Source of the DNA: an uncultured Bacteroidota bacterium
GTDB taxonomy: Bacteria > Bacteroidota > Bacteroidia > Flavobacteriales > Flavobacteriaceae
Length of the DNA stretch: 64,000 nt
Assembly (NCBI GenBank): GCA_902514615.1
Contig: CABXRG010000003.1
Span: 1 to 64,000, forward strand
Direction of reading: 5' to 3'
Below the pieces are notes generated by a model. It saw nothing but the letters and a program-made list of their open reading frames with translations. It searched no databases and was not told the DNA's origin. Within the stretch, counting starts at the first letter, position 1. Each line of letters begins with the position of its first letter. Shown here piece by piece: positions 1 to 64,000 of this stretch. Made by a program: the position numbers and the translations under genes.

Positions 1-2
1 GT

Positions 3-137
3 TTTGGTGATAACTTAACAGGTGGACCTCAAAATCAAAAAGAGTTAGAGGCCTTCGATAAATTTCAAAAAACAGTATCTCCTATATCAACATTTTTAGG
101 AACTAGAACTGAGGTAAATGTTAAAACTTGGAATTAA
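3..137 (+). CDS. 3' end of an unidentified protein-coding gene (partial; truncated by window start)
   Basis: Open frame ...FGDNLTGGPQNQKELEAFDKFQKTVSPISTFLGTRTEVNVKTWN* ending TAA at 135-137, followed by an intrinsic terminator. Confidence 0.6.
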   Translation, partial: FGDNLTGGPQNQKELEAFDKFQKTVSPISTFLGTRTEVNVKTWN

Positions 138-157
138 ATAAATTTTAAAATTCATAT

Positions 158-190
158 AAAAAACCCTCTTTTAATATCGAGGGTTTTTTT
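158..190 (+). terminator. Rho-independent terminator
   Basis: Inverted repeat AAAAAACCCTC / GAGGGTTTTTTT with T-run, just after the stop at 137. Confidence 0.85.
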
Positions 191-206
191 ATTTTTAATA
201 AAAATT

Positions 207-761
207 ATGGCAAGAACTCCTTCAAACATGATATCACTTGGAAGTGATGCACCGGATTTTAATCTAATAGATGTAACTACCAACTCTAGTTTGTCCCTTT
301 CTGATAGTAAAGGAGATATTGGAACAGTAATTATGTTTATATGTAACCATTGCCCATATGTTAAACATGTAAATCCAACAATAAGTAGGCTCTCTAAAAA
401 ATATCATAGTAATGATATTAAGTTTATTGCAATATCTAGCAATGACATTATCAATTATCCTGATGATAGTCCTGAAAAAATGAAAATTAATGCAATTGAA
501 AATGATTTTAATTTTCCCTATTTGTATGACCAGACTCAAGAGGTTGCGAAAGCATATGATGCTGCTTGTACCCCTGATTTTTATCTATATGATTCAAATT
601 TGAAGCTTGTTTATAGAGGTCAACTAGACAATTCCAGACCAGCCAACGATATTGAATCTGATGGAAGTGACATGGAAAATGCTATTCAATGCCTTAAAGA
701 TGGTGTAGAAAATAAAGAATTACAAAAACCAAGTATTGGTTGCAATATCAAGTGGAAATGA
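207..761 (+). CDS. Thioredoxin/peroxiredoxin-like family protein
   Basis: AhpC/TSA-like fold with CNHCPYVKH motif. Confidence 0.85.
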   Translation: MARTPSNMISLGSDAPDFNLIDVTTNSSLSLSDSKGDIGTVIMFICNHCPYVKHVNPTISRLSKKYHSNDIKFIAISSNDIINYPDDSPEKMKINAIENDFNFPYLYDQTQEVAKAYDAACTPDFYLYDSNLKLVYRGQLDNSRPANDIESDGSDMENAIQCLKDGVENKELQKPSIGCNIKWK

Positions 762-1693
762 CAAAACAAAATCTGATTGACTGTCATAATCGTATTAAAC
801 CATTTATTCATAATACACCTGTCTTAACATCTAATCAGATAAATAAAATGACAGGTTCTGAAATTTATTTTAAGTGTGATAATTTTCAAAAAATGGGAGC
901 ATTTAAAATGCGAGGTGCTACAAATGCAATCCTTCAACTTTCAGATGAAAATAAAAAAAATGGTGTAGTAACTCATTCATCTGGAAATTTCGCTCAAGCA
1001 CTTTCACTTGCCGCGAAAAGTATTGGAGTAAAAGCATACATTGTAATGCCATCATCAGCAACTGAAATTAAAAAAACTGCAGTGAAAGGTTACGGAGGAG
1101 AACTTATTGAATGTGATCCCAACCTTAATGCAAGAGAAAAAGCTGCAAATGATATTGCAAAATCAACTGGAGCAACTTTTCTTCACCCATCTAATGATAT
1201 TGAGGTTATCCTAGGACAAGGAACTGCATGTAAAGAGTTACTAGAATATAACGATTCAATAGAGCATGTCCTAGTTCCTGTTGGAGGAGGAGGTTTAATT
1301 GCCGGAAGTGCGCTAGCTGCAAAATATTTTGGAAAAAACTGTACAGTTATTGGAGCTGAACCTTTTGAAGTTGATGATGCTTATAGATCACTTAAAAGTG
1401 GGAAAATAGAGACTAATGATTCAACAAATACAATAGCTGATGGATTAAAAACTCAACTAGGTGATAAGAATTTTCCAATTATTAAGAATGAGATTAAGTC
1501 AATCATAAGAATTACAGAAGAAGAAATTATTGAGTCTATGAAAATTATATGGGAACGTTTAAAAATTATATGCGAGCCTTCTTGTTCACTCCCTCTTGCT
1601 GCAGTCTTAAAAAATAAAGAAACTTTTGAAAATAAGAAAGTAGGTATTATAATTTCTGGTGGTAATGTTGATTTAAATAATCTTCCTTTTTAA
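758..1693 (+). CDS. PLP-dependent threonine/serine dehydratase or serine racemase family
   Basis: FKMRGATNA Lys motif and VGGGGLIAG glycine loop; likely start ATG at 758 overlapping the upstream stop (ATGA); ORF track opens at 740. Confidence 0.85.
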   Translation: MTKQNLIDCHNRIKPFIHNTPVLTSNQINKMTGSEIYFKCDNFQKMGAFKMRGATNAILQLSDENKKNGVVTHSSGNFAQALSLAAKSIGVKAYIVMPSSATEIKKTAVKGYGGELIECDPNLNAREKAANDIAKSTGATFLHPSNDIEVILGQGTACKELLEYNDSIEHVLVPVGGGGLIAGSALAAKYFGKNCTVIGAEPFEVDDAYRSLKSGKIETNDSTNTIADGLKTQLGDKNFPIIKNEIKSIIRITEEEIIESMKIIWERLKIICEPSCSLPLAAVLKNKETFENKKVGIIISGGNVDLNNLPF

Positions 1694-2124
1694 GAAAGCT
1701 TTCTGTAATTCCAAAAAGAAACTAAATACAAAAGAATACTCCCCCATCCAAGATAAATAAATGGTGAACTAGGAATATAAAAATAAGCCAGTATCTGAGC
1801 TGATAAAACCATTGTACCGATACAAATAAGCAGGTTTCTTGCAAAAGCTTTACTTTCAATAAATTTTTCTTTTGAAAAAGAAATGATGAAAAGACCTATT
1901 ATAGAAACCCACAGTCCAAAGAAACGATAAATTTGTTTCAAGTATCCTGGAAGAGTATCATTTATTTCTTCACTAAATAACTTCTCAAATGTCATGCTAA
2001 GTCTTTCTTCATTTGCAACTTTATCAAGCATCCATGGTTCATCAACAAGCATCCATCTTAATCCAAGTACAATAAAGATTAATCCTAGAATTATTATTGG
2101 TGTTAGAAATAATTTTTTAGCCAT
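1690..2124 (-). CDS. Hypothetical membrane protein (about 4 TM)
   Basis: Hydrophobic segments, no recognised domain. Confidence 0.7.
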   Translation of the reverse strand: MAKKLFLTPIIILGLIFIVLGLRWMLVDEPWMLDKVANEERLSMTFEKLFSEEINDTLPGYLKQIYRFFGLWVSIIGLFIISFSKEKFIESKAFARNLLICIGTMVLSAQILAYFYIPSSPFIYLGWGSILLYLVSFWNYRKLS

Positions 2125-2160
2125 ATTATGAATATATCAAATTAGTCTTTTTTGTCATAG

Positions 2161-2235
2161 TGGGTGATACTGGATTCGAACCAGTGACCCCTACCCTGTC
2201 AAGGTAGTGCTCTAAACCAACTGAGCTAATCACCC
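2161..2235 (-). tRNA. tRNA-Val(GAC)
   Basis: GGGTGAT...ATCACCC acceptor stem, anticodon loop TTGACAG, T-loop GGTTCGAATCC; CCA not encoded. Confidence 0.93.
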
Positions 2236-2260
2236 AAGCATTACAAATCTAAAGATTTAT

Positions 2261-4126
2261 TTATTTAAGATAATTATCAAGAAAAGTTAAGATCTTTTGA
2301 TTACCCTCAATTTGTTGCTCTTTTTTTACAAATCCATGGCCTGCATCTTCGAATAAAACATATTCTACATAAGCACCTGCATTTCTTGCTTCTTGAACCA
2401 TCTCATCAGATTCAATTTGAAGAACTCTTGGATCATTTGCTCCTTGTAAAACCATGAATGGATTTTTAATATTTTTTGCATGAAATAATGGAGAAATATC
2501 ATAAAGTCTTAATGAGTCATTAGTATATGGATCTCCCATTTCTTTATAGAGTCTCTTTCTTGATGTTTCCCAAAAAGCAGGAATTGACCTTAATGTTCTA
2601 ATCCAATTTGTAACACCATATATATTGACTCCAACTTTAAATTCTTCAGGCTCAAAAGTCATGGCTGCCATAGTCATAAATCCACCATAACTTCCACCAA
2701 TAATTCCTATTTTATCAGGATCTATATAGGCCTGGTCCTGAAGCCATTTTTTCCCCCAAACACAATCTTGAAGATCATCTTCACCATGATTTTGATCATC
2801 TAATGAATAAAATGTCTTACCGTAGCCACTACTTCCCCTATTATTAACTGCAAGAATAGCATATCCATGATTAACTAAGTATTGAATTAAAGCACGATAA
2901 CCGACTCTTGATTGTCCGCCAGGCCCTCCGTGAACCCAAACTAATGCTGGAACTTTATTTCCTTTTTTAGCAGAGTGTGGCTTGTATAGTATTGCTGGTA
3001 TTTCTAATCCATCAAATGATTTATATCTAATCACCTCTGCATTAACAAGATCATTAGGATTAATATCTGAATTTAGATTAGAGGTAATTTTATTTAATTT
3101 ATTTGTTAAAAGATCATAAGTATAGATATCACCTGGTGAATTTGGACTTCCAGCAGAAATTCTTATCATTTTTTCATCATCTGAAAAAGTAACACTATTA
3201 ATGTTCATGTTTTCAATACCCACAATATTTAACTCAGATTCATCATTGGTGTTTTTAATGGTTAATTTATTTTGAGCATCCTCATTTACAGCTATTACTC
3301 TATATGAATCATTTTTTGAGAGATAGGTAAATGCTACATCCCAATTAGTCTTGTACTCAACTTTTCTATCTCCATTTGATAAATTATATGACATTAAATA
3401 ATAAAACTCACTATCATAATTTGTTGTATAAAAGAATTTTTCATCAGTTTTATTGAAATTTTGACCAGAATAGTTAGCAATTTGATTTGAAATTTCTGAT
3501 AACTGTTTATTTTTAATTTCATACAAGAATAATTTTTGCTCAGTATTAGAAATATTGATATTTAAAACTAAATAATCATCATTATTTGAGATATCATCAA
3601 TAACATATCCTGCATCATTTTTAAAAATCATTTTAGAATCAAGAGTCTTTATATTTATTTCATACAAATCAAAAAATCTTGGATCTCTAGAATTAGATTG
3701 AATATACATACCTAGTTCATCATTGGTCCAACCAAAGAATATTGCTCTTGTATTTTCTCCTGGTGTAAGATCTATGCTTTCCTCGTCCCTTATTATGTAA
3801 ACATGAGAGTTTTCATTTCCACCTTTATCAGCAGAATATATTACTTCACCTGTGGTTGGCGAATAACCTCTAACAAAAAATGATTCTTCTTTGGAGTCAG
3901 TTATTTGGGTTTCTATATTATTCTCTAGATTAACCTCATAAATGTTAAATATTCCTGACTTATCAGAACTATAGACTAATTTGCTTGCATCTTTGGAAAA
4001 AGATCCTCCAGCACTTCTATTATTAGACATTAAAGTTTCTATTGAGTACTGCTGAATTTTTTTTTCTGATTCAGAACATGAAATAACAAGAATAAATAGT
4101 GGCAATAATTTTAAAAAAAATTTCAT
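2261..4126 (-). CDS. S9 family (prolyl oligopeptidase-like) peptidase, lipoprotein
   Basis: GGSYGGFM serine motif, C-terminal GHGF, beta-propeller N-domain, lipobox VISC; start probably MKFFLKLL (ORF track 4144). Confidence 0.9.
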   Translation of the reverse strand: MKFFLKLLPLFILVISCSESEKKIQQYSIETLMSNNRSAGGSFSKDASKLVYSSDKSGIFNIYEVNLENNIETQITDSKEESFFVRGYSPTTGEVIYSADKGGNENSHVYIIRDEESIDLTPGENTRAIFFGWTNDELGMYIQSNSRDPRFFDLYEINIKTLDSKMIFKNDAGYVIDDISNNDDYLVLNINISNTEQKLFLYEIKNKQLSEISNQIANYSGQNFNKTDEKFFYTTNYDSEFYYLMSYNLSNGDRKVEYKTNWDVAFTYLSKNDSYRVIAVNEDAQNKLTIKNTNDESELNIVGIENMNINSVTFSDDEKMIRISAGSPNSPGDIYTYDLLTNKLNKITSNLNSDINPNDLVNAEVIRYKSFDGLEIPAILYKPHSAKKGNKVPALVWVHGGPGGQSRVGYRALIQYLVNHGYAILAVNNRGSSGYGKTFYSLDDQNHGEDDLQDCVWGKKWLQDQAYIDPDKIGIIGGSYGGFMTMAAMTFEPEEFKVGVNIYGVTNWIRTLRSIPAFWETSRKRLYKEMGDPYTNDSLRLYDISPLFHAKNIKNPFMVLQGANDPRVLQIESDEMVQEARNAGAYVEYVLFEDAGHGFVKKEQQIEGNQKILTFLDNYLK

Positions 4127-4187
4127 AGATATATTTTTGAGCAAAGTAAGATACGATTTATGAAAGATTTCTTGTTACTTTTAGATT

Positions 4188-4805
4188 ATGAAACATTTAT
4201 CAAAAGAAGAATTCGATGATCTACAAAAATTTTACAGAATTAATCTCATTAATTCCTGTACTGGTTACAAATCAGCAAATCTATTAGGAAGTATATCTAA
4301 GGAAGGTGTTGAGAATGTTTCTGTTTTTAGTTCAATTACTCATTTAGGAAGTAATCCTGCAATGCTTGGATATATTCTAAGGCCTACAACTGTTCCAAGA
4401 GATACATTTAAAAATATTAAGGAAACCAAATTATTTACAGTTAATCATATTTTTAAAGATATAATTAGTGAAGCCCATCACACAAGTGCAAAATACCCTG
4501 AAGAAATATCTGAATTTGATAAAACAAATTTAGAGCAAGAATACAGAGATGGATGCGAAGCACCATTCGTAAAAGGTAGTCCTGTTCAATTGGTTTGTAA
4601 ATATCAAAATGAGTATAACATAAAAGAAAATGGAACTATACTTGTAGTAGCTTCAATAGAGGACTTGTATTTTAATGAAGATCTAGTAAGTGATTCTGGT
4701 TTTCTTCAACTTGATAAAGGAGGTGTAGTAACTGTTAATGGATGTGATGGTTATGCTCTTCCAAGTCTATTGAATAGATTCGAATACCAAAGACCAAAAA
4801 AATAA
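4188..4805 (+). CDS. Flavin reductase family protein (FMN-binding split barrel)
   Basis: Flavin reductase-like sequence (NLLGSISKEGVENVSVFSS..., LGYILRPTTVPRDTFKNI). Confidence 0.8.
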   Translation: MKHLSKEEFDDLQKFYRINLINSCTGYKSANLLGSISKEGVENVSVFSSITHLGSNPAMLGYILRPTTVPRDTFKNIKETKLFTVNHIFKDIISEAHHTSAKYPEEISEFDKTNLEQEYRDGCEAPFVKGSPVQLVCKYQNEYNIKENGTILVVASIEDLYFNEDLVSDSGFLQLDKGGVVTVNGCDGYALPSLLNRFEYQRPKK

Positions 4806-5447
4806 ATGGACTTTATATCTGAAAAATTAACTGAATATATTTCTGAGAATTCAAATAAAGAACCTGAAATTCTTGCAAGATTAAATCAAGAAACCTATCA
4901 GAAAATTCTTAAACCTAGAATGATAAGTGGTCATGTTCAAGGAAGATTTTTAAGTACAATCTCTAAGATGAAATCTCCATCAACAATACTTGAAATTGGA
5001 ACATATACTGGCTATGGAACACTTTGTTTAGCAGAAGGATTATTAAATGAAGGAATGATATTTACTATTGACAGAAATGAAGAGCTACTTAAAATTCAAA
5101 ATAAATATTTTGAGCAAAGTGGTAAAAGAGATAATATAATTCAACTCACAGGTAATGCAATTGAAATTTTAAAAGATTTAGACAAAACTTTTGATATAGT
5201 ATTTATTGATGCTGATAAAGAAAATTATATTGAATATTTTAAAATAGTTGCAGAAAAACTTAATAAAAATGGAATTATCATATCAGATAATGTTCTTTGG
5301 TCAGGAAAAGTAATAGAATCAACCTCAAAACATGATGAAGAAACTAATATTTTAATTAAATATAATAGGCTATTAAATGAAGATAAAAGGTTTGAAACTA
5401 TTATTTTACCAATTAGAGATGGTCTTTCTCTATCCCGATTAATTTAA
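4806..5447 (+). CDS. SAM-dependent O-methyltransferase (caffeoyl-CoA OMT-like)
   Basis: ILEIGTYTGYGTLCLAEGL and DIVFIDADKENY motifs. Confidence 0.9.
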   Translation: MDFISEKLTEYISENSNKEPEILARLNQETYQKILKPRMISGHVQGRFLSTISKMKSPSTILEIGTYTGYGTLCLAEGLLNEGMIFTIDRNEELLKIQNKYFEQSGKRDNIIQLTGNAIEILKDLDKTFDIVFIDADKENYIEYFKIVAEKLNKNGIIISDNVLWSGKVIESTSKHDEETNILIKYNRLLNEDKRFETIILPIRDGLSLSRLI

Positions 5448-5732
5448 ATCTCTTTTAATTGAATCTTTTAGATCATCAAAATCCTTTTTAATATCACTCA
5501 CGCTATCTTTAAGATCTTTTGTTAATGAATCTGTTGGATTTTTGACATCAGTATTTTTAGAGATTTCAGTTTTTATTTCATTCGTAGCTTGTTTTATTTG
5601 AGTCATCCCTTTTGCAAGACCTTTTGCAATTGATGGTATTTTATCAGCTCCAAAAACTAGAAGTACAATAAAAAAAACAAAGACTAATTCAGCGCCACTA
5701 ATAAACAATATCATATTATCAAAACTAATCAT
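5439..5732 (-). CDS. tatA: Twin-arginine translocase TatA/TatE family subunit
   Basis: N-terminal TM then FGADKIPSIAKGLAKGM amphipathic helix. Confidence 0.88.
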   Translation of the reverse strand: MISFDNMILFISGAELVFVFFIVLLVFGADKIPSIAKGLAKGMTQIKQATNEIKTEISKNTDVKNPTDSLTKDLKDSVSDIKKDFDDLKDSIKRDLN

Positions 5733-6505
5733 TAATTCAACCTCTTAAAATTTTTTTTAAAATAATCTATTACTAGTGTATAATTTCCCATTTTAAAATT
5801 TTCTTCAACGGGATAATTATGATAGGTAGATGTGACAAATTCATGAATGTTATCTTCTGGAAGTTTAAATTCATCAATAAAAAATCTTAATCCATAAAAT
5901 TTTATTATTTCATCAATTAAGTTAAAATCATTTTTAAATTCTCTGAATTGTCTCTTTTCTTTATAATAGCCAGAAACCCAATTGTACATTCTTTCAATAT
6001 CTAAACCTCCAGTGAGAGGAGCTAAAAGAAGTTCTTTAGTTAATTGTGAATTAGATGGAATATCTTCTTTTCTGATACCTTTAAAACCAGGAATTCCTAA
6101 ATCATCGAAATTTAAATCTTTTACTATACCAGAGTTTTGAAGATCATTCATAAGACTACCAGAAAGTCCACTAGAATTAACAATTACTTCATCAAGTTCA
6201 TTAACAAATTCTTCCAAAAATATGGTTATGGATAATGAATTAAACACATCATTATCTATTTTAATTTTTCTTCTTTTAAATTGAATTGCAGAAAATATTA
6301 TTTCATCATTTAAATTAACTAAAATCTTAAATTTCCCATTTGAATCAGTAATTGTTGCTTCATATGAAGTTATGTTTAATACATGCACTCCTTCAATTGA
6401 ATATGAATTATCATTATAAACAATTCCTTCAATAAACTTTTGGTTATTAGATTGCGAAAAAGAATACAGAGAAATAAAAAGAAAAAGAGAAACTAATTTT
6501 CTCAT
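5732..6505 (-). CDS. Carboxypeptidase-like regulatory domain protein
   Basis: Signal peptide, CarboxypepD_reg-like domain, NELDEVIV motif. Confidence 0.75.
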   Translation of the reverse strand: MRKLVSLFLFISLYSFSQSNNQKFIEGIVYNDNSYSIEGVHVLNITSYEATITDSNGKFKILVNLNDEIIFSAIQFKRRKIKIDNDVFNSLSITIFLEEFVNELDEVIVNSSGLSGSLMNDLQNSGIVKDLNFDDLGIPGFKGIRKEDIPSNSQLTKELLLAPLTGGLDIERMYNWVSGYYKEKRQFREFKNDFNLIDEIIKFYGLRFFIDEFKLPEDNIHEFVTSTYHNYPVEENFKMGNYTLVIDYFKKNFKRLN

Positions 6506-7227
6506 TCAACTTTCAGATCTTTATATAGATCAGCTTTATTTAACAGATAATCAATTACTAAAAATTGATTCTTTTCCAAAATTAAATTTTTCATTTTTAC
6601 ATCTGAATCAAGATTTAATAAAAAATCATTTATTTCAAAGGATTCTAATTTAAGTACCTCAGAAAAAAAGTTTTCTTCCAAAATAAGTGGTAAAACTTCA
6701 CTTGGGATGATATTTAGTTTTTCCTCATCTGATTTAGAGTCAACTAGAGTAGAAAGGAGTTTAAATATATTTACAAAATTTAAACCATTGATCACCTGCC
6801 TATTATCAGTTAGGACATTTTGAATTTTCGAAGACTTGTCCGCTAAATAATCAAATCCTTTAAATTGTTCCTCTTTTAAATCAAGAAATTTATGAGTATC
6901 ATCTGGAGTTATTACAACTTCATCTAATTCTCTTACCCTTTGATTTATTTGGACAACAATTCTTTTATTCTTTAATATTTCTTTATTAACTCTTACTGTT
7001 CTAATAATATATTGAACAGATGAAAAAATTATTTCATCACCCTCTCTAGCATAGATTTCAAATTCACCTTCATTATTAGTTATTGTTGAACTTTGAGCAG
7101 TATTATTAATAACATTTGCTGCTGGAACATTTATATTTCTATAAATTACTTTTCCTTGAATTAACTCTCTTTCTTGAGAATAACTAAAGTGTATAATGAA
7201 AATGAAAAATAAAATTTTTTTAAGCAT
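6502..7227 (-). CDS. Carboxypeptidase-like regulatory domain protein (tandem paralogue)
   Basis: Same architecture as 5732-6505; RELDEVVI motif. Confidence 0.75.
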   Translation of the reverse strand: MLKKILFFIFIIHFSYSQERELIQGKVIYRNINVPAANVINNTAQSSTITNNEGEFEIYAREGDEIIFSSVQYIIRTVRVNKEILKNKRIVVQINQRVRELDEVVITPDDTHKFLDLKEEQFKGFDYLADKSSKIQNVLTDNRQVINGLNFVNIFKLLSTLVDSKSDEEKLNIIPSEVLPLILEENFFSEVLKLESFEINDFLLNLDSDVKMKNLILEKNQFLVIDYLLNKADLYKDLKVE

Positions 7228-7300
7228 GTTTACATCGCTAATTTAAATTTACAAAATTCATACAACAATCAGTGTAGTATTAGTCTTTAAAGAAATAATA

Positions 7301-8056
7301 CTATCTAACAAAAACAGGCTTTAATGGATTGGTAGTTTCATCCTGACTATACATGTAACCAGAAGAATTAAAATGATTTATATCAGATAAAGATTGAATT
7401 TCATTATCAATTAAAAATCTAGTCATAAAGCCTCTAGCTTTTTTTGCATAAAAGGAAATAATTTTAAGTTTTCCGTTTTTAAAATCTTTAAATACAGGGG
7501 TAATGATTGTATTATCAACCAAAGAAGAGTCAAAAACTGAAAAATATTCATTACTAGCAAGATTGATTATAAGTTCCTCGTCTTTTATCTCTTTTTTAAT
7601 CGAATCTGTAACATCATTTTTCCAGAAATCATAAAGATTTTTTGATTTATCAATAGATATTTTGGTACCCATCTCTAGTCTGTACGGTTTTATTTGATCA
7701 AATGGTTTTAAAATACCGTATAAACCTGACAATATTCTTAATGAGCTTTGAAGTTTATCATGGTTAGACTTAGAAATAGTCAATGCATTAATGCCTTCAT
7801 AAACATCACCATTAAATGCAAAAATAGCTTGCTTTTCTTTTGAATTACTATTTTGAAAATCCTGATTTCTAGACCAATTAAGATCACTAAGTTTTGGGGA
7901 AATACCCATAAGATTACCAAGAGCAGGTGCAGAAAGATCTTTTAAGATATTATTAATTTTTTTAGCCTTGTTTGCAAATAAAGGTTTAGAGGTAAGACTT
8001 GTTTCAACAATATTTTCAAAATCTAAAGACTTAGCTGGTGAAATAAGAATTTTCAT
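7301..8056 (-). CDS. yaaA: Peroxide stress protein YaaA family
   Basis: MKILISPAKSLDFE start; LRILSGLYGILKPFDQIKPYRLEMGT. Confidence 0.95.
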   Translation of the reverse strand: MKILISPAKSLDFENIVETSLTSKPLFANKAKKINNILKDLSAPALGNLMGISPKLSDLNWSRNQDFQNSNSKEKQAIFAFNGDVYEGINALTISKSNHDKLQSSLRILSGLYGILKPFDQIKPYRLEMGTKISIDKSKNLYDFWKNDVTDSIKKEIKDEELIINLASNEYFSVFDSSLVDNTIITPVFKDFKNGKLKIISFYAKKARGFMTRFLIDNEIQSLSDINHFNSSGYMYSQDETTNPLKPVFVR

Positions 8057-8065
8057 TTTTTATTT

Positions 8066-8073
8066 CAAATTTA
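8066..8073 (-). promoter_or_regulatory. Putative -7 box TAAATTTG of yaaA, 9 nt upstream of ATG
   Basis: Matches TAnnTTTG. Confidence 0.45.
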
Positions 8074-9099
8074 TAAATTTTTATGCTTAGAATAAAGTCT
8101 CCACTTATCAATTACTGAAGCAATATCTTCTGGAATTTCAGAATTGAAACATAATTTTTCTTTTGTTTTAGGGTGGATAAACCCAAGTGTTTTTGCATGA
8201 AGAGCTTGTCTTGGAAGAAGTCTAAAACAGTTATCTACAAATTGCTTATATTTTGTGTATACAGTGCCTTTCAATATTTTGTCACCGCCATATCTTTCAT
8301 CATTAAATAATGTGTGACCTATATACTTCATGTGAACTCTTATTTGGTGAGTTCTTCCAGTTTGAAGCTTACAAGTAATTAGTGTTACATATCCAAACCT
8401 CTCTATTACCTTATAATTTGTAATTGCTTCTTTCCCTCCCTCTATATCTTCATAAACAATCATTTGAAGTCTATTTTTTGGGTTTCTTCCTATTGGAGCA
8501 TTTATCTCCCCCTCATCATCTTTTACATCACCCCAAACTAGAGCATAATACTCTCTCTCAACAGATTTTTTAAAAAATTGTTTTGCAAGTAAGGTCATTG
8601 ATTTTTCAGTTTTTGCAATAACTAATAAACCTGATGTGTCTTTATCTATTCTATGAACTAAGCCAGGTCTGTTTGATGAATTATTCGGAAGATTGTCAAA
8701 ATGATATAATAAGGCATTTATTAATGTGCCGGAATAATTTCCATGTCCAGGATGAACAACCATTCCACTTTTTTTATTAACTATAATTATTGAATCATCC
8801 TCAAATTCAATATCTAAATCAATTTTTTCTGGAGTGAGAAGATTCTCATAAGGTGGATGAGTAAAAAGTATTCTAATTTTATCATCCTTTTTTACTTTAT
8901 AGCTTGATTTAACAATTTTATCATTCACTCTTATAGATCCTTCTTTAGCAGCTTTTTGAATTTTATTTCTAGTTGCATTTTCAATCCTACTCATAAGAAA
9001 TTTGTCTATCCTAAGAGGTTCTTGACCAGAATCAATATCAAATGCAAAGTGCTCGTGAAGTTCCTGTTCGAAATCAAGTTTAGAATTATCTTTTTCCAT
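8071..9099 (-). CDS. rluD: RluA/RluD family pseudouridine synthase
   Basis: S4 domain plus HRIDKDTSGLLVIAKT and TGRTHQIRVHM motifs. Confidence 0.93.
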   Translation of the reverse strand: MEKDNSKLDFEQELHEHFAFDIDSGQEPLRIDKFLMSRIENATRNKIQKAAKEGSIRVNDKIVKSSYKVKKDDKIRILFTHPPYENLLTPEKIDLDIEFEDDSIIIVNKKSGMVVHPGHGNYSGTLINALLYHFDNLPNNSSNRPGLVHRIDKDTSGLLVIAKTEKSMTLLAKQFFKKSVEREYYALVWGDVKDDEGEINAPIGRNPKNRLQMIVYEDIEGGKEAITNYKVIERFGYVTLITCKLQTGRTHQIRVHMKYIGHTLFNDERYGGDKILKGTVYTKYKQFVDNCFRLLPRQALHAKTLGFIHPKTKEKLCFNSEIPEDIASVIDKWRLYSKHKNL

Positions 9100-9637
9100 T
9101 GCCCAAAATTAAATCCAACTCTGAGTTTAATGGAATTTTTTGTCCCGGAAGTATCTTCTCCCCCTCAAATAAAACATCTAACACCATATCTTTTCCAATA
9201 TTATCAACATAACTATAATCATTTACTTGAAAGCCAAGAGCAGTAAGAATCGATTCTGCATTTCTTTTAGTTATCTGAATTACATTTGGTAAAGAAATTT
9301 TTTGAAAATTTTTAGGATTTACATTAAGATAAATTTTTCTATTCTTTTTTACTAATTCAAGTTCTTTGGGTATTTGAGATATTATTGAATAATTTGGAAG
9401 ATCAACAAAAAATTTAGAAGAATCTAACACCTCATACCTAAGTCTATTATCATCTAAGACAGTTAATGCTTCATCTAAATTCATTCCAGATAAATCAGGC
9501 ACCTCAATGTAAGAATTATGTTTTGTGTAAATCTTAAGAGAATTGTAGACTACAAAAAATACAATAAAAATGATTATTACCATTAGAATAGCTTGCTTAA
9601 ATAATGATTTACTTTTAAAGTGATTTAAAATTTTCAT
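9086..9637 (-). CDS. PASTA domain-containing single-TM protein
   Basis: N-terminal TM, repeats of PDLSGMNLDEALTVLDD / LPNVIQITKRNAESIL type; no kinase domain. Confidence 0.82.
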   Translation of the reverse strand: MKILNHFKSKSLFKQAILMVIIIFIVFFVVYNSLKIYTKHNSYIEVPDLSGMNLDEALTVLDDNRLRYEVLDSSKFFVDLPNYSIISQIPKELELVKKNRKIYLNVNPKNFQKISLPNVIQITKRNAESILTALGFQVNDYSYVDNIGKDMVLDVLFEGEKILPGQKIPLNSELDLILGNGKR

Positions 9638-9692
9638 TTAAATAATTTAATGCAAATATAATAAGACATAATTGTCTTTTATTATAATGAGT

Positions 9693-9700
9693 TACATTTG
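9693..9700 (+). promoter_or_regulatory. Putative -7 box TACATTTG of ddl, 8 nt upstream of ATG
   Basis: TAnnTTTG match; ATTG 18 nt upstream as candidate -33 element. Confidence 0.5.
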
Positions 9701-9708
9701 AAAATAAT

Positions 9709-10677
9709 ATGAAAAATATTGGTGTTGTTTTTGGCGGGTACTCTTCTGAATATGAAGTATCTGTTAAAAGTGGAAAATTTATTTATGATAATCTGAAAGA
9801 TTATCAAGATTGGAATATTTATGAAATCCGTATTTCAAAAAATAAGAATACTGTTAAGTTTAAAGAAGAAATATTTGATTTAGATTTTCAGAGTTTTTCA
9901 TTTAAGATTGATGATAAAATTATTAAACTTGATGCAGTATTTAACATTATTCATGGTGATCCAGGAGAAAATGGAATCTTGGCTGAAATTTTAGAACGAA
10001 ATAAAATTCCACAGACTAGTTGTAATTCTTACGTTTCAGAATTAACTTTTAACAAGAAAAAGTATATTGAATTTGTTGGTGGTTTAAATATCCCATGTTC
10101 AAAACAAGTTCTATTAAAAAAGAAAGACACTATTAATGTCTCAAAAATATTAGAGACAATTAAGATTCCTTGTATAGTTAAACCAAATAATGGGGGAAGC
10201 AGTATCGGAGTCTCTAAAGTGAATTATCCAGATGAATTAGAAAATAAAATTAAAATTGCTTTTAAGGAAGGAGATGAAGTATTAATTGAGGATTTCCTTG
10301 AAGGTCAAGAAGTTTCAGTAGGAGTTATTGATAGAGACAATGATAGAATAATTCTTCCAATTACAGAAATTATTAGTGAAAATGAACTTTTTGATTACAA
10401 TGCAAAGTATCTTGGAGAATCACAAGAGATAACTCCAGGTAATATTTCAGCTAAATCTAAAGAATTGATTCATAAATATATAAATACGATTTATGATAAT
10501 ATTGAGTTAAAAGGGATTACGAGGTCAGAGTTCATAATTGTAAATCAAAATCCACACATTCTTGAAACAAATACAATTCCAGGATTTACAAAGCAAAGTA
10601 TTGTGCCTCAACAAATAGAGGCAAATGGTTTATCAATTAAAGAAGTAATTTATAATCAGATGAAATCAATTCTCTAA
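9709..10677 (+). CDS. ddl: D-alanine--D-alanine ligase
   Basis: GGYSSEYEVSVKSG, HGDPGENG, VKPNNGGSSIGVSK. Confidence 0.95.
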   Translation: MKNIGVVFGGYSSEYEVSVKSGKFIYDNLKDYQDWNIYEIRISKNKNTVKFKEEIFDLDFQSFSFKIDDKIIKLDAVFNIIHGDPGENGILAEILERNKIPQTSCNSYVSELTFNKKKYIEFVGGLNIPCSKQVLLKKKDTINVSKILETIKIPCIVKPNNGGSSIGVSKVNYPDELENKIKIAFKEGDEVLIEDFLEGQEVSVGVIDRDNDRIILPITEIISENELFDYNAKYLGESQEITPGNISAKSKELIHKYINTIYDNIELKGITRSEFIIVNQNPHILETNTIPGFTKQSIVPQQIEANGLSIKEVIYNQMKSIL

Positions 10678-10697
10678 ATTATAATTAAATTTAAAAA

Positions 10698-11150
10698 ATG
10701 AAAAGAGCTGTATTTCCCGGATCTTTTGATCCTATTACAATAGGTCATCAAGACATAGTTAATAAAGGACTTAAAGTCTTTGATGAAATTATCATTGGTA
10801 TAGGTGAAAACACAGATAAAAAATATATGTTTTCAACTGATAAAAGATTTGAATTTGTAAGTACAACTTTCAAAAATTCTAAAGAGGTTGATGTTAAGAT
10901 ATATAAGGGATTGACAGTAGATTTTTGCAAAAAAAATGATGCTCAATTTATCATAAGGGGATTAAGAAATCCTGCAGATTTTGAATTTGAAAAAAGCATT
11001 GCACTCACTAACCGAAAAATGACAGGAATTGAAACTATATTTTTTCTAACTGATTCAGAAAACTCTTTTATCAGTAGTAGTATTGTTCGAGAACTAATAA
11101 AAAATAAAGGTGATTATAAATTATTTATCCCCAAAGGAATTTCTATTTAG
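10698..11150 (+). CDS. coaD: Pantetheine-phosphate adenylyltransferase
   Basis: AVFPGSFDPITIGHQDI; SSSIVREL. Confidence 0.97.
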   Translation: MKRAVFPGSFDPITIGHQDIVNKGLKVFDEIIIGIGENTDKKYMFSTDKRFEFVSTTFKNSKEVDVKIYKGLTVDFCKKNDAQFIIRGLRNPADFEFEKSIALTNRKMTGIETIFFLTDSENSFISSSIVRELIKNKGDYKLFIPKGISI

Positions 11151-11741
11151 GACCTCAAAAACAATTATCCTTATATTTTCAAAGGCATCACTTAAAAAAT
11201 CTTCAATTCCCACTTTTGAAATCCATTCTGATTTTGAAATTCCCTCCTCAATTTGAGGGTGAAGTTGCCCCATATAATTAGTTGACATTTTAAACCAATA
11301 TGTTTTTTTTAATCTAAAGCTTTTACCTTTCTTAAAAATATGATATGTTTCTGACAGTTGATTTTGAACTATCAAATCTGCTACTCCAGTTTCTTCAGTT
11401 ACTTCTCTTTTAGCAGCTTCAATTATTAATTCATTCTTTTCAACTCCCCCTTTTGGAAGATCCCACTTTTCATTTCTAAAAATAAATAATAATTTATTAT
11501 CAGATCTTTCTACTAAACCTCCAGCAGCCTCAATAACTGGAAATTGTTTCAAAAAAATTTTCCAAAGTTTGTCAATATTTTTATGATACAAATAGACCTT
11601 ATTGTTTTTAGTTGATTTTAAAGCTTTTAATATTTGACTAGCATTAGAGTATTTAATAAAAATAAAAGGTTCATTATCTGAAAACACTTGAATTTCGTTA
11701 GTAAGAATTAAGGGCTTTTGGTTGAAAAAAACTTTATACAT
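11121..11741 (-). CDS. NUDIX hydrolase
   Basis: Nudix box GGVEKNELIIEAAKREVTEETGV. Confidence 0.93.
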   Translation of the reverse strand: MYKVFFNQKPLILTNEIQVFSDNEPFIFIKYSNASQILKALKSTKNNKVYLYHKNIDKLWKIFLKQFPVIEAAGGLVERSDNKLLFIFRNEKWDLPKGGVEKNELIIEAAKREVTEETGVADLIVQNQLSETYHIFKKGKSFRLKKTYWFKMSTNYMGQLHPQIEEGISKSEWISKVGIEDFLSDAFENIRIIVFEVLNRNSFGDK

Positions 11742-11744
11742 TTG
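11737..11744 (+). promoter_or_regulatory. Putative -7 box TACATTTG for pyrE, overlapping the divergent NUDIX start codon
   Basis: TAnnTTTG match; 5 nt before pyrE ATG (11750); contains CAT (11739-11741), the NUDIX start on the minus strand. Confidence 0.45.
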
Positions 11745-11749
11745 TAACG

Positions 11750-12388
11750 ATGGTATTAGATAAAAAAATTGCCGAGCATACTGTAAATTATCTTACACAA
11801 ATTAATGCAATTAAATTAAATACCAAAAATCCATTTACTTGGACAAGTGGAATAAAATCTCCTATTTACTGTGATAATAGATTAATACTTTCATTTCCTA
11901 ATGTCCGAAGTTTTGTTGCAGATGAAATGGCAAATATTGTGAAAAAAAAATATGGTGAAAACATATCTATTGCAGGTGTTGCAACAGGAGCAATTGCTAT
12001 TGGAGCTATGATTGCTGAAAGATTAAGTTTACCTTATGCCTATGTAAGGCCAGAGCCTAAAGAACACGGGTTGAAAAATCAGGTTGAAGGTAATATCGAA
12101 GAAGGTTCTAATGTTGTAGTAATTGAAGACCTTATAAGCACAGGTAAGAGCAGTTTAAATGCAATAAATGCTCTGAAATCAGATGGATACAATGTAATGG
12201 GGATGTTATCTATTTTTTCATATAATTTTCAGTTTGCAAATAAAAAATTTGAAGATGAGAATATCTCAATCAATTCATTAGCAAATTATAACACATTAGT
12301 TGAAATAATAGAATCCAATGGTGAACTTGAAAATGAAGAGATAAGCAGATTAAAAAAATGGAGGGAAGACCCAAAGAATTGGATCTAG
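11750..12388 (+). CDS. pyrE: Orotate phosphoribosyltransferase
   Basis: WTSGIKSPIYCDNR; VVVIEDLISTGKSS PRPP loop. Confidence 0.97.
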   Translation: MVLDKKIAEHTVNYLTQINAIKLNTKNPFTWTSGIKSPIYCDNRLILSFPNVRSFVADEMANIVKKKYGENISIAGVATGAIAIGAMIAERLSLPYAYVRPEPKEHGLKNQVEGNIEEGSNVVVIEDLISTGKSSLNAINALKSDGYNVMGMLSIFSYNFQFANKKFEDENISINSLANYNTLVEIIESNGELENEEISRLKKWREDPKNWI

Positions 12389-12389
12389 G

Positions 12390-13118
12390 TTAAGTAAGTA
12401 TTTTAATATCACCTGTATCACATTTAGTAATTCCTTTTGAATCTATTTTGACTTTTATTTGTCCATTTTCAATTACCTCTATAACCTTTCCTTTAAAAAT
12501 TTTTCCATTTATTAGAAAAGTACATTCATCTAATCCGTACAAATTTTTATTATACTCCTTTGCAAGTTCATTTGTATGATTAATTTTTGAAAAATAAAAT
12601 TTATAATTTTTAATTAATTCACTCAACACATTATCTACAGAAATATCTTTTTTAGATAATTGTTTAATAGAAGTTGCATTAGGTAAATTTTTAAAAATAA
12701 TTTGATTAATATTTATACCAGTTCCAATAATTGATGACTGAACTTTCTTAGATCTAACGACATTTTCAATTAATATTCCAGAAATTTTTTTATTTCCTGA
12801 CAAAATGTCGTTAGGCCATTTAATAAATACTTTATCAGATATAAAAGTTCTAATTGTTTTTAGTACAGATAGTGAAACAGCATAGTTAATAGAGTATGCA
12901 TTATTAGATGAAATCTTCGGGAAAATGAAGTATAACGAGCATAGTAGATTTTTTCCATAACTAGAATGCCATCTTTTAGATAGTTGCCCCTTTCCTCCAT
13001 ATTGATATTTTGCACATAATATATCCCCACTAACTATTTTTTTTGATTTAATTAACAACTTTACTTTGTCATTTGTTGACCTAGTGGCATTAACTTTGAT
13101 TATCTTATTAGTGGACAT
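12390..13118 (-). CDS. birA: Biotin--[acetyl-CoA-carboxylase] ligase
   Basis: GGKGQLSKRWHSSYGKNLLCS; KWPNDILSGNKKISGILIE. Confidence 0.93.
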   Translation of the reverse strand: MSTNKIIKVNATRSTNDKVKLLIKSKKIVSGDILCAKYQYGGKGQLSKRWHSSYGKNLLCSLYFIFPKISSNNAYSINYAVSLSVLKTIRTFISDKVFIKWPNDILSGNKKISGILIENVVRSKKVQSSIIGTGININQIIFKNLPNATSIKQLSKKDISVDNVLSELIKNYKFYFSKINHTNELAKEYNKNLYGLDECTFLINGKIFKGKVIEVIENGQIKVKIDSKGITKCDTGDIKILT

Positions 13119-13156
13119 TATATTAAAAGTAATAAATTTGAAAAAAGAATTGTTTA

Positions 13157-13528
13157 ATGGTTAAATCCAAATTACAGGAAACTAAACTAATTAACGAGAT
13201 TTTGTTTAGCATAGGGGAAGTGAAGGGTGTAGATATTAATATAATGGACCTATCAAAGATAAGCAATACTGTATGTGGATTCTTTATTGTGTGTACAGGA
13301 ACATCAAACACTCATGTTGCTGCCATTGCAAATTCTGTAAGAAGACATGTTAGTAAAAAACTTAAAGAAAAACCTTTTAGCACTGAAGGAGCTGAAAACC
13401 AAGAATGGGTATTAATAGACTATGTTGACGTTGTTGTTCATATATTTCAAAGAGAAATTAGAGAATTTTATGATATTGAAAACCTTTGGGGAGATGCTAA
13501 AATTACAAATGTTGAATCAAAAGCTTAA
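13157..13528 (+). CDS. rsfS: Ribosome silencing factor RsfS
   Basis: FFIVCTGTSNTHVAAIA...VHIFQREIREFYDIENLWGDA. Confidence 0.95.
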   Translation: MVKSKLQETKLINEILFSIGEVKGVDINIMDLSKISNTVCGFFIVCTGTSNTHVAAIANSVRRHVSKKLKEKPFSTEGAENQEWVLIDYVDVVVHIFQREIREFYDIENLWGDAKITNVESKA

Positions 13529-13531
13529 TTA

Positions 13532-15466
13532 ATGGCAAATAAGAAAAAAAATAATAAATCAAAAATTAATATCTATTGGTTCTATGCTTCAGTAGTTTTT
13601 TTCATCTTAAGCATTGGATTACTTGGTGGTGATTCTGGTCTTCAGAATACCCAACCAACTGATATTTCATCTTTCGAAAATTATCTTCGAAATGGCGATA
13701 TAGATAAAGTTGCTATTATAAACCAACGATATGCTCAGGTGACATTAAATGAGAATGCTCTTGATAAAGACATTCACAAAAATGCTAAAGCAAAAAATTT
13801 TTTGGGACAGGACAATTTAACAGGTCCTCATTATCAATTTGAAATTGGTACTCCTGAGTTATTTGAGACTAAACTTCAAGAAATTAGAGACTCCGAGAAT
13901 TTAAATTTTTCAGTTGAATTTATAACAATGGAAAATAGATGGATGGATGTTCTAATAGGTTTCCTTCCAATAATAATAATTATTGGAATATGGATATTTC
14001 TAATGAGAAGAATGTCTGGAGGTGCTGGAGGTGGTGGTGGTCAAATATTCAATATTGGTAAATCTAAAGCTAGATTATTTGACCAAAATACGGAAGTTAA
14101 AGTTTCATTCAAAGATGTTGCTGGGTTAGTAGGTGCAAAAGAAGAAGTTCAGGAAATTGTTGATTTTCTAAAAAACCCAAAAAAATATACTGTTCTAGGA
14201 GGTAAGATTCCAAAAGGGGCTCTATTAGTTGGAGCACCTGGTACAGGTAAAACATTATTAGCAAAAGCTGTAGCAGGAGAGGCAAAAGTTCCATTCTTTT
14301 CACTTTCTGGTTCTGATTTTGTTGAAATGTTTGTTGGAGTTGGAGCTTCCAGAGTAAGAGATTTATTTAAACAAGCTAAAGAAAAATCTCCATCTATTAT
14401 TTTTATTGATGAGATTGATGCAATTGGAAGAGCTAGAGGCAGAAGCAATATGACAGGCTCAAATGATGAAAGGGAAAACACATTAAACCAACTTCTAACT
14501 GAAATGGATGGGTTTGGAACTAATACAAATGTTATTGTAGTTGCTGCAACAAATAGAGCTGATGTTTTAGACAAGGCATTGATGAGAGCAGGAAGATTTG
14601 ACAGACAAATTTTTGTTGACTTACCTGACTTAAATGAAAGAAGAGAAATTTTCATGGTTCATTTAAAGCCATTAAAAAAGAGTAGAGCTCTTGATGTTGA
14701 TTTTTTGGCTAAGCAAACACCTGGTTTTTCTGGAGCTGATATAGCAAACGTTTGTAACGAAGCTGCACTTATTGCAGCAAGAAATAATAAAAAATCTGTT
14801 GGAAAGCAAGACTTTTTAGATGCTGTTGATCGAATTGTTGGAGGTCTTGAGAAAAAAAATAAAATAATTACAAAGGAAGAGAAAAATACGATCGCATTTC
14901 ATGAAGCTGGACATGCAATAGTTAGTTGGCTACTTGAACATGCAGCTCCTTTAGTTAAGGTAACTATTGTTCCCAGAGGACAATCTCTAGGTGCTGCTTG
15001 GTATCTTCCAGAAGAAAGGTTAATAGTAAGAACCGAACAAATGTTAGATGAAATGTGTGCTACATTAGGTGGACGTGCTGCAGAAAAGATCATGTTTAAC
15101 AAGATTTCAACTGGAGCTTTAAGTGATTTAGAAAAGGTTACAAAACAAGCCAGAGCAATTGTTTCTGTTTATGGTCTAAATGATAAGATTGGAAATATCA
15201 CTTATTATGATTCTAGCGGACAGGCTGATTATAATTTTACTAAACCATATTCTGAGGAAACAGCAAGAAAAATTGATGAAGAAATTTCTTTAATCATTGA
15301 AAAGCAATATAAAAGAGCTTGTTCAATCCTTAAAAAGAATAAAGCTAAACTATCAACTTTAGCATCCAGATTACTTGATAAAGAAGTTATTTTCAAAGAA
15401 GACCTTGTAAAAATTTTAGGAGAGAGACCTTTTACTAAAGAAGTAATAGAAAAAAATAAAGATTAA
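13532..15466 (+). CDS. ftsH: ATP-dependent zinc metalloprotease FtsH
   Basis: Two TMs, GAPGTGKT, SRH region, HEAGHA zinc motif. Confidence 0.98.
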   Translation: MANKKKNNKSKINIYWFYASVVFFILSIGLLGGDSGLQNTQPTDISSFENYLRNGDIDKVAIINQRYAQVTLNENALDKDIHKNAKAKNFLGQDNLTGPHYQFEIGTPELFETKLQEIRDSENLNFSVEFITMENRWMDVLIGFLPIIIIIGIWIFLMRRMSGGAGGGGGQIFNIGKSKARLFDQNTEVKVSFKDVAGLVGAKEEVQEIVDFLKNPKKYTVLGGKIPKGALLVGAPGTGKTLLAKAVAGEAKVPFFSLSGSDFVEMFVGVGASRVRDLFKQAKEKSPSIIFIDEIDAIGRARGRSNMTGSNDERENTLNQLLTEMDGFGTNTNVIVVAATNRADVLDKALMRAGRFDRQIFVDLPDLNERREIFMVHLKPLKKSRALDVDFLAKQTPGFSGADIANVCNEAALIAARNNKKSVGKQDFLDAVDRIVGGLEKKNKIITKEEKNTIAFHEAGHAIVSWLLEHAAPLVKVTIVPRGQSLGAAWYLPEERLIVRTEQMLDEMCATLGGRAAEKIMFNKISTGALSDLEKVTKQARAIVSVYGLNDKIGNITYYDSSGQADYNFTKPYSEETARKIDEEISLIIEKQYKRACSILKKNKAKLSTLASRLLDKEVIFKEDLVKILGERPFTKEVIEKNKD

Positions 15467-15471
15467 ATATT

Positions 15472-16053
15472 TTGGGATTCTGGGATTTTTTTAAAAACAA
15501 GAAAAATGAGGATTTAAATGAAATACAACCCTCTCTATCTAAAGATGCCTCAAATGATTTAGTTTTTGCAAAGAACTTTACCGGTTTTGGGGGTAGATTC
15601 ATTTTTATAGATGAAAAAAATTCTACAAACGAAATTTTTCAAAAAATAATAGAAGAGAATCAATGGGTTAGTGACAATGTATGCTCTCTTGATTCTAATA
15701 TTTCTAAAAATCTTGATATTAGACTAATTAGAAAAATTGATAATGTTAATGTTAAAGCTTTAGTGACTGAATGTGAGTTTTTATTATCTAATACTGGTAG
15801 GATATTAATATGTAATAAGCAAATTAAAAGTAATAGAATTGAAGATCTTCCACCTGTGGTAATTGTACTTGCTAAATCTAATCAGTTTGTGTCAGATGTT
15901 AGTGAAGGAATGACAAAGTTAAAACACAAGTATAAGACTAATTTCCCGTCTAATATTACTACAATTAATGTGAAGAATAAACTCAATGAAGACAATTTTT
16001 TAACATATGGTAATAGTGCCAAAGACATATATCTAATATTAAGTGATGATTAA
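15472..16053 (+). CDS. LUD domain (LutC/YkgG-like) protein
   Basis: TTG start; weak LUD-like sequence and the Bacteroidetes ftsH-LUD-cdsA-psd gene order. Confidence 0.65.
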   Translation: MGFWDFFKNKKNEDLNEIQPSLSKDASNDLVFAKNFTGFGGRFIFIDEKNSTNEIFQKIIEENQWVSDNVCSLDSNISKNLDIRLIRKIDNVNVKALVTECEFLLSNTGRILICNKQIKSNRIEDLPPVVIVLAKSNQFVSDVSEGMTKLKHKYKTNFPSNITTINVKNKLNEDNFLTYGNSAKDIYLILSDD

Positions 16054-16717
16054 TTTTCTTCCAAGATTGATTACTGGTATATTTTATATTTTACTTGTCT
16101 CTTTATCAATCATTTACAGTAAAGAAAGTTTTATTTTAGTTTTTACCGTACTAGCTTTTATAGCTACCTATGAATCTCATCAATTGTGGAAAAAAATCAA
16201 ATTAAACAGTTCAAATTATGATGATTTAAATCAATCATTAGTCTACAGAATACCTCAATACTATGTATTTCAATCGATGACAGTATTAGTTCTAATTCCT
16301 TTTTGTTTTGATGAAATTTATAACCCATATTCAATTTTATTAATCTTTATTTTAATCTGGATAAGTGATACTATGTCTTATTTTTTTGGATCTTATTTTG
16401 GCAAAAGCAAAATGAAAATTAAAGCTTCACCAAATAAAACATGGGAAGGTTTTATAGGAGGACTATTTTGCTCTATAATTTTTAGTGTAATTTCATTTAA
16501 TTACATTCAAGAAATCTATCCATTCTGGAAAACAATTACTCTTGGTTTTCTAATTCCTATTTTTGGATTATTTGGTGATATTTATCAATCTAGAATTAAA
16601 AGAAAAGCTGGAGTAAAAGACAGCGGTAATATATTACCAGGTCATGGTGGAGTTTTTGATAGACTTGATAGTGCAATGGGAGTTTCTTATATAGCAATGA
16701 TAATTACTTTAATATAA
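16043..16717 (+). CDS. cdsA: Phosphatidate cytidylyltransferase
   Basis: SPNKTWEGFIGG; RIKRKAGVKDSGNILPGHGGVFDRLDS. Confidence 0.97.
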   Translation: MMINFLPRLITGIFYILLVSLSIIYSKESFILVFTVLAFIATYESHQLWKKIKLNSSNYDDLNQSLVYRIPQYYVFQSMTVLVLIPFCFDEIYNPYSILLIFILIWISDTMSYFFGSYFGKSKMKIKASPNKTWEGFIGGLFCSIIFSVISFNYIQEIYPFWKTITLGFLIPIFGLFGDIYQSRIKRKAGVKDSGNILPGHGGVFDRLDSAMGVSYIAMIITLI

Positions 16718-17361
16718 TGTTTCATAAAGAAGGTTTTAAAATAATAATTTTTAACTTTTTAATGAGTACCTCCCTTGTAATCTCATTAGAAATATTAATT
16801 AATTCTGAAAATATTAAAAGTTTTGCTCAAGTATTGATATTAATACAATTCTTATTGACTTTATGGTTTTTTAGAAATCCTAAAAGAAATGTTACAACAA
16901 ATAGTGAGCAGATATTAAGTCCTGCAGATGGTAAGATAGTCGATATAAATAAAGTCGATGAAAAAGAATTTTTTAATGATAAAAGAATTCGAGTTTCTAT
17001 ATTCTTATCTCCTTTAAATATTCATGTAAACAGGTATCCAGTCTCTGGAGAAGTTACTTACAGTAAACATCATCATGGAAACTATATAGTTGCATGGCAT
17101 CCAAAATCTTCAGAAAAGAATGAAAGGACATCAGTTGTAATAAAAAATAAAAAGTTTGGTGAAATCTTGTATAGACAAATAGCTGGTACCGTAGCAAGAA
17201 GAATTGTTAACTACGCACAAAAAAATATTCATGTAAAACAGGGTGAAGATTCTGGATTTATAAAGTTTGGGTCAAGGGTTGACCTTTTTTTACCTTTGAA
17301 TACTGATGTTAAAGTAAAAGTTGGAGATAAAGTTAAGGGAGGGATTACAATAATAGTTTAA
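16717..17361 (+). CDS. psd: Phosphatidylserine decarboxylase family protein
   Basis: LSPADGKIV; SPLNIHVNRYPVSG; FGSRVDLFLP. Confidence 0.93.
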   Translation: MFHKEGFKIIIFNFLMSTSLVISLEILINSENIKSFAQVLILIQFLLTLWFFRNPKRNVTTNSEQILSPADGKIVDINKVDEKEFFNDKRIRVSIFLSPLNIHVNRYPVSGEVTYSKHHHGNYIVAWHPKSSEKNERTSVVIKNKKFGEILYRQIAGTVARRIVNYAQKNIHVKQGEDSGFIKFGSRVDLFLPLNTDVKVKVGDKVKGGITIIV

Positions 17362-19992
17362 TTAACTTAGCTCAGAAATTGATTTTTGTAAAGATTTAAT
17401 TTTTTGCTCTGTATCTACTATCTTTTGTTTTTCTAGATTTACAATTGCATCAGGAGCATTTTTTACAAATTTCTCATTTTTTAATTTGTTTTGTACGGAC
17501 TTTAAAAAGCTCTCATTATAATTAAGCTCTTTAGTTAACTTTTCAATTTCCGCATCCTTATCGAATCCTTCTTCTAGAGGTATAAAGAATTCGTAATTTT
17601 TAATTAAAAAAGAATTAACCATCTTAAAATCATCTTTTGAGGACTCTACCAAATTTTTAATCCAAGCTATTTTTTTTATTATTTCAATATTTACCAGTGG
17701 TTTATTATTTGGTAAGTAGTATAAATCAAGAGATGTTTTGAATGAAATATTTTTTTCCTTCCTATAATTTCTAATTTGTGATATTATTTCCTTGGTAGTT
17801 TCAAAATCATTTACAATTGTTTGATCATAGTTTTCTATTTTGGGCCAATTACTAATTGTAAGTGGAACAGAGTCATTAACATCAGGTAGATTATGAAAAA
17901 TCTCTTCAGTTAAAAAAGGCATAAAAGGATGAAGAATTTTTAAATTATTTTCAAATAATTTAATTAGTTCATTTTTAGATTTTAGATCAATTTGTTCACC
18001 GTAATCAGGTTTAACAATTTCAAGTAACCAAGAACAAAAATCATCCCAAATTAATCTGTAAGAAGACATTAAAACATCTGAAATTCTGTAATTATCAAAG
18101 TTTTTATTTATTAATTCAAGTGTGTTATGAAACTTGTTATTATACCAATTAAGTGCTAGCTTATTTACTTTAGGTTGAGGTTTATTTTTATCAGTTTCCC
18201 AGCCATAAACAAGCCTTAAGGCATTCCATAACTTATTAGTAAAATTCTTTCCTTGTTGACATAAAGACTCATCAAATAATAAATCATTTCCAGCTGCAGA
18301 ACTCAGCATTAATCCAACTCTTACTGAATCAGCTCCATACTCTTCTATAAGTTTAATAGCATCAGGAGAATTACCAAGTTGTTTTGACATTTTTCTTCTA
18401 AGTTTATCTCGAACAATTCCAGTAAAATAAACATTTGAAAAAGGCTTTTCATCTCTAAATTCATACCCAGATATAATCATTCTAGCAACCCAAAAAAATA
18501 TGATATCAGGTCCAGTTACTAGATCTTGAGTTGGATAATAATAGTTTATTTCTTTATTATTAGGGTTTCTAATTCCGTCAAATACTGAAATTGGCCACAA
18601 CCATGATGAAAACCAGGTATCTAGTACATCGTTTTCTTGAATTATCTCATCCTCTTTATACTGAATTTTAGATATACTGTTAATTTTGGTTAATGCTTCT
18701 TTTTTATTTTTTGCAACTATATATTCTTCTTTATTACCATAATAAAACACCGGAATTTGATGTCCCCAAGATAACTGTCTTGAAATATTCCAATCTTTAA
18801 TATTTTCAAGCCAATATTTATATGTAGATTTAAATTTACTTGGAAAGAATTTTATGTTTTCGTTTTCAAGAACATTTTCTATAGCTGGTTTTGTAATATC
18901 ATTCATTTTAAGAAACCATTGCTTTGATAATCTTGGTTCTATCACCGCATTTGTTCTTTCTGATCTTCCAACATTATGAATATAATTTTCCTTTTTTAAT
19001 AACAGATTATTAGACTTTAATTCAAATTCGATTTCTTTTCTAACAACAAATCTATCTTTTCCTTGGTAGTGAAGTCCGTTATAATTTAAAGCAGCATTTT
19101 CATCGAAAATATCGATTGTATCTAGATTGTGTTTTAAACCTAGATTATAATCATTAATATCATGAGCGGGTGTGACTTTTAAACAACCTGTTCCAAATTC
19201 TAAATCTACATATGAATCAGCTATAATTGGAATTTTTCTTCCACATATAGGAACAATTGCTTGTTTACCAATCAGATCCTTATATCTTTCATCTTTTGGA
19301 TTAACGCATAAAGCAGTATCACCAAAAATAGTTTCTGGTCTTGTAGTAGCAATTTGGAGTTCTTTATTTGAATTATCTATTGAATATGTCAAGTAATAAA
19401 GGCTTGAATCTTCTTCAATATAGTTAACCTCTTCATCAGATACAGTAGTCTTAGCCTCAGGATCCCAATTTATCATCCTATAACCTCTATAAATTAAATC
19501 TTTCTTATATAGTATTTCAAATGCTTCAATTACAGATTCATACATATCATCATCAAGGGTAAATTTAGTTCTATCCCAATCACATGAACATCCAAGTTTT
19601 TTTAGTTGTTCTAGTATACCACCACCATACTTTTCTGTCCATTCCCATGCATGTTTCAGAAATTCATCTCTTGAGATATCAGACTTATTAATTCCTTTTT
19701 GTTTAAGATTTTCAACAACTTTTGCCTCAGTTGCAATTGATGCATGATCAGTTCCAGGTACCCAACAAGCATTTTTACCTAGCATTCGAGCCCTTCTTAC
19801 TAAAATATCTTGAAGTGTGTTATTAAGCATATGTCCCATATGTAATAATCCTGTAACATTTGGTGGTGGAATAACTATAGTAAAAGGTTCCTTTTCATTT
19901 GGAACTGAATTGAAAAGTTTGTTATCCATCCAAAATGAATACCATTTTTTTTCCGTAGCAATGTGGTTGTACTTTGGGGAAATTTGCATCAA
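17362..19992 (-). CDS. valS: Valyl-tRNA synthetase
   Basis: PPNVTGLLHMGHML (HIGH-like), KMSKQLGNSPD (KMSKS). Confidence 0.98.
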   Translation of the reverse strand: MMQISPKYNHIATEKKWYSFWMDNKLFNSVPNEKEPFTIVIPPPNVTGLLHMGHMLNNTLQDILVRRARMLGKNACWVPGTDHASIATEAKVVENLKQKGINKSDISRDEFLKHAWEWTEKYGGGILEQLKKLGCSCDWDRTKFTLDDDMYESVIEAFEILYKKDLIYRGYRMINWDPEAKTTVSDEEVNYIEEDSSLYYLTYSIDNSNKELQIATTRPETIFGDTALCVNPKDERYKDLIGKQAIVPICGRKIPIIADSYVDLEFGTGCLKVTPAHDINDYNLGLKHNLDTIDIFDENAALNYNGLHYQGKDRFVVRKEIEFELKSNNLLLKKENYIHNVGRSERTNAVIEPRLSKQWFLKMNDITKPAIENVLENENIKFFPSKFKSTYKYWLENIKDWNISRQLSWGHQIPVFYYGNKEEYIVAKNKKEALTKINSISKIQYKEDEIIQENDVLDTWFSSWLWPISVFDGIRNPNNKEINYYYPTQDLVTGPDIIFFWVARMIISGYEFRDEKPFSNVYFTGIVRDKLRRKMSKQLGNSPDAIKLIEEYGADSVRVGLMLSSAAGNDLLFDESLCQQGKNFTNKLWNALRLVYGWETDKNKPQPKVNKLALNWYNNKFHNTLELINKNFDNYRISDVLMSSYRLIWDDFCSWLLEIVKPDYGEQIDLKSKNELIKLFENNLKILHPFMPFLTEEIFHNLPDVNDSVPLTISNWPKIENYDQTIVNDFETTKEIISQIRNYRKEKNISFKTSLDLYYLPNNKPLVNIEIIKKIAWIKNLVESSKDDFKMVNSFLIKNYEFFIPLEEGFDKDAEIEKLTKELNYNESFLKSVQNKLKNEKFVKNAPDAIVNLEKQKIVDTEQKIKSLQKSISELS

Positions 19993-20062
19993 TTCATAAA
20001 TATTTTAATCTAAAACAAAAATAACATACCTTGAAGTATATTTGCAAAATTAAGTTAAATAA

Positions 20063-21253
20063 ATGCCAACAATTTCAAAAAAAGGAAATAATATTTCTCC
20101 TTCACCTATTAGAAAACTAGTGCCATTTGCAGATCAAGCAAAAAAAAAAGGAATTGATATCCTCCATTTAAACATTGGGCAACCAGATATTAAATCACCT
20201 ACCGAGTCTATTGATGCAATAAAGAATATTGAATTAGATTTATTAAAATATGAATATTCTCAAGGGTCTTATGAATTTAGAAATAATTTATGTAATTACT
20301 ATTCTAATCATAATATTGATGTTGTACCTGCTGATATAATAACAACTGTTGGAGCTAGTGAAGCTTTATCCTTTACAATGAATTCTATATGTGACCCAGG
20401 AGATGAAGTTATAATTCCTGAGCCTTTTTATGCAAATTATAATGGGTTTGCTCAAGCCTCAGATGTGAAAGTTATTCCTGTAACTTCAAAAATTGAAGAT
20501 AATTTTGCTTTGCCCTCAATCGAATCATTTGAAAATAAAATAAATAATAAAACCAAAGCAATAATTATTTGTAATCCATGTAATCCTACTGGATATGTTT
20601 ATTCAAAAGATGAGATAATTTCAATTGCTGAGCTTGCGCGAAAACATGATCTATTTATAGTTGTTGACGAAGTTTATAGAGAATTTATATATACAGACAT
20701 AAAACATTTCTCTATTCTAGAAAATCAAAGATTTTATGAGAACGCAATATTAATAGATTCAACATCCAAGAGATACAGTTTGTGTGGTGCAAGAATTGGA
20801 TTCATTGTATCAAAAAATTCAGAATTTATTGAAACCTGTTTAAAGTTTGCACTTACAAGACTTTCTCCTCCTACCCTAGCTTTAATAGCAGCCAATGAGG
20901 CATTAAATTCTGATGTAAAATATATTAGAAATGTTATCAATGAATATTCAAACAGAAGAAAAGTTTTAATAAGTGAACTATCTAAATTAAAGGGCATACA
21001 ATATTCAGATCCTATGGGTGCCTTTTATTCAATAATTAAACTACCTGTTGATAATGCTGAAGAATTCGCAAAATTCTTGCTTACAGATTTTTCAATTAAT
21101 AATGAAAGTGTTATGGTCTCTCCTGCATCAGGATTTTACAGCTCTAAAAATATTGGGATTGACGAAATCAGAATAGCTTTTGTTCTCAATTCTGAAAAAC
21201 TTAGACGAGCTATAAATATAATTAATTTAGGTCTTAAGGAATTCATAAGCTAG
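20063..21253 (+). CDS. PLP-dependent class I/II aminotransferase
   Basis: CNPCNPTGYVYS; STSKRYSLCGARIGF PLP-Lys region. Confidence 0.93.
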   Translation: MPTISKKGNNISPSPIRKLVPFADQAKKKGIDILHLNIGQPDIKSPTESIDAIKNIELDLLKYEYSQGSYEFRNNLCNYYSNHNIDVVPADIITTVGASEALSFTMNSICDPGDEVIIPEPFYANYNGFAQASDVKVIPVTSKIEDNFALPSIESFENKINNKTKAIIICNPCNPTGYVYSKDEIISIAELARKHDLFIVVDEVYREFIYTDIKHFSILENQRFYENAILIDSTSKRYSLCGARIGFIVSKNSEFIETCLKFALTRLSPPTLALIAANEALNSDVKYIRNVINEYSNRRKVLISELSKLKGIQYSDPMGAFYSIIKLPVDNAEEFAKFLLTDFSINNESVMVSPASGFYSSKNIGIDEIRIAFVLNSEKLRRAINIINLGLKEFIS

Positions 21254-21256
21254 TTC

Positions 21257-22264
21257 ATGAAAATTCATAGAAATGCTTCACTAAAAAATTTTAACACATT
21301 CAATGTAGATGAAAAGGCTGAAATATTATTTGAAATTGATAATATTAAAGATCTATCCAATATTTTATCAAAAGAAAACAAAAAAGATGAGATACTTGTA
21401 TTAGGTGGCGGAAGCAATATTCTCTTCACTAAACCTTATAAGGGAATAATAATTAATTTGAAAAATAAAGGTGTAAAAATAATACAGGAGGATGAAAATA
21501 GTGTTTTAGTAGAAGTGTCTGCAGGAGAAAATTGGCATGATTTTGTATTATGGGCAGTACAAAATGGTTTTGGTGGTGTAGAAAATCTATCCTTAATTCC
21601 AGGAAATATTGGAGCTGCTCCAATTCAAAATATTGGAGCTTATGGTGTTGAATTAAAAGACATATTCTATAGTTGTAAAGGATTGATGTTAGATTCTTTT
21701 AATGAATTTGAATTAAAAAAATCTGAATGTAAATTTGAGTATCGAAGTTCGATTTTTAAATCTAAGTTAAAAGGTAAAACAATAATAACTTCGGTTCAGC
21801 TTATTTTAACAAAGTCAAAGCATAACTTTAATATTGATTACAAGGATTTAAGGGATAATCTTTCAAATACAAAACTCACAGTTAAAAAAATATCAGATGA
21901 AATTATAAAGATCAGACAATCAAAACTTCCTGATCCAAAGTCTATTGGAAATTGTGGAAGTTTTTTTAAAAATCCTATTGTTAATATCTCAAAATATATA
22001 TCATTATTAGAAAAGTATCCAGATATTCAAGCTTATAAGTTAAATGATAGCAACTATAAAATTTCTGCAGCATGGCTAATAGATAAATCTGGATTTAAAG
22101 AGAAAAAAGAAAAAAATGTTGGAGTCTATTCAAATCAACCTTTAGTAATAATTAACTATGGAAATGCTTCTGGAAAAGAATTACATAGTTTTGCTAATCA
22201 TGTAAAGGGGACTATTTTTAATAATTATGAAATAAAGTTAGAGGAAGAGGTATTAATAATTTAG
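21257..22264 (+). CDS. murB: UDP-N-acetylmuramate dehydrogenase
   Basis: LGGGSNILF; GGVENLSLIPGNIGAAPIQNIGAYGVE; GNCGSFFKNP. Confidence 0.97.
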   Translation: MKIHRNASLKNFNTFNVDEKAEILFEIDNIKDLSNILSKENKKDEILVLGGGSNILFTKPYKGIIINLKNKGVKIIQEDENSVLVEVSAGENWHDFVLWAVQNGFGGVENLSLIPGNIGAAPIQNIGAYGVELKDIFYSCKGLMLDSFNEFELKKSECKFEYRSSIFKSKLKGKTIITSVQLILTKSKHNFNIDYKDLRDNLSNTKLTVKKISDEIIKIRQSKLPDPKSIGNCGSFFKNPIVNISKYISLLEKYPDIQAYKLNDSNYKISAAWLIDKSGFKEKKEKNVGVYSNQPLVIINYGNASGKELHSFANHVKGTIFNNYEIKLEEEVLII

Positions 22265-22265
22265 T

Positions 22266-22718
22266 CTATTCTTTATTCTTAGTATCGATTATAATAGTAA
22301 CAGGACCATCATTAACTAATTTGACTTTCATGTCTGCTCCAAAAACTCCTGATTTAACGGAGTCATTAATCTTTTCTTTAAACATCTTAATGAAATATTC
22401 ATACAATGGTATTGCAATTTGGTGAGAGGCTGATTTAATATAAGAAGGTCTATTGCCTTTTTTTGTAAATGCCATTAGAGTGAACTGTGAAATAATTAGA
22501 ATCTCTCCTTTAATATCAATTAATGAATTATTCATTTTGCCATTTTCATCATCAAATATTCTAAGATTAAGTATTTTATTAACTAACCATTCAACATCAT
22601 TTTTTTTATCATCCACTGAAATTCCAACTAAAACTAAAAGTCCTTTTCTAATTTCACTTTTAATCGTTTTATCAATTTCAACACTAGAATTTTTAACTCT
22701 CTGTATTACTACTTTCAT
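22266..22718 (-). CDS. dtd: D-aminoacyl-tRNA deacylase
   Basis: MKVVIQRVKNSSVEI start (ORF track opens upstream at 22793); SQFTL and NDGPVTI motifs. Confidence 0.95.
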   Translation of the reverse strand: MKVVIQRVKNSSVEIDKTIKSEIRKGLLVLVGISVDDKKNDVEWLVNKILNLRIFDDENGKMNNSLIDIKGEILIISQFTLMAFTKKGNRPSYIKSASHQIAIPLYEYFIKMFKEKINDSVKSGVFGADMKVKLVNDGPVTIIIDTKNKE

Positions 22719-23640
22719 CTGATTTTCTGTAAATATTATGATCCTTAAGCATATCCAAATAAGTAAAGTATCGACTTTCAAATATTTCACCATTTTTAAT
22801 TTCCATTTTTACATTACATTCCGGTTCGTCAAGATGAAGACAGTTATTAAACTTACATTTTTGTTTAGCTTTAAAAAATTCTGGAAAAAAATCACCTAAT
22901 TCATACTTTGAAATATCAACTAGTCCAAAACCTCTAATTCCAGGTGTATCTATTACTCTAATATTTGCATCTAAATCAAACATTTCAGCATAGGTTGTTG
23001 TATGTTTTCCTTGGTTATGAGATGAAGAAATCTCTTTTGTTTTAAGTCTTAATTTTGGAGAAATAGAATTAATAAGGGTAGATTTTCCAACTCCACTATG
23101 TCCAGAAATAATACAAGTTTTATCTTTCATTAAATCTATAACTCTGTTTATTCCATTTCCATATTTAGCAGAAATTAATTCACAACTGTAACCAATTTTC
23201 TTATATATTTTGATTATTTTTTTTAATTCATCATTGTCGACTTCTGAATAAGTATCAATTTTATTAAAGGCAATTATTACAGGAATATCATAGGCCTCAC
23301 AGCTTACAAGAAATCTATCTATAAAATTCTTAGAAGTTGTTGGATTATTCAAAGTAACAACCAAAACTGATATATCTATATTAGATGCAATTATATGATG
23401 CTGCTTTGATAAGTTGACTGATTTTCTAATAATATAATTTGTTCTTGGAAGGATATCAGAAATAATACCTTTATTATCATTTTCTAATTCAAACATTACT
23501 AGATCTCCTACAGCTATTGGGTTTGTAGTTGATATATCTTTAAGTCTAATCTTGCCTTTTATTCTACACTCAAAAAAAATATCTTGAGCTTTGACTAAAT
23601 ACCAACTACCCGTTGATTTATATACTGTTCCTTGAATCAT
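22693..23640 (-). CDS. rsgA: Small ribosomal subunit biogenesis GTPase RsgA
   Basis: Circularly permuted GTPase: NKIDT, GHSGVGKSTLIN, DTPGIRGFG; C-terminal Zn motif. Confidence 0.96.
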   Translation of the reverse strand: MIQGTVYKSTGSWYLVKAQDIFFECRIKGKIRLKDISTTNPIAVGDLVMFELENDNKGIISDILPRTNYIIRKSVNLSKQHHIIASNIDISVLVVTLNNPTTSKNFIDRFLVSCEAYDIPVIIAFNKIDTYSEVDNDELKKIIKIYKKIGYSCELISAKYGNGINRVIDLMKDKTCIISGHSGVGKSTLINSISPKLRLKTKEISSSHNQGKHTTTYAEMFDLDANIRVIDTPGIRGFGLVDISKYELGDFFPEFFKAKQKCKFNNCLHLDEPECNVKMEIKNGEIFESRYFTYLDMLKDHNIYRKSDESSNTES

Positions 23641-23718
23641 AATTAAACAACAATATATTTTTTCCTAATCATATTAACAAATCTACTTGATGATATTTGT
23701 ATCTTTAAACAAAAAAAA

Positions 23719-25237
23719 TTGAATAAGAAGGTTTTACTGTTGATTCTTGATGGATGGGGTATTGCAAGCAACAAAGATGTCTCTGCTCCTGACAAAGCTA
23801 ATACACCTAACTTTAATAATCTTTTAAAATCTTATCCTAATAATTATTTAATTACTCATGGAGATCAAGTAGGACTTCCACATGGACAAATGGGTAATAG
23901 TGAAGTTGGGCACATGAATATTGGTTCTGGAAGAATAGTTTTACAGGATCTATTAAAGATTAATGATTCAATTGAAAAAGGCAAATTTCATAACAAGGAA
24001 CAATTTGAAGAAATAATTTCATATTCAAGAAAAAACTCATCAAATATTCATCTAATTGGACTTTTGTCAGACGGTGGAGTTCACTCACATATTGATCATC
24101 TTAAAGAAATTATAGTTTCTCTTTCAGATTTAAAAGAAAAAATATTTATTCATGCATTTACAGATGGCAGAGATGTTGATCCAAAATCTGGAATTAATTA
24201 TGTAAAACAATTAGAAAACTTTTGTAAAGAAAACGGAGGAAATCTAGCTACTTTAATTGGTAGATATTTCTCAATGGATAGAGATAATAGGTGGAATAGA
24301 ATTTACAAAGCATATGATTTAATTTGTAATGGAAATGGCAAAAAAACAATAGATTTTATTTATGAATTAAATGAATCATACAAGAATAACATAACAGATG
24401 AATTTATTGAACCTATTGTAAAAACTGATACTAATGGGAATCCTATTCATAAACTAAGACCAAACGATACAGTCATATTTTTTAATTATAGATCAGACAG
24501 AGGGAGACAATTAACTTCTGTTTTATGCGAAAAGAATAAAAGTGAATTAGGAATGGAAACTGTTATTAATAATTTCTACACTCTTACTAATTACAATGAA
24601 AATTTCAAAACAGCAAAGCCTATATTTAAAAATAAAGTATTAGAAAATACTCTTGGTGAAGTTTTATCAAAAAATAATATTCCCCAATTAAGAATAGCAG
24701 AAACAGAGAAGTATCCTCATGTAACATTCTTTTTTAATGGTGGATATGAAGAACCATTTAAAAAAGAAAAAAGAATTTTATGTCCTTCACCTAAAGTTGC
24801 CACATATGATCTAAAGCCTGAAATGAGTGCTGGAGAAGTGTCAAAAAATGTTATTGAAGAGATTAAAAAAAGATAAATTTGGATTCATATGTTTAAATTT
24901 TGCTAACCCTGACATGGTTGGTCATACAGGTAATTTTAATGCTGCGGTAAAAGCTTGTGAATCAGTCGATAGTTACTTAGGAAAAATAGTTGAAATAGCA
25001 AATCAGCATGATTATGTTTCAATAATTATTGCTGATCATGGTAATTGTGAAAAAATGATGAATACTGATGGTTCTCAAAATACTTCACACACAATAAATC
25101 CAGTACCAATTATAGTTGTTAATTCAGACTCAAATAAAATTGAAAATGGAATTTTAGCAGACATTGCTCCTACTATTTTAGATGTCTTAGGTATAAAAAA
25201 GCCCCAGGAAATGAACGGTAAAACTCTTTTATTATGA
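23719..25237 (+). pseudogene. gpmI: 2,3-bisphosphoglycerate-independent phosphoglycerate mutase, interrupted by a 1-nt frameshift at the A7 run 24865-24871
   Basis: ORF 23719-24876 (LILDGWGIAS...GEVSKNVIEEIKKR*) continues as ORF 24827-25237 (KDKFGFICLNFANPDMVGHTGNF...ADHGNCEKM...SHTINPVP) in the +1 frame. Removing one A restores EEIKKDKFGF. Confidence 0.9.
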
Positions 25238-25737
25238 AAAAGTCAATATTTCTGATATCATTATTTTTATTAGGTTGTTCATTAAATGAAAAATATACAA
25301 ATAGTGAAGGAGTTGTTGATATAGATTATCTATTTAACTCTCCAAATACAGAATGGTTTAAAAATAATTATGATTCTTATAAGATAGATACTAATACACT
25401 CAATAATGATTATTCTAATATCTATGAATATGAAATAGAGATTTATATGAATACTAGGTGTCACGATAGTGAAAGAGAGGTTCCTAGAATGATTAAGATT
25501 TTAAATCAACTGAACTTTTCTGAAGAAAATTTAAAAATAATCCTTTTAAATTCTGAAAAAAAATCTTCTGATGGTTATGAAAAAGGAAAGAATATAACAA
25601 ATACACCAACAATAATTTTTTCTAAAAATTCTATTGAAAAAAATAGAATAGTTGAATTTCCATACGAGAATTTAGAAAAAGATATTCTTAAGATTATTAA
25701 TAATGTAGAATATAAACATGTTTACTATTCAGAATGA
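25234..25737 (+). CDS. Thioredoxin-like lipoprotein with a single-Cys motif
   Basis: Lipobox LLGC; TRCHDSEREVPRM resembles thioredoxin-like WCxDSxREVPR proteins; TPTIIF. Confidence 0.65.
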   Translation: MKKSIFLISLFLLGCSLNEKYTNSEGVVDIDYLFNSPNTEWFKNNYDSYKIDTNTLNNDYSNIYEYEIEIYMNTRCHDSEREVPRMIKILNQLNFSEENLKIILLNSEKKSSDGYEKGKNITNTPTIIFSKNSIEKNRIVEFPYENLEKDILKIINNVEYKHVYYSE

Positions 25738-26543
25738 TACTTAAAGATATAGACGAAATAAAAAAAATTCGCAATAGTGCTCAATTAGTATCTAAAACTT
25801 TAGGTATTATGGCTAAGGAGATTAAACCTGGAATAACTTCTCTATATCTTGATAAGATTGCAGAAGAGTTTATAAGAGACAACAATGCAATTCCTGGTTT
25901 TAAGGGTTATAATAATTTTCCCAATACTCTATGTATTAGTGTAAATAACCAAGTTGTTCATGGAATTCCATGTAATAAACCTTTAGATGATGGAGATATA
26001 ATTTCTATTGATTGTGGAGTTATAAATGAAGGATATTACGGGGATCATGCTTATACATTTGAAGTAGGAGAGGTAGATAAAAATATTAAAGAATTATTAG
26101 ACGTAACAAAAAAATCTCTTTATCAAGGAATAGATGCTATGATTGAAAACAATAGAATTGGTGATATTGGAAACGCCATTCAAAACTATATAAACCTTCA
26201 TGGATATGGAATTGTTAGAGAACTAGTTGGACATGGTTTAGGCAAGAATTTACATGAAGAACCTGAGGTTCCTAACTATGGAAAAAAGGGTACAGGAAAA
26301 ATTATTAAAAATGGCTTAGTACTAGCCATAGAACCTATGGTAAACATGGGGACAGAAAAAATTAGTCTTGATACTGATGGATGGACAATAGTAACTTTAG
26401 ACGGAAAGTCAAGTGCTCATTTTGAGCATGATATTGCATTAATAAATGGAAAGCCTGAAATTCTATCAACTTTTGACTTTATATATGATGCTTTAGGAAT
26501 TAAATCAGATGAAGAAAAAAGATTTAAAAATTTCTTTATTTAA
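25734..26543 (+). CDS. map: Type I methionyl aminopeptidase
   Basis: NNQVVHGIPCNKPLDDGDIISIDCG; GHGLGKNLHEEPEVPNYG. Confidence 0.97.
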   Translation: MILKDIDEIKKIRNSAQLVSKTLGIMAKEIKPGITSLYLDKIAEEFIRDNNAIPGFKGYNNFPNTLCISVNNQVVHGIPCNKPLDDGDIISIDCGVINEGYYGDHAYTFEVGEVDKNIKELLDVTKKSLYQGIDAMIENNRIGDIGNAIQNYINLHGYGIVRELVGHGLGKNLHEEPEVPNYGKKGTGKIIKNGLVLAIEPMVNMGTEKISLDTDGWTIVTLDGKSSAHFEHDIALINGKPEILSTFDFIYDALGIKSDEEKRFKNFFI

Positions 26544-27304
26544 TGAAATATTTACTGAAGTTTCTGCCTCGAAAATTATTAATTAGATATAGTTTTTATT
26601 TTTTACCTATTCTAAGATTAATATTTAAAGGAAGTAAATTTATAGATCCTATAGATGGAAGCGGCTACTCCAAATTTTTATCTTATGGATATAATAACAT
26701 TAGAAAAAATGCTTTATGTCCAGGAACTTTATCTTTAGAAAGACACAGATTATTATGGCTTTATCTTAAAAATGAGACAAATATTTTAAAATCAAATTTA
26801 AAAGTTCTACATGTTGCACCAGAACAAATTTTTTATAAAAAATTCAAAAAGTTTAGTCATTGGAGTTATTTAACATTTGACATTAACTCCCCAATTGCAG
26901 ATATTAAAGGAGATTTAAAATCTATGGAATTTGAGGATGAGTCATTTGATCTTATAATATGCAATCATGTACTTGAACATATTGAAGATGACCGTAAGGC
27001 TTTGAGAGAAATTTATAGGGTATTAAAAAATAATGGAATATCAATACTTCAAGTTCCAATTAACATTAACAGGGAAAAGACATTCGAAGATCCTAAAATT
27101 ACTTCTATATCTGAGAGAGAGAAGCACTTTGGTCAATACGACCATGTAAGAGAGTATGGGATTGATTACAAAAGTCGGATTGAAGAAGTAGGTTTTATAG
27201 TTGAAATGATAAATTATACAGATAACTTATCTGAAGATATCATAAATAAGTATGGGTTGTTAAAAAATGATTTAATACCTATTGCAAAAAAAATTATTGA
27301 GTAA
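26543..27304 (+). CDS. Class I SAM-dependent methyltransferase
   Basis: FDLIICNHVLEHIEDDRKALREIYRVLKNNG. Confidence 0.88.
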   Translation: MKYLLKFLPRKLLIRYSFYFLPILRLIFKGSKFIDPIDGSGYSKFLSYGYNNIRKNALCPGTLSLERHRLLWLYLKNETNILKSNLKVLHVAPEQIFYKKFKKFSHWSYLTFDINSPIADIKGDLKSMEFEDESFDLIICNHVLEHIEDDRKALREIYRVLKNNGISILQVPININREKTFEDPKITSISEREKHFGQYDHVREYGIDYKSRIEEVGFIVEMINYTDNLSEDIINKYGLLKNDLIPIAKKIIE

Positions 27305-28292
27305 CAAGATCCCAACCATTAGATTTTAATGGAAAAATTTTATCGTTTTCTGAGATTAATAATAAAATTTCAATGCCATCAATTTTATTAATTATATCTA
27401 TAGCATTAGATGGATTCATCACCATTAATGCAGTAGCCCAAGCATCGGCCTCTATGCAACTATCTGAAATCACTGAAGCACTAAGAGTACTATTAGATAA
27501 TGTTTCTCCTGAAATTGGATCAATTATATGTGCATATCTCTTTCCTGTTATTGGGTCTATCCTAAATTTTCTATAGTTTCCTGAAGTAGCCAATGATTTA
27601 TCTTTGAGAAAAATCTCAGTATAGAGATAATTCATTTTAATTGGATTTTGGATTGCAACTTTCCAATTTCTATTGTTCTCAGCATATCCTCTAGCAGTTA
27701 ATTCCCCTCCTACTTCAATTAAAAAATTATTTATTGAATTTTCTTTAAATAAATTTTTTATTAAATCAACTGAATAGCCTTTTGCTATCGCGTTAAAATC
27801 GATAAAAATATTTTTATCATTTTTTATAATTGTGTTTTGGTTACTTAAGTAAACTTTGTCAAACCCCACAATTCTTTTTACACTATCGATTTTAGAATCA
27901 TCAATTCTTTCGTTTGTAGTGTTAGGACCTAATCCATATAAATTTACAAATGAACCAGCTGTTGGGTCAAAATAACCATTAGATAAAGACCATATTTCTT
28001 TTGATTTATTAAAAACTTCTTTGAAATGATGATCAACATTTACAGGTTGATCAGATAAATTAACCTTGGAAATAATAGAAGAATCTTTATACGTTGACAT
28101 AGAATTATTTAGAACTTCAAAGATTGAGTCAACCTTTTCTATAATAATATGCTCTTGAATTTCAGTGTCAACAATTATACTGTAACTAGTACCTAGTGCA
28201 TTACCTTGTATCCTTTTGTAGTCATAATAGTTATTGTTACAACTTGTAAGTAGAATAAAAAAGCCTAAAAGTATTTTTCGAATGAAAAACAT
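27294..28292 (-). CDS. apbE: FAD:protein FMN transferase
   Basis: ApbE family: DFNAIAKGYSVD, EVGGELTARG, HIIDPISG; lipobox; adjacent to nqrF. Confidence 0.94.
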   Translation of the reverse strand: MFFIRKILLGFFILLTSCNNNYYDYKRIQGNALGTSYSIIVDTEIQEHIIIEKVDSIFEVLNNSMSTYKDSSIISKVNLSDQPVNVDHHFKEVFNKSKEIWSLSNGYFDPTAGSFVNLYGLGPNTTNERIDDSKIDSVKRIVGFDKVYLSNQNTIIKNDKNIFIDFNAIAKGYSVDLIKNLFKENSINNFLIEVGGELTARGYAENNRNWKVAIQNPIKMNYLYTEIFLKDKSLATSGNYRKFRIDPITGKRYAHIIDPISGETLSNSTLSASVISDSCIEADAWATALMVMNPSNAIDIINKIDGIEILLLISENDKIFPLKSNGWDLVTQ

Positions 28293-29587
28293 TAACCACC
28301 AAAGTCATCAAATCTTACATTCTCTGGAGGAACACCAAAATCCTCTGCCATTTTTTCAACAGCTTGATTCATTAATGGAGGTCCACAGAAATAAACTTCT
28401 ATATCCTCGGGAGAATCATGTTTTGATAAATACTTGTCAATTACTACTTGATGAATAAATCCTGTAAAACCATCTCCTTCGCCATCAAGAGAATCTTTTA
28501 CTTTCCAATTATCTTCTTCTAAAGGCTCAGATAAAGCAATGTAAAATCTAAAATTTGGGTAATCTTTTTCTAGAGCTCTAAAATGATCAACATAGAATAA
28601 TTCTCTTTTTGATCTTCCTCCATACCAAAAGGTAACTTTTCTTCCAGTTTTAATAGTTCTGAAAAGTTCATACAAATGAGATCTCATAGGAGCCATTCCT
28701 GCACCTCCTCCAACATATAACATTTCAGCATCAGATTCATTTATAAAAAACTCACCATAAGGACCAGAAATTGTAACAGTATCACCGGGTTTCTTTGAGA
28801 AAATATATGATGAAGCAATACCTGGATTAACTGTCATCCAATTATTTTTTTTACCATCCCATGGAGGAGTTGCTATTCTCACATTTAGCATTACTTGCTT
28901 ACCTTCTGCAGGGTATGAAGCCATTGAATAAGCACGTTCAACAGTTTCATTATTTTTCATGTTTAAAGGCCACAAATTAAATTTATCCCATTCAAGTTTG
29001 AATTTCTGAGGATCATCAGGATGTTCTTCAGGATGAGATGTAATGTCCATATCCTCATAATTTATATCGCATTCTGGAATCTCTATTTGTATATATCCAC
29101 CTGCTTTATAATCCATTTCTTCAGGAATTTCAATAACAAATTCTTTTATAAAAGATGCAACATTATAATTACTTTTGACTTTAGCTTCCCATTTTTTTAT
29201 TCCAAAAACTTCTTCTGGAACTTCTATTTTCATGTCTTGTTTAACTTTAACTTGACAACCTAATCTCCACCCTTCTGAAATTTCTTTTCTAGTAAAGTGT
29301 GGCTCTTCAGTAGGAAGAATTTCTCCACCACCCTCAACAACTTGACACTTACATTGAATACATGTTCCACCACCTCCACATGCAGATGGAAGAAAAATTT
29401 TATTATTTCCTAATGTAGTTAATAAGGTGTCACCTGAATTAACCTCTACATTCTTTTCTCCATTAATTATCAATTTTACAGGACCTGAGGGTAAAAGTTT
29501 AGATTTTGCAAATAAAAGCATTGTCACTAACAAGAGTGTTATTACAAAAAGACCTACTGTACTAGCTATTATTACATTAATATCCAT
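28292..29587 (-). CDS. nqrF: Na+-translocating NADH:quinone reductase subunit F
   Basis: 2Fe-2S motif [20 protein letters not shown] domain. Confidence 0.97.
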
Positions 29588-29590
29588 CTC

Positions 29591-30208
29591 TTATAATTTA
29601 ATTCCCATAAAACTCATAAATCCAAGGGCCATTAACCCGGTAATTATGAAAGTTATACCAAGCCCTTTTAATGGTTCTGGGATATTTGAGTAAGTTATTT
29701 TTTCTCTTATCGCAGCTATTGCGACAATCGCAAGAAACCATCCAATTCCTGATCCAAAACCATATACTGCAGATTCTAGAGTATTTATAAAATCTTTTTG
29801 TTGCATAAATAAAGATCCACCTAAAATTGCACAGTTTACAGCTATAAGTGGAAGGAATATACCAAGTGATCCATATAAGCTAGGTGATACTTTTTCTACA
29901 ATCATTTCAACTAACTGAACCATTGACGCAATCACAGCTATAAACATTATAAAAGTTAGGAATGATAAGTCAACATCAGCAAACTGAGGTCCAATCCATG
30001 ATAGAGCTCCCGGAGCTAACAAATAAGAATTAATTAAATAGTTTATTGGTACTGTTATTGTTAATACAAATATTACTGCATAACCAAGTCCAACAGCAGT
30101 TTTTACTGTTTTTGAAACTGCTAAATAAGAACACATTCCAAGAAAATATGCGAAGACCATATTTTCTATAAAAATGCTTTTTATAAATAAATTTACTAGA
30201 TCTTCCAT
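29591..30208 (-). CDS. nqrE: Na+-NQR subunit E
   Basis: Hydrophobic NqrE sequence with [14 protein letters not shown]; operon context. Confidence 0.96.
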
Positions 30209-30856
30209 TTAGTCTTTTTCAATTAATTTTCTGTTATAATATCTTTGAATCCAAATGTATACCCCCACAACAATCAAAGCCATTGGTGATAATAGCATAA
30301 GGCCATTATCAGTGTATCCTAAATCATAAATAAATTGAGGTATAACTGGAATTCCCCATAACTCACCAGATCCAAATAATTCTCTTATAAAAGCAACAAC
30401 AATTAAAATCCAGCCGTACCCAGCAGCATTACCAACACCATCTAAAAATGATTTCCAAACACCATTTCCTAAAGCAAATGCCTCAAGTCTTCCCATAACT
30501 ATACAATTTGTAATTATTAGTCCTATAAAAATTGCTAATTGTTTACTAACATCATATGCATATGCTTTTAAAAACTGATCAACAAGTGCTACAAGAGATG
30601 CCACAACAACTAATTGAACAATAATTCTTATTCTTGTTGGAATTATATTTCTAAGTATTGAAACAATAACATTACTTGAAGCCATAACAAAAATTACAGA
30701 CAGAGTCATGACAACAGCAGGCTCAAGCTTTACTGTAATAGCAAGTGCTGAACAAATACCTAAAACTTGAACAGTAATTGGATTATCATCATCTAGAGGA
30801 TCTGTTAGTAACGCCCTGTTCTTCTTAGAAAATAATGGTTCTTTTTCCTTATTCAT
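30209..30856 (-). CDS. nqrD: Na+-NQR subunit D
   Basis: NqrD sequence (LVALVDQFLKAY..., ITNCIVMGRLEAFA); operon context. Confidence 0.96.
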   Translation of the reverse strand: MNKEKEPLFSKKNRALLTDPLDDDNPITVQVLGICSALAITVKLEPAVVMTLSVIFVMASSNVIVSILRNIIPTRIRIIVQLVVVASLVALVDQFLKAYAYDVSKQLAIFIGLIITNCIVMGRLEAFALGNGVWKSFLDGVGNAAGYGWILIVVAFIRELFGSGELWGIPVIPQFIYDLGYTDNGLMLLSPMALIVVGVYIWIQRYYNRKLIEKD

Positions 30857-31565
30857 TACTTATGTTATTAAAATATGGAAGATAGTTTTGTATTCTCTCT
30901 TTTATCATTTCAGATACTCCATCACCGGTTATAGTTGCACCAGAAATAGCATCTATTTCATTATCCATTTTATCATTATTATTTGGATCATTATTTGATT
31001 TTGATACATATACACCAACAAATTCTCCCTGGACGTCTTTTATTTTTTCATTATTAAAACTATTTATAAACCAGTCTTCTGTAATTTCAGCTCCGAGTCC
31101 TGCAGTTTCAGATTTGTGATCGAATGACACACCTTTAATTGTGTTAATGTCATCCCTTAACGCAATATAGCCCCAAATCTCTGCCCATAATCCAGCTCCT
31201 CTCAGAGGAATAACATAAAATTTTTCATTTTCAACATTTGCAATATATAATGGGTATCTCTGGATATCTGAATCTTTTTTAACCTCTAGTGCTAGGTTTA
31301 TATTAAAGGCATTAATTTCATTATCAATTGTTCCATCAGATTTTAAAGAAAGTTCTTCGGAAATATAATCCTTGTAAAGGGATTCAGATTCATCTCTACT
31401 TACATTAATACCAACCGTTGAAAGAATATTTTGCATTTTCTCTTTTTTTACGTTAGCATTTTGTAAGTCTTTAAGTGACTCCGAGGTAAATGATAATACA
31501 AAAGCAACTGAAATAACCATTAAGGCAGCAAAAATGTATGTATGTTTATTAGAGTCTCTATTCAT
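30849..31565 (-). CDS. nqrC: Na+-NQR subunit C
   Basis: FMN-binding motif SGATITGDGV; operon context. Confidence 0.96.
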   Translation of the reverse strand: MNRDSNKHTYIFAALMVISVAFVLSFTSESLKDLQNANVKKEKMQNILSTVGINVSRDESESLYKDYISEELSLKSDGTIDNEINAFNINLALEVKKDSDIQRYPLYIANVENEKFYVIPLRGAGLWAEIWGYIALRDDINTIKGVSFDHKSETAGLGAEITEDWFINSFNNEKIKDVQGEFVGVYVSKSNNDPNNNDKMDNEIDAISGATITGDGVSEMIKERIQNYLPYFNNISNE

Positions 31566-32722
31566 TATGCAGTTTTTAATTTAATATTTGCCCATCTTTT
31601 TCTTCTTTTTGAAACATTTGATTCTATAACATAATGATCAATTAATGGAGCAAAAACATTCATCAGTAAAATAGCTAACATTACTCCTTCAGGATAAGCA
31701 GGATTAAATACTCTAATTAGAATACAGAAAACTCCAACTAAAAATCCATATATCCACTTACCTTTTGTTGTTTGAGCAGCTGAAACAGGGTCAGTAGCCA
31801 TAAATACAATTCCAAATGCAAAACCACCAACTAAAAGATGATTATACCAATCGAAACTCATTAAGGAATTTGCTCCCCATAGGTTAAATAAAATTCCTAC
31901 CAATGAAGCACCAAAAATTCCACTTATCATTATTCTCCAGCTACCTACTCCAGTTGAGATTAAAATTAGAGCTCCTATTAGAACAAAAAATACTGATGTT
32001 TCTGCAACGGATCCAGGAATTGAGCCCATAAACATATTAAAAGAAGAGTAAGTAACATCTCCATTAGCTGCTAAAGTTCCTAGAATAGTTTCACCAGATA
32101 TTGCATCTACATTAGTTGCCTCTGAAACCCATACTTTGTCACCTGACATAAAAGTAGGATAAGCAAAGAATGCAAAAGCCCTAGCTGTTAGTGCAGGGTT
32201 AAGTATGTTCATTCCAGTTCCACCAAAAGCTTCTTTGGCAATTAAAACAGCAAAAACCACTGAGATTGCTAACATCCAAAGCGGCATATCTATTGGCATT
32301 ATCATTGGAATAAGAAGACCTGTAACTAGATATCCTTCGTTAACTGGATGATTTCTGTAAACTGCAAATGCAAACTCAATTGATAAACCTACTGCATATG
32401 AAACTGCAATCATTGGAAAAATTTTATAAGCACCATGAAGAACAGCATCTAAAAATGTAAAATCAAGACCAGTTTGTATAAAATACTGATAACCTGTATT
32501 ATACATTCCGTATAATAATGCAGGCAAAAGAGCAATAATTACTGTAATCATTGTTCTTTTTAAATCAACTCCATCACGAATATGAGATCCTTTAGAGGTA
32601 GTATGATCAGGAACAAAAAGCATTGTCTCAAAAGCATTGAAAGCTGGATATAATAACTCTAATTTACCTCCTTTTAGGAATGGTTTTTTTATTTTATCAA
32701 CCTGTTTTCTGATTAGATTCAT
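31565..32722 (-). CDS. nqrB: Na+-NQR subunit B
   Basis: NqrB membrane protein; NILNPALTARAFAFFAYP, EGYLVTGLLIPMIMP. Confidence 0.97.
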   Translation of the reverse strand: MNLIRKQVDKIKKPFLKGGKLELLYPAFNAFETMLFVPDHTTSKGSHIRDGVDLKRTMITVIIALLPALLYGMYNTGYQYFIQTGLDFTFLDAVLHGAYKIFPMIAVSYAVGLSIEFAFAVYRNHPVNEGYLVTGLLIPMIMPIDMPLWMLAISVVFAVLIAKEAFGGTGMNILNPALTARAFAFFAYPTFMSGDKVWVSEATNVDAISGETILGTLAANGDVTYSSFNMFMGSIPGSVAETSVFFVLIGALILISTGVGSWRIMISGIFGASLVGILFNLWGANSLMSFDWYNHLLVGGFAFGIVFMATDPVSAAQTTKGKWIYGFLVGVFCILIRVFNPAYPEGVMLAILLMNVFAPLIDHYVIESNVSKRRKRWANIKLKTA

Positions 32723-34071
32723 TATCCTACTTCTTTTAACATTATTTCAATTCCACTTTTAATTATTTCTTGAGCTTCAATTTTTGAAGTACAAGAAAAA
32801 TCGACTAAACCAAAGTCTTCTGGCACAACTTCATATATACCTAAAGACTCCATTTTTTCAATATCACCTCTCATACAAGCTTTAATAAGTTGCATTGGAT
32901 AAATATCCATAGGAAAGTATTTTTCCATTTCACCTGTCACTACAATTGCTCTCTCTTCACCATTAAGATTTGTGTTAACTTTTTTTGTTCCTCCTAGCAA
33001 CCATGAAAATGAAGTCTTAGATAAGCTTGGGATCGAATTATACATAAAAGGAAGCCATCCAAGCATTCTATATTTGTTACCTTCTTCAATTACACTTAAA
33101 GAGTTATTATAAAATCCCAAAAATTCAGAATATTCGACTTTTGATCCACTTAGCGGATCACCATTAATAAATCTATAATTCTTAATATCATCTATTTCAT
33201 CATTATTAATCAAAGATGAGATTGAAGAACCTATCACAGTACTAAAGTATTTTGGAGATTTTAACGAATCTCCTGAAACTGCAACTGTTCTCGATGAACA
33301 GAAAACACCTGTTCTAAAAAAAGCTCCAATGTTAGCAAGATCTTCTGGTTTAATTACCCAAACTGTTTCTCCAAAATTTAATGGATCAATTTTGTTTATT
33401 TGAAAGCTTTCATTCCCTGAGGGATGAACACCTTTGATATTGTAGATTTCAACATTATTTAAATTATTAAAATTGCTATTTTTTTTATGTGTAACTGTAA
33501 AGTTTATTGATTTTTCAATTACAGCACTCATCATATCAATACCTGTCTGGAGGTCATCAATTCTATTGCTCATTAAAAAATCAAAGTCAACAGCATAAGG
33601 AGCAGTTGAATGGGTTGACACAAATATTGATTTTGGTAATTTGTTAGACTTAGCAATTATATTATAAGGCCTTTGTTTTATGTATGCTAATGAGCCTGAC
33701 TCAGATAAAAGTTGAATAATTTTTTCTTTAGATAAACTTTGTAAATCAGGGATTTCAAACTTTACAACATCTTCACCTTCCCTCTGAATAATAACATATA
33801 AAATTTTTCTCTTGGCACCTCTTCTGATCTCTGTAACTTTTCCACTAACAGGAGAGACAATTTTTATAGACTCATCATTTTTATCATGAAAAATTGGTTG
33901 TCCTTTAGAAACCTTTTCCCCTTCTTTAACAAGCATACGTGGAACCAAAGCAAAGAAGTCATCAGGATTTATAGCGTAGGTTAAGCTTTTTTTTGCAGCT
34001 TTAAGCTCTTTTATGGCTAGACCTTTTAAATTTAGATTAGCACCGTTATTGATGCTTATGTCTTTAGACAT
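32722..34071 (-). CDS. nqrA: Na+-NQR subunit A
   Basis: NqrA sequence; first gene of the operon. Confidence 0.96.
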   Translation of the reverse strand: MSKDISINNGANLNLKGLAIKELKAAKKSLTYAINPDDFFALVPRMLVKEGEKVSKGQPIFHDKNDESIKIVSPVSGKVTEIRRGAKRKILYVIIQREGEDVVKFEIPDLQSLSKEKIIQLLSESGSLAYIKQRPYNIIAKSNKLPKSIFVSTHSTAPYAVDFDFLMSNRIDDLQTGIDMMSAVIEKSINFTVTHKKNSNFNNLNNVEIYNIKGVHPSGNESFQINKIDPLNFGETVWVIKPEDLANIGAFFRTGVFCSSRTVAVSGDSLKSPKYFSTVIGSSISSLINNDEIDDIKNYRFINGDPLSGSKVEYSEFLGFYNNSLSVIEEGNKYRMLGWLPFMYNSIPSLSKTSFSWLLGGTKKVNTNLNGEERAIVVTGEMEKYFPMDIYPMQLIKACMRGDIEKMESLGIYEVVPEDFGLVDFSCTSKIEAQEIIKSGIEIMLKEVG

Positions 34072-34181
34072 GAAATTTTAATAATTTGTGTGTGCAAATT
34101 TACTATAAACACTTTAAGAAAAAAAAGTATTTTTATTAAAATTATTATCAATTTAATTTAAATTTGATAACCAAAATTTAT

Positions 34182-35813
34182 GTTATGAACAACTCTATTG
34201 TTAATGTACCTAATCCAGTAAATGAACCTATTAAAGAATACAAGCCAGGTAGTCCAGAAAAAGTATCAGTTTTGGAAACTTACAAACAGCTTAAAAGCTC
34301 AAAAATAGATGTAAAAATGTGGATTGGCGGAAAATTTATTGAGAGCACAAAGACCTCAAATATGTCTCCTCCTCACGATCACAAACATATACTTGGTAAA
34401 TATTATTTAGCAGAAAAAAAACATGTTGAATTAGCCATAAAATCTGCTTTAGATGCAAAAGAAAAATGGGCAAATATGAAATGGGAAGAAAGAGCGTCTA
34501 TTTTTTTAAAAGCAGCTGAGTTAGTTGCTGGTCCATACAGAGACAGAATTAATGCTGCTACAATGCTAGCACAATCTAAAACAATCTTTCAAGCTGAAAT
34601 TGATGCAGCGTGTGAATTGGTTGATTTCTTAAAGTTCAATGTATACAGTATGCAACATATATATAGTCAACAACCAAAATCGGATCCTGGCGTTTGGAAC
34701 AAACTTGGATATAGACCCCTTGAAGGTTTTGTTTATGCAATTACTCCGTTTAATTTTACCGCAATTTCTGGTAATCTTCCTGGTAGTGCTGCAATGATGG
34801 GTAATACTGTTGTCTGGAAACCCAGTGATCATCAAATTTATTCTGCAAAGATTGTAATTGATGTGTTTAAGGAGGCTGGACTTCCAGATGGAGTTATAAA
34901 TGCAGTTTATGGAGATCCTGAAATGATTACAAATACAATTTTAGATTCAAAGGATTTTGCTGGAATTCATTTCACGGGTTCTACTTCAGTTTTTAAAGGT
35001 TTGTGGAAAAAAATTGGAAACAATATCGAAAACTATAATTCTTATCCGAGAATCGTTGGTGAAACAGGAGGTAAAGATTTTATCGTAGCTCATAATTCTG
35101 CAAATACTGATGAATTAGCTACTGCAGTTATAAGAGGATCATTTGAGTTTCAAGGTCAGAAATGTTCTGCTGCATCAAGAGTTTATATTCCTAAATCAAT
35201 ATCAAAAGAATTTTTTGAAAAATTAAAATCTGATATTAGTAAAATAAATATGGGTAGTCCTGAAGACTTTAAAAATTTTATGACTGCTGTTATTCATGAA
35301 AATTCATTTGATAAACTAGTTGATGCTATAGAAAAGGCTAAAGCAGATAAAGATGCTGAAGTTATAATTGGTGGTGGATATAATAAATCAAAAGGATATT
35401 TTATAGAACCAACAGTTATTAAGACAACAAATCCAAAATATTATTCAATGGAAACTGAATTATTTGGACCTGTAGTTACAATCTATGAATATGATGATGA
35501 TAAATGGGAAGAGACTCTCAAAACTATTGATCAAACTTCAGAATATGCTCTGACTGGAGCAGTTTTCTGTGAAGACAGATATATTCTAAGTGATGCTGTA
35601 GATAAACTAAAAAACTGTGCAGGTAATTTTTATATTAATGATAAATGTACTGGTGCAGTTGTTGGTCAACAACCTTTTGGAGGTGCCAGAGGATCTGGAA
35701 CAAATGATAAGGCAGGTTCTTATCTTAATTTATTAAGATGGGTTTCACCAAGATTGATTAAAGAGGTTTTTGTCCCTCCTAAGGATTTTAGATATCCTTT
35801 TATGGGGTCATAA
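34182..35813 (+). CDS. pruA: L-glutamate gamma-semialdehyde (1-pyrroline-5-carboxylate) dehydrogenase
   Basis: ALDH fold: VGETGGKDFIVAH, GQKCSAASRVYIP; likely start at 34182 (ORF track 34164). Confidence 0.93.
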   Translation, partial: VMNNSIVNVPNPVNEPIKEYKPGSPEKVSVLETYKQLKSSKIDVKMWIGGKFIESTKTSNMSPPHDHKHILGKYYLAEKKHVELAIKSALDAKEKWANMKWEERASIFLKAAELVAGPYRDRINAATMLAQSKTIFQAEIDAACELVDFLKFNVYSMQHIYSQQPKSDPGVWNKLGYRPLEGFVYAITPFNFTAISGNLPGSAAMMGNTVVWKPSDHQIYSAKIVIDVFKEAGLPDGVINAVYGDPEMITNTILDSKDFAGIHFTGSTSVFKGLWKKIGNNIENYNSYPRIVGETGGKDFIVAHNSANTDELATAVIRGSFEFQGQKCSAASRVYIPKSISKEFFEKLKSDISKINMGSPEDFKNFMTAVIHENSFDKLVDAIEKAKADKDAEVIIGGGYNKSKGYFIEPTVIKTTNPKYYSMETELFGPVVTIYEYDDDKWEETLKTIDQTSEYALTGAVFCEDRYILSDAVDKLKNCAGNFYINDKCTGAVVGQQPFGGARGSGTNDKAGSYLNLLRWVSPRLIKEVFVPPKDFRYPFMGS

Positions 35814-36614
35814 TTATTTAATTATTTCAACCTTATTTATGTAAACATTATCTAAAGGCCAGTCTCTGTTATCGGTTGGCAAATTTGCGATTTTGTCTAC
35901 TGTTTCCATTCCATCAATTACTTCTCCAAAAATAGTGTAATCACCGTCTAAGTGATGAGCTCCGCCCTTTTTTTGAACAATAAAAAATTCAAATGGAGAT
36001 GCCATTTTATATGGATTATCAACTGAGCTACTAGGCATACTTACCATTCCTCTTTTATGCGTATGGCCTTTATTAAAATCATTTGGCAGAAGATACTTTC
36101 CAATATCTTTTCTTTTTTTTGAAATTTTTATGTTGTCACTATTACCTGCCTGTATAACAAAATCATTAATAACCCTGTAAAATTGAGTTCCCTCAAAATA
36201 TTTTTTTTTAGTTAAGTATATGAAATTCGATCTGTGATATGGAGTATTATCAAATAATTGGATATCTATATTTCCAAAAGGTGTATAAATTCTTACTCGG
36301 TTTTCTTTATTTTTTTTTTCAAACTCAAATAAAACATTGATTACATTATCATCTGTCAATCTCAATTCTTCCTTAATATCATTCATGGAAGAAACACTGA
36401 CCTCTTCTTCGGTTTTTACTTTGATTTTTTCATTTAGATTTGATTCAATTGAAGGATTTGTTGATTTAGGGTTACATCCTGTTAAGAGTACTAAAATAAA
36501 AACAATAAAAGTTTGTTTGGTCACTTTCAATAGTTTAAAATTTTTATAAATAAGGAACATATACAACTTTTTTTGTCTGAAAAAAGTCCTCATTGAAAAA
36601 GTCAGAAATTTCAA
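35814..36614 (-). CDS. Cyclophilin-type peptidylprolyl isomerase, lipoprotein
   Basis: TQFYRVINDFVIQAG; MASPFEFFIVQ; lipobox LLTGC; true start lies downstream of 36614 in the ORF. Confidence 0.88.
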   Translation of the reverse strand: MKFLTFSMRTFFRQKKLYMFLIYKNFKLLKVTKQTFIVFILVLLTGCNPKSTNPSIESNLNEKIKVKTEEEVSVSSMNDIKEELRLTDDNVINVLFEFEKKNKENRVRIYTPFGNIDIQLFDNTPYHRSNFIYLTKKKYFEGTQFYRVINDFVIQAGNSDNIKISKKRKDIGKYLLPNDFNKGHTHKRGMVSMPSSSVDNPYKMASPFEFFIVQKKGGAHHLDGDYTIFGEVIDGMETVDKIANLPTDNRDWPLDNVYINKVEIIK

Positions 36615-37164
36615 ACACCTTATTATTTTTATGATCTTTTAATTCTTTTTCTAGGTTACCACCTTTTAAAGAAATTATACCATTTGGTAATTCATTTAAA
36701 GATTTAGATTTAATATTCTTGTTAACCATAGAATAAAACTTATCCATTTTAGACACTGCTCTTGATACAACAAAGTCATATTTATCATTATGATCCTCTA
36801 CTCGACCATTTACTGCTTTTACATTGTTCAGTGACAAGTTTTTAGATATATCTTCTACAACTTTAATTTTTTTTCCAATACTGTCTAATAAAGTAAAATT
36901 AACCTTTGGAAAAAAAATAGATAGTGGTATACCAGGAAAACCTCCACCAGTTCCAACATCAAGTATATTAGTTCCTTCCTTAAATTTTATAATCTTTATA
37001 ATAGCTAGAGAATGTAGGATGTGATTAATGTATAAATTTTCAATATCTCTTCTAGAAATTAAATTTACTTTTGAATTCCAGCTTCTATACAAAGGGATTA
37101 GACTATTATATTTCTCTAACTGTTCCGGAGATAAATTAGAAAAATATTTCTTTAAATTAATCAA
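36544..37164 (-). CDS. rsmG: 16S rRNA (guanine527-N7)-methyltransferase
   Basis: ILDVGTGGGFPGIPLSIFFP; NGRVED. Confidence 0.96.
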   Translation of the reverse strand: MINLKKYFSNLSPEQLEKYNSLIPLYRSWNSKVNLISRRDIENLYINHILHSLAIIKIIKFKEGTNILDVGTGGGFPGIPLSIFFPKVNFTLLDSIGKKIKVVEDISKNLSLNNVKAVNGRVEDHNDKYDFVVSRAVSKMDKFYSMVNKNIKSKSLNELPNGIISLKGGNLEKELKDHKNNKVFEISDFFNEDFFQTKKVVYVPYL

Positions 37165-38342
37165 GATAAAATATCTTTAATTCTCTTAATAGCTTCTTCT
37201 ATTTGTTCTCTAGATGTTGAGTATGAAATTCTTATACAGTTTGGATAACCAAAAGCATCACCAGGAACAGTAGCAACATGAGCCTTCTCTAAAATTAACA
37301 TTGATAAATCGTTTGCATTCTTAACAGTTTGGCCCTTAAATGTCTTACCAAATAATTCAGATACTTCAGGAAAAACATAGAATGCACCAGCTGGAGGTTT
37401 TTTTATTTCAAAACCCTCAATTTGATTGACTAATTCAATTATTAAATCTCTTCTAATTTTAAATTCATCAACCATATATTTAATTCTTTCAGGAGATTCT
37501 TCTAATGCTTTAATTGTAGCCCTTTGTGCGATACAATTTGCACCACTTGTTATTTGACCTTGCATTTTATTACATGCTTTGGCTATCACTTTAGGGGCGG
37601 CTAAATATCCGATTCTCCAACCTGTCATTGCAAATGCTTTAGATATTCCATTTACAGTTACAGTTCTCTCATACATGCCCGGTAAACTTGCAAAACTTAC
37701 ACTTTTAGAACCATAATTAATATGCTCATATATTTCATCTGAAACAACAATTATATTTGGATAGTTTTGCAAAACTTTTGAAAACGCTAAATATTCTTCT
37801 TCACTAAAAACTGAACCACTAGGATTATTTGGCGAATTAAACATTATCATTTTTGTTTTTTCTGTTATTGCAGATTCAAGTTGTTCTGCAGTAACCTTAT
37901 AATTTGCATCTTCATGCGGATGAACAAATACGGGGATTCCATCTGCAAGAGATACCATAGCACTATAACTAACCCAATATGGAGTTGGAATAACAACCTC
38001 ATCACCTTTATTTATAAGAGACATGCAAACATTTGCAATAGATTGTTTAGCTCCAGTAGATACAACAATTTGATCAGTGTCATAATCCAAATTATTATCT
38101 CTTTTGAATTTTCCACAAATTGCTTTTTTAAGATCTAGAAAGCCATCAACAGGAGAATACTTATGATAATTTTCATTTATAGCATCAATCGCTGCTTCCT
38201 TTATATAATCAGGTATATTAAAGTCAGGTTCACCTGCACTTAAAGTTATAACGTCTATACCTTTATTCTTTAAATCATGAGCTTTAGCAGTCATTGCAAC
38301 AGTTTGTGAAATTGGTAATGATTTAATTTTATCTGATAACAT
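37161..38342 (-). CDS. PLP-dependent aminotransferase (aspartate/aromatic type)
   Basis: NSPNNPSGSVFSEEE; VNGISKAFAMTGWRIGYLAAP. Confidence 0.94.
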   Translation of the reverse strand: MLSDKIKSLPISQTVAMTAKAHDLKNKGIDVITLSAGEPDFNIPDYIKEAAIDAINENYHKYSPVDGFLDLKKAICGKFKRDNNLDYDTDQIVVSTGAKQSIANVCMSLINKGDEVVIPTPYWVSYSAMVSLADGIPVFVHPHEDANYKVTAEQLESAITEKTKMIMFNSPNNPSGSVFSEEEYLAFSKVLQNYPNIIVVSDEIYEHINYGSKSVSFASLPGMYERTVTVNGISKAFAMTGWRIGYLAAPKVIAKACNKMQGQITSGANCIAQRATIKALEESPERIKYMVDEFKIRRDLIIELVNQIEGFEIKKPPAGAFYVFPEVSELFGKTFKGQTVKNANDLSMLILEKAHVATVPGDAFGYPNCIRISYSTSREQIEEAIKRIKDILS

Positions 38343-38349
38343 GCTTTTA

Positions 38350-39432
38350 TTATTTATTTAAAATTTTTTTTTGGTTGTTTATAGATTCTTGGTGTATTGC
38401 TTTAAAAAACCTCAGAATGAATTCTTCACTTAAACCATGATCCTCACCATCTAGTATCATCTTTCCTAGGATTTCATTCCATCTTTTATTTTGAAGTATT
38501 GCAACATTATTATCTGATTTAAGTTTACCAATATCTTTGGCAACTTTCATTCTTTTTCCAAGGGTTGTTAATAAATTTTGATCTGCAACATCAATTTGAG
38601 ATCTTAAATTATTTAATTGATTTTGATAATCTTCTCCCTGAGAAGTCTTATCTCTTATTTTAAGGTCCTTCATTATTTGTATTAAATGTTTTGGCGTAAC
38701 CTGCTGAGCGGCATCACTCCAGGCATTATCTGGATCCCAATGTGATTCAATCATTAAACCATCATAATTTAAATCCAAAGATGTTTGACTTAAATCATAA
38801 ATTAAATCTCTTTTTCCTGCAATGTGAGATGGATCACAGATAAGAGGAATATCAGGGAAATTATTTTGAAACTCAACAGCAATTTGCCATTCAGGGTTAT
38901 TTCTATATTTGGATTTATCGTATGAGGAAAAGCCTCTATGAATAACTCCAATATTTTTAATATCAGCTGAATAAATTCTTTCTAAACCACCCATCCATAA
39001 AGCCAAATCAGGATTAACAGGATTTTTTATCAATACTATCTTATCTGTCCCTTTTAATGCATCTGCAATTTCTTGAACTATAAATGGACTTACAGTTGAT
39101 CTTGCTCCAATCCATAATATATCAATATCATGTTTTAATGCCAAATCTACATGAACAGAATTAGCAACCTCTGTTGCTATTTTTAAACCAGTTTCTTTTT
39201 TTACTTTTTCTAACCATTTCAATCCAATTGCACCAACTCCTTCAAACATTCCAGGTCTTGTTCGTGGTTTCCAAATTCCAGCTCTATACGCACTTACATC
39301 AGAGTCTTTTAATTCGTGTGCAATTTTTAAAACTTGTTCTTCAGTTTCCGCACTACACGGACCTGCAATAACAAGCGGATGATCTAAGTTCATATGGTCA
39401 AGCCAATTCCTGTACTCTTTTTTATTTTTCAT
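38350..39432 (-). CDS. Bifunctional 3-deoxy-7-phosphoheptulonate synthase / chorismate mutase type II
   Basis: VIAGPCSAETEEQ...RAGIWKPRTRPG (DAHPS) plus C-terminal AroQ-type helical domain. Confidence 0.94.
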   Translation of the reverse strand: MKNKKEYRNWLDHMNLDHPLVIAGPCSAETEEQVLKIAHELKDSDVSAYRAGIWKPRTRPGMFEGVGAIGLKWLEKVKKETGLKIATEVANSVHVDLALKHDIDILWIGARSTVSPFIVQEIADALKGTDKIVLIKNPVNPDLALWMGGLERIYSADIKNIGVIHRGFSSYDKSKYRNNPEWQIAVEFQNNFPDIPLICDPSHIAGKRDLIYDLSQTSLDLNYDGLMIESHWDPDNAWSDAAQQVTPKHLIQIMKDLKIRDKTSQGEDYQNQLNNLRSQIDVADQNLLTTLGKRMKVAKDIGKLKSDNNVAILQNKRWNEILGKMILDGEDHGLSEEFILRFFKAIHQESINNQKKILNK

Positions 39433-39437
39433 AGTTT

Positions 39438-40286
39438 CTAGTTAATTCCTTTTAAAATTTCTTTAATGCCATTGATTTTTTTCATTTCAGTGTTAAGATT
39501 ATCCTGATCACTACTCTCAATCATTTTTTTAAAATTATTAATATTTAAGATGTATTCCTCAAGAGATTCAATAATGTTTATTTTGTTTTCAATAAAGATT
39601 GAAGACCACATTTCAGGAGAACTTTTAGCTAATCTAACTGTGGATTCAAATCCACTACCAGCCATATCGTAAATTGTTTGTTCATCATCCTCTTTATCCA
39701 TAACTGTTTTTCCTAACATAAAAGATGAAATATGTGATAAATGAGACACATAAGCTATATGCTTATCATGTGCTATTGAATCCATTGTCTTAATACTCAT
39801 TCCTAAATTTTTAAAGATTTCAATTGCTCCTGAAAGCAGAGTAGATGAAGTCATTTCAGTTTCACATAAAATCATAACCTTTTTATCAAATAAATCTTTT
39901 TTTGCTGCAACAGGACCTGAAAATTCAGTACCAGCTATTGGATGTGCAGCTAAAAAGTTTTTTCTTTTATTGTGGTTTTTTACAGATTTACAAATTTCAT
40001 ATTTAGTTGATCCTAAATCAATCACCAAAGTTTTTTTAGGTATTCTATTTAGAATACTATTTAGCTGATTTTTAATTGATTCAACAGGAACTGCGAGGAA
40101 TAAATAATCAAAATCTAATGATGATTTTGGATCAAATACTTTATCTATAATTTTATTCTTTAATGAAAAGTCAAGTGATTGATTGTTCTTATCAAAACCA
40201 TAGATAGAAATATTTTTATTGACTTCTTTCAATTTTAAAGCAATAGATCCACCTATTAAACCTAAACCTATTATCCCAACTTTCAT
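39438..40286 (-). CDS. tyrA: Prephenate dehydrogenase
   Basis: GLGLIGGSIALKL; AAHPIAGTEFSG. Confidence 0.94.
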   Translation of the reverse strand: MKVGIIGLGLIGGSIALKLKEVNKNISIYGFDKNNQSLDFSLKNKIIDKVFDPKSSLDFDYLFLAVPVESIKNQLNSILNRIPKKTLVIDLGSTKYEICKSVKNHNKRKNFLAAHPIAGTEFSGPVAAKKDLFDKKVMILCETEMTSSTLLSGAIEIFKNLGMSIKTMDSIAHDKHIAYVSHLSHISSFMLGKTVMDKEDDEQTIYDMAGSGFESTVRLAKSSPEMWSSIFIENKINIIESLEEYILNINNFKKMIESSDQDNLNTEMKKINGIKEILKGIN

Positions 40287-41095
40287 ATTTTTTGATATTT
40301 ATACTCACCTAAAATTTTAAATTCTTGAGCCATTAATTCAATGATTTTGACTGCCTTTTGGTAGCTTTCAATTGAACTAAAAGTTATATCAACAAAAAAG
40401 GCGTATTTACCAGGAATTTGAATAACTGGTAAAGATTGAATTTTTGTTAGATTTAAACTACAATCACTCATCATATTCAGAACTGTAGCTAGACTTCCTC
40501 TTTTATGATCGAGAATAAACTTTAGAGCTGCCTTATTATAATCAATTATATTTTTTTGATTCTTTTCAAGAACAACAAATCGAGTCTTATTATTTTTAAT
40601 GGTTTGTATTGAGGATTCTAAAATTGTCAAATTATATATCTTAGAAGCATCTATACTAGCAATTGCAGCAACCCCCATAATCTTTTTATCGGCTATATTT
40701 TTTGCACCTAACGCTGTATCCTCACTTTCAATTAATTTTATATGAGGATAATTACTGAAAAACTTAGAACACTGTAATAAAGCCATTGGATGAGAATGAA
40801 CTTCTTGGATATCATTAATTTTTTGATTTGGAAGACACATTAAGTTGTGATCAATATTTAAACTGTATTCTCCGGTGATTGAAAGATTATACTCATCTAT
40901 TAAAGCATAGTTTGGAAGGATTGAACCAGCAATTGAATTTTCAATAGCCATTATTCCATACTCAGAGTCGTTATCAACTACTGATTTTACAAGACTCTCA
41001 AAAGTTGAACATTCATTTAATTCAAATGAATCAAAATAATGATTAGCTACCATATGGTGAAATGATCCTCTAATTCCCTGAATAGATACTTTCAT
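40283..41095 (-). CDS. pheA: Prephenate dehydratase
   Basis: IQGIRGSFHHMVA; MAIENSIAGSI; NKTRFVVL; C-terminal ACT domain. Confidence 0.95.
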   Translation of the reverse strand: MKVSIQGIRGSFHHMVANHYFDSFELNECSTFESLVKSVVDNDSEYGIMAIENSIAGSILPNYALIDEYNLSITGEYSLNIDHNLMCLPNQKINDIQEVHSHPMALLQCSKFFSNYPHIKLIESEDTALGAKNIADKKIMGVAAIASIDASKIYNLTILESSIQTIKNNKTRFVVLEKNQKNIIDYNKAALKFILDHKRGSLATVLNMMSDCSLNLTKIQSLPVIQIPGKYAFFVDITFSSIESYQKAVKIIELMAQEFKILGEYKYQKI

Positions 41096-41097
41096 AT

Positions 41098-41125
41098 AAA
41101 AAAAAAGTCCTGATTTGACAGGACT
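41098..41125 (-). terminator. Attenuator terminator of the pheA operon
   Basis: Minus strand AGTCCTG-TCAAAT-CAGGACT followed by a T9 run, ending 2 nt before the pheA ATG. Confidence 0.9.
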
Positions 41126-41162
41126 AGTATATTTAATTTTTACATAACATAGTTATCCTGTC
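41117..41162 (-). promoter_or_regulatory. Predicted antiterminator pairing GACAGGAU (41155-41162) with GUCCUGUC (41117-41124)
   Basis: 8 complementary nt (one G-U); the 3' arm overlaps the terminator 5' arm and the 5' arm overlaps the leader stop codon. Confidence 0.75.
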
Positions 41163-41215
41163 TTCAGATTGAAGAAGAAATAATAGTTATAATAAAAGTT
41201 AAAATTATTTGTCAT
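41153..41215 (-). CDS. Phe/Tyr-rich attenuator leader peptide MTNNFNFYYNYYFFFNLKTG
   Basis: 20 codons with 5 Phe and 4 Tyr, stop TAA overlapping the antiterminator arm, directly upstream of pheA-tyrA-DAHPS/CM. Confidence 0.88.
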   Translation of the reverse strand: MTNNFNFYYNYYFFFNLKTG

Positions 41216-41221
41216 TATTAA

Positions 41222-41252
41222 CAAAAGTATAATAGGTATACATAAAAACAAA
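41222..41252 (-). promoter_or_regulatory. Bacteroidetes-type promoter TTTG-N19-TACTTTTG for the aromatic operon
   Basis: Exact match to the TTTG / TAnnTTTG consensus with 19-nt spacer. Confidence 0.8.
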
Positions 41253-41261
41253 TTTTTTGAT

Positions 41262-41690
41262 CTATTTTTTAATTATTGATCCGTTTAAATATATAGAATG
41301 TTCTATTGTTGTAGACTTTTCTAAATTCTTTGAAACTGAGCAGTATTTATCAAAACTTAATGCTGCTGCGCGAATTATTTTATCACCAGGAATATCACCT
41401 TCTACAAAAAGCTTTACATGAATTCTTTTATATGGTTCACCAGGAGTTGATTCTCTATCACCCTCAACTTCCATTTTGTATGAATCTGGGTTTAATTTTT
41501 GCTTTTCTAATATAGATATAATGTCAATACTACTACATCCTGCAACACCCATTAATAGTAACTCCATTGGACTCACTCCCTTTACATTATAATCTGGAGA
41601 GTATTTTCTATCAAGAAATACTTGATGTCCATTTTTATTAGTTAACTCAAATAAGTATTTGTCATTAACTCTATCTAATTGTACTGCCAT
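41262..41690 (-). CDS. OsmC family protein
   Basis: GVSPMELLLMGVAGCSSIDI; start likely MAVQLDR (ORF track 41735). Confidence 0.9.
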   Translation of the reverse strand: MAVQLDRVNDKYLFELTNKNGHQVFLDRKYSPDYNVKGVSPMELLLMGVAGCSSIDIISILEKQKLNPDSYKMEVEGDRESTPGEPYKRIHVKLFVEGDIPGDKIIRAAALSFDKYCSVSKNLEKSTTIEHSIYLNGSIIKK

Positions 41691-41691
41691 T

Positions 41692-42654
41692 TTAAAATAT
41701 TTTTGTAAAGATATCTGAAATTTGTTTTGTTTCAATCAAAAATGCATCATGACCATGAATAGAATTTAAAATATGAATCTTAATATCAATATTATTTTTT
41801 TTCGCTATCGAATAAGTTTTATGATCTTCATCAGGTAAAAAGAATATATCTGAGTCTACAGATATTAAATGAATTGAAGATTTTGTTTTAGAAATTTTAT
41901 TTATAAAACTCTCACCATCACGAGTAATATTAGTAGAACTTAGAAGTTTATTCATGAATAAATATGATTCAAGGCTGAATCTTTGACGAAGTTTTGTTCC
42001 ATGATGACTAAGCCATGACTCTACATTATACATGTTCTTATCTAAATTTTTTGTTCTAGTAAACCTTGTATTTAAAGATTTTGGAGTTCTATAAAAGGTC
42101 ATTGCATGAATTCTAGCATCACTCACAGGGTCTCTGGAGTTCTTAAGAATTCTATCTTGGAGAAATGTATTAGCAATTAACCAATCAGTAGCTTTCCAAT
42201 CAGCAGCCACCGGAATTATTATTGATGCTAAATCATTATTAAGTGCAATCATTTCCCATGTCAAACATCCACCAATAGAGCCTCCAATAATGGCATGAAG
42301 CTTGGCAAGTTTTAGTTTGTCAATGGCTTTAATAAACAATAAAGCTATGTCACCAAGATTAAGGTCTAAGTTAAAATCAAAATTATTTTCATTGAAACCA
42401 TTACCAGGAATATTAAAGCTTAAAACAGAATATTTTGTTGTATCAATTGGTTTTTCAAATCCAATAATCTCATTCCACCATCCATTAATTCCTGAGACAA
42501 GAGAGTTACCAGTTAACGCATGATTAACAAGAATCACTGGCGCACTCCCTAACTTTTTTCCAAAAACCTGATAACTTATCTGAATTTTTTTAATTTTTGA
42601 TCCAGATAGTGTCTCAAAATCTTCCAGCAATATATATTTTAACTCCTCTTCCAA
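41692..42654 (-). CDS. metX: Homoserine O-acetyltransferase family alpha/beta hydrolase
   Basis: GGSIGGCLTWEM nucleophile elbow; HGHDAFLIE C-terminus; next to metY and metK. Confidence 0.87.
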   Translation of the reverse strand: MEEELKYILLEDFETLSGSKIKKIQISYQVFGKKLGSAPVILVNHALTGNSLVSGINGWWNEIIGFEKPIDTTKYSVLSFNIPGNGFNENNFDFNLDLNLGDIALLFIKAIDKLKLAKLHAIIGGSIGGCLTWEMIALNNDLASIIIPVAADWKATDWLIANTFLQDRILKNSRDPVSDARIHAMTFYRTPKSLNTRFTRTKNLDKNMYNVESWLSHHGTKLRQRFSLESYLFMNKLLSSTNITRDGESFINKISKTKSSIHLISVDSDIFFLPDEDHKTYSIAKKNNIDIKIHILNSIHGHDAFLIETKQISDIFTKIF

Positions 42655-42656
42655 TT

Positions 42657-43928
42657 TTATAATGAGCTTAAAGAATCTTTAAGATCATTAATTAAATCAA
42701 TAGGATCTTCAAGACCAATACTAAGTCTAATTAAATCAGATGTAACACCTGTTTCTGCTTGTTGATCCTCATTTAATTGTTGGTGAGTAGTACTAGAGGG
42801 GTGTATTATTAAAGATTTTGAATCTCCAAAATTTGCAAGTAATGAAAAAATCTTTGTACTATCAGTTAATTTTTTTGCAGACTCAAAGCCACCTTTCAAT
42901 CCAAAAGTAACAATCCCACTCTGTCCATTTTTTAAATATTTTTTTGACAGATTATGATATTTTGAAGACTTTAAACCCGGATAATTCACCCAAGCAATTT
43001 CATCTTGACTTTCAAGCCATTCAGCAATTTTCAGTGCATTTTCAGAATGTTTTTTTATTCTTACTGATAAAGTCTCAAGACCTTGAATTGTCTGAAAACA
43101 ATTAAATGGACTTGGCGCACTACCCAGATCTCTTAATCCTTCTATTCTAACTTTAGCTATAAATGCAGCTGGTCCAAGTGCTTCATGATATACTAATCCA
43201 TGATACCCTGCAGATGGAGTTGTAAATTCGTCAAATAGTCCACTACTCCAGTCAAAGTTTCCAGCATCAATTATAACTCCTCCAATTGATGTTCCATTTC
43301 CAGTAATATATTTTGTAGTAGAATGAATCACTATATCTGCTCCATAATTAATAGGCTTCAACAAATATGGTGTGGCAACTGTATTATCAACAATCAGTGG
43401 GAGTTTAGATGCTTTTGAAATTTTTGAAATAGACTCTATATCTAGAACATCCAATTTAGGATTTCCCATACTCTCTATATACACTACTCTAGTATTTTCA
43501 TTAATTGCTTTTGAAAAATTTTCAGTGTCATCAGGATCTACAAAAGTGGTTGTGATTCCATACCTAGGTAGGGTTACATTAAGTAGATTATAAGTTCCTC
43601 CGTATAAACTATTTGAGGCAACTATATGATCTCCTGTTTTTAAAAGAGTTAAAAGAGTCGTGGCTAGTGCAGCAGATCCTGATGAAGTTGCAACTGCAGC
43701 TATACCTCCTTCTAAGGAAGCTAATCTTTGTTCTAGAACATCTGCTGTTGGGTTATTCAATCTTGTATATATATAACCAGGTTCAGCCAATGAAAATAAA
43801 TTAGCTGCATGGTCCGTATTATCAAAAACGTATGATGTTGTTTGATATATAGGAACTGCTCTAGTCCCCTCGGTTTTAGTTGTATTATGCCCAACATGTA
43901 ATGCTAGGGTTTGATCATTATGATTCAT
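42657..43928 (-). CDS. metY: O-acetylhomoserine aminocarboxypropyltransferase / cysteine synthase
   Basis: Cys/Met metabolism PLP enzyme: YTRLNNPTADVLEQRLASLEGG; VIHSTTKYITGNGTSIGG. Confidence 0.93.
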   Translation of the reverse strand: MNHNDQTLALHVGHNTTKTEGTRAVPIYQTTSYVFDNTDHAANLFSLAEPGYIYTRLNNPTADVLEQRLASLEGGIAAVATSSGSAALATTLLTLLKTGDHIVASNSLYGGTYNLLNVTLPRYGITTTFVDPDDTENFSKAINENTRVVYIESMGNPKLDVLDIESISKISKASKLPLIVDNTVATPYLLKPINYGADIVIHSTTKYITGNGTSIGGVIIDAGNFDWSSGLFDEFTTPSAGYHGLVYHEALGPAAFIAKVRIEGLRDLGSAPSPFNCFQTIQGLETLSVRIKKHSENALKIAEWLESQDEIAWVNYPGLKSSKYHNLSKKYLKNGQSGIVTFGLKGGFESAKKLTDSTKIFSLLANFGDSKSLIIHPSSTTHQQLNEDQQAETGVTSDLIRLSIGLEDPIDLINDLKDSLSSL

Positions 43929-45178
43929 TTTTTAAGTGTTTTAATTAATTGTTCTACGTATTCTAACTTTTCCCAAGGAAAAAGCTCAACCTCAATTTTC
44001 TTAACTCCAGAATATTTTGAGTTAAATGATTTGGTTTTTTTTTCAGATTTTCTACCCATATGACCATATGAAGCAGTTTCAAGATAAATTGGATCTCTTA
44101 ATTTAAATCTTGATTCTATCGAATGAGGTTTTAAGTCAAAAATTTCATTGACTATATCCGATAGTTGCGAATCTGAAATACTTAGTTTTGATTTACCACA
44201 AGTATTTACATTTAGTGATACTGGTTCAGCAATTCCAATAGCATATCCAACTTGAATTAATATTTCGTCAGAGACTCCTGCCTTTACTAAATTCTTAGAT
44301 ATGTGTCTTGCTGCATATGCGGCACTTCTATCTACTTTACTCGGGTCTTTTCCGCTAAAAGCACCTCCACCATGAGCTCCTCTTCCACCATATGTATCTA
44401 TAATTATTTTTCTACCTGTTAACCCCGTATCACCATGAGGACCTCCTATAACAAATTTACCTGTAGGATTAATATGATATTTAATATCATTATTAAATAA
44501 TTTTTGAATTTTAGTAGAATAACTATTCTTTACAATTGGAATTAAAATGTTAATCAAGTCTTTTCTAATTTTATCTAACATCTTCTTGTCGTCATTATCA
44601 AATTCATCATGTTGAGTTGAAATAACTATTGTATCAATCCTAAGTGGATTATCATTTTCATCATACTCAACAGTTACTTGTGATTTAGAATCTGGCCTCA
44701 AGTATTTGATTTCATTTGATTTTCTTAATTTAGATAGTTCTAATAAAAGTCTATTAGCAATATCTAAAGTCAGTGGAATAGCATCATCGGTTTCGTTACA
44801 AGCATATCCAAACATTATACCCTGATCTCCGGCACCTTGCTCTTCCTTATTATTTTTTTCTACTCCTCTTAAAATATCTTCTGATTGTTCATGTATTAGT
44901 GACATTACAGCACAAGACTCTCCAGAAAATTTATATTGATCATTGTTGTAACCAATATTCTTTATTACATTTCTTGCAACGTCTTGAACATCTACATAAG
45001 TTGAACTAGTTACTTCTCCGGATAGTATAACTTGTCCTGTTGTGACAAGAGTTTCACAAGCAACTTTACTATTAGGATCAAAAGCTAAAAAATTATCTAA
45101 TATCCCATCACTAATTTGATCTGAGACCTTGTCTGGATGTCCTTCACTAACTGATTCAGACGTAAATAAATACGACAT
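43925..45178 (-). CDS. metK: S-adenosylmethionine synthetase
   Basis: TSESVSEGHPDKVSDQISD; GDQGIMFGYACNE; GAHGGGAFSGKDPSKVDRSAAYAAR. Confidence 0.98.
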   Translation of the reverse strand: MSYLFTSESVSEGHPDKVSDQISDGILDNFLAFDPNSKVACETLVTTGQVILSGEVTSSTYVDVQDVARNVIKNIGYNNDQYKFSGESCAVMSLIHEQSEDILRGVEKNNKEEQGAGDQGIMFGYACNETDDAIPLTLDIANRLLLELSKLRKSNEIKYLRPDSKSQVTVEYDENDNPLRIDTIVISTQHDEFDNDDKKMLDKIRKDLINILIPIVKNSYSTKIQKLFNNDIKYHINPTGKFVIGGPHGDTGLTGRKIIIDTYGGRGAHGGGAFSGKDPSKVDRSAAYAARHISKNLVKAGVSDEILIQVGYAIGIAEPVSLNVNTCGKSKLSISDSQLSDIVNEIFDLKPHSIESRFKLRDPIYLETASYGHMGRKSEKKTKSFNSKYSGVKKIEVELFPWEKLEYVEQLIKTLKK

Positions 45179-45225
45179 AAAATTGGTTTGTGAGAAAAAA
45201 AATGAAAGATTGCGAGTAAAAAGAT

Positions 45226-45280
45226 TACTGCTTTAGCAATTTTTTTAAGAGGTTGCAATCAGTCAAATCCTTCCTCTGTT
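45226..45280 (-). ncRNA. SAM-II-like riboswitch aptamer
   Basis: Minus strand AGAGG-AAGGAUUUGACUGAUUGCAA-CCUCU-UAAAAAAAUUGCUAAAGCAGU: P1 stem, conserved GAUUU..AUUGCAA and GCUAAA, pseudoknot ACUG/CAGU; upstream of metK. Confidence 0.8.
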
Positions 45281-45285
45281 TGACA

Positions 45286-45315
45286 CAAAAGTATTAAAAA
45301 AAAAATAATTTCAAA
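45286..45315 (-). promoter_or_regulatory. Promoter of the met operon: TTTG-N18-TACTTTTG
   Basis: TAnnTTTG at 45286-45293 and TTTG at 45312-45315 (minus strand). Confidence 0.6.
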
Positions 45316-45363
45316 TTATTCTTCTTTTTTCTTTAAAAAAAACCTCCTATTTTGGCTAAAATT

Positions 45364-45966
45364 ATGAGAATAGCTATAGCAGGAAATATTGGCGCCGGAA
45401 AAACCAGTTTGACTAAACAACTTTCAAAAAGTTTAAAATATAAACCATATTATGAAGATGTAATTGCCAATCCTTATTTAGATGATTTCTATAATCATAT
45501 GGAAAGGTGGTCATTTAATCTCCAAATATATTTTTTAAATAGTCGCTTTAAACAGCTAGTGTCAATTGATAAAGGAAGTGAAAATGTAATTCAAGATAGG
45601 ACCATATATGAAGATGCATTTATTTTCGCTCCTAACCTTAATGCTATGGGTCTCATGACTCAAAGGGACTATGAAAATTATTTATCTCTGTTTGACACTA
45701 TGTTAAACCTTGTCAAACCACCAGATTTATTAGTTTACCTTCAAAGTAGTATTCCAAACCTTGTAAATAAAATTCATAAACGTGGAAGAGATTACGAAAA
45801 GACAATAAGTATTGAGTATTTAAGTAGACTAAATGAAAGATATGAAGCTTGGATTACTAACTATAATAGTGGAAAACTCCTAAAGATTAATGTAGACGAT
45901 CTAGATTTTGTAGATAATAAAACTGACTATGAAACAATCCTCGAACTTATAAAAAAGGAACTTTAG
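45364..45966 (+). CDS. Deoxynucleoside kinase family protein
   Basis: AIAGNIGAGKTSLTKQL; QDRTIYEDAFIFA; start likely ATG 45364 (ORF track 45352). Confidence 0.92.
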   Translation: MRIAIAGNIGAGKTSLTKQLSKSLKYKPYYEDVIANPYLDDFYNHMERWSFNLQIYFLNSRFKQLVSIDKGSENVIQDRTIYEDAFIFAPNLNAMGLMTQRDYENYLSLFDTMLNLVKPPDLLVYLQSSIPNLVNKIHKRGRDYEKTISIEYLSRLNERYEAWITNYNSGKLLKINVDDLDFVDNKTDYETILELIKKEL

Positions 45967-46034
45967 TAACATCTTTCTCAATATTTTTGCTCACCATTTT
46001 TATCATTGTATTATATTTGAAAAAAATTTAAAAA

Positions 46035-48158
46035 ATGGATTTAACATATCTTATACCCGTAGCTGGAATTATAGCTTTAATTTTTGTTTATATTAAAAAT
46101 TTATCAGTTTCTAAAAAAGAAGTTGGAAATGCTAAAATGGCAGAAATTGCTAAAAATATTGCAGATGGTGCAATGGCATTCCTAAAAGCTGAATATAAAA
46201 TATTATCAGTATTTGTTATTTTAACTGCTGTATTACTTGCTTTCAAAGGAATAAATGAAGGTAGTAGCTGGCTAGTTGCTGTATCATTTGTAGTAGGAGC
46301 ACTCTGTTCTGGATTAGCTGGATTTATTGGTATGCAGGTTGCAACTAAAGCTAATGTAAGAACAACAAATGCTGCTCAAGAATCTATTGGAAAAGCTCTT
46401 GAAATTGCTTTTTCTGGTGGTTCTGTGATGGGTATGGGTGTAGTAGGTCTTGGTGTTCTTGGACTTGGAACATTATTCATTATCTATGAACCGATGTTTA
46501 CAGATATAAACACTGTAATTCAAGTACTTTCAGGATTTTCGTTAGGTGCATCTTCAATTGCATTATTTGCTAGAGTGGGTGGAGGAATTTACACTAAAGC
46601 GGCTGATGTTGGTGCAGATCTTGTTGGAAAAGTTGAAGCAGGTATTCCAGAGGATCATCCCCTTAATCCTGCAACAATTGCGGATAATGTAGGTGACAAT
46701 GTAGGAGATGTGGCTGGAATGGGTGCAGATTTATTTGAATCATTTGTTGGTTCTATTATAGGTGCAATGGTTTTAGGTGCTGCCTTTGTTGGTTTAACCG
46801 AATTTTCTGAAATTAAAATAAATGCTGTATTACTTCCACTTTATATAGCTGCTACAGGTATTATAATGTCTATAGTAGGTACTTTCTTTGTAAGAGTTAA
46901 AGAAGGAGGTAGTCCTCATAAAGCTCTTAATACAGGAGAATTGCTGTCTGCAGGTTTAATGATTGCAGCTACATTCTTTTTAATTCAAAATTTACTGCCT
47001 GAATCATGGATATTTAATGGTACAGAGTATACATCTATAGGAGTTTTTTACGCTACCATAAGTGGTTTATTTGCAGGACTTGCAGTTGGAAAGGTTACTG
47101 AATATTATACTGCGACTGGTAAAAAGCCTGTTCTATCAATTGTTAAGCAATCTGAAACTGGTGCAGCAACCACTATTATCTCTGGATTAGGTGTTGGTAT
47201 GATCTCTACAGCTTTACCAATAATCTTTATCTGTGCCGCAATTCTTATTTCACATAGTTATGCTGGATTATACGGTATAGCAATTGCCGCAGTTGGAATG
47301 CTAGCAAATACTGGTATACAATTAGCAGTAGATGCATATGGTCCAATTTCAGATAATGCTGGAGGTATTGCGGAAATGGCTGATCTTGATCCTATTGTAA
47401 GAGAAAGAACAGATAAACTTGATGCAGTAGGAAATACAACAGCTGCTATTGGTAAAGGTTTTGCAATTGCATCAGCAGCTTTAACTGCATTAGCATTATT
47501 TGCAGCATTTATGCAAACGGCAGGAATAACTTCAATAGATATTTCAAAGCCAGTTGTAATGGCTGGATTACTTCTAGGAGCTATGCTCCCTTTTGTTTTT
47601 TCTGCTCTTTCAATGAATGCAGTTGGTAAAGCAGCTATGAGTATGATTGAAGAGGTTAGAAGACAATTTAGAGATCTTCCTAAACTTAAAGCAGCTCTTG
47701 AAATCATGAGAAAATATGATTCAGATCTTTCAAAAGCTACAAAAGAAGACTTAAAAATATTTAATGATGCTGATGGTGTTGCTGAATATAGTAAATGTGT
47801 TGAAATCTCTACTCAAGCTGCATTAAGAGAAATGGTGTTACCTGGAATAATGGCTATTTCTGTACCTGTTATAATTGGTTTTACTGGAGGTGCTGAAATG
47901 TTAGGAGGTCTTCTGGCTGGTGTTACTTCATGTGGAGTTTTAATGGCTATTTTTCAATCAAATGCTGGTGGTGCATGGGACAATGCTAAGAAAATGATTG
48001 AAGAACAAGGTAGAAAAGGAACAGAAGCACACAAGGCTGCAGTTGTTGGTGATACAGTTGGAGATCCATTTAAGGATACCTCAGGACCATCACTTAATAT
48101 TCTTCTTAAGTTAATTGCTGTTGTTGCCCTAGTTATAGCACCTTTATTGGTAAGTTAA
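46035..48158 (+). CDS. hppA: K+-dependent-type membrane-bound (Na+ or H+ pumping) pyrophosphatase
   Basis: [58 protein letters not shown] (Ala-type motif of K+-dependent enzymes). Confidence 0.96.
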
Positions 48159-49132
48159 ATATAAAGCACCTTTTTAACTGCCTTAATTACTTCTTCACTA
48201 TTTGGAAGCCATTCTTCTAGTAGAACAGGTGAGTATGGCGTTGGAGTATCTGCATTATTTACTTTTTCGATAGGTGCATCAAGGTAATCAAAGAGTTCAT
48301 TCTGTATTTTATGAGAAATATCTGTAGAAATATTTCCAAATGGCCAGGCCTCTTCAAGAATAACAAGTCTATTTGTCTTTTTTACTGATTCAATTACTGT
48401 ATTATAATCAATTGGCCTAAGAGTTCTTAGGTCAATTATTTCAGTTTCAATGCCTTCTTTTTCTAAAATTTCAGCTGCCTTGTATGCTTCTTTGATAATC
48501 TTTCCAAATGATACAATTGTTACATCTTTTCCTTTTCTTTTTATATCAGCAACTCCAATAGGAAGTGTATACTCACCTTCTGGTATCTCTCCTTTGTCAC
48601 CATACATTTGTTCTGATTCCATAAAAATTACAGGATCATCATCTCTTATTGCAGATTTAAGCAATCCTTTTGCATCATAGGGATTTGATGGAACGATTAC
48701 TTTTAAACCAGGACAATTAGCAAACCAGCTTTCAAAAGCTTGAGAGTGAGTCGCTCCTAATTGACCTGCAGAAGCGGTTGGCCCCCTAAAAACGATAGGA
48801 CAAGGAAACTGACCACCAGACATTTGTCTAATTTTTGCAGCATTATTAATTATTTGATCTATTCCAACTAATGCGAAATTAAAAGTCATAAATTCAATTA
48901 TTGGTCTGGCTCCAACCATAGTAGAACCAACTCCAACTCCAGAAAAGCCTGCTTCAGATATAGGAGTATCAATAACTCTTAAATCTCCAAATTCATCTAA
49001 CATTCCTTTTGAAGCTTTATAAGCACCATTATATTCTGCTACCTCTTCACCCATTAAATAAATACTTTCATCTCTTCTCATTTCTTCTGACATAGCTTCA
49101 CAAATTGCTTGTCTAAATTGGACTGTCTTCAT
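48155..49132 (-). CDS. pdhB: Pyruvate dehydrogenase E1 component subunit beta
   Basis: [43 protein letters not shown]. Confidence 0.94.
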
Positions 49133-49235
49133 ACTTTTTAATTTTATGCGAATTTAATCATAAAAAAAATATTTCCTATAGTGCTCTGATGAGATTTAAA
49201 TTTTATTTAATTAATTTGTGCCATTATATTTTTAG

Positions 49236-49853
49236 ATGGAATTGGTAGAATTAAAAATTCAAGGAATATCATATAGCGATAATAATTCAGGGGCATTTGC
49301 TCTGATTCTTGATGAGATGAACGGGAATAAAAAATTACCAATTGTAATTGGAGGATTTGAAGCTCAGGCTATAGCAATAGCACTTGAAAAAAAAATAAAA
49401 ACCTCTAGACCTTTAACACATGAACTTTTTAAAGTATTTGCTGATAAATTTGATATTAAAATCAATCATATTATAATTCATAAACTAGTTAATGGTGTTT
49501 ATTTTTCAAACATAGTATGTGAAAAAGATGATGATATAATTAAAATAGATTCAAGAACTTCTGATGCAATTGCAATATCTCTTAGATTTAGTGCTCCTAT
49601 ATTTATCGACAAACAAATTTTAGATGAAGCTGGATTTGAGGACAACGAAACTGACTCTGATGAAATTAATCTTATTGATGATAGTTTTTTTAAAACTGAC
49701 ACAAAAGAGAAACCTGACAATGAGTCAAAGGATATAAAAAAAATATCCTCAAATAATATAAAAAAAATGCTTGAAAAAAGTATTCAAAATGAAGATTATG
49801 AAATGGCTGCAAAATTAAGAGATGAGTTAAATATTAGAAAAAGTATAAAATGA
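49236..49853 (+). CDS. Bifunctional nuclease family protein with C-terminal UVR motif
   Basis: [18 protein letters not shown] (BFN domain); [13 protein letters not shown] (UvrB/UvrC motif). Confidence 0.9.
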
Positions 49854-50674
49854 AACAATATATTGACTTACTTAAACATATAAACGATAATGGTATTGAG
49901 AAGAAAGATAGAACTGGTACTGGGACTATTAGTGTTTTTGGTCATCAAATGCGTTTTAATCTACAAAATGGATTTCCGCTAGTAACTACTAAAAAATTAC
50001 ATTTAAGATCTATAATTCATGAATTAATTTGGTTCATTAATGGAGAAACCAATATAAAGTATTTAAAGGATAATGGAGTTACTATTTGGGATGAGTGGGC
50101 TGATAGTAAAGGTGATCTTGGCCCAATTTATGGTCATCAATGGAGGAACTGGAATAGTGATGGAATAGATCAACTTAAAGATGTTATTCATTCTCTTAAA
50201 ACTAATCCATCAAGTAGAAGAATGATAGTAACTGCATGGAATCCAAATATTATTCCAGATAGCAAAAAATCTTTTAGTGATAATGTTAAAGATGGGAAGG
50301 CTGCATTACCTCCATGTCATGCGTTTTTTCAATTTTATGTTGCAGATAACAAACTGTCATGTCAAATGTATCAAAGAAGTGCAGATGTATTTTTAGGCGT
50401 TCCATTCAACATAGCTTCTTATTCTTTACTTACCCATATGATAGCTCAAGTTTGTGGATACGAAGTAGGAGATTTTGTTCATACTTTTGGAGATACACAT
50501 ATTTACCTTAATCATATTGAGCAAGTTAAACTTCAATTATCAAGAGATCCTTTGCCGCTCCCTACATTAAAACTTAATCAAAAGATTAAGAATATTGAAG
50601 ACTTTAAATTTGAAGATATAGAAATATTAAATTATAATTCTCATCCCCCAATTAAAGGGAAGATTTCAGTTTAG
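49850..50674 (+). CDS. thyA: Thymidylate synthase
   Basis: [29 protein letters not shown]. Confidence 0.98.
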
Positions 50675-50678
50675 AAAT

Positions 50679-51173
50679 ATGATAAAAAATGAACTAACAA
50701 TAATTGCTGCAGCTTCAACAAACAATGTAATTGGGCTTGACAACAAACTGGTGTGGGATATTCCTAAGGACTTAAAAAGATTTAAGGATTTAACACAAGG
50801 ACATACGGTTATAATGGGACGTAAGACTTTCGAATCACTGCCTAACCCCCTCCCTAATAGAACAAACATAGTTGTTACAAGAAATACTGACTATAAACAT
50901 GATGGAGTAATAGTTTGTAAAAGTATTGACGAAGCACTAAACCATTGTAAAAATGACTCTCAACCTTTTGTCATTGGAGGCGGTGAAATATATTCACAAA
51001 CTATTAATATTGTAGATAAAATTGAATTAACAAGAGTTTTCAAAAATTACAAAGGCGATGCTTACTTTCCTAGTATTCCTCTTGAAAAATTCAAATTAGT
51101 AAATGAAGAAACTTATGAATTTAAGGATATTGAAAATATTAAATATTCTTTTTTAACATATATAAAGAAATAA
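50679..51173 (+). CDS. folA: Dihydrofolate reductase
   Basis: NNVIGLDNKLVWDIPKDLKRFK; VIMGRKTFESLP. Confidence 0.97.
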   Translation: MIKNELTIIAAASTNNVIGLDNKLVWDIPKDLKRFKDLTQGHTVIMGRKTFESLPNPLPNRTNIVVTRNTDYKHDGVIVCKSIDEALNHCKNDSQPFVIGGGEIYSQTINIVDKIELTRVFKNYKGDAYFPSIPLEKFKLVNEETYEFKDIENIKYSFLTYIKK

Positions 51174-51174
51174 T

Positions 51175-52047
51175 ATGAAGGCATTTGTTTTTCCTGGTCA
51201 AGGTTCTCAGAAACCTGGTATGGGCAAAGAATTATTTAATGATATTCCTGAATCTAGAAATCTATTTAAGGAAGCCAATAAAATTCTAAACTTTAATATT
51301 ACTGAGTTAATGTTTGAAGGCACATCTGAAGATTTATTACAAACAAAAGTTACTCAACCTGCTATTTTTATTCATTCTGTAATTTCAGCATTAATATCAA
51401 AAAGTTTTAAGCCAAATGTATGTGCAGGACATTCCTTAGGTGAGTTTTCTGCACTTGTTGTATCTAATTCAATAAGCTTTAGAGATGGTCTTAAATTAGT
51501 CTCTATCAGAGCTAATGCAATGCAAAAGGCATGTAAAGAAACTAATGGAAGTATGGCAGCCATACTTGGACTATCAGATAATATTGTGGAATCTACATGT
51601 AATGAAATTGAAGGGATTGTTAATCCAGCAAATTACAATTGTCCTGGTCAATTAGTAATTTCAGGAGAATCTAGTGCAGTAAAACAGGCTTGTGAATTAC
51701 TCAAAGAGAGAGGTGCAAAAAGAGCATTGATTCTTCCAGTCGGTGGTGCTTTTCACTCAGATTTAATGAGTTCTGCTGCAGCTGAATTAAAAAAAGGGAT
51801 TGACCAAACTGAATTTAAAACACCAAACTACCCCATTTATCAAAATTTTACTGCTAATGCTGTAAGTGATTCTTCAATTATTAAATCAAATCTATTGAGT
51901 CAATTAACTGGTGCTGTTCTATGGACACAGAGTATAAACAAAATGATAAATGATGGAGTAAAAGAATTTTACGAAGTTGGGCCTGGTAATGTACTTCAGG
52001 GTTTAATTAGAAAAATAGACAATGATACAATAGTGAACAAAATCTGA
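51175..52047 (+). CDS. fabD: Malonyl-CoA:ACP transacylase
   Basis: FPGQGSQ; AGHSLGEFSAL; GGAFHS. Confidence 0.97.
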   Translation: MKAFVFPGQGSQKPGMGKELFNDIPESRNLFKEANKILNFNITELMFEGTSEDLLQTKVTQPAIFIHSVISALISKSFKPNVCAGHSLGEFSALVVSNSISFRDGLKLVSIRANAMQKACKETNGSMAAILGLSDNIVESTCNEIEGIVNPANYNCPGQLVISGESSAVKQACELLKERGAKRALILPVGGAFHSDLMSSAAAELKKGIDQTEFKTPNYPIYQNFTANAVSDSSIIKSNLLSQLTGAVLWTQSINKMINDGVKEFYEVGPGNVLQGLIRKIDNDTIVNKI

Positions 52048-52049
52048 AT

Positions 52050-53324
52050 TTATTTTTTATAAACCTCACCATTTTTCATAACAAATATCACATTTTTTAA
52101 GGTTGTAATATCCTCAGTTGGACTTAAATCAGTAGCTATAATATCTGCATAAAAGCCCTTCTTAATTTGACCAATCAAATTATCCATATTTAAAAGCTTA
52201 GCATTTGTAATTGTTGCAGATTTAATTGAGTATTCTGCTGGTATCCCTATTTCATGCATATATAAAAATTCACCTGCATTATCTCCATGAGGAAAAACAC
52301 CTGCATCTGTTCCAAAAGCTATAGGAACTCCCATTTTATAGGCTTTCTTTGTTGTTGCTTTATTTTGAACTCCTACCTCAATTGCTTTTGGAATTATTAT
52401 TTCTGGGTAATAACCTGGTATTCTTGCCATTTTTGCAACATGTTCTCCAGCACTAATAGTTGGTACTAGATAAGCATTTCTATCTTTCATAAGTTTCATT
52501 GTTCTTTCTTTCATTATTGATCCATGTTCAATAGTCTTGACTCCAGATTTAACAGCCCTATACATACCTTCATCACCATGAGCATGCGCCGCTACATGCA
52601 TTCCATAATCTTCAGCTGTATTAACAACTGCTCTAATAACTTCTTCTGTAAATTGTGGGTTTTGACCATTTTTTGCCATACTCATTACACCTCCTGTAGC
52701 AGTAATTTTAATTAAATCAGCACCATTTTTATATCTATATCTTACAGCTTTTCTTGCATCACTTATTGAATTAACTACACCATCTTCTGGACCTGGATCA
52801 TCAATCAACTCTTCTTTATACCCATTTGTTGGATCACCATGACCACCAGTAGTAGCAATAGTCTTTCCAGAGGTAAATATTCTTGGTCCTACAACTACTC
52901 CTTTGTTTATTGCATTACGAAGTGAAATATTAACTCCTGACCCTCCAACATCTCTTACAGTTGTAAAACCAGCTAATAATGTTTTTTTTGCAATAACTGT
53001 TGATTTAAACGCAACATCTGCTTTACTATCCTGGAATCTATTTATATACTTATCTTTTCCTCCTGATTCACTTTCCATATGAACATGAAAATCTATTAAT
53101 CCTGGAAGTACAACTTTAGACTTAAGATCATAAATAAATATATTTTCATTGTCAGGATTTATAAAACCATCTTCAATTGAACTAATAAAGTTTCCCGAAA
53201 CTATAATGGTCTTATTTAGGTGATATTTACCAGAAGATGTATCAAAGATTTTACCTGCATGAATATACTTATCTTGAGACATTAAAGGGGTCGTAATCAA
53301 TAGAAAAATTATTAGGTATTTCAT
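52050..53324 (-). CDS. Secreted amidohydrolase family protein (imidazolonepropionase/Xaa-Pro dipeptidase-like)
   Basis: DFHVHMESESGG; HVAAHAHG; FGTDAGVFPHG; signal peptide. Confidence 0.9.
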   Translation of the reverse strand: MKYLIIFLLITTPLMSQDKYIHAGKIFDTSSGKYHLNKTIIVSGNFISSIEDGFINPDNENIFIYDLKSKVVLPGLIDFHVHMESESGGKDKYINRFQDSKADVAFKSTVIAKKTLLAGFTTVRDVGGSGVNISLRNAINKGVVVGPRIFTSGKTIATTGGHGDPTNGYKEELIDDPGPEDGVVNSISDARKAVRYRYKNGADLIKITATGGVMSMAKNGQNPQFTEEVIRAVVNTAEDYGMHVAAHAHGDEGMYRAVKSGVKTIEHGSIMKERTMKLMKDRNAYLVPTISAGEHVAKMARIPGYYPEIIIPKAIEVGVQNKATTKKAYKMGVPIAFGTDAGVFPHGDNAGEFLYMHEIGIPAEYSIKSATITNAKLLNMDNLIGQIKKGFYADIIATDLSPTEDITTLKNVIFVMKNGEVYKK

Positions 53325-53358
53325 AATTGTTTTTTACTAAAGTAATTGAATTGAATAA

Positions 53359-54489
53359 TTATTCAAAAAAACCAATTATTGTATTTGAAATAAACTTAAT
53401 CTGCTTTTTTGATAACTCGGTATGCATTGGCAAAGAAATTACCTGTTCTTTTATTTTATTTGTAACTGGAAAATCATTTTCAGAAACAAATTCTTGTTTG
53501 TAAGCCTTTTGTTCATGAAATCCTAACGGATAGTATATTCCAAATGGAATATTATTTTTTTGTAGATGATTTGCTAATTCATCTCGCTTTCCGTTGTTTA
53601 TTTTAAGTGTATATTGATGATAAACATGTGAGTCAAAATCTGATTCAACAAAAGGCACTTCAATTTCATCTATTCCCTCAAAACTTGTGTTATAAAGACT
53701 GGCCGCTTCCTGTCTGTTACTATTATATTTATCTAAATATTTAAGTTTGACATTTAAAATTGCAGCTTGAATAGAATCTAATCTGGAGTTTACTCCTACC
53801 TCATCATGATAGTATCTTTCATACATTCCATGATTTACAATACCTCTCATCTTGTAGGCTAGATTATCTGAATTTGTAAAAATTGCACCACCATCTCCGT
53901 AGCAACCAAGATTTTTTGATGGGAAAAAGGATGTAGTAGCAATATCTCCAATAGTTCCTGACATTTGCTTTTGAGAATTTGAAAATTTGAATTTAGAGCC
54001 TAATGCCTGAGCATTATCCTCTATTACTTGAAGGTTATTTTTATTTGCTATTTCTATTATCTCTTCCATTCTACAAGATTGACCAAACAAGTGAACAGGT
54101 ATTATAGCTTTAGTTTTATCAGTAATTTTATCTTGGATCAAATTTGGATTTATATTGAAAGTTCTTGGATCTATATCAATTACAACCGGTTTAAGACCAA
54201 GTAAAAGTATAACTTCAATTGTTGAAGCAAAAGAAAAATTTGTAGTAATAACCTCATCACCTTTTTCTAGATTAAGAGCCATAAGTGCAATTTGAAGAGC
54301 ATCTGTACCATTAGCACAAGGTATAACATGTCTTACATCAATGTATTTTTCTAAATTACTTTGAAACTCTTTTACAATTGGGCCATTAATAAATGAAGAT
54401 GTATTAATTACTTTCTTCATCTCTCTATTAACTTGCCATCTAATTTTTCGATATTGACCATTTAGGTCAACCATGTTAATTTTTTTCAT
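53359..54489 (-). CDS. DegT/DnrJ/EryC1/StrS family aminotransferase
   Basis: CANGTDALQIAL; FFPSKNLGCYGDGGA. Confidence 0.95.
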   Translation of the reverse strand: MKKINMVDLNGQYRKIRWQVNREMKKVINTSSFINGPIVKEFQSNLEKYIDVRHVIPCANGTDALQIALMALNLEKGDEVITTNFSFASTIEVILLLGLKPVVIDIDPRTFNINPNLIQDKITDKTKAIIPVHLFGQSCRMEEIIEIANKNNLQVIEDNAQALGSKFKFSNSQKQMSGTIGDIATTSFFPSKNLGCYGDGGAIFTNSDNLAYKMRGIVNHGMYERYYHDEVGVNSRLDSIQAAILNVKLKYLDKYNSNRQEAASLYNTSFEGIDEIEVPFVESDFDSHVYHQYTLKINNGKRDELANHLQKNNIPFGIYYPLGFHEQKAYKQEFVSENDFPVTNKIKEQVISLPMHTELSKKQIKFISNTIIGFFE

Positions 54490-54530
54490 TCAAAACAAAA
54501 TTAAAAAAGTATTTTTGGAAAAAGTATCTA

Positions 54531-55766
54531 GTGAAATTTATTTATGAAATATTTATAATACTAGCTTATTTGCTGTTTCAACCCTTTAGAATTTTTTCAA
54601 ATAAAACAAATCTATTTTTTAAAGGAAGAAAAGTATCTTTTGATATTTTAAAAAGTGAAGTAAATCCTTCTAATAAAAATATTTGGTTTCATGTAGCATC
54701 TTTAGGAGAATTTGAGATAGCAAAACCAATAATTGAGTCATTAAAGTCAAAAATATCTGACCTTAAAGTCATCGTTACTTTTTTTTCTCCGTCTGGTCTT
54801 GAAAATTCAAAGAATTTCACAACTGCTGATTCATTAGTATATCTCCCACTAGATACATCATTAAATGCAAAAAAATTTGTAGAAATTGTAAATCCAAAAG
54901 TTGCAGTTTTTATCAAAAATGATATATGGTCTAATTATTTAACTTACTTAAAGAGAAACGATTCCATAATTTTTTCAGTATCCTCCAAGTTTAATAAATC
55001 GCAATTTTATTTTAAGTTCTATGGAACTTGGTTTTTGAATAAATTAAAAAAAATAGATTTTTTCTTTGTTCAAGATAATCATTCAAAAAATATTCTCGAT
55101 GAACACTCATTTAATAATGTAAATGTATCAGGAGATTCAAGATTTACAGCAGTGATTAAAACACTAAAGGAAAATAAGCAAATTGATAAAATTGAAAAAT
55201 TTATTAATAATCAAAAATGTCTAGTTGCAGGAAGCATCTGGGAATCAGATATTAAATTAATTGACTTCACTATAAAAAATTCAAGTGTTAAATCTATCAT
55301 TGCTCCTCATGACATATCATCTGGATATATTAAAAAGTTAGAGAATTTATATGGAGATGATGCTGTAAAATTTTCGAGTCTTAAATCAGAAGGTGACTTT
55401 ATGAAAAAAATTTTAATAGTTGATTCAATTGGTTCTCTAAAACATTTTTATAAATATGCTTACATATCATATATTGGAGGTGGTATGTCGAATAAAGGTC
55501 TTCATAATATACTTGAAGCTGCAGTTTTTTCAAGCCCTATTATTATTGGTTCAAACTATAAAGGATTTGTTGAAGCAGAAGACTTGATAAAATTAGGAGG
55601 GGTATATTCAGTTAAGAATTCTAAAGAATTTACTGATACCTTTTCAATTTTAAGAAAGTCTGAAGATCAAAGAAATAAATCTGGACAGGTTAACTTGAAT
55701 TATATCCTGAATAATTTAGAAAAAAATTCAAAAATTATTCAATCTTTAATAGATAATTTAAATTAA
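54531..55766 (+). CDS. waaA: 3-deoxy-D-manno-octulosonic acid transferase
   Basis: WFHVASLGEFE; LVAGSIWESD; YIGGGMSNKGLHNILEAA. Confidence 0.92.
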   Translation: MKFIYEIFIILAYLLFQPFRIFSNKTNLFFKGRKVSFDILKSEVNPSNKNIWFHVASLGEFEIAKPIIESLKSKISDLKVIVTFFSPSGLENSKNFTTADSLVYLPLDTSLNAKKFVEIVNPKVAVFIKNDIWSNYLTYLKRNDSIIFSVSSKFNKSQFYFKFYGTWFLNKLKKIDFFFVQDNHSKNILDEHSFNNVNVSGDSRFTAVIKTLKENKQIDKIEKFINNQKCLVAGSIWESDIKLIDFTIKNSSVKSIIAPHDISSGYIKKLENLYGDDAVKFSSLKSEGDFMKKILIVDSIGSLKHFYKYAYISYIGGGMSNKGLHNILEAAVFSSPIIIGSNYKGFVEAEDLIKLGGVYSVKNSKEFTDTFSILRKSEDQRNKSGQVNLNYILNNLEKNSKIIQSLIDNLN

Positions 55767-55781
55767 TTGAACATATAAATT

Positions 55782-55789
55782 TAAATTTG
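55782..55789 (+). promoter_or_regulatory. Putative -7 box TAAATTTG, 4 nt before the alkaline phosphatase ATG
   Basis: TAnnTTTG match; no clear -33 element seen. Confidence 0.4.
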
Positions 55790-55793
55790 ACAC

Positions 55794-56846
55794 ATGATTA
55801 AAAAATTTATAATATTGATGACACTTCTATTGTCATTAAATAGTTGCAATCAAGAAACTGATCCACCTAATATAGTTATGATGATTGGAGACGGTATGGG
55901 TCTTTCTGCAATTTCCTCTGGTATGTATTCAAATAATAATTACACTTCTTTTGAAGAGTCGGAATATGTAGGATTGTCCAAAACCCACTCTTATGATGAC
56001 CTAGTCACCGACTCGGCTGCAAGTGCAACTGCTATGTCTTCAGGTGTTAAAACACAAAATAAAGTTGTAGGACTTGATTCTGAAGGCAATAATGTTCAAA
56101 CTATCTTAGAAAAATCTATTGATTTAGGCTACTCTACTGCAATTCTTGTAACATCAAGTATAGTTCATGCATCACCAGCATCTTATTATGCTCATATAAA
56201 TGACAGGTATAATTATGAAGAGATTGCTAATCAGTTTTCAAAAAGTAGAGTTGATTTTTTTATTGGTGGTGGTGAAAAATATTTTAATAATAGAGAAGAT
56301 AATAGAGATTTGACAAATGAAATGAGCGAATATACTTTTGTAAGTAATATAGATGAGTTTGAAAAATCCAATTCAAATAAAATTGGTTTTTTGACTTCAA
56401 AAAAAGAACCAGTTGAAAAATTTAACAATAGAGAACCTTCTCTTGATAAAGCAATTAAAATAACTCTAAACAAATTAGAAAAACTTAATAAACCTTTTTT
56501 TTTATTAGTTGAAGGATCTCAAATAGATTGGGGTTCTCATGATAATGATCAAAGACATATGATCAGTGAGATGTTAGAATTCGACAATGCAGTAGGTGAT
56601 GTCTTTGAATTTGCTAAAAACAACAAAAATACTTTGGTTGTAATAACTGCAGATCATGAAACAGGTGGTGTTGCAATTGTTGATGGTGATCTAGAAAAAT
56701 CAAATGTAAAAAACAAGTATGTATCTGGAAGTCATACAGCTTCAATGGTGCCAGTATTTAGTTACGGTCCTTATTCAGTACTTTTTAAGGGAATTTATGA
56801 TAATACTGAAATTTTTGATAAATTAGAAGGAATCATAAAAAAATGA
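55794..56846 (+). CDS. Alkaline phosphatase, lipoprotein
   Basis: MMIGDGMGLSAISS; DSAASATAMSSG; ADHETGG; HTASMVPVF; lipobox LNSC. Confidence 0.94.
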   Translation: MIKKFIILMTLLLSLNSCNQETDPPNIVMMIGDGMGLSAISSGMYSNNNYTSFEESEYVGLSKTHSYDDLVTDSAASATAMSSGVKTQNKVVGLDSEGNNVQTILEKSIDLGYSTAILVTSSIVHASPASYYAHINDRYNYEEIANQFSKSRVDFFIGGGEKYFNNREDNRDLTNEMSEYTFVSNIDEFEKSNSNKIGFLTSKKEPVEKFNNREPSLDKAIKITLNKLEKLNKPFFLLVEGSQIDWGSHDNDQRHMISEMLEFDNAVGDVFEFAKNNKNTLVVITADHETGGVAIVDGDLEKSNVKNKYVSGSHTASMVPVFSYGPYSVLFKGIYDNTEIFDKLEGIIKK

Positions 56847-58456
56847 AAAAATTACTTTTAGCTTTTGTAATAATTACATTTTCATGCGACAATGACCCTA
56901 TAAATGTTGATGTCTTAATTAAAGGAGGAACAATCCATAATGGTTCTGGTGAAAAGGGATATGAAGGTAATATTGCTATCAAGGATGATACAATTTATTA
57001 TGTTGGTAAAAGAGGGAATTTTATTGCTGCCAAAACAATTGATGCATCCGGTAAAGTTGTTTCTCCCGGCTTTATTAATATGCTGAGCTGGGGATATAAT
57101 ACTCTAATGCAGGATGGAAGATCTCTAAGTGACTTAAAACAAGGAGTTACTCTTGAGGTTTTTGGCGAAGGAACCTCTCCAGGACCATCTGGCTCAGTCA
57201 AAAGTAATAATTACATATCATTTGGCGAAGCAATGCAAAATCTAGAATCTAACGGTGTGTCTACTAATATTGCATCTTATTTAGGAGCAACTACCGTAAG
57301 AATTCAGGAAATTGGATATGCAAATAGAAAAGCTAATTCGGATGAAATGGAATCAATGAGAAATATTGTAAAATTAGCAATGATGCAAGGTGCCATTGGT
57401 ATTGGATCATCTTTAATATATGCTCCTGCAGATTATGCTAATACTTATGAACTAGTTGAATTATCAAAAGTTGCATCTTCCTATGGAGGAAGGTACATAT
57501 CTCATATTAGAAATGAAGATGAATATGTTCTTGATGCTGTAGATGAATTAATAGAAATTTCAGAACGTGCAGATATTCCTGCTGAAATATATCATTTAAA
57601 ATCTTCTACAAAACCATATTGGCATTTATTAGACTCTATAATTTCAAAAGTAGAGAAAGCAAGAGATAAAGGGTTAAAAATAACAGCTGACATGTATACA
57701 TACCCTGCAGCTTCTACTGGTTTAACAGGTGTTATACCAACATGGGTTCAAGAAGGTGGTAGAGAGGCATGGATTAATAGAATGAAAAGGCCAGAAATTA
57801 GAGAAAGACTTTTTAAGGATATTCGAGAAGAATTAAAAAAACAACCGCCTGAAACAATTCTTATGGTTGGTTTTAATAAAAATTCTGTTGCAAAGAAATA
57901 TAGAGGCCTAACTATAGCTCAAGCATCTGAACTTAGAGGTGAATCACCAGAGCAAACAATTGTTGATCTTATTATCGAAGATGGAAGTAGAATTCAATGT
58001 ATATATTTTAGTATGTCAGAGGATAATATTAGAAAAAAAATCAAGTTACCATGGGTATCTTTTGACTCTGATGCCGGCTCATATTCCGATATTTCTAAAG
58101 ATTTTATTACACATCCCAGAGCATTTGGAAGTTTTGTCAGAGTTCTTGGAAAATACGTTAGAGACGAAAAATTAATTTCAATGGAAGAAGCCATAAGAAG
58201 GTTATCTGGTTTTGCCGCAGATAACCTAGGTATTAATAAAAGAGGTTATTTAAAGCAGGGTTATTATGCAGATATTGTAATTTTTGATCCTAAAATTGTT
58301 GATGATCAAGCAACTTTTGAAGAACCACTCCAATTTGCGATTGGAATTGAACAAGTTTTTGTTAATGGTGTTCAAGTAATTTCAAATGGCGAACATACAG
58401 GAGAGTTTCCGGGTAGATTTATTAAAGGATCTGGCTTTAGTGTCTCTGACAAATAG
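56843..58456 (+). CDS. N-acyl-D-amino-acid deacylase/D-aminoacylase family amidohydrolase, lipoprotein
   Basis: DVLIKGGTIHNGSGEKGYEGNIAIK; YISHIRNEDEYVLDAVDE; FDSDAGSY. Confidence 0.9.
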   Translation: MKKLLLAFVIITFSCDNDPINVDVLIKGGTIHNGSGEKGYEGNIAIKDDTIYYVGKRGNFIAAKTIDASGKVVSPGFINMLSWGYNTLMQDGRSLSDLKQGVTLEVFGEGTSPGPSGSVKSNNYISFGEAMQNLESNGVSTNIASYLGATTVRIQEIGYANRKANSDEMESMRNIVKLAMMQGAIGIGSSLIYAPADYANTYELVELSKVASSYGGRYISHIRNEDEYVLDAVDELIEISERADIPAEIYHLKSSTKPYWHLLDSIISKVEKARDKGLKITADMYTYPAASTGLTGVIPTWVQEGGREAWINRMKRPEIRERLFKDIREELKKQPPETILMVGFNKNSVAKKYRGLTIAQASELRGESPEQTIVDLIIEDGSRIQCIYFSMSEDNIRKKIKLPWVSFDSDAGSYSDISKDFITHPRAFGSFVRVLGKYVRDEKLISMEEAIRRLSGFAADNLGINKRGYLKQGYYADIVIFDPKIVDDQATFEEPLQFAIGIEQVFVNGVQVISNGEHTGEFPGRFIKGSGFSVSDK

Positions 58457-58515
58457 TAAATAAGTTTATGATTCTAAAGAATTCATTTAAATCAAAACAA
58501 GGTTGAAGAAAAAAG

Positions 58516-58597
58516 TGCGGGTGAAGGGACTCGAACCCCCAAGCTGTTAGGCACTAGATCCTAAGTCTAGCGTGTCTACCAATTTCACCACACCCGC
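58516..58597 (-). tRNA. tRNA-Leu(TAG)
   Basis: GCGGGTG...CACCCGC acceptor stem, anticodon loop ACTTAGGAT, long variable arm, GGTTCGAGTCC T-loop; CCA not encoded. Confidence 0.94.
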
Positions 58598-58641
58598 AAA
58601 AGGTGAACAAATATAAATAAGTTTTTAAAAATAAATCAACT

Positions 58642-60015
58642 ATGAGTACATTATCTGAAGAGGAAAAAGAGAAATATTTGAACGAGTTATTTGAGTTTTT
58701 AAAACTTCCATCAATTAGTGCTGACTCTAGGTATAAGGATAGTATGATTAAAACAGCTAAATGGCTTTCAAATGAACTTATAAAATCGGGGTGTGATTCA
58801 TCAAAAGTTTATGAAACAGATGGACATCCTATTGTGTATGGAGAAAAGTTTGTAGATGGATCATTCCCTACAATTCTAGTTTATGGTCATTATGATGTAC
58901 AACCTCCAGATCCAATTGAACTTTGGACTACTCCACCTTTTGAACCAGTAATTAAGAATACAAATATTCATCCAGATGGTGCAATCTTTGCCAGAGGTGC
59001 CTGTGATGATAAAGGTCAAGTCTTTATGCATGTCAAGGCATTTGAACAGCTTATCAAAAAAGACAAATTAAATTGTAATGTAAAATTTATGATAGAGGGA
59101 GAAGAAGAGGTTGGTAGTGAAAATCTTGAAAAATTCCTTCTAGAAAATAAATCTAAACTTAATGCTGATGTTATATTAATTTCAGATACTGGATTAAGTA
59201 ATCTTAAGAAGCCAACCTTTACAATTGGACTTAGAGGCTTATCATATATGGAAATTAAGATAACTGGACCCAACAGAGATCTTCACTCTGGACTTTATGG
59301 AGGAGCTTTAGCTAATCCTATCAATATTTTATCAGATATGATAAGTTCACTTATAGATGAAGAAGGTAAAATAACAATACCTGGGTTTTACGATAATGTT
59401 TTAGAAATAGATCAATCTAAAAGGGAATCTGTAGAGGAAATGTCAAAATTTGATAATGATGATTTTAAAAACTCTATTGGTCTTAAAGAAACTAAGGGAG
59501 AGAAAGGTTATTCAACACTAGAACGATTATCAATTAGACCTACCCTAGATGTAAATGGTATTTGGGGTGGTTATACAGGAGAAGGATCTAAAACTGTAAT
59601 ACCAAGTGAAGCATCTGCAAAAATTTCAATGAGATTAGTTCCAAATCAAAATTGGGAAAAGATAAGTGAATTATTTACTAATCATATTAAGAAAATTACT
59701 CCTAATTCTGTGTCAATTGATGTAACTACTCATCATGGAGGAAATCCTTACATAACTCCTGAAGATTTTAAAGGTTATGATTCAGCAATAAAAGCATATA
59801 AAGATAGTTTTGGAATTGACCCAATTCCACAGAAAGATGGTGGAAGTATTCCTATAGTTCCAATGTTTGAAAGTATTCTAGGAACAAAAACTGTTTTAAT
59901 GGGATTTGGATTAGATAGTGATGCGATTCATTCTCCAGATGAAAACTATGGGGTAAAGAATTTTTTTATAGGTATTGATACAATTCAAAACTTTTATAAG
60001 CATTTTGGAAATTAA
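58642..60015 (+). CDS. M20 family dipeptidase
   Basis: VYGHYDVQPPDP; ARGACDDKGQ; EGEEEVGS. Confidence 0.95.
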   Translation: MSTLSEEEKEKYLNELFEFLKLPSISADSRYKDSMIKTAKWLSNELIKSGCDSSKVYETDGHPIVYGEKFVDGSFPTILVYGHYDVQPPDPIELWTTPPFEPVIKNTNIHPDGAIFARGACDDKGQVFMHVKAFEQLIKKDKLNCNVKFMIEGEEEVGSENLEKFLLENKSKLNADVILISDTGLSNLKKPTFTIGLRGLSYMEIKITGPNRDLHSGLYGGALANPINILSDMISSLIDEEGKITIPGFYDNVLEIDQSKRESVEEMSKFDNDDFKNSIGLKETKGEKGYSTLERLSIRPTLDVNGIWGGYTGEGSKTVIPSEASAKISMRLVPNQNWEKISELFTNHIKKITPNSVSIDVTTHHGGNPYITPEDFKGYDSAIKAYKDSFGIDPIPQKDGGSIPIVPMFESILGTKTVLMGFGLDSDAIHSPDENYGVKNFFIGIDTIQNFYKHFGN

Positions 60016-60575
60016 ATAAGCTTATCAGGATTCTTATTAATAAAGCTTGACCAACTAGAATATTTTTTTTTCTCTTTATCATTATCAAAATTAAAAAAAT
60101 GACAAACTGCTGCTGCTAAGCCGTCAGTTGAGTCTAAATTCTTGGGTAGCTCTTCTATTTTAAACATACTCTTAAGCATTTTTGCAACTTGCTCTTTGCT
60201 GGAATTACCATTTCCTGTAATTGCCATTTTTATTTTTTTTGGTGAGTATTCTGTTATTGGAATATCAAAGTTTAGAGCTGCTGCAATAGATACCCCTTGA
60301 GCTCTTCCCAACTTCAACATTGACTGAACATTTTTACCAAAGAATGGAGCTTCAATTGCAATTAAATTTGGACCATGAGATTTAATTAATTCAGATGTTT
60401 TTTTAAAGATTTTTGATAGCTTAACACTATGATCATCTTTAGAAGGCAATTTATATTCTATTAGGTCAATCAATTCCATTTTATTTCTGTAGATTTTAAT
60501 TATTCCAAATCCCATAATATTTGTTCCAGGATCAATTCCCATTATTACAGTGTTGTCAGGCAGATTATTACTCAT
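60012..60575 (-). CDS. ruvC: Crossover junction endodeoxyribonuclease RuvC
   Basis: IMGIDPGTNIMGFGII; AIEAPFFGKN; GRAQGVSIAAAL; DGLAAAVCH. Confidence 0.97.
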   Translation of the reverse strand: MSNNLPDNTVIMGIDPGTNIMGFGIIKIYRNKMELIDLIEYKLPSKDDHSVKLSKIFKKTSELIKSHGPNLIAIEAPFFGKNVQSMLKLGRAQGVSIAAALNFDIPITEYSPKKIKMAITGNGNSSKEQVAKMLKSMFKIEELPKNLDSTDGLAAAVCHFFNFDNDKEKKKYSSWSSFINKNPDKLI

Positions 60576-61044
60576 AATTAAGTTTAAATGGTAAATTAAA
60601 TTTTACTTCTACAAATTCACCAACATTTGTTTTAATAGCAGGCATGGCATTAGGTAATTGTTTAACTGCTTCGTGAATTAATAGAACTAACTGTTGATCT
60701 AGTTTATTGTTAGGTAAAAGTTTATCCAAACTAAAATTTCCATTCATGTCAATTTTCAATGTTAGCATATATTTTGTGGTATCAATAGGAAACACTCTAT
60801 TGTTAAGATAGCTATTCATTTCTGTTTCAATTTTATTTCTAAAACATCTTAATTGTTCATCAATATTTAAATTTTCACATTCAGGAAATGATGGTGGTTG
60901 ATCATTAGTTGTCCATGAAGACGCAGATTCAATTTCAGATATTGGCACTTTCAAAGAGTTAGAATCACATGACGCTAATGTAATTACAATAAGTAACCAC
61001 TTGAAATAAAACTTAATACTAAAATTCTTAATTAAGTTAAGCAC
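60568..61044 (-). CDS. Hypothetical lipoprotein with TonB-C-like C-terminal region
   Basis: Lipobox LASC; KIDMNGNFSLDKLL... and PNAMPAIKTNVGEFVEVKFNLPFKL resemble TonB C-terminal domains. Confidence 0.6.
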   Translation of the reverse strand: MLNLIKNFSIKFYFKWLLIVITLASCDSNSLKVPISEIESASSWTTNDQPPSFPECENLNIDEQLRCFRNKIETEMNSYLNNRVFPIDTTKYMLTLKIDMNGNFSLDKLLPNNKLDQQLVLLIHEAVKQLPNAMPAIKTNVGEFVEVKFNLPFKLNYE

Positions 61045-61066
61045 AACTAAAATTACGATTTTTTTA

Positions 61067-61074
61067 TAGCTTTG
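61067..61074 (+). promoter_or_regulatory. Putative -7 box TAGCTTTG, 4 nt before ATG of the small Cys-rich membrane protein
   Basis: TAnnTTTG match; no clear -33 element seen. Confidence 0.4.
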
Positions 61075-61078
61075 TTCA

Positions 61079-61276
61079 ATGGAGATATTTCTAATCTCAG
61101 TCTGCTTAATAGGTATTGCATTTTTAGGAATTGCAATTAAATTGATTTTAAAAAAAAATGGAGAATTTTCTGGTACTTGTGCTAGTCAAAGTCCTTTCCT
61201 AAATAAATCTAATGAACCTTGTGGTATTTGTGGAAAAATTCCAACTAGTTCAGAATGTGCTAATGAAATTAAATGA
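61079..61276 (+). CDS. Small single-TM, four-Cys membrane protein (possible NqrM/DUF539-like)
   Basis: N-terminal TM, then GTCASQSPFLNKSNEPCGICGKIPTSSEC. Confidence 0.7.
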   Translation: MEIFLISVCLIGIAFLGIAIKLILKKNGEFSGTCASQSPFLNKSNEPCGICGKIPTSSECANEIK

Positions 61277-62487
61277 TTAAAATAATTTCCAAACTTGGAC
61301 CAGGTTTGCTTTTTGCAGGAGCTGCTATTGGAGTATCTCATCTAGTTCAATCTACAAGAGCAGGAGCAGACTTTGGTTGGGGTTTAATTTGGGCTTTAAT
61401 ACTTGTTAATATTTTTAAATATCCTTTTTTTCAGTATGGACCTAGATATGCTATGGCTACTGGTGAAAGTTTACTTGATGGATATCATAAAATTGGAAAA
61501 ATATTTTTAATCACTTATTTCATTTTAAATTTAGCAACAATGTTTACTATTCAGACAGCTGTAACAATTGTAACAGCTGGGCTAGCTTCCAGTCTTTTTG
61601 GTATAACTGATAATATGGTTGTTTGGAGTCTCATAATTACTATTATTTGCTACATTATTTTACTATTAGGTAAATACAAAGTTTTAGATAAAATGATTAA
61701 GGTCATAATCCTAATTTTAGCAATAAGTACAATATTTTCAACTGGAGTTGCATCAATAAACTCTGAAGAGATTTTCAGCTTTAAGCAAGTATTTCCTTCA
61801 GGTAGTGGTTTAGTTTTCCTAGTAGCATTTATGGGTTGGATGCCTGCTCCACTTGATATCTCAATATGGCATTCTATTTGGACTCTTGAGAAAAAAAAGA
61901 ATCAAAAAATATCACCAAAAGAAAGTTTGTTTGATTTCAATATAGGGTATTTTGCAACTGTTATTTTAGGTATTTGTTTTGTTAGTTTAGGAGCATTTGT
62001 AATGTATAATTCTGGTTTAAGTTTTTCAAATAGCGGTAGTGTTTTTGCTAACCAACTTATTGAATTATATACATCTAACTTGGGTGATAGTTTCTATTTA
62101 ATAATTTCAATTTGTGCATTTACTACAATGTTAAGCACAACTATTACATGCTTAGACGCATCTCCAAGAACAATGTCAAGAGCTACACAATTATTAACAA
62201 AAAATAATAATAGGAATTATTATTTTCAGTGGATATCAGCATTAGCAGTAGGAACAATGTTAATATTTTATTTTTTACTTTCTGAAATGGGAACTTTAGT
62301 TGAAATAGCTACTATATTATCTTTTATAACTGCACCTTTTTATGCAATTTTAAACTATAAATTGATAATGAGTGAAAATATGCCTGAAATCCACAAACCA
62401 TCCAAATCACTTAGAATTCTAAGTATTATTGGCATATTATTCCTAAGTATTTTTGCCATTGGGTATATTTTGACCAGGTTTATTTAG
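61273..62487 (+). CDS. Nramp family divalent metal transporter
   Basis: LGPGLLFAGAAIGVSHLVQSTRAGADFGWGL; multi-TM. Confidence 0.9.
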   Translation: MIKIISKLGPGLLFAGAAIGVSHLVQSTRAGADFGWGLIWALILVNIFKYPFFQYGPRYAMATGESLLDGYHKIGKIFLITYFILNLATMFTIQTAVTIVTAGLASSLFGITDNMVVWSLIITIICYIILLLGKYKVLDKMIKVIILILAISTIFSTGVASINSEEIFSFKQVFPSGSGLVFLVAFMGWMPAPLDISIWHSIWTLEKKKNQKISPKESLFDFNIGYFATVILGICFVSLGAFVMYNSGLSFSNSGSVFANQLIELYTSNLGDSFYLIISICAFTTMLSTTITCLDASPRTMSRATQLLTKNNNRNYYFQWISALAVGTMLIFYFLLSEMGTLVEIATILSFITAPFYAILNYKLIMSENMPEIHKPSKSLRILSIIGILFLSIFAIGYILTRFI

Positions 62488-62499
62488 TTTGTATCTTTG
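62469..62499 (+). promoter_or_regulatory. Bacteroidetes-type promoter TTTG-N19-TATCTTTG for lipA
   Basis: TTTG 62469-62472, 19-nt spacer, TATCTTTG 62492-62499, ATG at 62506. Confidence 0.75.
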
Positions 62500-62505
62500 C
62501 TCAAT

Positions 62506-63423
62506 ATGTCTGAGACAAAAACAGTTAATCAGGGTTGGGTAAAACTCAATAACACCAAAAAAGAGTCTAATTCTAAAATTAGAACTAAAAAACCAGACTG
62601 GATAAGAGTGAAACTTCCCATAGGGAAAAAATATACTCAACTTAGATCAACAGTTGAAAAAAATAATCTTCATACTATATGTGTTTCTGGTAACTGTCCT
62701 AATATGGGAGAATGTTGGACTGAGGGAACAGCTACTTTTATGATTCTTGGGAATATTTGTACTAGATCATGTGGTTTTTGTAATGTTCAGACTGGAAGTC
62801 CATTACCTGCTGATAAATTAGAACCATTTAAAGTAGCAAGGTCAATAAATATTATGGGAGTAAAACACGCAGTTTTAACTTCAGTTGATAGAGATGATTT
62901 GAAAGATGGAGGGTCCATTATCTGGGCTGAAACTGTTAATGCTGTTAGAGATTTAAATCCTAAGACTACAATTGAGACTTTAATACCAGATTTTAAAGGT
63001 GAATCAGGAAATATAGATAGAATTATAGAAGTTAATCCTGAAGTAGTTTCTCATAATCTTGAAACTGTTAGAAGATTAACTCGTGAAGTTAGAATTCAAG
63101 CTAAATATGATAGAAGTTTGGAAGTATTAAAATATTTAAAGGATAATGGAATTAATAGAACAAAATCTGGAATAATGCTTGGTCTTGGCGAGACAAAAGA
63201 AGAAGTGATAGAAACTATGAAAGATCTTCGTAATGTTGGAGTTGACATTGTAACATTAGGTCAATATCTTCAACCATCAAAGAAACATTTACCTGTTAAA
63301 AATTTTGTAACTCCTGATGAGTTTAAAGAATATGAGACAATTGCTAAGAAAATGGGATTCAGACATGTTGAGAGTGGACCCTTAGTTAGATCTTCTTATA
63401 AAGCTCATAAACATATTCATTAA
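62506..63423 (+). CDS. lipA: Lipoyl synthase (radical SAM)
   Basis: [24 protein letters not shown] at 62506 preferred over the TTG at 62497, which lies inside the -7 box. Confidence 0.97.
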
Positions 63424-64000
63424 TCTTTATTAATGTATTCTTCTAAACACCTATCAAAATTATTTTCATTTATATCATTCGGGAATTTTAGCCCTACCTC
63501 TATGTAATATATATCTCTATTATTAATTTTAGGTTTAAGTCTACCGAAGTCTTTTTCAGTAGTTAGAATTTTTTTATTGGCAGATATTTCAGTTATTTTA
63601 TCAACAGATGATTTGTTAAAATTATAATGATCAGAATATTTAAGATGTTTAAATTTTAATCCTTTAAATTTTAAAAAATTCACAAGATAGGATGAGTCTG
63701 CTATTCCCGTAACCAAAATAAAATTTTCTTCATTCAAAATTTCAATATCAATTTCTTCAGATTCTGATTTAATTTTTTGCAAATAAGTTAAGGAACTAAA
63801 AAATACTTTTTGATTTTCAATAGGGTTTAATGATTCCATAAATGAATCTTTATCTTTTCTAGATAAATTATCAGGACATTTTGTAACTACAATAAAGTCA
63901 GCTCTTTTAGCAGATTTTTTATCTTCTCTTAAATTTCCTATTGGAAGAATTTCATCCTTATAAAATGGGAATTGAAAAGTTGTAGTTAATATCATTAAAC
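63420..64000 (-). CDS. lpxK: Tetraacyldisaccharide 4'-kinase, C-terminal part (truncated by window end)
   Basis: [58 protein letters not shown]. Confidence 0.9.

Follow-up and report, generated by a model that had tools for sequence, protein, structure and literature searches.

A ribosome-mediated transcription attenuator very probably controls the pheA-tyrA-DAHP synthase/chorismate mutase-aminotransferase operon of an uncultured member of the Flavobacteriaceae, as judged from the sequence and the modelled folding of its leader. The operon is located on the minus strand of the window, that is, the whole stretch of 64,000 nucleotides that was analysed. Its upstream region contains an ORF with codons for the end products, a terminator before the first structural gene and an antiterminator that is mutually exclusive with it. 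The reading is carried by this anatomy, its conservation, the covariation of the pairing arms and a modelled switch. Classical attenuation had been proposed in a preliminary description of the same DNA, and conservation, arm covariation and modelled ribosome positions all support that proposal.

Leader Anatomy and Downstream Operon

The elements of the leader and the genes that follow are given below in the order of transcription.

41222-41252, minus strand: promoter of the Bacteroidetes sigma-A type, TTTG-N19-TACTTTTG, read directly from the sequence (TTTG at 41252-41249, 19 nt, TACTTTTG at 41229-41222, then 6 nt to the leader ATG at 41215)
41153-41215, minus strand: leader ORF MTNNFNFYYNYYFFFNLKTG and stop, 20 codons, nine of them Phe or Tyr (five Phe and four Tyr)
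41155-41162, minus strand: antiterminator 5' arm GACAGGAU (GACAGGAT), overlapping the leader stop codon and complementary to 41124-41117
41117-41124, minus strand: antiterminator 3' arm GUCCUGUC, which takes in most of the terminator 5' arm
41098-41125, minus strand: intrinsic terminator AGTCCTG-TCAAAT-CAGGACT plus T-run, with the stem-loop at 41125-41106
40283-41095, minus strand: pheA, prephenate dehydratase, the first structural gene (NCBIfam PRK11898.1, E 1.7e-56, under the curated cut-off of the model)
39438-40286, minus strand: tyrA, prephenate dehydrogenase (NCBIfam PRK08507.1, E 1.2e-104, above the cut-off), with a 4-nt overlap with pheA
38350-39432, minus strand: DAHP synthase/chorismate mutase fusion (DAHP synthase in residues 18-261, chorismate mutase in residues 271-357), with a 5-nt gap to tyrA
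37161-38342, minus strand: aromatic/aspartate-type PLP aminotransferase (aspartate aminotransferase models, lowest E 2.8e-119), with a 7-nt gap to the DAHP synthase gene

Direct reading agreed to the base with the promoter, 20-codon ORF, hairpin with T-run and antiterminator pairing previously described, and the gene order claimed for the operon was borne out by profile matches for all four genes. Adjacent genes overlap or are separated by at most 7 nt, and their products make Phe and Tyr. The T-run consists of nine T (41106-41098), the first of which is part of the stem, and ends 2 nt before the pheA ATG (41095). The pairing of GACAGGAU with GUCCUGUC comprises 8 bp, including one G-U, and folding places GACAGGAU also inside the 3' half of a leader hairpin.

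A TAnnTTTG -7 box is reported at positions -12 to -5 in PMC9723704. Since this spacing was applied here, transcription is predicted to start at most about 3 nt from the leader AUG, and the 5' UTR of the leader ORF would be approximately 0-3 nt. By the same spacing, the start in other genera is located roughly 3-19 nt upstream of the leader AUG. A near-leaderless start as a special trait of the pheA attenuator was considered and rejected, because 7 of the 23 strict promoters before long ORFs in the same genome are also at most 9 nt from the ATG.

At the other end of the operon (35814-37164, minus strand), the aminotransferase gene is overlapped at its end by an rsmG-like methyltransferase gene, and a peptidyl-prolyl isomerase-like ORF comes next, both named from their translations only. 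Thus, the attenuated transcript may run beyond the aromatic genes. Directly before the pheA operon, another operon consists of metK, an O-acetylhomoserine sulfhydrylase gene, metX and an osmC-like gene. It is preceded by a SAM-II riboswitch (45223-45282, minus strand, 79 bits), the sole riboswitch found in the window.

Frequency of the Anatomy within the Genome

Genome-wide counts were made over 1.03 Mb of the same genome, with 47 bases of contig 16 left out. The strict terminator filter was passed by 69 hairpins, and only at the pheA leader is such a hairpin accompanied by an antiterminator match together with a TAnnTTTG box and an ORF rich in aromatic codons. ORFs of 17-24 codons starting with ATG rarely reach 45% Phe plus Tyr (3 of 3,714). 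When the upstreams of 786 long ORFs were searched with the attenuator rule, two sites were recovered, namely the pheA leader and a weak site with six aromatic residues (C5:63364). The folding energy of the leader is -24.3 kcal/mol, whereas its shuffled versions average -12.6 (z -4.3), and none of 200 equalled it. By these sequence measures, the anatomy of the pheA leader is not a product of chance.

Conservation in the Genus

The genus consists of small marine flavobacteria that are MED-G11-like. Named relatives with the same protein are metagenome-assembled genomes labelled Cryomorphaceae bacterium MED-G11 and uncultured Flavobacteriaceae. Promoter, ORF and terminator are kept in all 23 pheA-bearing members. 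The distance from the -7 box to the ATG is 6-9 nt in 22 of them, and the remaining one (L035) has an extra ATG in between. The terminator stem is identical in 21 members, the other two having TCAGGACT and an altered loop, and the T-run is nine long in all 23.

In the leader ORF, seven codon columns are aromatic in 161 of 161 cases, yet Phe and Tyr are exchanged within them (TTT/TAT and TTC/TAC). For instance, column 10 has 15 Tyr and 8 Phe, column 14 has 13 Tyr and 10 Phe, and column 15 has 18 Tyr and 5 Phe. Synonymous changes occur across the 23 members, the columns without aromatic residues drift, and whole codons have been inserted or lost without a change of frame. Invariant aromatic columns with such swaps next to drifting neighbors show that selection acts on "Phe or Tyr" in translation and not on a nucleotide string. 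The interchange of the two residues supports, at the sequence level, a single peptide that would sense two end products.

This pattern also bears on whether a riboswitch, a T-box or an RNA-binding protein, instead of the ribosome, reads Phe or Tyr and controls the terminator. Such systems likewise have as output a terminator with an alternative fold. However, the conserved sensor is here a series of Phe/Tyr codons that shows synonymous changes and in-frame indels, and only translation can read such a series. Furthermore, no T-box or riboswitch family matched at 40900-41400 in Rfam, even at E up to 10, and a sensor of that kind is extremely improbable. Reading by the ribosome is therefore retained below.

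Covariation of the Arms and Modelled Switch

The leader and terminator arms covary among 82 sequences. The duplex of each sequence's own pair has a mean of -11.4 kcal/mol against -8.9 for permuted pairs, the best of 2000 permutations being -9.8 kcal/mol, in a control that does not fully remove shared ancestry. The arm pairs are of the types GAGAC/GUCUC, GGGAC/GUCCC, AGGAC/GUCCU and CGGAAC/GUUCCG.

In the folding model, the ribosome covered 12 nt past the A-site codon, a value assumed from E. coli. In the absence of a ribosome, and likewise once the ribosome has reached the stop, the terminator in the leader of the window has a modelled probability of 1.00. The antiterminator reaches a modelled probability of 0.53-0.99 when the A-site is occupied by one of codons 8-13 (YYNYYF). 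Stalls at Tyr 9-12 and Phe 13 weigh most in the model and those at Phe 5, 7, 14 and 15 less, in a range that depends on the footprint. The mutual exclusivity of terminator and antiterminator that had been claimed is borne out by these modelled positions together with the covariation of the arms.

The outcome in relatives depends on the stage of transcription that is modelled. Before the 3' arm of the terminator is made, the best aromatic stall leads to the antiterminator in all 102 sequences of genus and family, whereas a ribosome at the stop leads to it in none. At full equilibrium with the best stall, the antiterminator wins in 15 of 23 genus members and in 14 of 79 other sequences. The terminators of other genera are longer and thus win at equilibrium, so the choice in those genera would have to be kinetic and cotranscriptional, like that of classical attenuators. 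Read-through upon stalling and termination with a ribosome at the stop are in silico results, and weaker at full equilibrium in relatives.

Proposed Mechanism

Transcription would begin at the leader AUG or a few nucleotides from it, and the leader peptide would be made in step with the emerging RNA. With an ample supply of charged tRNA-Phe and tRNA-Tyr, the ribosome is expected to reach the stop codon and mask GACAGGAU. AGUCCUG and CAGGACU would then pair, and transcription would end in the U-run, which stops 2 nt short of pheA. Under a shortage of Phe or Tyr, the ribosome would stall among the UUU, UUC and UAU codons and open the leader hairpin. The freed GACAGGAU would then pair with GUCCUGUC, blocking the terminator, and the operon would be transcribed. 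From sequence and folding we infer the translation of the ORF, the actual termination and the Phe/Tyr-dependent read-through.

Distribution in the Family and the Class

Across the family (the genus and about 90 other genera), 103 of 111 upstreams fit a fixed rule that none of 555 shuffles satisfied. Four of the eight misses fit by eye, and a fifth, at a contig end, shows the C-terminal part of the leader and the terminator. The anatomy is hence present in about 108 of the 111, that is, those found by rule plus five by eye. The attenuator is absent upstream of pheA in three of these 111 (G013, G023, and G081). The preliminary description had stated that related upstreams without the aromatic ORF or without compensatory stem changes would speak against its reading, and the search of these upstreams did not refute it, as ORF and terminator were recovered in 23 of 23 genus members and in about 108 of 111 family upstreams, with covarying arms.

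The position of the terminator relative to pheA is informative about a different mode of control, in which hairpin and U-run near the AUG block ribosome loading on pheA and a stalled leader ribosome relieves the block. In the genus, the pheA start codon follows the T-run by 2 nt, and Bacteroidia are reported to initiate without Shine-Dalgarno pairing (PMC9976891), so structure near the pheA AUG could matter. On the contrary, the terminator ends 8-112 nt before pheA in other genera (in a single case 252 nt), and because this distance varies, what is conserved is not the proximity to the AUG. The run of nine T in all 23 genus members is, moreover, what intrinsic termination requires. A main action on pheA translation is thus considered unlikely, and transcription attenuation is preferred.

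In many genera (L012, L019, and many of L074-L133), one Trp codon is found within the Phe/Tyr run, e.g., YFNNWFYFFF and YFWNGFYFYF. This codon may add Trp sensing to the operon, given that its DAHP synthase serves the synthesis of all three aromatic amino acids.

In the class survey, 69 of 247 genomes yielded a pheA match at the cut-off used, and lineages with a diverged pheA were left out. In the other families of Bacteroidia, at least 22 of 40 pheA upstreams satisfy a strict rule, as does none of 400 shuffles, and more were recognized by eye (L229, L230, L235, L237, L253, L255, L261, and L262). Some pheA genes in these families are placed within other operons, without a leader. The attenuator is present in most of the other pheA-bearing families sampled. 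Three loci from two of the other families (L236 of G354, L258 of G392, and L262 of G278) have two tandem Phe/Tyr-rich leader ORFs upstream of pheA, each followed by a terminator.

The osmC-like and metX genes have the same direction as the pheA operon and end at 41262, and the hairpin might be seen as their terminator and the short ORF as a chance frame. A conserved promoter, however, is located between the end of these genes and the hairpin. In addition, selection maintains the aromatic codons, the leader arms change together with the terminator arms, and most of the Bacteroidia families sampled have the element in front of pheA. This explanation is refuted in substance by conservation, codon selection and arm covariation, and is left with practically negligible probability.

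For the attenuator, we lean slightly toward an ancestral, Bacteroidia-wide sensor of aromatic amino acids, read without Shine-Dalgarno pairing from near-leaderless or very short 5' UTRs. Its Phe and Tyr codons (and Trp codons in many genera) would be interchangeable, and one peptide would report the pooled shortage of the end products of the shared operon.

The trpE Leader of the Same Genome

A trpE leader peptide, MNLTNTYWWWNCDI and stop, is encoded outside the window (contig C21, position 2423, minus strand, locus L203). Its ATG follows TATATTTG by 4 nt, and a terminator GCTTGTC-TCAC-GACAGGC with T-run precedes trpE. Two or three consecutive Trp codons are present in 20 of the 21 trpE loci of the genus that were covered; the remaining locus lies at a contig end, where the Trp codon run is still visible. 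The segment TCGTGA of the leader could pair with TCACGA in the loop and 3' arm of the terminator. No Rfam match was found for this leader. Judged by its sequence, the MNLTNTYWWWNCDI leader is a second attenuator of the same genome.

Significance

The analysis provides a base-level, covariation-backed model for the control of Phe and Tyr synthesis by ribosome stalling, in a phylum without Shine-Dalgarno initiation. Even marine genomes streamlined to about 1.2 Mb retain the attenuator. The analysis also supplies what a future Rfam family would need, as none exists so far, and it makes available a simple system in which transcription-translation coupling can be tested in Bacteroidetes.

Comparison with Known Systems

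The leader peptide of E. coli, PheL, is rich in Phe and contains no Tyr. The enterobacterial pheA leader (Rfam Phe_leader, RF01859) likewise has an aromatic-codon ORF, a terminator and an antiterminator, with pheA downstream. The leader described here is predicted to work like enterobacterial pheA and trp attenuation. It differs from the pheA leader of enterobacteria in mixing Phe with Tyr (plus Trp in many genera), in its Bacteroidetes-type promoter and in its very short 5' UTR. Two family relatives score 30.8-30.9 bits against RF01859, under the gathering cut-off of 55 bits, and the leader of the window gave no match to it in Rfam at E up to 10. The Bacteroid-trp RNA motif (RF01692; Weinberg et al. 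2010, PMC2864571) is a cis-regulatory element named for trp in Bacteroidetes, and neither the pheA leader nor the trpE leader of the genus matches Rfam. No Rfam family covering the pheA attenuator was found when the leader of the window and its relatives were scanned.

Attenuators have reportedly been predicted in Bacteroidetes too, in a comparative study of 2004 by Vitreschak and others. In Bacteroides thetaiotaomicron, a putative attenuator is listed before pheA > hisHb > aroAIbeta-aroQ > tyrA (Song et al. 2005, Table 7, PMC1173090), an entry drawn from Merino's attenuator database. It shares with the present case the operon genes, the alternative-fold attenuator and the phylum, but it comes from a fold-screen database and its text mentions no leader peptide. 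In the transcriptomics of Flavobacterium psychrophilum, a conserved structured 5' element without an Rfam hit is reported upstream of pheA in that species and other Flavobacteriaceae, together with strong clues for leader-peptide attenuation before amino-acid biosynthesis operons (Guerin et al. 2021, PMC9723704). Gene, family and lack of an Rfam hit are the same as here, whereas peptide, antiterminator and covariation, described here, are not given in its main text. Because of these two notices, the attenuator is not new in kind. The preliminary description had regarded classical attenuation in a Bacteroidetes-like genome as noteworthy; classical attenuation is supported, but it is less surprising than that description suggests, as it had previously been noted for exactly this operon (PMC9723704, PMC1173090). 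What the analysis adds is the peptide and the antiterminator, evidence from codon columns and arm covariation, and the class-wide spread.
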